In this document: positions 1 through 64,000 of the stretch, piece after piece
Layout: each line of letters starts with the position of its first letter
Numbering within the stretch: the stretch's first letter is position 1
Assembly: GCF_000003195.3 (NCBI RefSeq)
Contig: NW_018396401.1
Span: 310,660-374,659 of the forward strand
Origin: Sorghum bicolor
Lineage: Eukaryota; Streptophyta; Magnoliopsida; Poales; Poaceae
DNA: 64,000 bases
Direction: 5' to 3'
Position numbers and translations under genes: made by a program
Notes under the pieces: model-generated
What the model was told of the DNA's origin: nothing
What the model saw: only the letters and a program-made list of their open reading frames with translations
Database searches by the model: none

Positions 1-3000
1 AGGCGCAAACCATGCACATATCTTGCACCAAAACTAACACTATTTCTAAATAGACGAAAGCGAGGTTCCATATGACACGTCATCAAGGAGTTCCATCGGG
101 TGCATCCAAATTGATTTCCAAGCATATGGTATGTTCCATGCAAACCGTGCACCTATCTTGCATCAAGATTAGCACTATCTCCAAACAGTCCAAACCGAGC
201 TTCCACTTGAGCCTCTTCATCTAGGAGTACAAAGAGGTGCGTCCAAAATTCTTTCTTAGACTATGGTGCATTAGGCACAAACTATGCACCTATCTTGCAC
301 CAAAACTAACATTGTCTCCAAACAGACCGAAGCGAGATTCCATATGACACACGTCATCTCGGAGTTCCATTGGGAGCATCCAAATTGATTTCTTAACATA
401 TGGTACGTTCTATCCAAACTGTGCAACTATCTTGCATCAAGATTAGCACTATATCCGAATAGACCAAATCGAGCCTCCACTTGAGCCTCTTCAACTACGA
501 GTACCATCGGGTGCATCTAACATGCTTTCTTAGCCTATGGTGCATTAGGCATAAACCGTGCACATATCTTTTACCAAAACTAACACTGTCTCTAAACGAA
601 CCGAAGCAATATTCCATAAGACACCTATCATCAAGGAGTTATATAAGGTGCGTCCTCATTGATTTCTGAGCATAGCGTATGTTCCATGCAAACCATGCAT
701 CTATCTTGCATCAAGATTAGCACTATCTCCAAACAGACCAAACCGAGCTTTCACTTGAGCCCCATGACCGAGGAGTACCATCTGGTGCGTCCAAAATGGT
801 TTCTTATCCTATGGTTCATTAGGTGTAAACCGTTCACCTATCTTGTACCGAAACTAACACTGTCTCTAAACAGACCGAAGTGAGATTCCATATGACACAT
901 GTCATCTAGGAGTTCCATCTGTTATGTCCAAATTGATTTATGAGCATATGATATGTTCCATGCAAATCGTGCACCTATCTTGCATCAAGATTAGCACTAT
1001 CTCTAAATAGACCGAACCGAGCCTCCACTTGAGCATCTTCACATAGGAGTACCAACAGGTGCTTCCAAAATGGTTTCTTAGACTTTGGTGCATTAAGCGC
1101 AAACCGTGCATATATCTTGCACCAAAACTAATACTATCTCTAAGCACACCAAAGCGAGATTCCATATGACACACGTCATCAAAGAGTTCTATCGGGTGTG
1201 TCCAAATTAATTTCTAAGCATATGGTACGTTCCATGCAGACCGTGCATCTATCTTGCATCAGATTAGCACTATCTCCAAATAGACCAAACTGAGCTTTCA
1301 CTTGAGCCTTTTACCTAGGAGTACCATTGGGTGCGTCCAAAATGGTTTCTTAGCCTATGTTGCATTATGTGCAAACCTTGCACCTATCTTGCACCGAAAC
1401 TAACATTGTCTCCAAACAGACTATGGTTTCTTAGACTATGGTGCATTAGGTGCCAACTGTGCACCTATCTTGCACCGAAACTAACAATGTCTCCAAATGG
1501 ACCAAAGCAAGATTCCATATGACACACGTCATCAAGGAGTTCAATCGGGTGCATGCAAATTGATTTCCAAGCATATGGTATGTTCCATGCAAACTAGGCA
1601 CCTACCTTGCATAATGATTAGCACTATCTCCAAACTGACCGAACTAAGCTTCCACTTGAGCCTCTTCACCCAGGAGTTCCAAATAGTGCATCCAAAATGG
1701 TTTCTTAGACTATGGTGCATTAGGCACAAACTGTGCACCTATCTTGCACTAAAACTTACAATGTCTACAAACATACCGAAGCAAGATTCCATATGACACT
1801 CGTCATCTAGGAGTTCCATTGGGTGCGTCCAAATTGGTTTCTAAGCATATGGTATGTTCCTTGCAAATCATGCACCTATCTTGCATCAAGATTAGCACTA
1901 TCTCCAAAATAGATCAAACTAAGCTTCCACTTGAGCCTCTTCACCGAAGTACCAACAGGTGCTTCCAAAATGGTTTCTTAGACTATGGTGCGCTAGGCGC
2001 AAACCATGCACATATCTTGCACCAAAACTAACATTATTTCTAAATAGACCAAAGCGAGATTCCATATGACACACGTCATCGAGGAGTTCCATCGGGTGCA
2101 ACCAATTTGATTTCCAAGCATATGGTTTGTTCCATGCAAACCACGGTTAGCACTATCTCCAAACAGATCGAACCAAGCTTCCACTTGAGCCTCTTCATCT
2201 AGGAGTACACATAGGTGTGTCAAAAATGGTTTCTTAGACTATGGTGCATTAGGCACAAACTATGCACCTATCTTGCACCAAAACTAACATTGTCTCGAAA
2301 CAGACCGAAGCGAGATTCCATATGACACACGTAATCCAGGAGTTCCATTGGGTGCGTCCAAATTGATTTCTTAACATATGGTACGTTCTATCCAAACTGT
2401 GCAACTATCTTGCATCAAGATTAGGACTATATCTGAACAGACCAAATCGAGCCTCCACTTGAGCCTCTTCAACTACGAGTACCACCGGGTGCGTCTAAAA
2501 TGGTCTCTTAGCCTAGGGTGCATTAGGCGTAAACCGTGCACATATCTTCTACCAAAAATAACATTGTCTCTAAATGAACCGAAGCAATATTCCATATGAC
2601 ACACATCATCAAGGAGTTATATCAGGTGCGTCCTAATTGATTTTTGAGCATATCGTATGTTCCATGCAAACCGTGCATCTATCTTGCAACAAGATTAGCA
2701 CAATCTCCAAACAGACCAAACCGAGCTTTCACTTGAGCCCCTTGACCTAGGAGTACCATCGTGTGCGTCCAAAATGGTTTCTTATCCTATGGTGCATTAG
2801 GTGCAAACCGTGCACCTATCTTGTACCGAAACAAACACTGTCTCTAAAGGACCGAAGTGAGATTCCATATGGCACATGTCATCTAGGAGTTCCATCTGTT
2901 ACGTCCAAATTGATTTCTGAGCATATGGTACGTTCCATGCAAATCGTGCACCTATCTTGCATCAAGATTAGCACTATCTCTAAACAGACCAAACCGAGCC

Positions 3001-6000
3001 TCCACTTGAGCCTCTTCACATAGGAGTACCAATAGGTGCTTCCAAAATGGTTTCTTAGACTTTGGTGCATTAGGTGCAAACCGTGCATATATCTTGCACC
3101 AAAACTAATACTGTCTCTAAGCACACCAAAGCGAGATTCCATATGACACACGTCATCAAGGAGTTCTATCGGGTGTGTCCAAATTAATTTCTAAGCATAT
3201 GGTACGTTCCATGCAGTCCGTGCATCTATCTTGCATCAAGATTAGCACTATCTCCAAATAGACCAAACTGAGCTTTCACTTGAGACTTTTACCTAGGAGT
3301 ATCATCGGGTGCGTCCAAAATGGTTTTTTAGCCTATGCTGCATTATGTGCAAACCTTGCACCTATCCTGCACCGAAAATAACACTGTCTCCAAACAGACT
3401 ATGGTTTCTTAGACTTTGGTGCATTAGGTGCCAACTGTGCACCTATCTTGCACCGAAACTAACAATGTCTCCAAATGGACCGACGCGAGATTCCAAATGA
3501 CACACGTCATCAAGGAGTTCCATCGGGTGCATCCAAATTGATTTCCAAGCATATGGTATGTTCCATGCAAACCATGCACCTACCTTGCATAAGGATTGGC
3601 ACTATCTCCAAACCGACCGAACCAAGCTTCCAATTGAGCCTCTTCACCCAGGAGTACCAAATAGTGCGTCTAAAATGGTTTCCTAGACTATGGTGCATTA
3701 GGCGCAAACTGTGCACCTATTTGCACTAAAACTAACAATGTCTACAAACGAACCGAAGTAAGATTCCATATGACACACGTCATCTAGGAGTTCTATTGGG
3801 TGCGTCCAAATTGATTTCTAAGCATATGGTATCTTCCTTGCAAATCATGCACCTATCTTGCATCAAGATTAGCACTATCTCCAAAACAGATCAAACCGAG
3901 CCTCCACTTTAGCCTCTTCACCGAAGTACCAACAGGTGCTTCCAAAATGGTTTCTTAGACTATGGTGCATTAGGCTCAAACCATGCACATATCTTGCACC
4001 AAAACTAACACTGTTTCTAAACAGACCAAAGCGAGATTCCATATGACACACGTCATCAAGGAGTTCCATCGGGTGCATCCAAATTGATTTCCAAGCATAT
4101 AGTATGTTCCATGCAAACCGTGCACCTATCTTGCATCAAGATTAGCACTATCTCCAAATAGACCGAACTGAGCTTCCACTTGAGCCTTTTCTTCTTGGAG
4201 TACAAACAGGTGCGTCAAAAATGGTTTCTTATCCTATGGTGCATTAGGTGCAAACCGTGCACCTATCTTGCAACGAAACTAACACTGTCTCTAAACGGAC
4301 CGAAGTGAGATTGCATGTGACACATGTCATCTAGGAGTTCCATCTGGTGCGTCCAAATTGATTTCTGAGCATATGGTATGTTCCATGCAAATCGTGCACC
4401 TATCTTGCATCAAGATTAGCACTATTTCTAAACAGACCGAACCGAGCCTCCTCTTGAGCCTCTTCACCTAGGAGTACCAATAGGTGCTTCCAAAATGGTT
4501 TCTTAGACTTTGATGCATTAGGCGCAAATCGTGCACATATGTTGCACCGAAACTAATACTGTCAAAGCGAGATTTTGTATGACACACGTCATCTAGGAGT
4601 TCCATCATGTGCTTCCAGATTGTTTTCCAAGCATTTGGTATGTTTCATGCAAACTATGCACCTATCTTGCATCAAGATTAGCACTATCTCCAATTAGACC
4701 GAACCGAGCATCCACTTGAGCCCCTTCACCTAGGAGTACCAACAAGTATGTCCAAAATGGTTTCTTAGACTATGGTGCATTAGGTGCAAACTGTGCACCT
4801 ATCTTGCACCAAAACTAACAATATCTCCAAATGGACCGAAGCGAGATTCCATATGACACATGTCATCAAGGAGTTCCATCGGGTGCATCGAAAATGATTT
4901 CGAAGCATATTGTATGTTCCATGCAAACCATGCACCTACGTTGTATAAGGATTAGCACTATCTCAAACTGACCGAACCAAGCTTCCACTTGAGCCTCTTC
5001 ACCCAGGAGTACCACATAGTGCATCCAAAATGGTTTCTTAGACTATGGTGCATTAGCCGCAAACTGTGCACCTATCTTGCACTAGAACTTACAATGTTTA
5101 CAAACGAACCGAAGCAAGATTCCATATGACACACGTCATCAAGGAGTTCTATTGGGTGTGTCCAAATTAATTTCTAAGCATATGGTACGTTCCATGCAGA
5201 CCGTGCATCTATCTTGCATGAAGATTAGCACTATCTCCAAACAGATCAAACCGAGCTTCCACTTGAGCCTCTTCACCGAAGTACCAACAGGTGCTTCCAA
5301 AATGGTTTCTTAGATATGGTGCATTAGGCCCAAACCAAGCACATATCTTGCACCGAAACTAACACTGTTTCTAAATAGACCAAAGCGAGATTACATATGA
5401 CACAGGTCATCAGGGAGTTCCATCGGGTGCATACAAATTGATTTCCAAGCATATGGTATGTTCCATGCAAACCGTGCACCGATCTTGCATCAAGATTAGC
5501 ACTATCTCCAAACAAACCGAACCGAGCTTTCACTTGAGCCTCTTCATCTAGGAGTACAAACAGGTGTGTCAAAAATGGTTTCTTAGACTATGGTGCAGTA
5601 GGCACAAACTATGCACCTATCTTGCACCGAAACTAACATTGTCTCCAAACAGACTGAAGCGAGATAACATATAACACACGTCATCTAGGAGTTCCATTTG
5701 GTGCGTCCAAATTGATTTCTTAACATATGGTATGTTCCATGCAAACTATGCAACTATCTTGTATCAAGATTAGCACTCTATCCGAACAGACCAAATCGAG
5801 CCTCCAGTTGAGCCTCTTCAACTACGAGTACCATCTGGTGCAACTAAAATGGTTTCTTAGCCTATGGTGCATTAGGCGTAAACCATGCACATATCTTCTA
5901 CCAAAACTAACACTGTCTCTAAATGAACCGAAGCAAGATTCCATATGACACACATCATCAAGGAGTTATATCAGGTGCGTCCTAATTGATTTCTGAGCAT

Positions 6001-7020
6001 ATCGTATGTTCCATGCAAACTGTGTATCTATCTTGCATCAAGATTAGCACTATCTCCAAACCGACCAAACCGAGCTTTCATTTGAGCCCCTTGACCTAGG
6101 AGTACCGTCGGGTGCGTCCAAAATGGTTTCTTATCCTATAGCGCATTAGGTGCAAACCGGGCACCTATCTTGCACCGAAACTATCACTGTCTCTAAACGG
6201 ACCGAAGTGTGATTCCATATGACACATGTCATCTTAGAGTTCCATCTAGTGCTTCCAAATTGATTTCTAAGCATATGGTATGTTCGATGCAAATCGTGCA
6301 ACTATCTTGCATTTAGATTAGCACTATCTCTAAACAGACCGAACCGAGCCACCACTTGAGCCTCTTCACCTAGAAGTACCAACAGGTGCTTCCAAAATAG
6401 TTTCTTGGACTTTAATGCATTAGGCGCAAACCAGGCACATATCTTGTACCGAAACTAATACTATCTCTAAGCACACCAAAGCGAAATTCCATATGACACA
6501 CGTCATCAAGGAGTACTATTGGGTGTGTCTAAATTAATTTCTAAGCATATGGTACGTTCTATGCAGACCGTGCATCTATCTTGCATCAAGATTAGCACTG
6601 TCTCCAAATAGACCAAACCGAGCTTTCACTTGAGCCTTTTTCCTAGGAGTACCATCGGGTGCGTCCAAAATGGTTTCTTAGCCTATGCTGCATTTTGTGC
6701 AAACCTTGCACCTATCTTGCACCAAAACTAACAGTCTCCAAACAGACCGAAGCAAGATTTCGTATGACACATGTCATCTAGGAGTTCCATCATGTGCATC
6801 CAGATTGTTTTCCAAGCATTTGGTTGTTCCATGCAAACCGTGCACCTATCTTGCATCAAGATTAGCACTATCACCAAACAGACCGAACCGAGGATCCACT
6901 TGAGCCCCTTCACCTAGGAGTACCAACAAGTGCGTCCAAAATGGTTTCTTATACTATGGTGCATTAGGTGCAAACTGTGCACCTATCTTGCACCGAAACT
7001 AACAATGTCTCCAAATGGAC
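1..7020. repeat. Centromere-type tandem satellite, array 1
   Basis: The stretch is built from one monomer of about 136-137 bp. Two variants alternate: one reads 'cttgcaccaaaactaacac', the other 'cttgcatcaagattagcac', giving a dimer of about 272 bp (compare positions 6, 141 and about 277). Longer blocks also recur: the block around 399 returns at 2378 (offset 1979) and about 5727 (offset 3349), so there is higher-order structure with variable unit number. Some monomers are shortened, for example near 1420 and 3400. Monomer length and style fit the 137-bp centromeric satellite of sorghum and sugarcane; that identity is inference. Many short ORFs occur on both strands but simply repeat with the monomer and are not genes. 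Confidence 0.93.
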
Positions 7021-7100
7021 CCTAAACCCTCTAGAACTTTTCTATAGAACTATTTTCCAAATGGACCCGAAACTAACAATGTCTCCAAAATTGTCTATAA
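7021..7100. other. Patchwork junction between satellite and LTR element
   Basis: Satellite sequence stops in 'ccaaatggacc', about 35 bases of retroelement internal sequence follow ('gaacttttctatagaac'), then about 30 bases of satellite ('cgaaactaacaatgtctcc'), then the retroelement again. The retroelement piece occurs twice at the join but once at 29075-29110. This alternation looks like template switching during break repair. Confidence 0.7.
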
Positions 7101-7830
7101 CTTTTCTATAAAACTATTTTCCAAATTCTATAGTCATATTTGTCCCAAACAGCAAGTACACCAAACTGGTCTAGATTCTGGACAGCACAACTGTGTCATC
7201 TTGTGATTTTTGTATCTTCCAAACCATATTAGATATGAGGGTGATTCTTGCGGTCAGAGAAAGATCTTGAAGTCTAGTTGTTCCGAGAAAAATTTGATAA
7301 ACGTTGCATGATCAGAACTTGAGATACACCAGAATTATGGCAGACTGCTCCAGAAATCAGCAAGGGATAGAAACAAGAGATAGCCAAACCCAACTACTTA
7401 TTTCATTAATCCTTATTCCTTAGGTCTATAAACTAATGAAATTGTGGAAAATCCCACAAGATCATTGCAATCATTAGAAATATCCAAATCAAGCATAAGC
7501 ATAATAACAAACCAACTAAGCACACTTCACTCAATTTGCGATACTATCGTTCTCTTCATAGTAAGCGTAGAGATCTTAAAACACCTATTCCAATGATGCC
7601 AGAAGGTGGTAAGAAAAAGTTCTAAAAGCATATCAAAGCAAGGAGTGGGGATGAGAACAAGTCTTTAAAATAAGCAATAAGGTGAAGATGAATAGCAATG
7701 AAAAGGATATAGTATAGAGGAAAATATCAAGGTTTATAGAGCAAGGATCTTATAGCAATTTCAAAATCTTAAGATGGCCAATTTCTAACTAGGCTTGCGT
7801 CCTACAGTCATCATTGCTTTGATACCACTT
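7101..7830 (-). mobile_element. Internal-region fragment of non-autonomous LTR element
   Basis: This stretch is nearly identical to 29100-29809, the 5' part (element sense, minus strand) of the internal region of the same LTR element. It ends at its primer binding site beside the left LTR. It carries no ORF of note. Its presence outside the left LTR shows that the element once had at least one more internal region and LTR on this side, now lost at the satellite junction. Confidence 0.8.
7816..7827 (-). promoter_or_regulatory. Primer binding site (initiator tRNA-Met type)
   Basis: The minus strand reads TGGTATCAAAGC, one base from the usual plant PBS TGGTATCAGAGC complementary to initiator tRNA-Met. 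It lies 3 bases from the LTR end at 7831. Confidence 0.75.
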
Positions 7831-9416
7831 TGTAATACCTGATTTTAAGGACAAAACCAGATATGCGCCATATGTGAGTCTTAGAAGCCAAATCTCACAT
7901 ATAGCTACAAATAAGGGGTAATATCAAAAGACAATGCATAAGTATATAACGTACTTAGTATAAAAGAGATAACCTTTAATAGCAAACAGTGGATAGACAA
8001 CTCCAACTTCGGGTATTAACTCCACTCTACAGGATCCAACTGACTGGTTGATCACAAGCCTAAACTCCTCCTGAGGTTTGGGGAAAATAGCAAGAGTGAG
8101 TCCATGTCGAACTCCACAAGTATAGCAACTAGATTGTATAGCTCCCATAATCTCATGATCAATGTGACATAAATAATGTAGAGTATTAAACAATAAATAA
8201 TGAGTATTTTAACACAACAAGACTCATCACCCTTAATGCAAGAATCTCCAAGGCCGCTCCTGACCGTGAGCTCGGCTAGTATACCAGTTTTACACTCTGC
8301 AGAGGTTGTACATCTTTACCCATGAGTCATGATTTACCCTTTCGCCCGAGATGATCAGCCTCTTATCCCACTTCCTAGGAGGGTCGGCAGGGATCACTAT
8401 GAAGCCTTTCAAAAGTTCGTCTAACATGTTAGGGCCGCAAGGTTTCCTTCGCGAGCAGATATAGATACCCCCTTCCGAATGGCACAATGACGCGCAGCCT
8501 ATACACATAGGGACAGGGGCTCGCACTATACCCGTGTCGGTTCAGCCCCTCTAGCGCCCTTTCGGGTAACCTCTAACAAGCTAGAAAAGGTCTTTATACT
8601 GAGCTAAAGCCAGAGCCATTATAGCCCTCATGGTTGCACTGTTGTCCCGGTTATCACCTACAGATAATTCATCAAGTTGCTAAAAAGTCATTTTTATCGT
8701 TTATTACTTAACATTAATCAAGTCACAAGATCATGGTCACAGAAATAAAATCCAAATGCTATACTTGCCTTAGTCCAAATGCTCTTGTTGATCTTGCTAG
8801 TTGTCCAAGTACTGATCTTGATCACTGAAGCACTCTTGTTCACCACGAATTGCTCACCGTCTAAACTCGATCATCGATCACACAAACAATCGGAGACAAA
8901 CATACACGAAGCAAACAAAGCTACAATTAGAACAGTACACCAATCATATAAAAACATTATGAAAAGTTTATAAAATAATTCTACGCATCGCTACGATCTC
9001 ACAAACGTAAAGATCACGAAAATCGGAGCTAAAACGAAGAAGATATGAATTTTCTAAGATTTTATACAGAAAAGTAATTAATTAAATAGGATCACGAAAT
9101 TAAAAAGTTTCAAACTGATAAAACAGTGAGACTAACATGTAGAGCTCATGATTACGAACCTAACACAATTTGAATGGATCAAAACGGAGTTAAAATGATC
9201 TTTGTATGAAGGATTAGAGGTTCAAAAGACGGACAAGCATATACACGTACATACACTCTGCATATTACGATGAGTGATATATAGCTCCACGATGTGTAGA
9301 TGTAAATAATGAAATTTCTAGAATTAAAGCATATTATAAGTGAAAAACTATTATTTATCGAACAAGCAAGATATAAGTTTGATATCAATATAAAGCAGTG
9401 CATGAGGATCATTGGT
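7831..9416 (-). mobile_element. Left LTR of non-autonomous element, part 1
   Basis: The LTR starts TGTAATACC on the plus strand and continues after the CACTA insertion to GGTGTTACA at 27581. It aligns throughout with the intact LTR at 29810-32889, with scattered differences. Short minus-strand ORFs (for example 7924-8193 and 8290-8526) recur in both LTRs but resemble no protein family I know. The last three bases, GGT at 9414-9416, are the CACTA target-site copy. Confidence 0.88.
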
Positions 9417-9672
9417 CACTGGTGTAGGACGGGGCATTAGCACCGGTCGGGAAGGGCCTGTTGCCCCGGTTCCCGAGCCGGTGCTGCCCTTCCGGGACTA
9501 AAGGCCAACCCTTTAGTCCCGGTTTGGGCAACCGGGACTAAAGGCCCCCTCTTTAACACCGGTTGGTAATACGAACCGGTGTTAAAGGGTCCTGCCAGGG
9601 CTGCTACGTTGCAGGACCCTTTAACACCGGTTGGTATTACCAACCTACCAACCGGTGTTAAAGGGTTTCTTT
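9417..9672. repeat. CACTA left terminus and subterminal repeats
   Basis: Several inverted pairs of the type 'ctttagtcccggtt ... aaccgggactaaag' and 'ctttaacaccggtt ... aaccggtgttaaag' are packed into about 250 bases. Repeated short subterminal motifs are typical binding sites for the transposon-encoded DNA-binding protein in CACTA elements. The matching array is at the right end. Confidence 0.88.
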
Positions 9673-9963
9673 TTCTTTTTTTTTGGTTCACTTCTTCGGT
9701 TCTGTTTATTGTTTATATATAATATATAATAATAGGTTTTTCAATACATGTTTTTCTGATACAATAATATATTTATATTACACGCATATTAAGCATATAT
9801 AAATGAAAATTATAGGCTTAGCTTAATAATTAAGCTTTGCCTATAATAAAATGAATAGAACACATCAAAAATTAAATAGATATGTAAAAAGCTTTATATA
9901 TATATAGTTTTATATGTACAAAATTCGTAACACATATATACATAGAGTTTTTTCTCCCAATGT
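9673..9963. other. AT-rich 3' flank of the CACTA gene
   Basis: An AT-rich stretch lies between the subterminal repeats and the stop codon of the C48 exon. It probably holds the 3' untranslated region and polyadenylation signal of the minus-strand gene. I see no gene. Confidence 0.5.
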
Positions 9964-10940
9964 CTACAAACGATACAAATGATCATCGTTGTTTGGAATA
10001 AGAGTTTCGTTGCCGTTGAAGTGAAACTCGCCGTTTGGATTGATCACTTGGTCGCGGAGAAATCCTGCTATCGTCTCTTGGATAGCTTTGATTCGGTCTT
10101 GTTGTAGGACCTTTTCCCTCAGCCATTCCGTCTTTAATTTGAAATAAATAAAAAATGTATTAGTTATCTAAGTTATTCAATATAATTCAGGAGATAATGA
10201 AAAGAGACATGTAACGTACTCTGAGTGTCAATATAGGTGTTTGATTGACTTGTGCCATCATGAATTTGCACACGTAATATGCATATAGATTGTTCCCCCC
10301 TTCTTGTCTTAAACACCACTGTACGATATATATATATATAAATATTCACGACCACGACAATAAGAAGGCTAAAAGTTAGCGCAAGTTTGTTAGCTAGTAG
10401 AACTTACTTGTGGATGTATTATGTTAAGCCGCGCTTTACATCCACTGAGATGATCACGGTCAATGAATCTTTCCCAAACCCTATACACAGCCATTGTGGA
10501 TCGTGAACTAATAATTACAGAGTCATATTATGATATTTTTGTAGCTGAGATCGACATTACGTACCTTTGAATAATGTTTACCATTTGTTGATAATTTTCT
10601 TGTGGTTTTCTCATTGAGTCAAAGATTATCAACCGGTTCTTGAGAATTTCAATGACCATGAGTATCCAGTGAAAGCTGTTTACACACACATATATATAGT
10701 CAGTCCTATAATGTAAAATAAAATATGCATGCACTTAATAACTATATAACTCACTCGAAGTTGAAGGGGAAGAGTATTTTTTGTTTTTCTTTTTGGTTCA
10801 CAAAGAACCTCATAAGATTGTTGCAGACTTCTGTCTCATGATCTGCTGTCCACACTGCCTGCGGAGCCTTGAAAACAATATAAGGGTCAACGAACCTAAT
10901 ACTATTGTCATTTTTCATTCTGAGCTTTCTCATTTGGTAC
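9964..10940 (-). pseudogene. C48 (Ulp1-like) peptidase domain exons of the CACTA gene
   Basis: Five minus-strand exons read in one frame through good splice sites: 10940-10755, 10675-10565, 10480-10408, 10318-10220 and 10131-9964 (stop TAG at 9964-9966). The joined protein shows 'ILFPFNF', then FHWILMVIE with the catalytic His, then IIFDSMR with the Asp, then QEGGNNLYAYYVC. In the family the last motif normally carries the nucleophile Cys before Gly (CGYYVC-like); here it is Tyr-Ala, so the catalytic Cys appears lost, possibly by one G-to-A change. The C-terminal exon ends in a 'GEFHFNG' region. The upstream TNP2 exon (donor GTAAGT at 11033) joins exon 10940 in phase, so this may be the C-terminal part of one transposase-peptidase protein. 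Family membership is from motif memory. Confidence 0.75.
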
Positions 10941-11034
10941 CTGCATATATACATACAAATCCTAAGTGTGTAAGGATTATATACATGTAATTAAAGAAGT
11001 TAGAAGTATAATAAAAAGAAAAAAAATACTTACA

Positions 11035-12614
11035 GACAAAAGCAGCTGACAAGAGATTTGTCAAGAGCGTCGAGGTGGCATAATTGGTGCAATTCTTCGA
11101 ACTGCACGTATATGAGGTCTTTGACATAGAACACCTGACTCACGTCTGCAGCAAGGACGAATGGTTCGTCTTTGAACCCACTATTGTTAAGGTCCACGGT
11201 TGTCATCCCATACTCCTTGTCGACTGTTACCCCACCTCCGGTCATCTTCACCCATTGGCACCGGAACAAAGGAACTTTAAAATTAGCTGCATAGATTAGT
11301 TCCCATATGTCTTCTATGCGTCCATAATATGTTTGTCTGTTCCCATTTGGATCTGTGGCATCCACGCGTACACCACTATTTTGGTTGGTGCTCCTTTTAT
11401 CTTGGCCAACTGTGTAAAATGTGTTACCATTTATCTCGTACCCTTTGTATGTGAGGACATGCCATGATGGTTGCCTGGCCAACAAATAAAGTTGTTCATC
11501 AATGTTTTCATCACCTTGACATTTTTTGCGCAACCAATCGCCAAAAGTTTCCATGTGCTGACGCATTATCCAAGCTTCATTCTTCCCGGGCCACTGGGAC
11601 CGCAGGAAATCTTTGTGTACCTCAACATATGGTTCCACCAATGAGGAGTTCTGGAGAACTGTGTTGTGTGCTTTATTGAAGTAATCGTCTCCCGTACCAA
11701 TATATGTTTTCTTCCCAAGTGTTCCCTTTCCGCTGAGTCTGCCCTCGTGTCGAGATTCAGGAATGCCAATTGGGTCAAGGTCTGGAATAAAGTCAACACA
11801 GAACTCTATGACCTCCTCTGTTCCGTAGCCCTTGGCAATGCTTCCTTCTGGTCGGGAACGACTATGGACATATTTCTTTAGGACACCCATGAATCTCTCG
11901 AAGGGGAACATGTTGTGTAGGAACACAGGACTGAGAATACGAATCTCTTTGACCAGATGAACTAGGAGGTGTGTCATGATATCGAAGAAGGATGGAGGGA
12001 ACACCAACTCAAAGCTGACAAGACATTGAACGACATCATTCTGCAGAGTTGCTAGTTGCTCTGGATTGATTGCCTTCTGAGAAATTGCATTGAGGAATGC
12101 ACATAGCTTTACGGTGGCTAGACGTACGTGTGGAGGTAGAATTCCTCTTAAAACGACCGGCAGCAATTGCGTCATTAGAACGTGACAGTCATGGGACTTT
12201 AAGTTTAGGAATTTCTTCTCTGGCACATTAATTATTCCCTTGATATTGAAGGAGAATCCAGATGGGACCTTGATGCTGCTAAGACATTCAAACATGCTTT
12301 CCTTCTCTTCTTTGCTCAGAGCGTAGCTAGCAGAGCTTAAGTAATGACGTCCATCATCTGTCTTTTCTGGATGCAGGTTGTCTCGTTCTTTCATGCGCTG
12401 CAAGTCTTGTCATGCTTCAAGTGAATCCTTAGACTTCCCGTAGACACCCATGAATCCGAGCAAGTTCACACAAAGATTCTTTGTCAGGTGCATCACGTCG
12501 ATCGCGTTGCGGACCTCTAGGACATTCCAGTAAGGTAGCTCCCAAAATATGGATTTCTTCTTCCACATGGGTACGTGTCCCTTAGCATCCTTGGGAATAG
12601 GTTCGCTGCCTCGT
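11035..12614 (-). pseudogene. TNP2 transposase, 3' part (downstream of the Sirevirus)
   Basis: This is the continuation of the transposase gene whose 5' part is at 23034-24639. With the 5-bp target duplication counted once, the frame runs straight across the insertion (FGKGR joined to GSEPIPKDAK). It contains 'DVMHLTKNLCVNLLGF', typical of TNP2 transposases, then a DUF4218-like region ('LKSHDCHVLMTQLLPV') and a DUF4216-like region ('VPLFRCQWVK'). A TGA stop at 12412-12410 interrupts the frame; a CGA codon (Arg) is the likely ancestor. The exon ends at 11035/11034 with a GTAAGT donor. TNP2 catalyses cut-and-paste movement of CACTA elements in the nucleus. The copy is dead: split, with a nonsense codon. 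Confidence 0.88.
12610..12614. other. Sirevirus target-site duplication, left
   Basis: CTCGT, matching 23034-23038 after the 3' LTR. A 5-bp duplication is standard for LTR retrotransposon integration. Confidence 0.95.
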
Positions 12615-13242
12615 TGAAAGCCCTAGTTTGGTTTTGGATAATTGATGAAACCCTAGTACTAACCTCTATACTAAGTGTGTGTAGACTTAATGAGGTTGGT
12701 ACATGCCAAGTGATGGAGCAAGTGATGATCATGGTGATGATGGTGATGACCACAAGATGATCAAGTGCTCAACTTTGAAAAGAAGAAAGAGAAAAACAAA
12801 ACCGTAGAGATCAAGGCAAAGGTATTGCTTAGGGTTTTGGTTTTGGTGATCAAGACACCATAGAGGGTGTGATCACATTTAGGATAGATAGCCGTACTAT
12901 AAAGAGGGGAATTGTTTGGCTAAGCGGTTATCAAGTGCCACTAGGTGTCGTTGTTCATGTGCATGCATTTAAGAACCTAGTGCGCTAACTTAACTCCTTC
13001 AAAGAAAATGATTGTGAAAATGCTAACACACGTGCACATGTTGGTTTACACATTGTGGTGTTGGCACACTTTGAGAAGGAGGTGGAGTTTGAAGGGTAGA
13101 GAGAGGATGGGTTCCTCTCTCCCTCCCGCCGAGCTTGCGAGGCGAGATTCGGCGCTTTTCAAGAAAATGAATTGCATATTTTCTATTGCGCCGGTGGGAA
13201 ATTTGGAGAAGTAGCGGGAGTGTTTTCTCGCTGAGGAACACT

Positions 13243-13640
13243 CACCGGACGCTGACTCAGAAGCACCGGACGCTGTTCCTGTGCGTCCGGTGAGCAGGCA
13301 TCCTGACTCGGTTAGGGTTAGGCACCGGATGATAGGCACCGGACGCAGCTTGGAGCGTCCGGTGGTGTGCGTCCGGTGTGAGGAGGTTTTGCAAACCTCT
13401 CTGCGCATGAGTCCGGTGAGCACCGGACGCTCAAGGTGCGTCCGGTGGCTCGCGTCCGGTGACCCTGCAAGTTTGCGGAGCTCTCTGCGCATGAGTCCGG
13501 TGTGCACCGGACACGTCCGGTGCTAACTTGCTCAAGCGTCCGGTGCTCTGCAGGTTACCGTTAGACTCTGACACGAGGCTGACGTTGGAGCACCGGACGC
13601 TGGTGTTGAGCGTCCGGTGCCCCTTTAAGAGCGTCCGGTG
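13243..13640. promoter_or_regulatory. Array of CACCGGACGC / GCGTCCGGTG half-sites in the U3
   Basis: About 18 half-sites of CACCGGA or TCCGGTG in both orientations lie within 400 bp, ending about 50 bp upstream of the TATA box. They can pair into inverted repeats (for example 'caccggacgc' with 'gcgtccggtg'). Palindrome-rich LTR arrays with this core are, as I recall, a Sirevirus hallmark; a role as enhancer or small-RNA source is inference. The same array is at 21704-22100 in the 3' LTR. Confidence 0.85.
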
Positions 13641-13693
13641 ACCGCGAGTTAGACCCAGTGAGAGAGCCAACGGCTCTATTTGTTTGAGGGGTC

Positions 13694-13701
13694 TATAAAT
13701 A
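13694..13701 (+). promoter_or_regulatory. TATA box of the Sirevirus 5' LTR
   Basis: TATAAATA follows the motif array and precedes a 5' leader leading to the PBS. The 3' LTR copy is at 22155-22162. A second TATA-like 'tactataaagagggg' at 12896-12911 is also shared with the second Sirevirus. Confidence 0.75.
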
Positions 13702-14574
13702 GTTGTTGGCCGGCTTAGGGCTTACTCTCTTGGCATTCTAACATACTTGACATCCTTGTGAGCCTAAGCAAACACCTCCCACTCATCTCCTTCATAGATT
13801 ATACATCTTTGTGAGATTGGGAGTGATTCCAAGTGCATTTGCTTGAGTGATTGCATCTAGTGGCACTTGGGGATCGTTCTAGCTGCGGTTTTCTTGTTAC
13901 TCTTGGTGGTTGCCGCCACCTAGACGGCTTGGAGCAGCGGAGGAGCTTTGGCACGAGTTGGTGATTGTTCGTGGCCATCTCCCGGTGATTGTGAGGGGTC
14001 TTGTACCTTCCCCAGCGGAGAGCCGAAAGGTAACTCTAGTGGATTGCTCGTGTCATTGAGCTACCTCACTTGTGGGTAGGTTCTTGTGGTGTCCTAGTGA
14101 GGACGAGGTTCGTGCTACACCTCTTAGCCACCGAACCACCAAGTGTTGGTCGACACAACGGGGACGTAGCGTGCCGGCAAGCACGTGAACCTCGGGAGAA
14201 AATTCGGTGTCTCAATTGTGTTTGATTGGCATTCTCCCAGTGCTTGATTGTTTATATTGGTGATTGGTTCATCCCCTACACGGCGGTATAAATATCTCAT
14301 CTTATCTTTACTTACCGCAAACTAGTGTAATTAGTTTAGTTGCTTACTTTGACTTGTGTAGCTTAGTTCTCTAGTGTAACTTGTAGAGACTTAGTTCTTA
14401 TGTGCATAGAGATCTTAGGAACTAGAATTGTTGGGTAGGTGGCTTGCAAACACCCCTTTAGAGCTAGAGCAAAAAGCTTCGCTTTGTTATTTACTAACCT
14501 TTTGCTCTAGTGAGTTTGTAGAATTTTTAAATAGGCTATTCACCCCCCCTCTAGCCATATTAGGGCCTTTCAAG

Positions 14575-14586
14575 TGGTATCAGAGC
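14575..14586 (+). promoter_or_regulatory. Primer binding site (initiator tRNA-Met)
   Basis: TGGTATCAGAGC, a perfect match to the common plant PBS, two bases after the 5' LTR. Confidence 0.96.
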
Positions 14587-14631
14587 CGTGGTCACCGTTT
14601 GTGAAGGCTTAACAACCTCGGTGCTCAAATT

Positions 14632-16716
14632 ATGGCTCAAATAGTGTTCAACCATGTTGGGGGCAAACCACCGTTCTTTGATGGCACAAGCTCTTTTGAC
14701 TATTGGAAGAGAAAGATGAAAATGTATCTTGGATCAATAAATGATAGAGTGTGGGAAGTCACCGAAAATGACTTTGTGATTCTTGATCCGGCTAACCCCA
14801 CCGACAATGAGAGAGCAAACAAGCAATGCAATACTATGGCTCTCAACACAATATACAATGGCATTGATTCAAAGGTATTTGAACAAGTCAAAGATCTTGA
14901 GAAGGCTAGTGAAGTGTGGACAAGGCTTGAAGAAACATATGAGGGCACTACAACGGTAAAAAGTGCCAAGTTGTATATGCTCAAGGACAAGCTTTCAAAC
15001 TTTAAGATGAAGGATGATGAGTCCATACCGGAGATGTTCTATAGGCTCCAAGTCATCATAAATGATCTCAAGGGCCTTGGTGAGAAAGTGAAGGATGAGG
15101 ACTTCATTCACAAGTTCTTGATGTGCTTGCCCAAGAGGTTCAAGACATTGAGAACAATCATCTTTAGAGGTGGATTGACCGGTGTATCTCCCAATGAGGT
15201 ACTTGGAGATGTCATGACCGAAGATCAATACAATGACAATGATGATGATGAGGTCATGAAGAAGGATGATGATGACAAGAAGAAGAAGAGTGTAGCATTC
15301 AAAGCTAGCTCTTCATCCAAGAGCAAGAACAAGGGCAAAGCCAAGAAGGAAGAATCAAGCGATGAGGAGTGCTCCAATGATGATAGTAATGATGAAGCAC
15401 TAGCACTCTTCGTCCGCAAGTTTGGCAAGATGATGAAGAAGAAGGGCTACCATACAAGAAAGAGAAGGGACAAGTCCAAGAACAAGGAATATGTGAGGCT
15501 ATGCTACAAGTGCAAGAGCCCCGATCATATTGTGGCGGATTGTCCATACAATAGTGATCATGATGAGCATGACAAGAAGAACAAGAAGGAGAAGAAAGAA
15601 AAGAAAGAGAAGAAGATGGTCTTCAAGAAGAAGAAGAAGGGTGGATCCTATGTTGTGACATGGGATAGTGATGCTTCTTCGAATGATGATTCTAGTGATG
15701 ATGACAAGTCATCCAAGAAGAAGGCGCTTGCAAGCATTGCTATCAACAACAAGCCATCACTCTTCGACACTCCTTCGTGCTTCATGGCCAAGGGCCACAA
15801 GGTACAATATGATGAGAGTGAAAGTGAAAGTGAACATGAACATGATAGTGATAGTGATGATGAAAATGAATTCACTAATGAACAACTCATGGATATGTTA
15901 GAACAAGCCGATTCACTTATTCAATCTAAAAACAAGAAGTGCAAAGAATTGGCCAAGAAGTTAAAAGCTCTTGAACAATCCTTTGGTGAGCTCAATGCTA
16001 ATCATGAGAGGCTAGTGGAAGCCCATGAGAAGCTTGGCAAGGCTCACACCAAGCTTGAGAAAGCTCACTCCTTGTTGTTAGAAGAGAACAAGGAAAAGGT
16101 TGTTGTATCATGTGATGTGGGCACAACATGTGACTTAATTAAAGAATCACCCAACCTACCTATTGTTGTTGCCACTAACTCTTCTTGTAGGTCTTCATCC
16201 ACCACCACCAACTCTACCTCTACTTCTAGTGTTGGTATCGCTTGTGATGCTTCACTAAAGGTTGACAATGAGACTCTCAAGAGAGAGGTGGATGAGCTCA
16301 CTCACGCCCTAGGCAAGGCCTATGGTGGTGAGGCCCGCTTGCTAAAGTGCTTGGGTAGCCAAAGGTTTTCTCTCAACAAAGAGGGATTAGGCTATACCCC
16401 CAAGAAGGGCAAGAAAGCTTTTGCAACTCACAAGCCTAGCTTTGTGAAGAGCAATGGTCGATATTGCAACAAATGCAAGCAAGTTGGGCACCTAGAGCTT
16501 AATTGCAATAAAATGAACAAGAACAAGAAAATTGCTAATGTGCCTTACATTCCTTTTGATTCTTGTTATGTGCTTACCAAGGGTGAGAAGGGTGTGCATG
16601 CTAAGTTTGTTGGTACACCAATTGTGGGTCCAAAGAAGAAGGCCATTTGGGTACCAAAAAGCTTAGTCACTAACCTCCAAGGACCCAAACAAGTATGGGT
16701 ACCTAAGAAACATTGA
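14632..16716 (+). CDS. gag: Sirevirus Gag polyprotein
   Basis: The reading frame of 694 residues starts at the first ATG after the PBS. Order of features: an N-terminal 'FDGTSSFDYWK' region; a UBN2/retrotransposon gag domain (about 60-190); a zinc knuckle CYKCKSPDHIVADC (about residue 291) after a long Lys/Ser-rich stretch; a second Lys-rich and Asp/Ser-rich region; a predicted coiled coil (about 415-500); and a second knuckle CNKCKQVGHLELNC (about 612). Gag forms the cytoplasmic particle and packages RNA. Two zinc knuckles and unusually long gag fit Sireviruses. The frame ends in TGA at 16714-16716 and a TAG follows at 16726-16728 before pol in the same frame, so pol would need stop suppression or another device. 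Gag itself looks intact. Confidence 0.93.
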   Translation: MAQIVFNHVGGKPPFFDGTSSFDYWKRKMKMYLGSINDRVWEVTENDFVILDPANPTDNERANKQCNTMALNTIYNGIDSKVFEQVKDLEKASEVWTRLEETYEGTTTVKSAKLYMLKDKLSNFKMKDDESIPEMFYRLQVIINDLKGLGEKVKDEDFIHKFLMCLPKRFKTLRTIIFRGGLTGVSPNEVLGDVMTEDQYNDNDDDEVMKKDDDDKKKKSVAFKASSSSKSKNKGKAKKEESSDEECSNDDSNDEALALFVRKFGKMMKKKGYHTRKRRDKSKNKEYVRLCYKCKSPDHIVADCPYNSDHDEHDKKNKKEKKEKKEKKMVFKKKKKGGSYVVTWDSDASSNDDSSDDDKSSKKKALASIAINNKPSLFDTPSCFMAKGHKVQYDESESESEHEHDSDSDDENEFTNEQLMDMLEQADSLIQSKNKKCKELAKKLKALEQSFGELNANHERLVEAHEKLGKAHTKLEKAHSLLLEENKEKVVVSCDVGTTCDLIKESPNLPIVVATNSSCRSSSTTTNSTSTSSVGIACDASLKVDNETLKREVDELTHALGKAYGGEARLLKCLGSQRFSLNKEGLGYTPKKGKKAFATHKPSFVKSNGRYCNKCKQVGHLELNCNKMNKNKKIANVPYIPFDSCYVLTKGEKGVHAKFVGTPIVGPKKKAIWVPKSLVTNLQGPKQVWVPKKH

Positions 16717-19700
16717 TTTGTTTTGTAGGTAAACTATAAAGCCGGAGGAAGGCATTGGGTGCTTGATAGTGGGTGCACACAACACATGACCGGTGATTCA
16801 AGAATGTTCAATTCAATCAATCCAAATGATGACAATGGTGTTGATAGTATCACATTTGGTGACAATGGCAAAGTCAAGGTCAAAGGGCTTGGTAAAATTG
16901 CTATATCCAATGACTTGAGCATTTCCAATGTGCTACTAGTAGAGAGCTTGAACTTCAATTTGTTATCCGTAGCTCAACTTTGTGATCTTGGTTTCAAATG
17001 CATATTTGGAGTTGATGATGTAGAGATCATAAGTGTATATGGCTCAAACTTGATATTCAAAGGCTTTAGATATGAGAATCTATACTTGGTTGATTTCAAT
17101 GCTAGTGAAGCTCAATTATCAACATGCTTGCTCACTAAATCTAGCATGGGTTGGTTATGGCATAGAAGGCTTGGTCATGTTGGAATGAAACAATTAAACA
17201 AGTTAGTCAAGCATGATCTTGTTAGAGGCTTGAAAGATGTCACATTTGAGAAAGACAAGCTTTGTAGTGCATGTCAAGCCGGAAAGCAAGTTGGCAACAC
17301 TCATCCAAAGAAGAGCATCATGAGTACATGCAAGGCATTTGAGTTGTTGCACATGGACTTATTTGGACCAACCACATACACAAGCATTGGTGGAAACAAA
17401 TATGGATTTGTGATTGTGGATGATTTCACAAGATATACATGGGTATTCTTTCTTAGTGACAAGAGTGATGCTTTTGCAACTTTCAAATCATTTGTCAAGA
17501 GAATACACAATGAGTTCGAAACAACCATCAAGAAAGTGAGAAGTGACAATGGAAGTGAATTCAAGAATACAAGAGTTGATGAACTTTGTGATGAATTTGG
17601 CATTAGGCATCAATTCTCGGCCAAGTACACTCCACAATCAAATGGTCTTGTTGAGAGGAAGAATAGAACCTTGATTGACATGGCAAGATCAATGTTGAGT
17701 GAGTTCAATGTGAGTCATTCTTTTTGGGCCGAAGCAATCAACATGGCTTGCTACTATAGCAACCGACTCTATTGTCACCCAATGATGGAGAAGACTCCAT
17801 ATGAGCTCTTGAATGGAAGAAAGCCCAATATTGCATACTTTCGGGTTTTTGGTTGCAAATGCTACATATTGAAGAAAGGCACTAGATTGAGTAAATTTGA
17901 AAAGAAATGTGATGAAGGATTCTTGCTTGGTTACTCAACTACTAGCAAAGCTTATAGAGTTTGGAATTTGGCTAGTGGTACTCTTGAAGAAGTGCATGAT
18001 GTTGAGTTTGATGAAACCAATGGCTCTCAAGAGGAAGATGAAAATCTAGATAATGTAAGAGGCACTCAATTGGCCAATGCAATGAAGAATATGGACATTG
18101 GTGACTTAAGACCTAGAGAGGTGATTGATGTTGAAGATGACAAAAATCAAGTGTTTCCTACCTCTAATGTGCAAGCTAGTGGTTCTCATGATCAAAATCA
18201 AGCTAATACAAGTGGTACACAAGTGCATGATCAACAAGCTAGTACATCATCTCATGATCAACCAAGTGCAAGCAATCAAGTCCAAATACTCCAACCAACA
18301 AATATTGCAAGAGATCATCCATTGGATCATATCATAGGTGACATTCAAAGAGGAGTGCAAACTAGATCAAGATTAGCATCATTTTGTGAGCATTTCTCCT
18401 TTGTGTCTCACATTGAGCCAAAGAAGATTGATGAAGCATTGAGAGATGTTGATTGGGTTAATGCTATGCATGAAGAGCTTAACAACTTCAAGAGAAATCA
18501 AGTATGGGAATTAGTTGAGAGGCCTAGTGATCATAATGTCATTGGTACTAGATGGGTCTTTCACAACAAACAAGATCAAGATGGGATAGTTGTAAGGAAC
18601 AAAGCAAGATTGGTAGCACAAGGCTATACTCAAGTTGAAGGTCTTGACTTTGGTGAAACATATGCCCCGGTTGCAAGATAGGAAGCAATTAGGATCTTGT
18701 TAGCTTATGCTTGTGCTCATAACATCAAGCTATATCAAATGGATGTGAAAAGTGCATTTCTCAATGGCTATATCAATGAAGAAGTTTATGTTGAGCAACC
18801 TCCCGGATTTGAAGATGACAAGAAACCCAACCATGTTTACAAGCTAAGAAAGGCATTGTATGGTTTGAAGCAAGCACCTAGAGCATGGTATGAGAGATTG
18901 AGAGATTTCTTACTCTCTAAAGGTTTCAAGATGGGCAAGGTTGACACCACTCTCTTCACCAAGAAGATTGGCAAGGACTTGTTTGTATTGCAAATATATG
19001 TTGATGATATCATATTTGGATCAACCAACCAAGAATTTTGTGAGGAGTTTGGCAACATGATGGCTAATGAGTTTGAGATGTCAATGATTGGAGAGCTTAG
19101 TTACTTCCTTGGTCTTCAAATCAAGCAATTGAAGAATGGCACATTTGTGAGTCAAGGCAAGTACATAAAAGACATGCTCAAGAAGTTTGGTATGGATGAT
19201 GCAAAATCAATTAGCACTCCAATGGGAACAAATGGAAGCTTAGATAGTGATACAAGTAGAAATATGGTGGATCAAAAGTTGTATCGGTCTATGATTGGAA
19301 GCCTACTCTATGTGACCGCATCAAGACCGGATGTTATGTTTAGTGTATGCATGTGTGCAAGATTCCAAGCCTCACCAAAATAAAGTCATTTGAAAGCAAC
19401 AAAGAGAATATTGAGGTACTTGAAGCATACACAAAATGTTGGTTTGTGGTATCCCAAAGGTGCAAAGTTTGAACTTGTTGGATATTCCGACTCGGACTAT
19501 GCGGGATGCAAAGTTGAAAGAAGAAGCACATCGGGTACATGTCAACTATTGGGAAGATCACTTGTCTCATGGTCATCCAAGAAGCAAAATAGTGTTGCAC
19601 TATCAACCGCCGAAGCGGAGTACATTGCGGCCGGTAGTTGTTGTGCACAAATCCTATGGATGAAGGCAACACTGAAGGACTTTGGAATCAATTTTAAACA

Positions 19701-19950
19701 AGTGCCATTGCTATGTGACAATGAAAGTGCCGTGAAGCTCACCAACAATCCAGTTCAACACTCAAGAACAAAGCATATAGATGTCCGCCATCATTTCATA
19801 AGAGATCACCAACAAAAAGGGGACATTTGCATTGAGAGTATAGGCACCGATGATCAACTTGCCGATATATTCACCAAGCCACTTGATGAGAAGAGGTTTT
19901 GCAAGCTAAGGAATGAATTGAATATACTTGACTTCTCAAATATGTGTTGA
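16717..19950 (+). pseudogene. pol: Sirevirus Pol polyprotein (PR-INT-RT-RNase H), two premature stops
   Basis: One frame, the same as gag, runs from 16729 to TGA at 19948-19950. Domains in order: aspartic protease (LDSGCTQHMTG near 16765); pre-integrase zinc region ('LWHRRLGHVG'); integrase DDE core ('DLFGP', 'VRSDNGSEF', 'NGLVERKNRTL'); reverse transcriptase ('RWVFHNKQD', 'MDVKSAFLNG', catalytic YVDDI near 19000); RNase H ('YSDSDYAGC', 'STAEAEYIA', 'ADIFTKPL'). The integrase-before-RT order defines Ty1/copia. Stops break the frame at 18679-18681 (TAG, in 'APVAR*EAIR') and 19381-19383 (TAA), both probably by transversions. All catalytic motifs are otherwise present. Confidence 0.93.
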
Positions 19951-21085
19951 TGCACCCCCACTATATGACATGCCTCTCCTTCGAGCAAAGCAAGGTGAAA
20001 TTGTTTGACATATCATTCATTCTTTGCTAAGGACTTGCTTAGTGCATCTAGTCATTCCCTACATGTCTTAGGATCATTCATGAAAATCAAATGAATTTGA
20101 TGCTTGTATGGTACCACTATTGCTTTTATGCTTGACTTGATCTAGTGGTAGCATATGACATGTTTGTGGGCTTGCAATCCTAGTGTTTGATCTAGAATAT
20201 GAGCTATAAGTGTTTAACTCAACATGGTACAAGATAACCCTTATTTGGAGGTGTGAAGAAGCTTGTCCTTGGATCAAACCGAGTTAAATATCTTAGGCAA
20301 GTAATCTAGATTGGACCAATTTGGGAAAATGATCTCACTACACATGGTCTCACACTAACATATTTAAAATTTGAGCTCACCTTTTGTGGTCATTGATGAC
20401 AAAGGGGGAGAAATTACAAAGGAAATACAAAGATAGGAAGTAACATGATAAAAGAAGGGGATCAATTAACATGATAAAAGAAGGGGATCAATTAAAATTT
20501 TGAAGCACACAAGTAGGGGGAGCAAGCTCATAAACTTGTATGTTGCATTTGTGTGCATCACATATGTTTGCTTGCATTTGCATTAGCTTTAGAAGTTTTC
20601 TCTCCAATGCCTTGCTTGTGTGGTGTATGCTAGTTGTAAGTTTGATTGATGAAATGAAAAACTAGCATGCATAGGTAGTGCAACTAGACTTTTAGTTGTT
20701 TCACAAGTGGTACTAGAACCTTGTTTATAATGTTGATCTCACGAGGTGTTCTAGTTTTGTGAATGTCTAGTTACTAATGGTGCTAAGGATGGTATACATT
20801 GGCAACTCCGATTGGTATCACGCTTCAAAGGTCCATTCTTTACACCTTAGCATCATTTGGTAGAAATTGACTCCTATATTTCCTATTCAAGCATATGTGC
20901 AAGCTTTCAAATCCAAACTCTTAGCACATATGTAGGGGGAGCAATTGCTACCAATTTGGGTTTATGAAACTTGTCCATAATCTTTGCACACGGTAAAATG
21001 CTTGGGCAAGCAACATGAATCCAAGAAAATTTTATTGAAAATCTTTGTAAAAAGGGTTGTCATCAATTACCAAAAAGGGGGAGAT
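19951..21085 (+). other. Sirevirus 3' non-coding region with repeated polypurine tracts
   Basis: About 1.1 kb without a convincing ORF; I see no env-like gene. Polypurine tracts occur at 20401-20410, 20513-20522, 20932-20940 and directly before the 3' LTR at 21072-21084 (AAAAAGGGGGAGA-like). Multiple tracts of this kind are reported for Sireviruses. A 26-bp unit is tandemly duplicated at 20441-20492. Confidence 0.82.
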
Positions 21086-23033
21086 TGAAAGCCCTAGTTT
21101 GGTTTTGGATAATTGATGAAACCCTAGTACTAACCTCTATACTAAGTGTGTGTAGACTTAATGAGGTTGGTACATGCCAAGTGATGATCATGGTGATGAT
21201 GGTGATGACCACAAGATGATCAAGTGCTCAACTTTGAAAAGAAGAAAGAGAAAAACAAAACCCTATGGAGATCAAGGCAAAGGTATTGCTTAGGGTTTTG
21301 GTTTTGGTGATCAAGACACCATAGAGGGTGTGATCACATTTAGGATAGATAGCCGTACTATAAAGAGGGGAATTGTTTGGCTAAGCGGTTATCAAGTGCC
21401 ACTAGGTGTCGTTGTTCATGTGCATGCATTTAAGAACCTAGTGCGCTAACTTAACTCCTTCAAAGAAAATGATTGTGAAAATGCTAACACACGTGCACAT
21501 GTTGGTTTACACATTGTGGTGTTGGCACACTTTGAGAAGGAGGTGGAGTTTGAAGGGTAGAGAGAGGATGGGTTCCTCTCTCCCTCCCGCCGAGCTTGCG
21601 AGGCGAGATTCGGCGCTTTTCAAGAAAATGAAGTGCATATTTTCTATTGCGCCGGTGGGAAATTTGGAGAAGTCGCGGGAGTGTTTTCTCGCTGAGGAAC
21701 ACTCACCGGACGCTGACTCAGAAGCACCGGACGCTGTTCCTGTGCGTCCAGTGAGCAGGCATCCTGACTCGGTTAGGGTTAGGCACCGGATGATAGGCAC
21801 CGGACGCAGCTTGGAGCGTCCGGTGGTGTGCGTCCGGTGTGAGGAGGTTTTGCAAACCTCTCTGCGCATGAGTCCGGTGAGCACCGGACGCTCAAGGTGC
21901 GTCCGGTGGCTCGCGTCCGGTGACCCTGCAAGTTTGCGGAGCTCTCTGCGCATGAGTCCGGTGTGCACCGGACACGTCCGGTGCTAACTTGCTCAAGCGT
22001 CCGGTGCTCTACAGGTTACCGTTAGACTCTGACACGCGGCTGACGTTGGAGCACCGGACGCTGGTGTTGAGCGTCCGGTGCCCCTTTAAGAGCGTCCGGT
22101 GACCCCGAGTTAGACCCAGTGAGAGAGCCAACGGCTCTATTTGTTTGAGGGGTCTATAAATAGTTGTTGGCCGGCTTAGGGCTTACTCTCTTGGCATTCT
22201 AACATACTTGACATCCTTGTGAGCCTAAGCAAACACCTCCCACTCATCTCCTTCATAGATTATACATCTTTGTGAGATTGGGAGTGATTCCAAGTGCATT
22301 TGCTTGAGTGATTGCATCTAGTGGCACTTGGGGATCGTTCTAGCTGCGGTTTTCTTGTTACTCTTGGTGGTTGCCGCCACCTAGACGGCTTGGAGCAGCG
22401 GAGGAGCTTTGGCACGAGTTGGTGATTGTTCGTGGCCATCTCCCGGTGATTGTGAGGGGTCTTGTACCTTCCCCAGCGGAGAGCCGAAAGGTAACTCTAG
22501 TGGATTGCTCGTGTCATTGAGCTACCTCACTTGTGGGTAGGTTCTTGTGGTGTCCTAGTGAGGACGAGGTTCGTGCTACACCTCTTAGCCACCGAACCAC
22601 CAAGTGTTGGTCGACACAACGGGGACGTAGCGTGCCGGCAAGCACGTGAACCTCGGGAGAAAAATCGGTGTCTCAATTGTGTTTGATTGGCATTCTCCCG
22701 GTGCTTGATTGTTTATATTGGTGATTGGTTCATCCCCTACACGGCGGTATAAATATCTCATCTAATCTTTACTTACCGCAAACTAGTGTAATTAGTTTAG
22801 TTGCTTACTTTGACTTGTGTAGCTTAGTTCTCTAGTGTAACTTGTAGAGACTTAGTTCTTGTGTGCATAGAGATCTTAGGAACTAGAATTGTTGGGTAGG
22901 TGGCTTGCAAACACCCCTTTAGAGCTAGAGAAAAAAGCTTCGCTTTGTTATTTACTAACCTTTTGCTCTAGTGAGTTTGTAGAATTTTTAAATAGGCTAT
23001 TCACCCCCCCTCTAGCCATATTAGGGCCTTTCA
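21086..23033 (+). repeat. Sirevirus 3' LTR
   Basis: TGAAAGCC...CCTTTCA, 1948 bp, homologous to 12615-14572. The 10-bp length difference is the loss of one 'gagcaagtgat'-type copy near 21183. The target duplication CTCGT follows at 23034. Confidence 0.96.
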
Positions 23034-24639
23034 CTCGTCCCTTTCCAAATACCACTTTTATATCCTTGACCATTTCGAGTACATCATCCCCGGTTCGATT
23101 GAGAGGTTTGGTCCGGTGGTCTGCCTTGCCTTTAAAATGCTTGCCTTTCTTTCGTACTGGGTGGTTCACAGGAAGAAACCGACGGTGGCCAAGGTACACG
23201 ACCTTTCGACATTTTTTCAAAAATACACAGTCAAGGTCTTCATAACAATGTGTGCATGCATTATATCCCTTGTTTGACTGGCCTGAAAGATTACTCAGAG
23301 CTGGCCAATCATTGATTGTTACAAACAGCAATGCTCGCAGGTAAAAGTGCTCTTGTTTGTACTGATCCCACACGCGAACTCCTGGTTTGCTCCATAAAAG
23401 TTGAAGTTCCTCAACTAATGGCCTTAGGTAGACATCTATGTCATTGCCAGGTTGCTTCGGTCCTTGGATAAGCACCGGCATCATAATAAACTTCCGCTTC
23501 ATGCATAGCCATGGAGGAAGGTTGTAGATACATAGAGTAATTGGCCAAGTGCTGTGACTACTGCTCTGCTCACCGAAAGGATTCATACCATCTGTACTTA
23601 AGGTGAACCGCAAGTTTCTAGCATCATCTGTAAAATCTAGGAATTCTCTGTCTATCGCTCTCCACTGGGATCCATCGGCAGGGTGTCTCAGCATATTGTC
23701 TATCTTACGGTCTTCTTTATGCCACCGCAACAACTTTGCATTGTCCTTATTTCTAAACAGACGTTTTAATCGTGGTATTATAGGAGCATACCACATAACC
23801 TTGGCTGGAATTTTCTTCCTATGACGTTCTTCACCCTCAACATCGCCAGGATCATCTCGTCTAATCTTATACCGTGATGCCTTACATACTGGACATGCAT
23901 CCAAATTCTCGTATTCCTCCCCACGGTAGAGGATGTAGTCATTAGGACATGCGTGTATCTTCTGGATTTCTAATCCCAAAGGACAGACAACCTGTTTTGC
24001 TTCATACGTAGTGGTGGGCAATTCGTTGCCTTTCGGAAGCATCTTTTTTATGATCTTCAATAACTGTCCAAATGCCTTGTTAGATGTACCATTCTTTGCC
24101 TTCCATTGCAGCAATTCTAGTGTGGTACCCAGCTTTTTTTGCCCCTCTTCAGCGGTGGGATATAGCGATTTCCTGTGGTCCTCTAGCATGCGCTCGAACT
24201 TGGCTTTCTCTTTATCACTTTCACATTCTCTTTGTGCATCACGGATGGCATCACCAAAAGCATCATCGCCCCGATCATCTTCTGCCGCCACCTCTTCTTC
24301 ATTATCTCCCCCCATTGCAACATCACTGAAGCCACCGTACTGAGCAATAATATTGGCATGGTCCAATTCTTCTTCTTCTTCTTCACCTTCATCCATTATA
24401 ATCCCGCTTTCTCCATGTTTGGTCCAACAAATGTAGTTTGGTACGAAACCTGACTTTAATAAGTGTGAATGAAGAGCTCTTGAGTTAGAATATTCTGTCA
24501 AATTCTTGCACATGGCACATGGACAGCACATGAAACCGTGCCTCTTATTTGACTCGGCCACACTTAAGAAATAGTGCACGCCATTAATGAACTCTTCGGA
24601 GCGCCGATCGGTATTATACATCCAATTACGTGTTACCAT
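23034..24639 (-). pseudogene. TNP2 transposase, 5' part (upstream of the Sirevirus)
   Basis: The minus-strand reading frame begins at ATG 24639-24637 (MVTRNWMY), which directly follows an acceptor-like 'atttaatgcag'. Upstream Met codons in the frame lie in AT-rich, probably intronic DNA. The N-terminus has the transposase-associated domain with Cys residues ('CCPCAMCKN') and an acidic stretch. Then come 'ACPNDYILYRGEEYENLDACPVC', 'YAPIIPRLKRLF', 'LSTDGMNPFGEQSS', 'LPPWLCMKRKF' and 'CYEDLDCVFLKKCRKVVYLGHRRFL', all typical of the TNP2 core. The frame reaches the Sirevirus at 23033 and resumes at 12609 without loss. The apparent extension into the LTR to 22948 is accidental. Confidence 0.92.
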
Positions 24640-24734
24640 CTGCATTAAATATAACATATATATTATGAAAAAAATGCACACATATAGTTTCTCATCTTAT
24701 TGCACAACATGTCTAAGATACATAGTTGATTAAT

Positions 24735-25257
24735 TTAGGAAAGCTTGGCTACAACAAATACAATCGCAACTAGCACTAAAAAAACCAAAACTAAAATGCA
24801 CTTAAGCAACATAATTAGTTCGCGTCTGATCCCAACTATAATAGATAGATCATTCGCTTGATCAACATCATTGAACTCCTTTCGTCGGCTCACTGCCTCA
24901 CCACCTTCAGCCTCAACCACCTGTGCAAAAGATTTCTTAATGTGTTCAATGTATTCTTACTCCCAGTACCAACCTGTACATCCGCCGGTACCGTTCCACT
25001 TAAATTAAAAGAGAGAATCAAAAGTTTAATTAATATCATTTAAAAAAATATGCACATATATAAGCAAATGTCTGGAAATAACTCACATTACGATCTGGAC
25101 ACTTGTAGAATATACGACCCTTGTTTACTCCCTCTTTCGACACTTTGTACTCCATCAAAATCTTCTGCCCACACTTGCCACAAGTAATGAGAGGGAGTTC
25201 CGGACGGTATCGCTTTTGAACCCGTTGAGAGACCGAAGACCCGGTCACGGTTGCCAT
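24735..25257 (-). CDS. GRF-type zinc-finger protein with C-terminal membrane segment, in the CACTA
   Basis: Three probable minus-strand exons. Exon 1 (25257-25087) starts MATVTGSSVSQ and holds 'CGKCGQ' and 'FYKCPDRN', ending at a GTGAGT donor. Exon 2 (24998 to about 24953) reads WNGTGGCTGWYWE, completing the GRF zinc finger. Exon 3 (24920-24735) reads 'VVEAEGGEAVSRRKEF' and ends in a strongly hydrophobic 25-residue segment, likely a tail anchor. The exon 2 donor is weak: 'GGGAGTAAG' seems one G short of GAG|GTAAG, and as it stands exon 2 runs into TAA, so the product may be truncated. The gene lies between the CACTA right end and TNP2 on the same strand. GRF fingers bind nucleic acid; any transposition role is unknown. 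It could instead be a captured host gene fragment. Confidence 0.65.
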
Positions 25258-25754
25258 CTGCTATCCATACTCAATTTTTAAACAATTATAAATTCCACAT
25301 TTACTAGTAAACATGTATGATACAATGGACATTATATGTAGTAATAAAAATAAATCAAGTGATATCAACAAACCAATTAATTTGAACTATCCTACTTTCT
25401 AAGATCATAAAAATATACTATAATTCATTCTTGCAAACTACATTAATTCTAGGTCAACCATGAAATACGATATATATATATATATGGATACTAATTCATG
25501 TGAATGATTCAAAATAACAACGTGGATTTGAGCTAAAAATAATGTGAACATCACAAGCCAAAAACAACATGAAAAGACAAGAAAGACAAAAGTTAGTCAC
25601 CTCCAAGCACGAAGAGACGATGACGGAGTCGAAGAAGATCAACGATGGGCGTTGGAGATGAAGAACAAATGAAGAACAAGCAAGAAGAAGCTCCAAGAAC
25701 AACAATGGTGCTCTCGGTTTCAAATGGGCAGAGGGGAGGAGGGAGCCGGCCTAT
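25258..25754. other. CACTA 5' leader/promoter region
   Basis: Mostly AT-rich non-coding DNA between the right subterminal repeats and the first exon. It ends (minus sense) in an acceptor-like 'tagcag' before the ATG of the GRF gene, so a 5' intron is possible. A short 'atatatatat' run lies near 25470. No gene seen. Confidence 0.5.
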
Positions 25755-26087
25755 AAACCGGAACTTTAGCACCGGTTCAGGGAAAAAACCGGTGCTAAAG
25801 GGTTACCCTTTAGCACCGGTTTGTAACAAAAACCGGTGCTAAAGGGTTTGCCTCGGACCGTGGCTCTGCCCGGTGCTAAAGGGACCCCTTTAGCACCGGT
25901 TTGTAATACAAACCGGTGCTAAAGGGTCTCTGCCCCGACAGCACCTGTCAGTAGCCGTTGGGCAGGACCCTTTAGCACCGGTTCGTGTTACGAACCGGTG
26001 TTAAAGGGGTATTTAACCCCGGGCTGCAAAATGGCCGAGGTTTTTGGCCGTTTTGGACATCGACCAATGCCTCATTCTGTAGTAGTG
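25755..26087. repeat. CACTA right subterminal repeats and terminus
   Basis: At least six copies of 'ctttagcaccggttt' and its complement alternate in about 250 bp, some forming hairpins ('caccggtttgtaac ... aaccggtgctaaag'). The element ends CTGTAGTAGTG, the inverted CACTACTACAG terminus. The motif matches the left array apart from the core (gtccc versus caccg). Confidence 0.9.
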
Positions 26088-27581
26088 GGTGTTGGGCACT
26101 GAACTCACCATCGACATGGAAGATTAGGAAACAGGCAGCTCGGCTTGCAGGCAAGCATGACCTGACTTGCTGCCGCTGGCTAGTTTTGTTGGAGATGCAT
26201 GGATGGATAAGCAGACACACTGATGCAACATGCATGGAAGAGCCAATCACCACCTCGCAAATACCACGCGACCACATGAACGTGAGTGAGGTAACAGATG
26301 AGAGTTAGGATAATAGATTGACACGGTTAGACTCACCAAAAATAGAAATGAACGACAATGAAGGAGAGCACTGCGGAACTTAGAGGATAACAGCGATCAT
26401 AAAACTTGAAAAGCCGACGGCGTTGCTTGGCCAAGCAGCCAGCAAGAGACATGCGGACGGCAGTCTGCCGCAAGGTTCGGCGTAGCAGCAATCTTGGATT
26501 TCTTCATACAGAGAGATGTGTACCATAGGTAAAAGAAAAAGGACAGGCAAAGTTGCAATATATATGGACGTGAGGCAACAAACAATCTCATTACCTTCAG
26601 CCAATGACAAACGATGGCAAATAACAACATTGGTCTTCGCTGGAAACATTAATTCAATGGAGTCATCGGTGTTGGTCGACGGTGGCCAGAAAGAGAAAAT
26701 TCTAATTTACTACAGGGAGGATTTCGTAAACTAATGGCTTTCCATATGGTAGTTTTGGTGTGCTTTGCCCAAGGAGTTGGTACACATATATAGGGAGAAA
26801 AACTCCCCACCTCCACGTCAACTAGCGATATGGTACTAATTGATTTGTAACCTTCATCTTTACTAATAGGCCTAATTAATTACTAAAGCCCATTAGTAAA
26901 TAAAGACATTGACCATTGAGATTATGGGCTTGAGCGTGGGATAAAATAAAAGATTTTATTATTTTCGGAATTAATTATTTTCATTGATAAAATAATTCTA
27001 GAAAAGTTTAGAATTAGTAGTTAAGCCACGAAAATACTCCGAAAGCTCCGAAAATTCAGGAAAAATTCTCAGAGATATATTATAGAACATGGGAAACCCG
27101 AATAAAGTTTTTGGAGCTCATGATAAGATTGTTTGGAGCATCTAAAAATTAGATCATGCTCAGAGAAAAGTGAGAACAGAAGATGGAAAAATTACCGAAA
27201 AGTTTGTAGAGATTGCTTGATGGACGAGGAACTAAAAGAAGTGCTTTGAGTGACAAAGAAAAGATTCTAGGAAGCTCCTAATAAAAACTTAAGCTGAGAA
27301 ACAAGAAATTTGGTTGATAAAGATAAAGACGTACTGGTCAACGAGGAAGATCGATCTACTAAACGCATTTTAAAAACTTTGCTCACTCAACACATAAATG
27401 AACAACAAGCATCACATCAAAACATATGCACCAGCATGTATGCATAATAATATTGCTAAGCCTTATGATAAATTTTAATTTAATAAAAAATATTATTTTC
27501 CATATATTTTCATGAGCACGGAAATACAAAACTGAATAAATTTTCATCTATTTTGAAAAGAGCAAATTTTTGGGTGTTACA
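26088..27581 (-). mobile_element. Left LTR of non-autonomous element, part 2
   Basis: This begins with the second GGT target-site copy (26088-26090) and runs to GGTGTTACA at 27581. It matches 31395-32889. No gene is recognisable; the LTR is AT-rich toward 27500. Confidence 0.9.
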
Positions 27582-29809
27582 ATTCTACCCCCTTAAGATG
27601 AATCTCGTCCTCGAGATTCGGAAGACAGTGATCAAAGAGATATGGATACTCTGCCTTTGGATGTTGTTCACTTCCTTGAGTTGTTCCATCCTCTTGTAGA
27701 GATTTTGGCTCTACGTTGCACCCTCTAGTAATCTATCTCCATGCACTTTTGAAGTCATAACCTTGTTCAATACCAAACCAATGATGATGTCAACAACTTA
27801 GAATCAACTTAGTGAAGATTTTCCTTAGATTCTTATGACCCACCTTGATGACATTTTTTATATATTTTTTTATGTCCAAGAAGATAGTACTTCCATGCTC
27901 CACATCACGTCTTAGGTACATGCTAAGTATGGTGAAAATTGATCTCACAACTAAGGGTGGCTCGAACCAAAGATCAATCTTGACAAAACTTTCTTATAGA
28001 TGACCATAATCATAGAATATCTCAAGAGACAACTCTCACTTCAAGATAAATTTAAAAAGCATCATCCCATGATATCAAGGTACTACCCCCCTTAAGACGA
28101 GATTGATTGGGGGACACTAGGGACTAGTTCTCCTATCCTTTTTAGACGCTACACATCATAGTCTGTTAAATTTGCTTGTACCGGGTCTCTTAATCCAAGG
28201 TTGGTTTCTTCACGGAGTTCCAACTATGAGTACCTTTATCTCAGTTAAGTTGTTTCACTCTCACATCCCACATATAACTTCGTAAACTTTGGTGTCACCT
28301 GATCCTCAGAAACATAACTCTCAATCCACGAGTATCAGCCATGACATAAATCCTCCATTGATATTTTCCAAGTGGAATGATATTTTGAAACAAAACCAAA
28401 TTTACCGAACTCTTGTAATCCTTACATATGATCCAACATTAACAAGTTCTTCTCCTTGTAATCTCCTCTACCCCCCTTAAGAAAAGATCAACTAGGGAAT
28501 ATCGAGGGTAGCTTGCATCCTCTTCTGAGTGATGTAACTATCATAAAGATCTTCTAATCTCCAGGAGAAACTCATGTGCAAAGGCAAGTACAAGTAATCT
28601 GAAAATCATTGAACGATGAAGAACACCAGCGTATTAAAATAACTATAACTCTTGTTCTGTTAATCCAATAGAGTTGTAACTTATACCGTTAGAAAACTTA
28701 TGAAATTCCCTACAACTTTCATGTAGAAGACCTCCTTATGTTCTGTCTTTAAGCTTAAGTAAAACAACCAAACATAATATCCATCCTGACAATGTCTCAG
28801 CAAAGGTGCAGTAACTTCCAGAAGTTATATCTCGAGCTACGTAACTCATCTGGATATGATCCATACATTTTTGAAAATCTTAGGAAATCCACTACAACTT
28901 TCGTATACCACGTTTTCCCAGATTCTGTCTTTAACTTGGCCGAAAATAGGAAATGCCACATCTGTCCAGATTTTGAAACAGAACAGAAACATCCAAATGT
29001 AAATGTCATATCTCAGGTTCTACTTATCCAAATGAGTTCCAGCTTAAACTGTTGGAAAGCTTAGGAAATTTTCTATAACTTTTCTATAGAACTATTTTCC
29101 AAATTCTATAGTCATATTTGTCCCAAACAGCAAGTACCCCAAACTGGTCCACATTCTGGACAGCACAGCTGTGTCATCTTGTGATTTTTGTATCTTCCAA
29201 ACCATATTAGATATGAGGGTGATTCTTGCGGTCAGAGAAAGATCTTAAAGTCTAGTTGTTCCAAGAAAAATTTAATAAACGTTGCATGATCAGAACTTGA
29301 GATACACCAGAATTATGGCAGACTGCTCCAGAAATCAGCAAGGGATAGAAACAAGAGATAGCCAAACCCAACTACTTATTTCATTAATCCTTATGCCTTA
29401 GGTCTATAAACTAATGAAATTGTGGAGAAATCCCACAAGATCATTGCAATCATTAGAAAGATCCAAATCAAGCATAAGCATAATAACAAACCAACTAAGC
29501 ACACTTCACTCAATTTGCGATACTATCGTTCTCTTCATAGTAAGGGTAAAGATCTTAAAACACCTATTCCAATGATGCCAGAAGGTGGTAAGAAAAAGTT
29601 CTAAAAGCATATCAAAGCAAGGAGTGGGGATGAGAACAAGTCTTTAAAATAAGCAACAAGGTGAAGATGAATAGCAATGAAAAGGATATAGTATAGATGA
29701 AAATGTCAAGGTTTATAGAGCAAGGATCTTATAGCAATTTCAAAACCTTAAGATGGCCAATTTCTAACTAGGCTTGCGTCCTACAATCAGCATTGCTTTG
29801 ATACCACTT
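27582..29809 (-). mobile_element. Internal region of the non-autonomous LTR element
   Basis: Only 2.2 kb lies between the LTRs. There is no gag or pol, and the longest ORFs are below 100 codons with no family resemblance, so the element must depend on others. Read on the minus strand, a polypurine tract (TCTTAAGGGGGTAG type) touches the left LTR at 27585-27596, and similar tracts recur at 28081-28097 and 28468-28482. The PBS is at the other end. The 'gaatctcgaggacgagattc' sequence beside the tract resembles the end of the chromovirus in this window, hinting at a Tekay-type helper. Confidence 0.85.
29795..29806 (-). promoter_or_regulatory. Primer binding site of the non-autonomous element
   Basis: Minus-strand TGGTATCAAAGC beside the LTR at 29810, the same as the copy at 7816-7827. 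Confidence 0.78.
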
Positions 29810-32800
29810 TGTAATACCCGATTTTAAGGACAAAACCAGATATGCGCCATATGTAACGTCTTAGAAGCCAAATCTCACATATAGCTACTAATAAGGGGTA
29901 ATATCAAAAGACAATGCATAAGTATATAACGTACTTAGTATAAAAGAGATAACCTTTAATAGCAAACAGCAGATAGACAACTCCAACTTCGGGTATTAAC
30001 TCCACTCTACAGGATCCAACTGACTGGTTGATCACAAGCCTAAACTCCTCCTGAGGTTTGGGGAAAATAGCAAGAGTGAGTCCATGTCGAACTAAACAAG
30101 TATAGCAACTAGATTGTATAGCTCCCATAATCTCATGATCAATGTGACATAAATAATTTAGAGTATTAAACAATAAATAATGAGTATTTTAACACAACAA
30201 GACTCATCACCCTTAATGCAAGAAACCCCAAGACCGCTCCTGACCGTAAGCTCGGCTAGTATACCAGTTTTACACTCTGCAGAGGTTGTACATCTTTACC
30301 CATGAGTCATGATTTATCCTTTCGCCTGAGGTGATCAGCCTCTTAACCCACTTCCTAGGAGGGTCGGCAGGGATCACTATGAAGCCTTTCAGAAGTTCGT
30401 CTAACATGTTAGGGCCACAAGGTTTCCTTCGCGAGCAGATATAGATACCCCCCTTTCCGAATGGCATAATGACGCGCAGCCTATACACATAGGGACAGGG
30501 GCTCGCACTATACCCGTGTCGGTTCAGCCCCTCTAGCGCCCTTTCGGGTAACCTCTAACAAGCTAGAAAAGGTCTTTATACTGAGCTAAAGCCAGAGCCA
30601 TTATAGCCCTCATGGTTGCACTGTTGTCCCGGTTATCACTTACAGATAATTCATCGAGTTGCTAAAAAGTCATTTTTATCGTTTATTACTGAACATTAAT
30701 CAAGTCACAAGATCATGGTCACAGAAATAAAATCCAAATGCTATACTTGCCTTAGTCCAAATGCTCTTGTTGATCTTGCTAGTTGTCCAAGTACTGATCT
30801 TGATCACTGAAGCACTCTTGTTCACCACGAATTGCTCACCGTCTAAACTTGATCATCGATCACACAAACAATCGGAGACAAACATACACGAAGCAAACAA
30901 AGCTACAATTAGAACAGTACACCAATCATATAAAAACAGTATGAAAAGTTTATAAAATAATTCTACGCATCGCTACGATCTCACAAACGTAAAGATCACG
31001 AAAATCGGAGCTAAAACGAAGAAGATATGAATTTTCTAAGATTTTATACAGAAAAGTAATTAATTAAATAGGATCATGAAATTAAAAAGTTTCAAACTGA
31101 TAAAACAGTATGACTAACATGTAGAGCTCATGATTACGAACCTAACACAATTTGAATGGATCAAAACGGAGTTAAAATGATCTTTGTATGAAGGATTTGA
31201 GGTTCAAAAGACGGGCAAGCATATACACGTACATACACTCTGCATATTACGATGAGTGATATATGGCTCCACGATGTGTAGATGTAAATAATGAAATGTC
31301 TAGAATTAAAGCATATTATAAATGAAAAACTATTATTTATCGAATAAGCAAGATATAAGTTTGATATCAATATAAAGCAGTGCATGAGGATCATTGGTGT
31401 TGGGCACTGAACTCACCATCGACATGGAAGATTAGGAAACAGGCAGCTCGGCTTGCAGGCAAGCATGACCTGACTTGCTGCCGCTGGCTAGTTTTGTTGG
31501 AGATGCATGGATGGATAAGCAGACACACTGATGCAACATGCATGGAAGAGCCAATCACCACCTCGCAAATACCACGCGACCACATGAACGTGAGTGAGGT
31601 AACAGATGAGAGTTAGGATAATAGATTGACACGGTTAGGCTCACCAAAAATAGAAGTGAACGACAATGAAGGAGAGCACTGCGGAACTTAGAGGATAACA
31701 GCGATCATAAAACTTGAAAAGCCGACGGCGTTGCTTGGCCAAGCAGCCAGCAAGAGACATGTGGACGGCAGTCTGCCGCAAGGTTCGGCGTAGCAGCAAT
31801 CTTGGATTTCTTCATACAGAGAGATGTGTACCATAGGTAAAAGAAAAAGGACAGGCAAAGTTGCAATATATATGGACGTGAGGCAACAAACAATCTCATT
31901 ACCTTCAGCCAATGACAAACGATAGCAAATAACAACATTGGTCTTCGCTGGAAACATTAATTCAATGGAGTCATCGGTGTTGGTCGACGGTGGCCAGAAA
32001 GAGAAAATTCTAATTTACTACATGGAGGATTTCCCAAACTAATGGCTCTCCATAAGGTAGTTTTGGTGTGCTTTGCCCAAGGAGTTGGTACACATATATA
32101 GGGAGAAAAACTCCCCACCTCCACGTCAACTAGCGATATGGTACTAATTGATTTGTAACCTTCATGTTTACTAATAGGCCTAATTAATTATTAAAGCCCA
32201 TTAGTAAATAAAGACATTGACCATTGAGATTATGGGCTTGAGCGTGGGATAAAATAAAAGGTTTTATTATTTTCAGAATTAATTATTTTCATTGATAAAA
32301 TAATTCTAGAAAAGTTTAGAATTAGTAGTTAAGCCACGAAAATACTCCGAAAGCTCCAAAAATTCAGGAAAAATTCTCAGAGATATATTATAGAACATGG
32401 GAAACCCGAATAAAGTTTTTGGAGCTCATGATAAGATTGTTTGGAGCATCTAAAAATTAGATCATGCTCAGAGAAAAGTGAGAACAGAAGATGGAAAAAT
32501 TACCGAAAAGTTTGTAGAGATTGCTTGATGGACGAGGAACTAAAAGAAGTGCTTTGAGTGACAAAGAAAAGATTCTAGGAAGCTCCTAATAAAAACTTAA
32601 GCTGAGAAACAAGAAATTTGGTTGATAAAGATAAAGACGTACTGGTCAACGAGGAAGATCGATCTACTAAACGCATTTTAAAAACTTTGCTCACTCAACA
32701 CATAAATGAACAACAAACATCGCATCAAAACATATGCACTAGCATGTATGCATAATAATATTGCTAAGCCTTATGATAAATTTTAATTTAATAAAAAATA

Positions 32801-32889
32801 TTATTTTCCATATATTTTCAAGAGCACGGAAATACAAAACTGAATAAATTTTCATCTATTTTGAAAAGAGCAAATTTTTGGGTGTTACA
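29810..32889 (-). mobile_element. Right LTR of non-autonomous element, uninterrupted
   Basis: 3080 bp, TGTAATACCC to GGTGTTACA. It is the intact counterpart of 7831-9416 plus 26091-27581 and carries the empty CACTA site at 31395-31397. In element sense this is the 5' LTR. The two LTRs differ by several dozen scattered changes by eye, more than the Sirevirus pair, which agrees with this being the oldest insertion of the nest. Satellite sequence resumes immediately at 32890. Confidence 0.92.
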
Positions 32890-35800
32890 TGCACTAAAAC
32901 TTACAATGTCTACAAACGGACCGAAGCAAGATTCCATATGACACACGTCATCAAGGAGTTCCATTGGGTGCGTCCAAATTGATTTCCAAGCATATGGTAT
33001 GTTCCATGCAAACCATGCACCTACCTTGCATAAGGATTAGCACTATCTCCAAACTGACCGAACCAAGCTTCCACTTGAGCCTCTTCACCCAGGAGTACCA
33101 AATAGTGCGTCCAAAATTGTTTCTTAGACTATGGTGCATTAGGCGCAAACGGTGCACCTATCTTGCACTAAAACTTACAATGTCTACAATCGGACGGAAG
33201 CAACATTCCATATGACACACGTCATCTAGGAGTTCCATTAGGTGCGTCTAAATTGATTTCTATGCATATGGTATGTTCCTTGCAAATCATGCACCTATCT
33301 TGCATCAAGATTAGCACTATCTCCAAACAGATCAAACCGAGCTTCCACTTGAGCCTATTCACCGAAGTACCAACAAGTGCTTCCAAAATGGTTTCTTAGA
33401 CTATGGTGCATTAGGCGCAAACCATGCACATATCTTGCATCGACCCTAAAACTGTTTCTAAACAGACCAAAGTGAGATTCCATATGACACACGTCATCAA
33501 GGAGTTCCATCGGGTGCATCCAAATTGATTTCCAAGCATATGGTATGTTCCATGCAAACCGTGCACTTATCTTGCATCAAGATTAGCACAATCTCCAAAC
33601 AGACCGAACTGATCTTCCACTTGAGCCTCTTCATCTAGTAGTATAAACAAGTGCGTCAAAAATGGTTTCTTAGACTATGGTGCATTAGGCACAAACTATG
33701 CACCTATCTTGCCCCGAAACTAACATTGTATCCAAACAGACCGAAGCGAGATTCCATATGACACACGTCATCTAGGAGTTCCATTGGGTTCGTCCAAATT
33801 GATTTTGTTAACATATGGTACGTTCCATGCAAACTATGCAACTATCTTGCATCAAGATTAGCACTATATCCGAACAGACCAAATCGAGCCTCCAGTTGAG
33901 CCTCTTCAACTACGAGTACCAACGGGTGCGTCTAAAATGGTTTCTTAGCCTATGGTGCATTAGGCATAAACCGTGCACATATCTTCTACCAAAACTAACA
34001 GTGTCTCTAAACGAACCGAAGCAAGATTCCAAATGACACACATCATCAAGGAGTTATATCAGGTGTGTCCTAATTGATTTCTAAGCATATCGTATGTTCC
34101 ATGCAAACCCTGCATCTATCTTGCATCAAGATTAGCACTATCTCCAAACAGACCAAATCAAGCTTTCACTTGAGCCCCTTGACCTAGGAGTACCATCGGG
34201 TGCATCCAAAATGGTTTCTTATTCTATGGTGCATTAGGTGCAAACCGGTTACCTATCTTACACTAGAACTAACACTATCTCTAAACAGACCGAAGTGAGA
34301 TTCCATATGACACATGTCATCTAGTAGTTCCATCTGGTGCGTCCAAATTGATTTCTGAGCATATGGTATGTTCCATGCAAATCGTGCACCTATCTTCCAT
34401 CAAGATTAGCACTATCTCTAAACAGACCGAACCGAGCCTACACTTGAGCCTCTTCACCTAGGAGTACCAACAGGTGCTTCCAAAATGGTTTCTTAGAGTT
34501 TGGTGCATTAGGCGCAAACCGTGCACATATCTTGCACCAAAACTAATACTGTCCAAATTAATTCCTAAGCATATGGTACGTTCCATGCAGACCGTGCATC
34601 TATCTTGCATCAAGATTAGCACTATCTCCAAATAGACCAAACCGAGCTTTCACTTGATCCTTTTAACTAGGAGTACCATTAGGTGCGTCCAAAATGGTTT
34701 TTTAGCCTATGCTGCATTATGTGCAAACCTTGCACTTATCTTGCACCGAAACTAACACTATCTCCAAACATACCGAAGCAAGATTTCGTATGACACACGT
34801 CATCTAGGAGTTCCATCATGTGCGTCCAGATTGATTTCCAAGGACTTGGTATGTTCCATGCAAACCATGCACCTATCTTGCATCAAGATTAGCACTATCT
34901 CCAAACAGACCGAACCGAGCATCCACTTGAGCCCCTTCACCTAGGAGTACCAACAAGTGCGTCCAAAATGGTTTCTTATACTATGGTGCATTAGGTGCAA
35001 ATTGTGCACCTATCTTGCACCGAAACTAACAATGTCTCCAAATGGACCGAAGCAAGATTCCAAATGACACACATCATCAAGGAGTTCCATCGGGTGCATC
35101 CAAATTGATTTCCAAGCATATGGTATGTTCCATGCAAACCATGCACCTACCTTGCATAAGGATTAGCACTATCTCCAAACTGACCGAACCAAGCTTCCAC
35201 TTGAGCCTCTTCACCCAAGAGTACCAAATAGTGCGTCCAAAATTGTTTCTTAGACTATGGTGCATTAGGCGCAAACGGTGCACCTATCTTGCACTAAAAC
35301 TTACAATGTCTACAATCGGACGGAAGCAAGATTCCATATGACACACGTCATCTAGGAGTTCCATTATGTGCGTCCAAATTGATTTCTATGCATATGGTAT
35401 GTTCCTTGCAAATCATGCACCTATCTTGCATCAAGATTAGCACTATGTCCAAACAGATCAAACCGAGCTTCCACTTGAGCCTATTCACCGAAGTACCAAC
35501 AAGTGCTTCCAAAATGGTTTCTTAGACTATGGTGCATTAGGCGCAAACCATGCACATATCTTGCATCGACCCTAAAACTGTTTCTAACCAGACCAAAGTG
35601 AGATTCCATATGACACACGTCATCAAGGAGTTCCATCGGGTGCATCCAAATTGATTTCCAAGCATATGGTATGTTCCATGCAAACCGTGCACTTATCTTG
35701 CATCAAGATTAGCACAATCTCCAAACAGACCGAACTGATCTTCCACTTGAGCCTCTTCATCTAGTAGTATAAACAAGTGCGTCAAAAATGGTTTCTTAGA

Positions 35801-38429
35801 CTATGGTGCATTAGGCACAAACTATGCACCTATCTTGCCCCGAAACTAACATTGTATCCAAACAGACCGAAGCGAGATTCCATATGACACACGTCATCTA
35901 GGAGTTCCATTGGGTTCGTCCAAATTGATTTTGTTAACATATGGTACGTTCCATGCAAACTATGCAACTATCTTGCATCAAGATTAGCACTATATCCGAA
36001 CAGACCAAATCGAGCCTCCAGTTGAGCCTCTTCAACTACGAGTACCATCGGGTGCTTCTAAAATGGTTTCTTAGCCTATGGTGCATTAGGCATAAACCGT
36101 GCACATATCTTCTACCAAAACTAACAATGTCTATAAACGAACCGAAGCAAGATTCCATATGACACACATCATCAAGGAGTTATATCAGGTGTGTCCTAAT
36201 TGATTTCTAAGCATATCGTATGTCCCATGCAAACCGTGCATCTATCTTGCATCAAGATTAGCACTATCTCCAAACAGACCAAATCAAGCTTTCACTTGAG
36301 CCCCTTTACCTAGGAGTACCATCGGGTGCATCCAAAATGGTTTCTTATTCTATGGTGCATTAGGTGCAAACCGGTTACCTATCTTACACTGAAACTAACA
36401 CTGTCTCTAAACAGACCGAAGTGAGATTCCATATGATACATGTCATCTAGTAGTTCCATCTGATGCGTCCAAATTGATTTCTGAGCATATGGTATGTTCC
36501 ATGCAAATCGTGTATCTATCTTCCATCAAGATTAGCACTATCTCTAAACAGACCGAACCGAGCCTACACTTGAGCCTCTTCACCTAGGAGTACCAACAGG
36601 TGCTTCCAAAATGGTTTCTTAGAGTTTGGTGCATTAGGCGCAAACCGTGCACATATCTTGCACCAAAACTAATACTGTCCAAATTAATTTCTAAGCATAT
36701 GGTACGTTCCATGCAGACCGTGCATCTATCTTGCATCAAGATTAGCAATATCTCCTAATAGACCAAACCGAGCTTTCATTTGATCCTTTTAACTAGGAGT
36801 ACCATTAGGTGCGTCCAAAATGGTTTCTTAGCCTGTGCTGCATTATGTGCAAACCTTGCACTTATCTTGCACCGAAACTAACACTATCTCCAAACAGACC
36901 GAAGCAAGATTTCATATGACACACGTCATCTAGTTGTTCCATCATGTGCGTCCAGATTGATTTCCAAGGATTTGGTATGTTCCATGCAAACCATGCACCT
37001 ATCTTGCATCAAGATTAGCACTATCTCCAAACAGACCGAACCGAGCATCCACTTGAGCTCCTTCACCTAGGAGTACCAACAAGTGCGTCCAAAATGGTTT
37101 CTTATACTATGATGCATTAGGTGCAAACTGTGCACCTATCTTGCACCAAAACTAACAATGTCTCCAAATGGACCGATGCAAGATTCCATATGACACACGT
37201 AATCAAGGAGTTCCATCGGGTGCATCCAAATTGATTTCCTAGCATATGGTATGTTCCCTGCAAATCATGCACCAACCTTGCATAAGGTTTAGCACTATCT
37301 CCAAACACCCGAACCATGCTTCCACTTGAGCCTCTTCACCCAAGAGTACCAAATAGTGCGTCCAAAATTGTTTCTTAGACTATGGTGCATTAGGCACAAA
37401 CTGTGCACCTATCTTGCACTAAAACTTATGATGTCTACAAACGGACCGAAGCAAGATTCCATATGACACACGTTATCTAGGAGTTCCATTGGGTGGGTCC
37501 AAATTGATTTCTATGCATATGGTATGTTCCTTACAAATCATGCACCTATCTTGCATCAAGATTAGCACTATCTCCAATTAGATCAAACCGAGCTTTCACT
37601 TGAGCCTTTGACCTAGGAGTACCATCGGATGCGTCCAAAATGGTTTCTTAGCCTATGCTGCATTATGTGCAAACCTTGCACTTATCTTGCACCGAAACTA
37701 ACACTCTCTCCAAATAGATAGAAGCAAGATTTCGTATGACACATGTCATCCAGGAGTTCCGTCATGTGCGTCCAGATTGATTTCCAGGCATTTGGTATGT
37801 TCCATGCAAACCGTGCACCTATCTTGCATCAAGATTAGAACTATCTCCAAACAGACCGAACCGAGCAACCACTTGAGCCCGTTCACCTAGGAGTACCAAC
37901 AAGTGCGTCCAAAATGGTTTCTTAGACTATGATGCATTAGGTGCAAACTGTGCACCTATCTTGCACTGAAACTAACAATGTCTCCAAATGGACCGAAGCG
38001 AGATTCCAAATGACACACATCATCAAGGAGTTCCATCGGGTGCATCCAAATTGATTTCCAATCATATGGTATGTTCCATGCAAACCATGCACCTACCTTG
38101 CATAAGGATTAGCACTATCTCACAACTAACCAAACCAAGCTACCACTTGAGCCTCTTCACCTAGCAGTACCAAAAAGTGCGTCCAAAATGGTTTCTTAGA
38201 CTATGGTGCATTAGGTGCAAACTGTGCACCTATCTTGCACCGAAACTAACAATGTCTCCAAATGGACCGAAGCGAGACTCCATATGACACACGTCATCAA
38301 GGAGTTCCATCGAGTGCGTCGAAATTGATTTCTAAGCATATGGTATGTTCCATGCAAACCATGCACCTACCTTGCATAAGGATTAGCACTATGTCCAAAC
38401 TGACCGAACCAAGCTTCCACTTGAGCCTC
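32890..38429. repeat. Centromere-type tandem satellite, array 2
   Basis: The same monomer family as 1-7020. A higher-order unit of 2126 bp is clear: 32951 recurs at 35077, and 33815 at 35941, with the same shortened monomer ('ctaatactgtccaaattaat') at about 34540 and 36667. The last stretch (about 37100-38429) is less regular. The array ends at the LTR of the second Sirevirus inserted at 38430. Confidence 0.93.
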
Positions 38430-40526
38430 TGAAAGCCCAAGTTTGGTTTTGGTAATTAATGACACCAAGTTGCTAATGCTTTGTGTTCAAGTGATTTGAG
38501 TTAGGCATAGCAACCCATTTGAAGAAGGCGCAACGTGCCATGAGTGATGGACACAAGGTCATAAAGAGAGAAGGCATGAAGTGGAGATCATGGTGATGGA
38601 CAAGGAGTAAAGTGATCAAGGCAAAGGTATAAACATAGGATTTTGCTTTTGCCGGTCTAAGATGAGTAGAGAAGTGATTGACCGGATTTAAGATAGATAG
38701 CCGTACTATAAAGAGGGGAAATCTCTAATTGCAATGGTTATCTAGTGCAACTAAGTGTGAGTCTCATTTGCATATACCTAGCGCTTAGTGACGTGGTGAG
38801 TTGCATGAGAAAGCCTATAAAAATGTTTGTGAAATGCTAACACACATGCACATGGTGGTGTACACTTGGTGGTGTTGGCACATTTGCAAAGGAGAAGGTG
38901 TTGAAGTTGATTTTGATCAACTTGGAGAAGAGAAAGAAGCTTTTCGGTGTTCTCCGGACATTAGGATGGCTTTTAGATTGAAATGTTGCTTTGATCCATT
39001 ATGGTTTGGATTGAGTATCCATATGGATTGTATAGCCCTCTGAGTAAGCTTTCCAAAATGTCCAAGATCATCGAATTCAGAGTTCGGAGCTAAAAGTTAG
39101 CATCCTAACAAGGTTTGAGTTGGTGCTGAAAATGCAGGACCGGAAGTTCCGGTGGGACTTCCGGTGCGTGACCGGAAGTTCCGGTCAGCCTGACAGGAAG
39201 TTCCGGTTGGGCTGTGAGAGATGCGCTCGCGTTTGAGAAAACACTTCCGGTGTCTGACCGAAAGTTCCGGTCGATGACCAGAAGTTCCGGTCCACAACCG
39301 AAAGTTCCGGTCCATGAACGGGAGTCCGCATAGGAGCCTTTGCGCATGGCCTCGCGTGTCAGGATTCACTTCTGGTCTCTGACCGGAAGTTCCGGTGGAA
39401 CTTCCGGTGGGTCCGAGTCTCTCACAATGGTCAGATCTGCTTGGCCACAACGGTCAGATCTGCTTGGATCGAGGCTCCAACGGTCAGATCTGGTTGGACC
39501 GGAAGTTCCGGTCCCAGGCACCGGAACTTCCGGTGCCACACTATAAATACTCGTTTCCCTTGTTTCTAACCGGGTACTTCGCATAGAACATATTTTCTGA
39601 ATTTCGGTGGCTCTTCCAAAGAGTAGAGAAAGCTCTCCCCTCCTCCTCTCTCACTCCCTAAGCTTTGTGCTCCATTCAAGTGAGAGATTGAGCTCTAGTG
39701 ATAGATCTGAGAGCTTCAAGAGCATCTCTTCCCTCTCCTCTCCATCCCCATAGCTTGGTGCTCTTTGGTGAGAGGATTTGGGAAACCCTAGTGTTGTGCA
39801 TTTGTGATTTCATTCTTGTGGCACTAGGTGGTGATTGCAAGTGTGGATTTCTTGTTACTCTTGGGTGTTTCCCGACGCCCTAGACAGCTTGGTGCAAGGG
39901 AGGTGTTGAGCTCGTGATTGGAGATTGTTTCGAGCCTCACCAAGTGATTTGTGAGGGGTTCTTGAGCCTTCCCCGCGGGAGATCGCAATTGGCTACTCTA
40001 GTGGATTGCTCATGGCTTGGAGTATCCCCATCTTGTGAGTGGATGTGCGGCACCCGCTGAGGGTTTGGCTTTGGATTGCCAATTAGCTCGTGATCCATTA
40101 AGTGGGTGTATCGCCACAACGAGGACTAGCTTGCCGGGAAGCAAGTGAACCTCGGTAAAAATCTTGTGTCATTTCTTGCCGAGGACTCTCTCGTAATTAT
40201 GAGTGATTGGTTGGATATATCTCTACTCTACAACGTTGGTATAACAATCACTCTCCACTCCTTTACTTACTTGTTTATCTTGCTAGTTGTTTAGCTTGTT
40301 TAGTTTAGTCTTCTTGTTTAGGAGTGTAGCAAGTTCGTAGTTGTGCTTTCTTGTTGTAACTTGTGTTTAGCTTTCTTGCTAGACTTGTGTTGGTGGCTTG
40401 CATAGCTTAGTTGTGCTAGTGCTAGAATAGCTTCGCCTTTTGTTTTACTAACCAACTTGTCTAGTTGAAGTTTGTAGAAATTTTAAATAGGCTATTCACC
40501 CCCCCTCTAGCCATTTGGACCTTTCA
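38430..40526 (+). repeat. 5' LTR of the second Sirevirus
   Basis: 2097 bp. It contains 'gatagatagccgtactataaagagggg' style leader sequence shared with the first Sirevirus (near 38690), the palindrome array at 39138-39537, TATAAATA at 39542-39549 and the shared 'aggctattcacccccc' 3' end. No 3' LTR is in the window. Confidence 0.9.
39138..39537. promoter_or_regulatory. Array of ACCGGAAGTTCCGGT palindromes in the U3
   Basis: About a dozen full or half copies of ACCGGAAGTTCCGGT (7-bp arms around one central base) lie just upstream of the TATA box at 39542. A second motif, 'caacggtcagatctg', is repeated three times at about 39427-39492. Position and CCGG core match the CACCGGACGC array of the other Sirevirus, but the sequence between the cores differs. 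Confidence 0.85.
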
Positions 40527-40528
40527 AG

Positions 40529-40540
40529 TGGTATCAGAGC
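40529..40540 (+). promoter_or_regulatory. Primer binding site (initiator tRNA-Met)
   Basis: TGGTATCAGAGC, two bases after the LTR. Confidence 0.95.
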
Positions 40541-40583
40541 CGAGGCACCGTTTATTTGAGGCTTAACAACCTACGGTGAAGAA

Positions 40584-41694
40584 ATGGCTCTTAGTTTGCA
40601 TATCAACAACACCAAGAAGGCACCTTACTTTGATGGCACCAATTATGCTTATTGGAAGGTCAAGATTACCGCCCATCTCAAGTCAATCAATAGAGAAGTT
40701 TAGAAGGTGACCGAAACAAAGTTTGAGGTTGCAAATGAGAATGCACCTACACCGGTTGAAGAAAAGAAGCTTCAATGCAATGACATTGCAATAAGTGCTC
40801 TTCATGAAGCTCTTGATGATAAGACCTTTGAGCAAATCAAGAACATTGAGATTGCTCATGATGCATGGGCAAAACTAGAAGAAACATTTGAGGGCACCAA
40901 GGGAACCAAGACCGCCAAGGCATATATCCTCCAAGAAAAGTTCTCAAGCTTCAAGATGCAAGAAGATGAAAGTGTGCCGGAGATGTTTCACCGGTTGCAA
41001 GTTATTGTGAATGAGCTCAAGGCACTTGGGGAAGAAGTGAAGGATAGTCAATTCTCTATGAAGTTCTTGAGAACCTTACCCAAGAGATTTGACACTTCGA
41101 TCACCGTGTTAGTCAAGACAACACTTAGTGAATCAACTCCCCAACAAGTGTTCCAAGAAGTGATGACCGATGATGCTTATAGAGAAGATGATGAGAAGGA
41201 TGAGTTGATCAAAAAGAAGAAGAAGGATGGTGAGAAGAAGGATGATGAGAAGAAGAAAAGTGTGGCATTCAAGGCCTCCTCATCCAAGGGCAAAGCCAAG
41301 ATAGAGTCAACAAGTGAAGAAGAAGCAAGCACTTGTGATAGTGATGAAGATGAGGAGATGGCTCTTCTTGTCAAAAGATTTGGCAAGTTTGTGAAGAAGA
41401 AGGGCTATCAGGCAAGAAGGAAGAAGAGCTCCTCCAAGAAGAATGACCATTCCATGAGGTGCTTTAGATGCCATAGCAAGGATCATCTCATCGCCAAGTG
41501 TCCTTATGATAGTGATGATGAAGATGCTATCAAGAAAGAAAGAAAGAAGCAAAAGAAGAAGCAAGAAAAGAAGGAAGGCTCAAACAAGAAGAAGGGTGAT
41601 GCCCATGTTGCAACTTGGGATAGTGATGACTCCTCAAGTGATGAGGAGAGCACCAAGAAGAAGGCGCATGCTAGCATTGCCATTCAAGGAAAAA
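40584..41694 (+). pseudogene. gag: Sirevirus gag, broken and truncated
   Basis: The frame starts ATG at 40584 (MALSLHINNTKKAPYFDGTN), meets a TAG at 40701-40703 where related Gag has Trp (a G-to-A change explains it), and then continues open to 41694. It contains the UBN2-type region ('FEQIKNIEIAHDAWAKLEETFEGT'), Lys/Ser-rich tracts and one zinc knuckle CFRCHSKDHLIAKC (near 41459). The coiled coil, second knuckle and pol are missing because the gypsy LTR begins at 41695. The last apparent residues to 41723 come from that LTR. Confidence 0.9.
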
Positions 41695-42610
41695 TGATAT
41701 GCTCACGCCTAGGGATAGCGTGAGACAAGTCGTTGTGGCCCGATCTTCTCGTAGGATTCGCGAACTTGATAACTTGTCGCTGCGTGACCTGGTGAAGAGG
41801 CAGTGCACCACGAGGCTGTCCACGCGACGAACTACCGAGACAATCACCCTTCCACGTACCGACGAACAGCCCACGCAATCACGCCGTATAGACGTGAAGG
41901 CACAAACTGGATGAACCGCAGTTCGGCGTTCTACAACTCCCTCAGGAATCGAAAGAACAAGTTTTGCAAGCCTCTCAAGACTCACGCATAAACAAAACTC
42001 CACGAGTTTGTGTATTCTGAATTTTAACCAAGCAAGATGTGTCCTTTCATTGTCTAGTACAAGAGATATATATAGATAGGGGCGTTCAGCTTTGAATACA
42101 TGACAACATGCACATCCACTAGTGGATTTCGTGGCTGGTTCGCGCGTCTTCTCAGCTTCTGGCAGCAATTACTAAAATGAGCATAACTCTTTATTGGGAA
42201 GTCTAAATAATGAACCGTTTGATGGGCTGCAACATAGACTTAAAGATGCTTTCATCCATATGTAGAATGCCACGTAACTCCTTGTATTCTGTCCGTGGTG
42301 ATGCTTGGAATTTGTACCATGGGTCAGCCATCTAGCTTCTGGTTGCCTTCTCATGCAGAAGTAATTAACCACCATTTTATTTATGCACACGATAGGCTTC
42401 TTGGTTCAGATGTCCAAAGGCTTGAATCCATCTTCATCCCATGCTGGTTCATACCCTCCATCATTCCTAAGGACATTGAAACAAGAACTCAAAAGTATAG
42501 GATCATTCAACATAAACTGATTATTAAACATAAGGTTAGCGTTCACCTGAGAATGAATTTCCTTCTCCAATTGTTTAGCTCTACTTCTTGTAATTGGACC
42601 ACTTATATCA
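41695..42610 (-). repeat. 3' LTR of a CRM-like Ty3/gypsy element (minus strand)
   Basis: On the minus strand the LTR would start TGATATAAG at 42610 and end GAGCATATCA at 41695, a perfect 6-bp terminal inverted repeat (TGATAT/ATATCA), 916 bp long. A TATA-like 'ctatatatatctc' lies at about 42066-42082. The first 200 bases overlap the end of the integrase frame, an arrangement known for centromeric CRM elements. The second LTR is not in the window, so the edges rest on the inverted ends and the break in the Sirevirus gag. Confidence 0.7.
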
Positions 42611-45240
42611 AGTGGAGTTTCATTTGAAGATGAATGAATGCTAGGGATGTCCTCATCAGCCTCCCCCTCTTGAGAAGGAGTCGTCCTCGACTCAGGCTCA
42701 CCAACAAATGGAAGCAAGTCTTTGACATTGAATGTTGGACTAACATTGGAATATTCAGGTGGCAGCTCAATTTTGTATGCATTATCATTTATCTTTTTTA
42801 GAACCTTGAATGGACCATCACCTCTAGGTGATAACTTACTCTTACGTTGTTGGGGAAATCGATCCTTGCGTAGATGCAACCACACGCGGTCACCGGGCTG
42901 AAATGTAACCTTCTTCTTACCTTTGTTCGCTTGCTTTGCATATTGTGCTGATTTCTTCTCAATATTTCTTCTTGTCTCATCATGTAGCTTCTTGATAAAG
43001 TTGGATCTCTTCGCTGCATCCAAGTTAACTTGTTCCTGTAATGGTAAAGGCAAAAGATCCATGGGAGTATGTGGCTTAAAACCATAAACAATTTCAAATG
43101 GACAAAAATTTGTTGTGGAATGTAGTGCCCTATTATAAGCAAATTCGACATGTGGAAGACATTCTTCCCACTGCTTCAAATTCTTTTTTAGCACGGCACG
43201 CAGCATGGTGGACAGGGTACGGTTGACAACTTCAGTTTGCCCATCCGTTTGTGGATGACAAGTGGTGGAAAATAACAACTTCGTGCCAAGTTTAGCCCAT
43301 AATGTCTTCCAAAAATAGCTCAGGAATTTTGTATCTCGGTCTGAAACAATAGTCTTTGGCACTCCATGTAAACGAACAATCTCCCTGAAAAACAAATCAG
43401 CAACGTGTGAAGCATCATCGCTCTTGTGACATGGAATAAAATGTGCCATTTTTGAGAAGCGATCAACAATAACGAAGATAGAGTCCCTCCCCCTCTGAGA
43501 CCTTGGTAATCCCAGAATAAAATCCATGGATATATCTTCCCAAGGTACAGTTGGGATTGGTAATGGAGTATAGAGACCATGGGGATTAAGGCGGGACTTA
43601 GCTTTCAAGCAGATTATGCAGCGCTCGACATGTCGTTGAACATCACGTCGCATATGTGGCCAAAAAGAAATGATCAGAGAGCATGTCCAATGTCTTTTTG
43701 ATGCCAAAATGACCACCTAAGCCACCAGCATGTGCTTCCTGTAAAAGAACTTGACGAATCGAGCAGGCTGGAATGCATAGTTTGTTAGTTTGAAATAAAA
43801 AATCATCATGTACATAATACTTGTCCCAGCCTTTTCCAGCAATGCAATGAGAGAAAGGTTCTTTAAAATCAGAATCAGTTGCATAGAGAGTTTTAATGGA
43901 TTCCAAACCAAGCACTTTTGTATCTAATTGTGTAACCAAACCACACCTTCTTGACAAAGCATCTGCAACAATGTTATCTTTACCACGCTTATGTTTAACA
44001 ACATACGGAAATGTTTCTATGAACTCGATCCATTTAGCATGTCTACGATTCAGTTTGCCTTGACTTTTTAAATATTTCAAAGCTTCATGATCAGAATGGA
44101 TGACAAATTCTTTAGGTAACAAATAATGTTGCCAAACTTCCAAAACTCGAACTAAGGCATAAAGCTCTTTATCATAGACAGAATAATTCAGATGTGGACC
44201 ATTTAACTTTTCAGAAAAGTAGGCAATAGGTTTACCTTCTTGAAGTAGCACACCTCCAATGCCAATACCACTTGCATCACATTCAATCTCAAAAGTCTTA
44301 CCGAAGTTAGGTAGCTGCAGCAGTGGTGCTTCACAAAGCTTTCTTTTTAACTCTACAAAGGCTTGCTCTTGGTCATCTCCTCATTTGAATGGAACATCCT
44401 TCTTTGTCAAGTTGTTAAGTGGTGCAGCGACCGTGCTGAAATCTTTAACAAATCGTCGATAGAAACCTGCAAGACCATGGAAACTTCGAATTTGGCTCAC
44501 ATTTGTAGGAGTAGGCCAATCCTTTATTGCCTTAACCTTCTCTTCATCAACCTGGATGCCATCTGCAGTCACAACAAAACCAAGAAAAACAACACGATTT
44601 GTGCAAAATGTGCACTTAGCAATGTTGGCATACAATTTCTCTTCCCTCAAAACAGCAAGTACTTGATGGATATGATCAAGATGTTCATCAAATGATTTGC
44701 TATAGATCAGAATATCATCAAAATAAACAACTACAAACTTGCCAATGAAAGCTCGTAAAACATGATTCATTAAGCGCATAAAAGTTGAAGGAGCATTTGT
44801 CAAGCCAAAGGGCATCACAAGCCATTCATACAAGCCAAATTTGGTTGTAAATGCTGTCTTCCATTCATCACCAATTTTCATGCGAATTTGGTGATAGCCA
44901 CTGCGTAAATCAATCTTGGTGAAAATAGTTGAGCCGCTCAATTCATCTAACATGTCATCAAGCCTAGGAATGGGATGGCGATATCGTACAGTTATAGCAT
45001 TAATGGCACGACAATCGACACACATGCGCCAAGATCCATCTTTCTTAGGGACCAAAAGTACTGGAACAGCACAAGGTGATAGAGATTCACGAACATACCC
45101 TTTGTCCAAAAGCTCTTTTACCTGTCGCTGAATTTCTTTGGTCTCACAAGTGTCAAGAGTATCATCTGGTACCAAAGCCTTCGTTTCCTTGGTAGGATTG
45201 TTCTTGATTTTGGTAGGATAGAGTTTAAATACCTACTGTC
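42406..45240 (-). pseudogene. pol: CRM-like Ty3/gypsy pol (RT-RNase H-INT), minus strand
   Basis: RT runs from about 45150 ('[20 protein letters not shown]', catalytic YFDD near 44714-44720) to RNase H ('[20 protein letters not shown]', '[14 protein letters not shown]') and integrase (zinc region '[13 protein letters not shown]', DDE motifs 'SMDFILGLP', 'VSDRDTKF', '[11 protein letters not shown]', a GPF module, and a C-terminal '[11 protein letters not shown]' tail). RT before integrase marks Ty3/gypsy. There is no chromodomain, and the tail overlaps the LTR, as in the CRM lineage. Damage: TGA at 44383-44381 and a one-base insertion in an A run (plus strand 43662-43666) before the integrase zinc region. 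Upstream of RT the protein reads PDDTLDTCE fused to TKEIQRQV, which looks like an internal deletion joining gag to RT. Confidence 0.87.
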
Positions 45241-46100
45241 CACTGAGAGCCAAAAAGAAAACCTACAGCCCAAATTCATATGTGCTACTGATTTTGTAGT
45301 TTGCTTTATCGAGTTTTAATCCTTTAATATTTGTCTAGTTGCTGAATTTTTCTTTTCCACATTGTTCTAGTTATTATCTTTGTTCTAATCATCAAATTGC
45401 TTGCTGCATGTACCCATCCATCCCACCCTTGATCTGATCATCATTGCTTGCTGCGTATATATAAACAAAAAAAATACCCACCCATCCCACCCTTGTTTTC
45501 TAACCGCCACATATTCCCCACCGCAGTTTCTTGTTTTTGTGCTGCACCATCCATCTTAGTGATCCCCTTTAGTTGAAAGTTATGCTGCGTTTGACACAGA
45601 GGTTAAAAGAAAAGATGTCTATGGGTCAAAAGAAGGACTGAAAACGAGTTTTTGTTCCAAAAAAAAAGAGAAAAAAAAAAGAAAAGAAGAAAGAAAAAAA
45701 AAAGAAAAACAAAAAGAGAACTGTGTGCAGCACACCAAAAAGGGGTTTGGGCAGCAACAAGTTTTCGGTTGGTGCAAATTGGTGATCATCTATCCACTTA
45801 CTACATCTCATTCCTTTCTTTGTGCATCCTTTCCTTTATATTCAGCAACTTAGACTTCTGTTCTTGGATTATTATTTGGTTTTGCATCACTACATTTCAG
45901 TGCATTCCACTAACATATTACCCCACCAAGCTCCACTTAAAGCACCATGAGTTGTTGCACCGTCGTCGCTGTTACAATCACTCTTCCCTACAGATCGCAG
46001 CCCCGGTTCTTGCTCTTTTCAGGGAGAGAAAGAACTTGTTTTGTAAGTGGTGAGGGAGTGATTCCACATATATATTGTCCTTTTTTTTTCCTCTACTAAC
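45241..46100 (+). other. 5' leader of a CRM-like Ty3/gypsy element
   Basis: Non-coding DNA with pyrimidine-rich stretches and a long A/G run at 45657-45720, ending at the gag ATG. Positions 45490-46100 are repeated in inverted orientation at 63390-64000. No PBS or LTR edge is visible before the junction with the minus-strand pol near 45240. Confidence 0.7.
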
Positions 46101-47837
46101 ATGGCAGGACGTGGAGATGGTGCCGCTATTTCGGTGGAGGAATTTCAGGAGTTGCGTACACAAATGAATGATTTGGTGCAGCAGCTCCAAACTCTCCAAT
46201 TGAACATACCACGTCGAGAACCGCCACCAAATGAGGATGATGATATTGACGAGGAGGATGAGCCACCGCGTCGTCCCGCTGGTCGTGGACGTGGCGGGCG
46301 TGGTCATGGTCTTCTTAATTTTGGTCGTGCTCGGCGCATTCCTGTTCGAGGTGGACGAGATTATGATGGTGATGATGATATGTTGTCTGACATGGATGAT
46401 CATCGCCATGGTGGCCATCGTGGTTATCGTGACCGCCACCGTCGCCTTGATGATGATGGTTTAAGCAAAGTGAAAGTGTCTATTCCAAAATTTAATGGAA
46501 AAGAAAGTGCTGATGATTATTTTGAGTGGGAGACTAAGGTTGAACAGATCTTTGATTTGTATCCTTATCCTCCTGTCAAGAAAGCAAAGCTTGCTGCAAT
46601 TGAGTTTTCAGGCTATGCAATCACTTGGTGGAATCAAGTGTGTACTGAACTCCGACGCGCTGGACATGATCGTATTACTTGGGAAGACATGAAGAGGGAA
46701 ATGCGACGTCGTTTTGTTCCTGCATATTACTCTCGTGATCTACATTTGAAGCTAAAACGTCTTGTGCAAGGTACTCGTACTGTTGATGAATATTTTCAAG
46801 AATTGGAAATGTGTTTACTTCGTACAGGGATAACTGAAGATGAGGAATCCACAATGGCTCGATTTCTGGTTGGCCTCAATAAGCCCATTGCTGATAAAGT
46901 GGATATGACAAACTACACATGTCTCACTGAGTTGGTACATTTTGCAAAAAGGGCAGAACGACAACTTGCTCGATCTTATAAAGATCGTGCTTCATTTTCA
47001 GCTCATAATAGTGCTACTTCATGGCGCCAGTCACAGCAGCACGGGTCAGGGGTGCACACACCTACATCTCGTGCAACTTCTTCCAAACATTTTGATTCCA
47101 AAGGCAAAGCTGTAAGCTCTACTCAGTCCAGCTCCTCTGCTACTGCAGCCCCAAGGCATACAAGCAAGATTGAGTGTTTTAAGTGTGGTGGTCATGGGCA
47201 TAAGCAAGCTGAATGTCCCAATCGTCGTACGATTATTGCCCTTGCTGATGGTACATATGATTCACAAAGTGAAGAGGAGGACGAGTTTCACAATGTCTTT
47301 GCAGATCATACTCTTGACACTTGTGAGTATTCAGCTGAGGATGGTACTTTTGAGCTAGGTCTGAATTGTTTAGCTATTCAACCTATTCTAACTTTTGCTC
47401 CCAGTGACATGATAGAAGATGTTATTTCTCCATATTCTAATGAGATTACTAGTGCTGATTTTGATGAGTTGCTTGCTGATTTTCCTGATTTGGAGCCTTC
47501 TAAAATGAATAGATCATCTCCTTATTTGGTGGTTAGAAGAGTTCTTTCCACTCAGTTTGTTGCTGCTGAACAAGGACAACGTCATAATTTGTTTCAGTCC
47601 CGATGCAAAGTGAAAGGTCAAGTGTGTCGTTTCATCATAGATGGTGGGAGCTGCAATAATATTGTTAGTGCCTTGCTTGTTGAGAAGCTTGGCCTACCAA
47701 CACGCCGCCATCCACACCCTTACCATATGCAGTGGCTGAATAATTCAGGGGACAGTGAAGGTCTCATCCATGGTTCGTTTGTCTTTCTCCATTGGTGACT
47801 ATCATGGTGAGGTTGATTGTGATATTGTACCCATGCA
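46101..47837 (+). pseudogene. gag: CRM-like gypsy Gag and start of protease, truncated
   Basis: The frame starts MAGRGDGAAISVEEF with an Arg/Gly-rich segment (about 50-90). The retrotransposon gag domain follows ('PKFNGKESADDYFEWE', 'LKRLVQGTRTVDEYFQELE'), then a zinc knuckle CFKCGGHGHKQAEC (near 47176), then an aspartic protease (IDGGSCNN near 47640). The frame is lost near 47770-47798, where an alternate frame continues as 'FSIGDYHGEVDCD', so one base is missing or extra. The element is cut at 47837/47838, where chromovirus sequence begins through a short shared 'aagcac'. Gag and pol in one frame fits the CRM lineage. The pol at 42406-45240 belongs to the same family but points the other way. 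Confidence 0.87.
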
Positions 47838-48659
47838 AGCACAGCCTATCATCCCCAGACTTCAGGTCAAACCGAGAGGCTAAATCAAGTGTTAGAAGAC
47901 ATGCTGAGGGCCTGTGTGCTATCATCCAAGGGATCATGGGAATCGTGGTTACCGTTGGCTGAATTCTCCTACAATAATAGTTATCAAGAGAGCATCAAGA
48001 TGGCCCCGTTTGAAGCTTTGTATGGTCGAAGATGTAGAACTCCGTTAAACTGGGTTGAACCTGGTGAAAGAAGATACTATGGTATCGACTTTGTGAATGA
48101 TGCCGAGAAAAAGGTGCATATCATACAGCAGCATATGCAAGCAGCACAGTCACGACAAAAGAGTTATGCGGATAAGAGAAGAAGGCCACTTGAATTCAAC
48201 ATAGGTGACTATGTGTACCTCAAGGTTACGCCAATGAAGAAAATTCAACGTTTCCGAGTTCGAAGCAAGCTTGCACCCAGATATGTGGGACCGTACCAAG
48301 TGCTAGAGAGGAAAGGCCCAGTGGCCTATAAGATTCAGTTACCTGAAGAGATGAGCTCGATCTTTCCGGTCTTGCATGTGTCGCAACTACGGAAATGTTT
48401 GAAAGTGCCTGAGCAAAGAATTGAACCTCGAGGGATCAAGATAAAAGCAGACCTAGAGTATAAGGAGCAGCCAGTGGGGATTGTGGATACCAAGGAGCGA
48501 GTAACCCGAAACAAAGTTGTCAGAACTTATAAAGTGGTGTGGAGTCATCATGACGATAGGGATGCCACTTGGGAAACAGAGGATTACTTAAAAACAGTTT
48601 ATCCAAAATTTCATAAGAAATGGTTAGTAACCCAAAATCTCGGGACGAGATTTCCCTAA
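47838..48659 (+). pseudogene. pol: Chromovirus integrase C-terminus with chromodomain (truncated partner copy)
   Basis: This segment equals 58467-59183 of the full element with, by eye, one difference, and continues past the point where that copy falls into the gap. It begins inside the integrase core at '[17 protein letters not shown]' (the catalytic Glu is kept). It passes the GPY/F region ('[24 protein letters not shown]') and ends with a chromodomain: '[21 protein letters not shown]' then 'VWSHHDDRDATWETEDYL' and 'YPKFHKKW'. Chromodomains of this type read methylated histone H3 and can steer integration to heterochromatin. The stop TAA is at 48657-48659, followed by the polypurine tract. 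It is the only complete chromodomain in the window. Confidence 0.93.
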
Positions 48660-48670
48660 GGGGGGAAGGG
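48659..48670 (+). promoter_or_regulatory. Polypurine tract before the chromovirus LTR
   Basis: AGGGGGGAAGGG one base before the LTR start TGTAACACC, the usual second-strand priming site. Confidence 0.85.
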
Positions 48671-48671
48671 C

Positions 48672-51600
48672 TGTAACACCCTAGGTGTTAAGCAAGCACT
48701 TAGTCTCATCAAAGTCATGCATAAGCACTCTCATCAATCATAAGCATCATGAGCATGTCATTCTTCTAAGAATATGATTTTATGTGCAGCATTTCATAAG
48801 TTTTAAATATGTTAAAAATGTGGTGCTTGTTTCTAAAATAGTGAAATATTCAAATTAGGTTGCTTTATGTGTAAGAAGAATTAAGAACATTTTTGTGCAA
48901 TTTTTGGAGCTATGGAAATTGAGAAATGGAATTTATACAAAATATCTAAAATAACTTTATTTAAAAACCCAGAACTAAGTTTTAATTGGTAATTCAAATT
49001 CTATTTAGAATTTGGTCTTACCTATTAAAGCAAAGTTGTAGAGCTTTTAGTTTGGCACCACTTTGCTTTTGGGTGAAAATGGTGAAAATGATTTGAAAAT
49101 GGTCAAAATGCTTTTGGAAGAGGATTTGAGAAAAGAAATTCAAAAAAAAAATAGAAAAGGGAAAGGGGGCGCTAGCAGGCCGCGGCCTCGCTTCTGGCCC
49201 GCTGGCCGAAGCCGGCCTGGCCCGCCCGCGCCTTCCCCTTCCCCCTCCTCGCGCTCGCGCCCGCATCCGCGCGCGCGGACGGCCTCGTCGTGCCGCCGTG
49301 GCGCGCCGGCAGAGCCTGGCCGCCGCGTGGCGGGCATGCGACGGCGTGGAGATGCCCTGGTCGGCCACTAGGAGCCCCTGGACGCGCTCGCCGAGGCCCC
49401 CGCTCCCATTTGCGCCCTCCACCGCTCGCTCTCGCCTCTCTGCTCGCTCTCGCGCAGCGCTCGCCGCTCCGCCGCACGCCATAGCCGCCGACGGCTCGGA
49501 GCTCCTCTCCCGGCCAGCTCCGGCCCTCTCCTTCCCCTTCGCGACCACCACCGGCTCCGCCTCGTCCTTCCGCGTCGCGTGCTTGCGCTCTTCCGCGCTC
49601 GGTAAGCCCTGCGTGTCCGCTAGAGCTCACCGGAGTAAGTCGGAGCTCCGGCGACCTCTCGGCTCGCGCGGTTCTCCCTCTCCTCTCTGTCTCTGCTTGC
49701 GCTCGTAGGTGCTTTGGGTCCGCCTTGACCTCGCGCACCTTTTCCCGTCACTAGCTCACGCTCTACCGCCGTGAAACGGCCGGACCACGGCGAGCAGCGC
49801 CGCCGCGTCCGCCATTCACGACGGCGAGGTAGTTCCGGTGCTCGTCCGGTGCCAAAGAGGGTACGGCTGGACTCGTCTCGTTCGCGCGAAGCCGTAGGTG
49901 CTCACGGTGTCGCCGGAAACCTCACCGGCGGCGAGATTCCGGCCGATCTTTGGCCGCGGGGTCACGGGCTGGATGACAGGTGGGGTCCTCTGACTCGCGT
50001 GTCCCACCTGTCAGTGACTCAGAGGGAATGGATCCGGGTGCGTTTAGTGTTTTAGGTGGTTTTCCGTTTTAAAAGTTTTTCCAGGAAATGATTTAAATGT
50101 TCAAAAATCCATATCTTGATGAATATAGCTCCAAAAATGGTGAAATAAATTTTGGTGTGTTCCTTATTTCCAGATCTACAGCCTAGTATGATTGCATGTC
50201 ATGTTTGAGTAACTTTCCTGTAAGAATATAATTAATCCATGTTTTTCCTAAACTTGGAAAATGCATAGTAAATAAAATAGGGTTCAGAAAAATGTAAAAC
50301 TTGTTTTGCTGGCTCTGCATGTGTGTTTAATCACCGAGAAAATATTGTTACATATTATTTGGTGAATTAATGAATTTATGGTAATTTAAATGCTTTCATG
50401 GCAGTGCTTTATGATTTTTAATAATTAAATGGGTCATGCAATAAATCTGGAAAATTTTGTGGGTGTTTCTTATGATATTAGATAAATTGTAAAAATATGA
50501 AATCTGTTGTTTGACACTTATATCACAGTAGGGTGATTATACTTGCCTTATCCATTAATATTGTGATTTTTGTGGCCCAAAATAAGTATCCAAAAATCAT
50601 GAAAATTTTATAGTAGACTTTATGCTTAGCTGATAGTCTCCTGTAATTTTTGTGGAATTTATTGATGAACAGAATTGCATTTGATTTTTAATGGGCTTAG
50701 AAATGAATAAAGAAAACTATGAATGGTTGTATATATAGGTTGAATGGAGTAAGTTGGGTTTGGTGTATCTTTGAAGCATCATGGAGGTTGCTGGTTGCAT
50801 TTGAAAAATAATTATAGAAGAGAATGTAATAGATGTTTGATTCAATTATTTATTCTTGGATGATGTTGACTACCTTGTAATAAGCATGACCAAGTGCATT
50901 ACCTATGCATCATAACATGACTCCTTTGGTACTCTCCCATATAAGCATCCACTCAGGCATCTCGCACTCCACTCATGAGCATATATGCATCATACAGGCT
51001 CGCAGGAGAACGAGGTGGGAACCGAGGAACCCAAGGAGATACAGGAGCAGGAACCTCCGGAAACACAGGAAACCGGAGAGGAATTGCAAGAGTGTCCGGA
51101 TCACCGACCCAGCACCTTTGAGAAAGGCAAGCCCCGGAGCATTCTAAGTCTCCCTATTCTCGCTAACTTATGTGATGCACTATACTTGTTCTACTACTGC
51201 ATTTAAGTGGTAGGAGTTGCCTGATACCGTTGCTGCATATGTACTCCTTGTTATCCTTACTCGTTTATCTACCTTGTCCTATGTAGATAGGTGCGGAGTC
51301 TATGCTTAGCTTGCTTAGTCCGGTAGAAGTCGGGTGATTCCCTGTCACCTGCGAGATATAGGTGGATACCTGCTTGATTAAGCAACGGATGCTTGGGGAT
51401 AGGAATAACCAAGTGTGGAATGTAATGGGAGACCGGGCAGGGACTTATGGTGGGTCGACCATAGTGCCCCCGCCTGTGTCGATTAAGGACCGATCGTTGA
51501 CGGCCCTCTTGTCATGTTGAACGCATGCCCCACATTTAGCTGGAAGGATAAGTCGTTCCGACCGCGAAGCCTGAGCACTATCCGGGCCGGGAATCGGCCC

Positions 51601-52632
51601 GATGTACGCGCTGTATTGGTGATGGTTGAGGAGAACGACGAGGGCGCGGCGCGCAACCTTGGTATACCTTGGATACCTCGGTCGCCGGAACGGTCCTCGG
51701 GTACGGGCGGTGCCTGTCGAACCCGCGAATTGGTCCTGGATAGTGCAACACGGTGACCTGTAGCTGACTTGATCAGTGAGTGTGGTTTGTGTGGGGAATA
51801 AATTCGCCAGCTGGTTAGAAATCGATTCGAATCGCCATCGCTCCTGGATAGTGAGCACTTGACATGAGCCCTGTCCTCGTAGTAAGGACTATGGAACACT
51901 TGGGTTATAATGATGAATAGTTTTAAGAAATGCTATGATGAGGTACTATCATAGTCTCATACTTGCTTGTAATAGTGCAGGTGCAAACCTAGACGATAGG
52001 TAATGATACTTTCAACTTGAGCCAATTAAAAGAAGAAAGACTTATGTAGGTTATGTTAGCGAAATACTGCGGTTTTGCAAAATGGTCGTCAGCTACCCCA
52101 CTATATAGCCTTCATGATCCTTGATGAGTCTTTATTTTAAGTTTATGACGGGTAAGTCTAGCTGAGTACCTTCTCGTACTCAGGGTTCTATTCCCATGTT
52201 GTTTTGCAGATGGTCAAATGTACTATGGTTATTGCATCCTCTGTCTGTACCCAGCTATGGGTGATGACTAGACCAAGGGCGATGGTCACTCCGTCTCTTC
52301 TTTTGCTTTTGTGGGAATGACCGAACTATGGCACTGTAACAGACTTATCGTGTGTGTTGTAATTTCAAACTATGAAGCTTCCGCTACTTGAAGAACTTGG
52401 TTTGTAATAACTTTAAGCACTCCGATGTATTTTATGAATGTTGTAATCTGGATGTACTTGTGGATGGCGACCGCTAAACTTATTACGATCTTGGCTGTTA
52501 TGTGATGTGTGGTTTGAAATCCATCGAGATTTCACGGACTACCGGGATTATATGGGCTTAAGCGTGATAGTTCGACTATGCAAATGGTCACTATTAGGCT
52601 TAATCTCTTATAATTTGGTCGGTTCTGTTACA
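48672..52632 (+). repeat. Chromovirus 5' LTR (3961 bp)
   Basis: Starts TGTAACACCC after the polypurine tract and ends GGTTCTGTTACA before the PBS. A GC-rich block (about 49165-50040) is set in AT-rich flanks. A donor-like CG|GTAAGC is at 49602, and an acceptor-like 'catacag' at 50997 precedes a coding-like stretch 'QENEVGTEEP'. Another 'ttttgcag' precedes an ATG at 52210. Predicted ORFs on either strand (for example 51445-51899 minus) match no family and appear in both LTRs. Confidence 0.93.
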
Positions 52633-52634
52633 GC

Positions 52635-52646
52635 TGGCATCGGAGC
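52635..52646 (+). promoter_or_regulatory. Primer binding site of the chromovirus
   Basis: TGGCATCGGAGC, two bases from TGGTATCAGAGC, starting two bases after the LTR. Confidence 0.8.
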
Positions 52647-53452
52647 AAGGTTTAGCGAGTTACTGTTCATAAGTACGTTCTAAACAAAATCTAAACCGGT
52701 CTAATGAAGGATTTTGGTAATTAATAAGGATCAAGGTGTTAAACTAAGTTTTGGAAAATTATCTAGTGTGCCATGGTCATATCCTTTATGCCCAGTTAAG
52801 GACTCTATGGTGGCTAGTTAAGTACTGACTTGGGGGTTAATGCATCATATTTTCATTTCGTCGCTCATACGGCGTGCAAATAGTATGAGTGCCATTCATT
52901 TGAGTGGTAATGTATGGATCAATTCTTCCTCTACGCCATGGTAAGTGGGAGTTGTGAGAGCATGATCGGATACACTGCCGGTCTAGGGGAGTGTTGTCAG
53001 GTGCTGTGCCATGCGCACATGTTGGTGTGTCTTGGGAACAGTACCGCATGCTGGGAATTCCGTCCTGAGAGGCGATGCCGTCAATAGGGCGATGATGTGG
53101 GTAGTGGCACGTCACATGCATAGACGGGTGTCTGTGTATGTGAAGTGCATGGTTTTAAATTCTTGCTCTGCATGATCATATTGTGGGTGGGCTGAAATGA
53201 GTTTTCTGCAGGTACACTAACCACGTTCTCGCTTAGAACGCTAGTTACGTTATGAGAGAACGTTGTGTGCCACCGCATATACCACTTAGTGTTAACCTTT
53301 GTTTCTAAGTTTGTGAGATCGTAAGCTCGTGCATACATCATGTTCATTTCATATCATTGCTTACTTTCCCCCTTAATTTAATCTGTCCCAATTCTAAATA
53401 AAATAATTAAAGGTAATCCTCACTCTTACCCACGGTATTCCATTTGCAGCAG
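52647..53452 (+). other. Chromovirus leader before the extra ORF
   Basis: About 800 bases with no ORF of note on the element strand. It ends in a pyrimidine-rich stretch and 'tttgcagcag', a tandem acceptor-like NAGNAG, directly before the ATG of the next ORF. Confidence 0.6.
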
Positions 53453-54496
53453 ATGGCACGCACTAGGCTCACCGCTCGCAAGTCCACTGGTGGGCGGGCC
53501 CCTCGCCGTCCGTTGGCAGCTAGGAGCTCGCGACATAAGAGCAAGTTCCTAGAGGAGTTTGGGATGCCCACTTTGCTTTGGAGGGTGCTCAGTTCGATGG
53601 GGTATCCCGAAGGAAGGGAGCCTCGCTACTATTGGGATAAGGAGCCGCTTGGTGATGAGACCCTGGTGGGGATCGAGGCAGTTGTCCCTACCAGTGGAGG
53701 AGACCCTGCTTGGGGCGGTTGGGTGTACGAGTCCCGAGGTGTCACGCCTTTCCACGGTGCCAGCAGGGCAGCTTTCGCAGTTTTGAGGGACCTCATGGAG
53801 AGGTTTCCACAGGAGCTGGCCCACGCCTTCGCTAGGGTGTTTCCCCGGGGTGACCCTTACACTTCGGTGTGGGATCAGTCCGAGGTGAATGCTCTAGAGA
53901 GGAGTGCGGATGAGGACCAGCACAGTGACAGTGCAGCTATGAGTGCCATGTACGCATTGATGAAGACCTATGGAGGCCTGGAGCGTTGTTTGGGTCGCTT
54001 GTCCGGGTCTCTTCTCACCGTCCAGGATGAGAAGCGTCAGTTGCAGCGTGAGTTTGACTCTGAGGTTGAGAGGCTACAGGCAGAGTTGGCTCGTGTGACC
54101 AGAGAGAGAGACCAGGCAGTCCAGAAGAACAGTGAGCTGAGTCAGGACCTGCTTGCAGTGCGGGAGCAGAAGGACAGGGTGACTACTGCTCACAGGAACT
54201 GCGAGCGCATGCTAGTCCATGTGCTTGGACAGAGGAATGAAGCCTGGCACGAGGAGGACACTTTGAGGGCCCGACAGCTGGAGCTAGAGCAGCAGCTAGC
54301 TAATGCTGAGGAGTACAATGAGAACTTGCATGAGGAGATCCACCAGCTGCATAACCAGCTCCACCCTCACCACCTGCCTGGAGCAGCTGAGCTAGACTCT
54401 GAGGACGAGATGGACGCGGATCCCGAGATAGGGGCAGCTGCTAGTGGTGATGAGGATGAGGATGGCTCTGGCATGGACAGTGATCATAGCGACTAG
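53453..54496 (+). CDS. Extra ORF before gag with a histone H3 tail-like N-terminus
   Basis: 347 residues from ATG 53453, the first in-frame ATG after a stop at 53414. After the Met it reads ARTRLTARKSTGG, then RAPRRPLAARSSRHKS. Against the H3 tail, 17 of the first 26 residues match, including A1-R2-T3, T6-A7-R8-K9-S10-T11-G12-G13, A15-P16-R17 and L20-A21. K4, K14, K18 and K23 are Arg, K27 is His, and K9 is kept. A globular region of unknown family follows (about 35-165, 'WGGWVYESRGVTPFHGASRA'), then a long coiled coil (about 185-305) and a strongly acidic C-terminus (about 312-347). The frame is intact although pol is not. ORFs in this position are known for related rice elements; their function is unknown. 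Mimicry of H3 is inference. Confidence 0.9.
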   Translation: MARTRLTARKSTGGRAPRRPLAARSSRHKSKFLEEFGMPTLLWRVLSSMGYPEGREPRYYWDKEPLGDETLVGIEAVVPTSGGDPAWGGWVYESRGVTPFHGASRAAFAVLRDLMERFPQELAHAFARVFPRGDPYTSVWDQSEVNALERSADEDQHSDSAAMSAMYALMKTYGGLERCLGRLSGSLLTVQDEKRQLQREFDSEVERLQAELARVTRERDQAVQKNSELSQDLLAVREQKDRVTTAHRNCERMLVHVLGQRNEAWHEEDTLRARQLELEQQLANAEEYNENLHEEIHQLHNQLHPHHLPGAAELDSEDEMDADPEIGAAASGDEDEDGSGMDSDHSD

Positions 54497-54814
54497 ATGC
54501 TAGGGCTCTAGAGCTAGTCTTTCCTCTTTTGTGATGTATGTTGCATGGCATGTCATGTACTTTTGGATCTGGGCTGTGTAAGACTTTATGAGTTGATGCT
54601 GGAAGTCCAGTGTATGTATGCTGGCAAGTTGGATGTACGCGAACCTTGTTGCGTGAATGTTAAGTAATCTGTTAGTGATGTTGTGCGTGGATGATGAGTT
54701 GTTGTGCCTTTGTTTATTGTGTGAATTTATTCCCTCAGTAAATTCAGTATGGCACGATTTTACACATTTTCTACCGGTTGATGGCAACTCCTAACGATTG
54801 CTTATCATTGGCGT
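54497..54814 (+). other. Spacer between the extra ORF and gag
   Basis: About 320 bases, non-coding. It ends with a branch-point-like CTAAC (near 54790) and 'gtatgcag' directly before ATGG, so a 3' splice site here could place gag as the first ORF of a spliced RNA. Confidence 0.55.
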
Positions 54815-55900
54815 ATGCAGATGGTACGAACACGTGGCGGGGGTAACGGCAACCCGGGTCTTGGAACAGGTACATCCGGAAATGGGGCTCAACGGAATGA
54901 GGACCGAGCGCCAACACCACCACCACCTCCCCCGTACACTGCGGATGTGTTTTTCGCGCAGTTTCTGGGAAGCCAACGCAACATGGAGCAGATGCAGCGC
55001 AACATGGAAGAAGCTTTGCGCAACATAGCTGACAACACCCGTCGTGGAGATAATCAGGGTGGCCGGGAGGTCAACCAGTACAGTTCGTTCAAGGACTTCA
55101 TGGATACCAAGCCACCAATCTTCAAAGAGGCTTTGGAACCCCTCGAGGCAGATGAATGGATCAATACCATGGAGCAGAAGTTTCGTCTTCTTCGGATGAC
55201 AGAAGAACTCAAGGCTGAGTATGCGGCACATCAGTTGCAAGGACCCGCTGGGATTTGGTGGTCCCATCACCGTACCACCTACCCAGAGGGGACACCAATC
55301 ACCTGGAACCGCTTCACCACCGCTTTCCGGGGAAATTACATTCCTCCTGGTGTGGTTGAAATGAAGGTTGGGGAGTTCATGAGGCTGTCCCAGGGGACGA
55401 AATCTGTGAAAGAGTATCTACATGCCTTCAATAATCTCGCTCGATATGCCCCTGAGTTTGTAAACACGGAGGCCAAGAAGATTGCTAGTTTCCAGAGGGG
55501 CTTGAATCCAAAGATGCTGAAGACCATGGGTACAGGGGCCAGGGCTACTTTCAATGCCTATATCAGCGACTGTCTGACCCAAGAGAACAATAACAACAAC
55601 TACAGTGCATCCAAGTCACGTAAAAGGGCTTTTGAAGCAGGATCATCCCAGTCCAGGGCACCAGTGGCAGGGCGACAGCAGTATCGTCCTCCTGCCCCGG
55701 GTGCTAGGTTCCGACCGCCGCAGAGAAGGAACACCGGGCATCCAACACAACAGAAGCCGTACAAGGTGGCGATAGCCCCTGCCAAGCCAAAGGCAATTCA
55801 AGCTGCAGCACCTGCCGCCAACAATGCGCCCAAGGGTCCATGCTATAACTGCCACAAGATGGGGCACTTTGCTAAGGAATGTCCCTACCCCAAAAGGTAG
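54815..55900 (+). CDS. gag: Chromovirus Gag
   Basis: The start is ATG 54815 or more likely 54821 (MVRTRGGGNG), after the acceptor-like 'tatgcag'. A Gly- and Pro-rich N-terminus is followed by a retrotransposon gag domain ('DFMDTKPPIFKEALEPLEADEWIN', 'GTKSVKEYLHAFNNLARYAPEF'), then a basic Gln/Pro/Arg-rich linker, then a CCHC knuckle CYNCHKMGHFAKEC (55841-55882). Gag builds the particle and binds element RNA. A TAG at 55898-55900 follows CPYPKR. The same frame stays open into protease beyond it, so TAG is either a recent CAG-to-TAG change or a suppressible gag-pol stop. Confidence 0.92.
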   Translation: MQMVRTRGGGNGNPGLGTGTSGNGAQRNEDRAPTPPPPPPYTADVFFAQFLGSQRNMEQMQRNMEEALRNIADNTRRGDNQGGREVNQYSSFKDFMDTKPPIFKEALEPLEADEWINTMEQKFRLLRMTEELKAEYAAHQLQGPAGIWWSHHRTTYPEGTPITWNRFTTAFRGNYIPPGVVEMKVGEFMRLSQGTKSVKEYLHAFNNLARYAPEFVNTEAKKIASFQRGLNPKMLKTMGTGARATFNAYISDCLTQENNNNNYSASKSRKRAFEAGSSQSRAPVAGRQQYRPPAPGARFRPPQRRNTGHPTQQKPYKVAIAPAKPKAIQAAAPAANNAPKGPCYNCHKMGHFAKECPYPKR

Positions 55901-58900
55901 CAGCCAACCTATCCAGCTCGTGTGCACCATACCTCGATCGAGGAGATTCCGGAAGGAGAACCGGTAACAGCTGGTATGTTTCCTGTCAACCAACATCTTG
56001 CAGTTGTGTTGTTTGATTCTGGATCATCGCATTCATTCATGAGCCAAGCATTTGCACAAAAGCATGATCAGCCAGTTACTGAGTTAGGTTATGGCTATCG
56101 CATCAGCTCAGCCGGAGCCGATGTGTTGACTAATAAAACGGTAACAGGAGTTACCTTGGATATCAGTGGTCGGAGGTTCCGTGTAAATCTTGTGGTCATG
56201 CCAGGACTGGTTTTGGATGTCATCATTGGAATGAACAAGATGACTGATTGGGGCGCGGTTATAGATACCGGGAATAGAACTCTTTCCCTTAGAGACCCGC
56301 AAGGGAAGGGGGTGCTTCAGGTCAAGCTACCTAGACGGTTGGACTTCGCCAGTCTTTCATGTGCAGTACAGGTAGTCCCTCTAGAACACATACCCGTGGT
56401 ATGTGAGTTCCCTGATGTGTTTCCTGAGGATTTACCAGGACTTCCCCAGATAGGGAGGTAGAGTTTGCAATCGAGTTGATACTAGGTACAGCACCAATAT
56501 CTAGAAGGCCGTATCGGATGCCCCCAAATGAACTCGCTGAGTTGAAGAATCAACTAAAAGAGTTGCTGGATAAAGGGTTCATCCGGCCAAGCTCATCGGA
56601 ATGGGGTTGTCCAGCGTTGTTTGTGAAAAAGAAGGATCAGTCGTTGCGCATGTGCGTGGACTATCGTCCACTCAATGCAGTGACAATCAAAAATAAGTAT
56701 CCCTTGCCAAGGATTGATATCCTGTTTGATCAGTTATCCAAGGCAAGAGTGTTTTCTAAGATAGATTTGAGATCTGGGTATCACCAAATCAAGATTCGTC
56801 CGCAAGATATCCCGAAGACTGCTTTTTCCACCAGATATGGGTTGTATGAGTATCTTGTCATGTCCTTTGGGTTGACAAATGCTCCTGCATACTTTATGTA
56901 TCTAATGAATTCAGTCTTTATGCCAGAATTGGATAAGTTTGTTGTGGTGTTTATCGATGATATTCTGGTGTATTCAGAAAATGAGCAAGATCACGCCGAG
57001 CATCTGAGAATCGTGCTGACACGATTACGAGAGCATCAGTTATATGCCAAGTTCAGCAAGTGTGAGTTCTGGTTGAAGAAAGTTCCTTTCTTAGGGCACA
57101 TTCTGTCTGAAGAAGGAATTGCTGTGGATCCATGAAAAGTGCAGGAAGTCATGGACTGGAAGGCACCAACTTCGGTCTCGGAAGTTAGAAGTTTTCTTGG
57201 TCTGGCTGGGTATTATCGTCGTTTTATACCTGACTTCTCCAAGATTGCTAAACCAATGACAAGTTTGCTACAAAAGGACCATAAGTTTGTCTGGACGGAA
57301 GGGTGTGAGATAGCCTTCCGCACCTTGCGAAAGTTGTTAACCACTGCTCCCGTTCTGGCACAACCTAATATAGAGAAGCCTTTTGATGTGTTTTGTGACG
57401 CATCGAAGAGTGGCCTGGGGTGTGTGTTGATGCAAGATGGCAGGGTGATAGCTTATGCTTCCCGATAGTTGAGAAAGCATGAAGTCAATTACCCAACGCA
57501 CGACCTCGAGTTAGCAGCTGTGGTGCATGCTTTGAAGATCTGGAGACATTTTGTGTTAGGAAATAAGTGTCACATTTACACCGATCACAAGAGTTTGAAG
57601 TACATCTTCACTCAGTCCGAGCTGAATATGAGGCAACGACGGTGGTTAGAGCTAATCAAGGATTATGATCTAGAAGTTCACTATCATCCAGGCAAAGCTA
57701 ATGTAGTAGCAGATGCTCTAAGTCGTAAACCACACTGTCAAGTGGTTCAACCGTTGTTTGAAGATGGGTTCAATCTCATGCATTCTGAGGTCTTATGTCA
57801 TATACAACTCAGTTGTTCACTCGAGAGTCAAGTCATTGAAGGTCAGAAAACAGACAAGGGTATCTTCCATATCAAAGAAAAGATCAAGGATGACCCAAAG
57901 ACTCAGTTTCGGGTTGATGAGAAAGGGGTACTGTGGTTTCAACAGCGGTTAGTGGTCCCGAAAGATCGGGAGTTGAAGAATCGCATCATGGATGAAGCCC
58001 ATCTCTCTAAGCTTTCTATTCATCCTGGCAGCAGCAAAATGTATCAAGATGTAAGGCCCCACTTTTGGTGGACCAAGATGAAGAAAGAAATAGCCGCTTA
58101 TGTGGCCCGTTGTGACACGTGTTGCAGGGTTAAGGCCATTCATATGAAACCTGCAGGTCTGTTGCAACCGTTATTAGTTCCGGAGTGGAAATGGGAAGAG
58201 GTCAGTATGGACTTTATCACGGGTTTACCGACAACTAGGAAGGGGAATGACTCGATTTGGGTAATCATAGATCGATTGACCAAATCGGCCCTTTTCATCC
58301 CTGTGAAGACTCGTTACCGACCTCCTGAGTATGCCGATATATATATGGCTGAGATTGTCAAGTTGCATGGTATTCCCAAAACCATCATATCGGATAGAGG
58401 ACCGCAGTTCACTGCTCACTTCTGGGAGCGCATGCATAAAAGTTTGGGGACCAGTTTGATAAGAAGCACAGCCTATCATCCCCAGACTTCAGGTCAAACC
58501 GAGAGGCTAAATCAAGTGTTAGAAGACATGCTGAGGGCCTGTGTGCTATCATCCAAGGGATCATGGGAATCGTGGTTACCGTTGGCTGAATTCTCCTACA
58601 ATAATAGTTATCAAGAGAGCATCAAGATGGCCCCGTTTGAAGCTTTGTATGGTCGAAGATGTAGAACTCCGTTAAACTGGGTTGAACCTGGTGAAAGAAG
58701 ATACTATGGTATCGACTTTGTGAATGATGCCGAGAAAAAGGTGCATATCATACAGCAGCATATGCAAGCGGCACAGTCACGACAAAAGAGTTATGCGGAT
58801 AAGAGAAGAAGGCCACTTGAATTCAACATAGGTGACTATGTGTACCTCAAGGTTACGCCAATGAAGAAAATTCAACGTTTCCGAGTTCGAAGCAAGCTTG

Positions 58901-59183
58901 CACCCAGATATGTGGGACCGTACCAAGTGCTAGAGAGGAAAGGCCCAGTGGCCTATAAGATTCAGTTACCTGAAGAGATGAGCTCGATCTTTCCGGTCTT
59001 GCATGTGTCGCAACTACGGAAATGTTTGAAAGTGCCTGAGCAAAGAATTGAACCTCGAGGGATCAAGATAAAAGCAGACCTAGAGTATAAGGAGCAGCCA
59101 GTGGGGATTGTGGATACCAAGGAGCGAGTAACCCGAAACAAAGTTGTCAGAACTTATAAAGTGGTGTGGAGTCATCATGACGA
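55901..59183 (+). pseudogene. pol: Chromovirus Pol (PR-RT-RNase H-INT), with stops, a frameshift and a gap
   Basis: Protease (FDSGSSHSF near 56015) is in the gag frame. At about 56441-56446 the frame slips: 'LPGLPQIGR' then TAG, where the next frame reads [10 protein letters not shown], as if one C were lost. RT follows ('[18 protein letters not shown]', '[14 protein letters not shown]', catalytic FIDD at 56952-56961), with TGA at 57133-57135 and TAG at 57466-57468 (in '[18 protein letters not shown]'; CAG to TAG is likely). RNase H ('[21 protein letters not shown]') and integrase ('CDTCCRVKA', 'SMDFITGLP', 'ISDRGPQF', 'GQTERLNQ', '[10 protein letters not shown]') then read through to the gap, which removes most of the chromodomain. 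RT before integrase is the Ty3/gypsy order. Confidence 0.93.
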
Positions 59184-59283
59184 NNNNNNNNNNNNNNNNN
59201 NNNNNNNNNNNNNNNNNNNNNNNNNNNNNNNNNNNNNNNNNNNNNNNNNNNNNNNNNNNNNNNNNNNNNNNNNNNNNNNNNNN
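59184..59283. other. Assembly gap (100 N)
   Basis: Exactly 100 Ns, the conventional placeholder for unknown length. Flanks align to 48556 and 48724 of the parallel copy, so about 167 bases are expected there: the chromodomain end, polypurine tract and first 52 bases of the LTR. Confidence 0.98.
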
Positions 59284-62200
59284 AGCACTCTCATCAATCA
59301 TAAGCATCATGAGCATGTCATTCTTCTAAGAATATGATTTTATGTGCAGCATTTCATAAGTTTTAAATATGTTAAAAATGTGGTGCTTGTTTCTAAAATA
59401 GTGAAATATTCAAATTAGGTTGCTTTATGTGTAAGAAGAATTAAGAACATTTTTGTGCAATTTTTGGAGCTATGGAAATTGAGAAATGGAATTTATACAA
59501 AATATCTAAAATAACTTTATTTAAAAACCCAGAACTAAGTTTTAATTGGTAATTCAAATTCTATTTAGAATTTGGTCTTACCTATTAAAGCAAAGTTGTA
59601 GAGCTTTTAGTTTGGCACCACTTTGCTTTTGGGTGAAAATGGTGAAAATGATTTGAAAATGGTCAAAATGCTTTTGGAAGAGGATTTGAGAAAAGAAATT
59701 CAAAAAAAAAAATAGAAAAGGGAAAGGGGGCGCTAGCAGGCCGCGGCCTCGCTTCTGGCCCGCTGGCCGAAGCCGGCCTGGCCCGCCCGCGCCTTCCCCT
59801 TCCCCCTCCTCGCGCTCGCGCCCGCATCCGCGCGCGCGGACGGCCTCGTCGTGCCGCCGTGGCGCGCCGGCAGAGCCTGGCCGCCGCGTGACGGGCATGC
59901 GACGGCGTGGAGATGCCCTGGTCGGCCACTAGGAGCCCCTGGACGCGCTCGCCGAAGCCCCCGCTCCCATTTGCGCCCTCCACCGCTCGCTCTCGCCTCT
60001 CTGCTCGCTCTCGCGCAGCGCTCGCCGCTCCGCCGCACGCCATAGCCGCCGACGGCTCGGAGCTCCTCTCCCGGCCAGCTCCGGCCCTCTCCTTCCCCTT
60101 CGCGACCACCACCGGCTCCGCCTCGTCCTTCCGCGTCGCGTGCTTGCGCTCTTCCGCGCTCGGTAAGCCCTGCGTGTCCGCTAGAGCTCACCGGAGTAAG
60201 TCGGAGCTCCGGCGACCTCTCGGCTCGCGCGGTTCTCCCTCTCCTCTCTGTCTCTGCTTGCGCTCATAGGTGCTTTGGGTCCGCCTTGACCTCGCGCACC
60301 TTTTCCCGTCACTAGCTCACGCTCTACCGCCGTGAAACGGCCGGACCACGGCGAGCAGCGCCGCCGCGTCCGCCATTCACGACGGCGAGGTAGTTCCGGT
60401 GCTCGTCCGGTGCCAAAGAGGGTACGGCTGGACTCGTCTCGTTCGCGCGAAGCCGTAGGTGCTCACGGTGTCGCCGGAAACCTCACCGGCGGCGAGATTC
60501 CGGCCGATCTTTGGCCGCGGGGTCACGGGCTGGATGACAGGTGGGGTCCTCTGACTCGCGTGTCCCACCTGTCAGTGACTCAGAGGGAATGGATCCGGGT
60601 GCGTTTAGTGTTTTAGGTGGTTTTCCGTTTTAAAAGTTTTTCCAGGAAATGATTTAAATGTTCAAAAATCCATATCTTGATGAATATAGCTCCAAAAATG
60701 GTGAAATAAATTTTGGTGTGTTCCTTATTTCCAGATCTACAGCCTAGTATGATTGCATGTCATGTTTGAGTAACTTTCCTGTAAGAATATAATTAATCCA
60801 TGTTTTTCCTAAACTTGGAAAATGCATAGTAAATAAAATAGGGTTCAGAAAAATGTAAAACTTGTTTTGCTGGCTCTGCATGTGTGTTTAATCACCGAGA
60901 AAATATTGTTACATATTATTTGGTGAATTAATGAATTTATGGTAATTTAAATGCTTTCATGGCAGTGCTTTATGATTTTTAATAATTAAATGGGTCATGC
61001 AATAAATCTGGAAAATTTTGTGGGTGTTTCTTATGATATTAGATAAATTGTAAAAATATGAAATCTGTTGTTTGACACTTATATCACAGTAGGGTGATTA
61101 TACTTGCCTTATCCATTAATATTGTGATTTTTGTGGCCCAAAATAAGTATCCAAAAATCATGAAAATTTTACAGTAGACTTTATGCTTAGCTGGTAGTCT
61201 CCTGTAATTTTTGTGGAATTTATTGATGAACAGAATTGCATTTGATTTTTAATGGGCTTAGAAATGAATAAAGAAAACTATGAATGGTTGTATATATAGG
61301 TTGAATGGAGTAAGTTGGGTTTGGTGTATCTTTGAAGCATCATGGAGGTTGCTGGTTGCATTTGAAAAATAATTATAGAAGAGAATGTAATAGATGTTTG
61401 ATTCAATTATTTATTCTTGGATGATGTTGACTACCTTGTAATAAGCATGACCAAGTGCATTACCTATGCATCATAACATGACTCCTTTGGTACTCTCCCA
61501 TATAAGCATCCACTCGGGCATCTCGCACTCCACTCATGAGCATATATGCATCATACAGGCTCGCAGGAGAACGAGGTGGGAACCGAGGAACCCGAGGAGA
61601 TACAGGAGCAGGAACCTCCGGAAACACAGGAAACCGGAGAGGAATTGCAAGAGTGTCCGGATCACCGACCCAGCACCTTTGAGAAAGGCAAGCCCCGGAG
61701 CATTCTAAGTCTCCCTATTCTCGCTAACTTATGTGATGCACTATACTTGTTCTACTACTGCATTTAAGTGGTAGGAGTTGCCTGATACCGTTGCTGCATA
61801 TGTACTCCTTGTTATCCTTACTCGTTTATCTACCTTGTCCTATGTAGATAGGCGCAGAGTCTATGCTTAGCTTGCTTAGTCCGGTAGAAGTCGGGTGATT
61901 CCCTGTCACCTGCGAGATATAGGTGGATACCTGCTTGATTAAGCAACGGATGCTTGGGGATAGGAATAACCAAGTGTGGAATGTAATGGGAGACCGGGCA
62001 GGGACTTATGGTGGGTCGACCATAGTGCCCCCGCCTGTGTCGATTAAGGACCGATCGTTGACGGCCCTCTTGTCATGTTGAACGCATGCCCCACATTTAG
62101 TTGGAAGGATAAGTCGTTCCGACCGCGAAGCCTGAGCACTATCCGGGCCGGGAATCGGCCCGATGTACGCGCTGTATTGGTGATGGTTGAGGAGAACGAC

Positions 62201-63193
62201 GAGGGCGCGGCGCGCAACCTTGGTATACCTTGGATACCTCGGTCGCCGGAACGGTCCTCGGGTACGGGCGGTGCCTGTCGAACCCGCGAATTGGTCCTGG
62301 ATAGTGCAACACGGTGACCTGTAGCTGACTTGATCAGTGAGTGTGGTTTGTGTGGGGAATAAATTCGCCAGCTGGTTAGAAATCGATTCGAATCGCCATC
62401 GCTCCTGGATAGTGAGCACTTGACATGAGCCCTGTCCTCGTAGTAAGGACTATGGAACACTTGGGTTATGATGATGAATAGTTTTAAGAAATGCTATGAT
62501 GAGGTACTATCATAGTCTCATACTTGCTTGTAATAGTGCAGGTGCAAACCTAGACGATAGGTAATGATACTTTCAACTTGAGCCAATTAAAAGAAGAAAG
62601 ACTTATGTAGGTTATGTTAGCGAAATACTGCGGTTTTGCAAAATGGTCGTCAGCTACCCCACTATATAGCCTTCATGATCCTTGATGAGTCTTTATTTTA
62701 AGTTTATGACGGGTAAGTCTAGCTGAGTACCTTCTCGTACTCAGGGTTCTATTCCCATGTTGTTTTGCAGATGGTCAAATGTACTATGGTTATTGCATCC
62801 TCTGTCTGTACCCAGCTATGGGTGGTGACTAGACCAAGGGCGATGGTCACTCCGTCTCTTCTTTTGCTTTTGTGGGAATGACCGAACTATGGCACTGTAA
62901 CAGACTTATCGTGTGTGTTGTAATTTCAAACTATGAAGCTTCCGCTACTTGAAGAACTTGGTTTGTAATAACTTTAAGCACTCCGATGTATTTTATGAAT
63001 GTTGTAATCTGGATGTACTTGTGGATGGCGACCGCTAAACTTATTACGATCTTGGCTGTTATGTGATGTGTGGTTTGAAATCCATCGAGATTTCACGGAC
63101 TACCGGGATTATATGGGCTTAAGCGTGATAGTTCGACTATGCAAATGGTCACTATTAGGCTTAATCTCTTATAATTTGGTCAGTTCTGTTACA
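59284..63193 (+). repeat. Chromovirus 3' LTR (start lost in the gap)
   Basis: Matches 48724-52632 almost base for base, ending TCAGTTCTGTTACA at 63193. Differences seen by eye are all transitions. Apparent ORFs are the same as in the 5' LTR. Confidence 0.95.
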
Positions 63194-63389
63194 CGCCACG
63201 TCCACGACCAGCGGGACGACGCGGTGGCTCATCCTCCTCGTCAATATCATCATCCTCATTTGGTGGCGGTTCTCGACGTGGTATGTTCAATTGGAGAGTT
63301 TGGAGCTGCTGCACCAAATCATTCATTTGTGTACGCAACTCCTGAAATTCCTCCACCGAAACAGCGGCACCATCTCCACGTCCTGCCAT
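63194..63389 (-). pseudogene. gag: CRM-like gypsy gag, first 65 codons (minus strand)
   Basis: The minus strand from ATG 63389 reads MAGRGDGAAVSVEEF to 'RRPAGRGRG', nearly identical to the gag start at 46101-46297, then is cut by the chromovirus LTR at 63193. The LTR end is exact, so this is a true integration point; the bases beside it are CGCCA. Confidence 0.92.
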
Positions 63390-64000
63390 GTTAGTAGAGG
63401 AAAAAAAAAGGACAATATATATGTGGAATCACTCCCTCACCACTTACAAAACAAGTTCTTTCTCTCCCTGAAAAGAGCAAGAACCGGGGCTGCGATCTGT
63501 AGGGAAGAGTGATTGTAACAGCGACGACGGTGCAACAACTCACGGTGCTTTAAGTGGAGCTTGGTGGGGTAATATGTTAGTGGAATGCACTGAAATGTAG
63601 TGATGCAAAACCAAATAATAATCCAAGAACAGAAGTCTAAGTTGCTGAATATAAAGGAAAGGATGCACAAAGAAAGGAATGAGATGTAGTAAGTGGATAG
63701 ATGATCACCAATTTGCACCAACCGAAAACTTGTTGCTGCCCAAACCCCTTTTTGGTGTGCTGCACACAGTTCTCTTTTTGTTTTTCTTTTTTTTTCTTTC
63801 TTGCTTTTCTTTTTTTTTTCTCTTTTTTTTTTGGAACAAAAACTCGTTTTCAGTCCTTCTTTTGACCCATAGACATCTTTTCTTTTAACCTCTGTGTCAA
63901 ACGCAGCACAACTTTCAACTAAAGGGGATCACTAAGACGGATGGTGCAGCACAAAAACAAGAAACTGCGGTGGGGAATATGTGGCGGTTAGAAAACAAGG
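63390..64000 (-). other. 5' leader of the CRM-like element (minus strand, runs off the window)
   Basis: Reverse complement of 45490-46100, including the long purine run (63770-63835 as pyrimidines). No LTR edge or PBS is reached before the window ends. Confidence 0.85.

What the first reader, a model, noticed from the sequence alone, without database searches (positions are those of the whole stretch)
53453..54496. Retrotransposon ORF whose N-terminus copies the histone H3 tail and keeps only the K9 site
Seen: after the initiator Met the protein reads ARTRLTARKSTGG and continues RAPRRPLA, matching H3 at 17 of the first 26 positions with no gap. The H3 lysines K4, K14, K18 and K23 are Arg and K27 is His, while K9 sits in an intact TARKSTGG context. 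A coiled coil and a very acidic C-terminus follow. Known: H3K9 methylation is the main heterochromatin mark, and chromodomains, including those of chromoviruses, read methylated H3 tails. Inference: the element encodes an H3K9 mimic that host K9 methyltransferases could modify. It might then be bound by the element's own integrase chromodomain or titrate host readers. A captured H3 gene fragment is the likely source. The ORF is intact although pol is broken.
Basis: partly seen in the sequence, partly recalled or inferred. Interest (0 to 1): 0.93.

Follow-up and report, generated by a model that had tools for sequence, protein, structure and literature searches.

The report
Histone H3 tail on retrotransposon protein
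A very abundant grass jumping gene carries an extra protein that begins with a copy of the histone H3 tail, shared by related elements, which suggests that it imitates the mark the plant uses to silence it.

Summary
Confirmed, and broader than reported. ORF 53453-54496 (347 aa, intact) lies between 5' LTR and gag of a Ty3/gypsy element with a Tekay-type chromodomain. Residues 2-27 match H3(1-26) at 17 of 26 positions; a profile of ten family members finds H3-family histones first in the PDB (E 1.1e-8). Other subfamilies are closer to H3 (up to 20 of 26). Among 33 tails K9 is kept in 32, K4 in 30, R2 in 27, while K14, K18 and K23 are nearly always lost: 'only K9' fits this subfamily, not the family. 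A dsRBD-like fold, a coiled coil and an acidic end follow. Of 117 scored genomic copies 100 lack stops. Against a general requirement: a divergent family in the same genome has the ORF without the tail, and within copies the tail is not better protected than the rest. R2, K4 and K9me2 are what the plant reader ADCP1 contacts. Best reading: a captured H3 tail acting as decoy or adaptor for host H3K9 readers or writers. The element's own chromodomain is an unlikely partner. Function is untested, and comparison with host H3 genes could not be run.

The parts
53453..54496 (+). 5' additional ORF (aORF, 347 aa), intact
   Evidence: 117 scored genomic matches, all aligned from residue 1, 100 of 117 without stops
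53456..53533 (+). H3-tail-like segment, aligned with H3 residues 1-26
   Evidence: 17 of 26 identical; profile E 1.1e-8 to histone H3
53480..53482 (+). Lys codon AAG at H3 K9 position
   Evidence: AAG in 28 of 28 genomic copies read; K in 32 of 33 family tails
53465..53467 (+). Arg codon at H3 K4 position (Lys in 30 of 33 family tails)
   Evidence: AGG in 27 and AGA in 1 of 28 copies
53564..53818 (+). dsRBD-like domain (residues 38-122), alpha-beta-beta-beta-alpha
53933..54361 (+). long coiled coil (residues 161-303)
54362..54493 (+). acidic, disordered C-terminus (16 D/E, no K/R in 44 residues)
53443..53452 (+). TTTGCAGCAG directly before the start ATG: candidate splice acceptor (inference)
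   Evidence: sequence; tail-less relatives have TTTCCACAG before their ATG; upstream peptide of some short relatives ends LLQM
48672..52632 (+). 5' LTR, TGTAACACCC...CTGTTACA
   Evidence: 99.64% identical to 3' copy over 3910 aligned positions
52635..52646 (+). candidate primer-binding site TGGCATCGGAGC
   Evidence: sequence; tRNA-Met type by recall
54821..55900 (+). gag ORF (Retrotrans_gag, zinc knuckle)
55922..57135 (+). protease and reverse transcriptase ORFs, broken into separate frames in this copy
57469..59183 (+). RNase H and integrase ORF, runs into the assembly gap
59184..63193 (+). assembly gap (100 N, 59184-59283) that hides the start of the 3' LTR, and the rest of the 3' LTR
47837..48671 (+). 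end of pol (integrase C-terminus, chromodomain, purine tract) of an upstream copy sharing the 5' LTR
   Evidence: 47837-48556 is 99.9% identical to 58464-59183; Chromo domain in the 47889-48656 frame, E 7e-4, below Pfam's cut-off

Best explanation
The ORF is the 5' additional ORF of a Tekay-like chromovirus. Its first 26 residues after Met are a captured histone H3 tail. After removal of Met the protein would start with A-R-T like H3 and carry a methylatable lysine in the K9 context (shown: sequence; inferred: processing and methylation). The coiled coil would make it multivalent and the dsRBD-like fold would serve as a protein-interaction or RNA-interaction module (fold predicted, function inferred). 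I think it most likely works as a histone mimic: host SUVH/KYP-type enzymes may methylate it and host H3K9me2/K4me0 readers (ADCP1/AGDP1, SHH1, CMT2/3) may bind it, so that silencing factors are titrated from, or steered relative to, the element. In this subfamily K4 is Arg and can never carry the K4 methylation that such readers do not accept.
For: Homology to H3. The tail is found in 33 proteins (the window's and 32 relatives); outside the tail the 32 relatives are 50-73% identical to the window's protein in 31 cases and 89% in one. Mean pairwise identity over nine sequences: 0.80 in the tail (H3 1-21), 0.40 in the linker right after it, 0.55 in residues 47-117. R2, K4 and K9 kept in 27, 30 and 32 of 33 tails while K14, K18 and K23 are Lys in 1, 0 and 0. 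ADCP1, called the plant HP1 by its authors, contacts R2, K4 and K9me2 and not A7, R8 or S10 (PMC6318295, section 6); SHH1 and ADCP1 read K9me2 together with unmethylated K4 (PMC7218100 and PMC7544125, passages). dsRBD fold with plant silencing proteins DRB7.2, DCL4 and DCL3 among the listed matches. Codons 2-14 carry no amino-acid change in 28 genomic copies.
Against: No binding, methylation or expression data. A divergent family in the same genome keeps the ORF without the tail, so the tail is not required for the ORF's basic role. Within 28 copies the first 27 codons have the highest amino-acid to silent ratio of six segments (0.19, against 0.03-0.18). Lysine codons have no CpG, while many lost arginines look like methylated-CpG decay (R to C/H/Q/W), so survival of K over R is partly mutational. 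Keeping just the two methyl sites of five lysines could be chance, as the losses are few independent events. ADCP1 does not directly contact A7, R8 or S10, so their conservation needs another partner. Canonical dsRNA-contact lysines (KKxAK, recalled) are not visible at the start of helix 2.
Confidence: 0.45

Rival explanations
1. Tether rather than decoy: the tail lets the protein, with element RNA or integration complexes, dock onto heterochromatin readers, steering nuclear retention or integration into silent chromatin.
For: Same footprint evidence as the best explanation; coiled coil; CHD_II of Tekay elements lacks cage residues Y24 and Y48 and its partner was not found (PMC3350952 passages), so an adaptor would fill a gap.
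Against: Scored copies lie on all ten long contigs, but insertion preference was not measured. No contact between this protein and integrase was tested.
Confidence: 0.25
2. Captured but no longer a mimic: the basic peptide serves only as nuclear-localisation or nucleic-acid-binding sequence.
For: 11 K/R against 2 D/E in residues 1-37; 5' aORF proteins of other Tekay elements are predicted nuclear (PMC11728184 passages); tail-less relatives exist; no stronger constraint on the tail than elsewhere within copies.
Against: A bare basic function would not need A1, T6, A7, S10, G12 and G13, which are kept in 32, 32, 33, 32, 29 and 32 of 33 tails, nor an exact ARTKQTARKSTGG in P0185 and P0164, which are 62% identical overall.
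Confidence: 0.24
3. The element's own integrase chromodomain binds the tail.
For: A chromodomain is encoded.
Against: By my reading only the tryptophan of the aromatic cage remains; group II chromodomains are described as lacking these aromatics (PMC12786077 passage).
Confidence: 0.04
4. Chance or assembly artefact.
For: None found.
Confidence: 0.01

Closest known systems
5' aORF / ORF0 of grass Tekay-lineage elements (Retrosat2, RIRE3, RIRE8, Sorsat2; PMC3485330 and PMC11728184, passages read)
   Same: Extra ORF between 5' LTR and gag in long-LTR elements; predicted nuclear protein; maize and sorghum versions reported as structurally like a DRBM protein, in line with the fold found here.
   Different: The passages read mention no H3 tail; 'histone' does not occur in either main text. 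I had no sequences of those ORFs to align.
Viral histone H3 mimics (influenza NS1, recalled; SARS-CoV-2 ORF8 ARKS claim, disputed: PMC10833455, search listing only)
   Same: Parasite protein with an H3-like, K9-type motif.
   Different: Those are short motifs (recalled); here about 26 residues at the N-terminus are homologous to H3, in an LTR retrotransposon of plants.
DRB/Dicer double-stranded RNA-binding domains
   Same: Predicted fold of about residues 36-123.
   Different: About 16% identity to the best matches and no canonical RNA-contact lysines seen; the two best rows are complexes of interaction domains.
Transposon-encoded anti-silencing proteins of Vandal elements (one passage in PMC11728184; the name VANC recalled)
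   Same: Proposed role: element-encoded protection from silencing.
   Different: DNA transposons; no H3 tail known to me.

Membership tests
Tekay-clade chromovirus | type II chromodomain with W kept and the two other cage aromatics lost | tested here: met
   by inspection of 48438-48641 in the upstream copy, since this copy runs into N
Tekay-clade chromovirus | chromodomain motifs (K/R)-X-(L/T)-R-X-(K/R) and EEXTWEXE | tested here: inconclusive
   RVTRNK fits the first; RDATWETE fits the second only in TWEXE (motifs from PMC3350952)
Tekay-clade chromovirus | reverse transcriptase groups with Tekay references | not tested
   no reference sequences fetched
Grass 5' aORF (ORF0) family | ORF between 5' LTR and gag, sense strand | tested here: met
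Grass 5' aORF (ORF0) family | sequence homology to published ORF0 proteins | not tested
   published sequences not available in session
Histone H3 mimic | sequence homologous to the H3 tail at the N-terminus | tested here: met
   Met removal inferred
Histone H3 mimic | modified or bound by H3 writers or readers | not testable with these tools
   needs assays
dsRBD fold | alpha-beta-beta-beta-alpha fold matching solved dsRBDs | tested here: met
   models only, Foldseek best E 6e-3
dsRBD fold | dsRNA-contact residues of canonical dsRBDs | tested here: inconclusive
   not seen at helix 2 start in the nine of ten sequences that the script printed; motif recalled

The most novel reading that the evidence does not exclude
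Grass Tekay-type retrotransposons carry a dedicated counter-silencing protein that joins a captured, K9-methylatable H3 tail to a DRB/Dicer-like dsRBD and a multimerising coiled coil, acting on the H3K9me2/K4me0 reader step and on small-RNA silencing at once.
Probability: 0.27. Interest if true: 0.93.

Novelty: new variant of a known kind. Interest (0 to 1): 0.82.

Why it matters
The extra ORFs of plant LTR retrotransposons mostly have no known function. A shared H3 tail gives one family of them a concrete, testable set of partners (H3K9 writers and readers), in elements present in very high copy number in a grass genome. If it works as a mimic, transposons and not only viruses use histone mimicry, and on the very mark that silences them.

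Tried and rejected
Chance resemblance: rejected. Own-chromodomain reader: unlikely. Pfam on the protein: 24 families up to E 10, none above its cut-off, the stretches lying in the C-terminal, coiled-coil half. Viral contigs and genome contigs: no relatives. Papers: ten searches, nine of which bear on novelty (one search was about SHH1): no listed title or abstract start describes an H3 tail in a retrotransposon ORF; listings were capped, most subscription papers and all preprints are not held. Comparison with host H3 genes: not completed. A sample of twenty 10-kb stretches, two from each long contig, gave three homologous ORFs, all of the tail-less family. Whether the tail was gained once or lost once is unresolved: the tail-less rows sit on a long branch of an unrooted tree (that tree labels P0107 'unk' although it has a tail, and its row there is not comparable because of a deletion).

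Rows not used: of the 216 proteins held (query and 215 homologs) 33 show a tail. They were picked by at least 10 of 26 matches to H3 behind a Met within the first 20 residues, which is partly circular; as a check, of the 216 only P0043, a gene model with integrase-like sequence in front, has 12 or more residues before its first match to the family and no tail. The other 182 start inside the protein, so their true N-termini could not be judged.

Full report
What is there. The frame 53453-54496 on the + strand is open and encodes 347 aa. It lies in an LTR retrotransposon: 5' LTR 48672-52632, candidate primer site 52635-52646, the ORF, gag from 54821, then protease, reverse transcriptase, RNase H and integrase frames, and a 3' LTR that ends at 63193. 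The LTRs are 99.64% identical over 3910 aligned positions, which suggests a young insertion, if both LTRs belong to one insertion. Pol is broken in this copy: its domains lie in separate ORFs, and 100 N (59184-59283) hide the end of pol and the start of the 3' LTR. Upstream of the 5' LTR lies the end of pol of another copy (47837-48671); 47837-48556 is 99.9% identical to 58464-59183, as in tandem elements sharing an LTR.

The H3 tail. Residues 2-27 match H3(1-26) at 17 of 26 positions. A PDB search with the whole protein matched 166 sequences up to E 10; the 60 shown are H3, H3 peptides or H3 variants (one is Cse4), best E 2.8e-4. A profile of ten family members (A4, the window's protein among them) gives H3 with E 1.1e-8 over profile positions 1-24. 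Shuffles of residues 2-61 never passed 10 matches in 20,000 trials.

Relatives. Three protein searches listed 42 matches, the best 120 of 230 and the best 120 of 220; with the query, 216 proteins were held. Thirty-three show the tail behind a Met: ten with the MPTLL segment of the middle domain (one of them, P0107, with most of that domain deleted) and 23 of a shorter subfamily without it. Outside the tail the 32 relatives are 50-73% identical to the window's protein, P0107 89%. The closest to H3 are P0185 and P0213 (20 of 26; residues 1-13 identical to H3); P0164, P0169 and P0146 start ARTKQTARKST; P0188 keeps K14 and T22. Across the family 23 of 26 H3 residues occur in at least one member, in register: capture of an H3 coding segment is the simplest source. 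The other relatives start at internal positions, presumably because of how genes were called, and say nothing about the tail; the one exception is P0043, a gene model from Miscanthus floridulus with integrase-like sequence in front. The remaining sources are listed as jgi, ena and lgn, presumably assemblies that hold plant DNA.

Which positions last. K9 is Lys in 32 of 33, K4 in 30, R2 is Arg in 27, A1 is Ala in 32; K14 is Lys in 1, K18 and K23 in none. The three without K4 are the window's protein, P0012 and P0107. So methylatable sites last and acetylatable ones are gone, but this is few independent events, and many Arg losses look like decay of methylated CpG while Lys codons hold no CpG.

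Conservation by segment. Over nine sequences mean pairwise identity is 0.83 in H3 1-13, 0.80 in H3 1-21, 0.40 in the linker 23-31, 0.91 in residues 32-46, 0.55 in 47-117 and 0.57 in 118-141.

Host genome. The genome (709 Mb, ten long contigs; size and contig lengths fit Sorghum bicolor by recall, no call names it) gave 3365 first-look candidates, of which 117 were scored; all 117 align from residue 1, and 100 of 117 have no stop. A search with P0185 scored 150 of 2368 candidates; all 150 align from its residue 1, at 56-59% identity, and many are copies already seen with the first query. In 28 copies read (the eight best and twenty picked along the list) codons 2-14 show no amino-acid change; in the first 27 codons the changes are at H3 positions 14 (1), 17 (1), 18 (5) and 24 (1). 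A simple count against the majority state gave 68 amino-acid and 275 silent changes, a site-corrected ratio of 0.07 for the whole ORF and 0.19 for the first 27 codons, the highest of the six segments. On this measure the tail is not better protected than the rest; it rests on 8 amino-acid changes, 7 of them at CpG arginines. These copies were ranked by protein identity, which lowers the ratios. In the eight best copies gag, which was not used for ranking, gives 0.11 (56 amino-acid, 147 silent), the ORF 0.02 (5 and 63), while the leader and the stretch between ORF and gag differ at 2.0% and 1.7% of positions. This fits selection on both ORFs in active lineages, with the bias stated.

Contrary finding. 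In twenty 10-kb stretches, two from each long contig, 5% of them N, three held homologs of this ORF (L031, L039, L040; 27-45% identity in the matches). All three belong to one family that starts MDAPASPRPSDTFLSEFG (L039; small variants in the others and, in L031, a frame change) and lacks the H3 tail. The ATG there follows TTTCCACAG, like TTTGCAGCAG here. On a tree of 30 rows two of them form a long branch, so single gain or single loss is open.

Expression. The 819-nt stretch before the ORF has 23 ATGs. CAG stands directly before the start codons of both the ORF and gag. I infer splicing to each ATG; this is not shown.

Mechanism. The plant H3K9me2 reader ADCP1 contacts R2, K4 and K9me2 and not A7, R8 or S10 (PMC6318295 section 6). 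ADCP1 and SHH1 read K9me2 with unmethylated K4, and SHH1 recruits Pol IV (PMC7218100, PMC7544125, passages). R2, K4 (or Arg) and K9 are what the family keeps. I therefore favour a decoy or adaptor for these readers and the enzymes that write K9me2, at 0.45, with heterochromatin tethering at 0.25 and a plain basic signal at 0.24.

Novelty. None of the nine paper searches that bear on it showed a description of this tail; the library is partial, and the survey of extra ORFs by Steinbauerova and colleagues, cited in PMC11728184, was not read. I rate it a new variant of a known kind: a known class of extra ORF with a histone-mimic N-terminus.

Noticed in passing
L031:3683, L039:3653, L040:3021 (near the starts of the first matches): A second, tail-less family of the same ORF in the host genome, with a splice-acceptor-like TTTCCACAG before its ATG.
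   Followed up: partly
window 47837-63193; G000:C7:8369431 and 8380029; C7:10709517 and 10720149; C14:41872, 51488, 61861: Copies of the ORF 9.6-10.6 kb apart, close to the 10.6-kb spacing of the repeats in the window: tandem elements sharing LTRs may be frequent.
   Followed up: no
G000:C7:41976540: One copy of the ORF lies in a 1345-residue open frame, perhaps joined to gag or pol.
   Followed up: no
P0107: A relative with an internal deletion that removes most of the dsRBD-like part but keeps tail, coiled coil and acidic end (18 of 26 to H3), separate from the short subfamily.
   Followed up: partly
window 45491-46296 and 63194-64000: The 3' LTR abuts an inverted copy (99.1%) of a gag-like stretch that also lies left of the element; rearrangement or misassembly.
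   Followed up: no
window 59184-59283: 100 N at the pol/3' LTR junction.
   Followed up: partly
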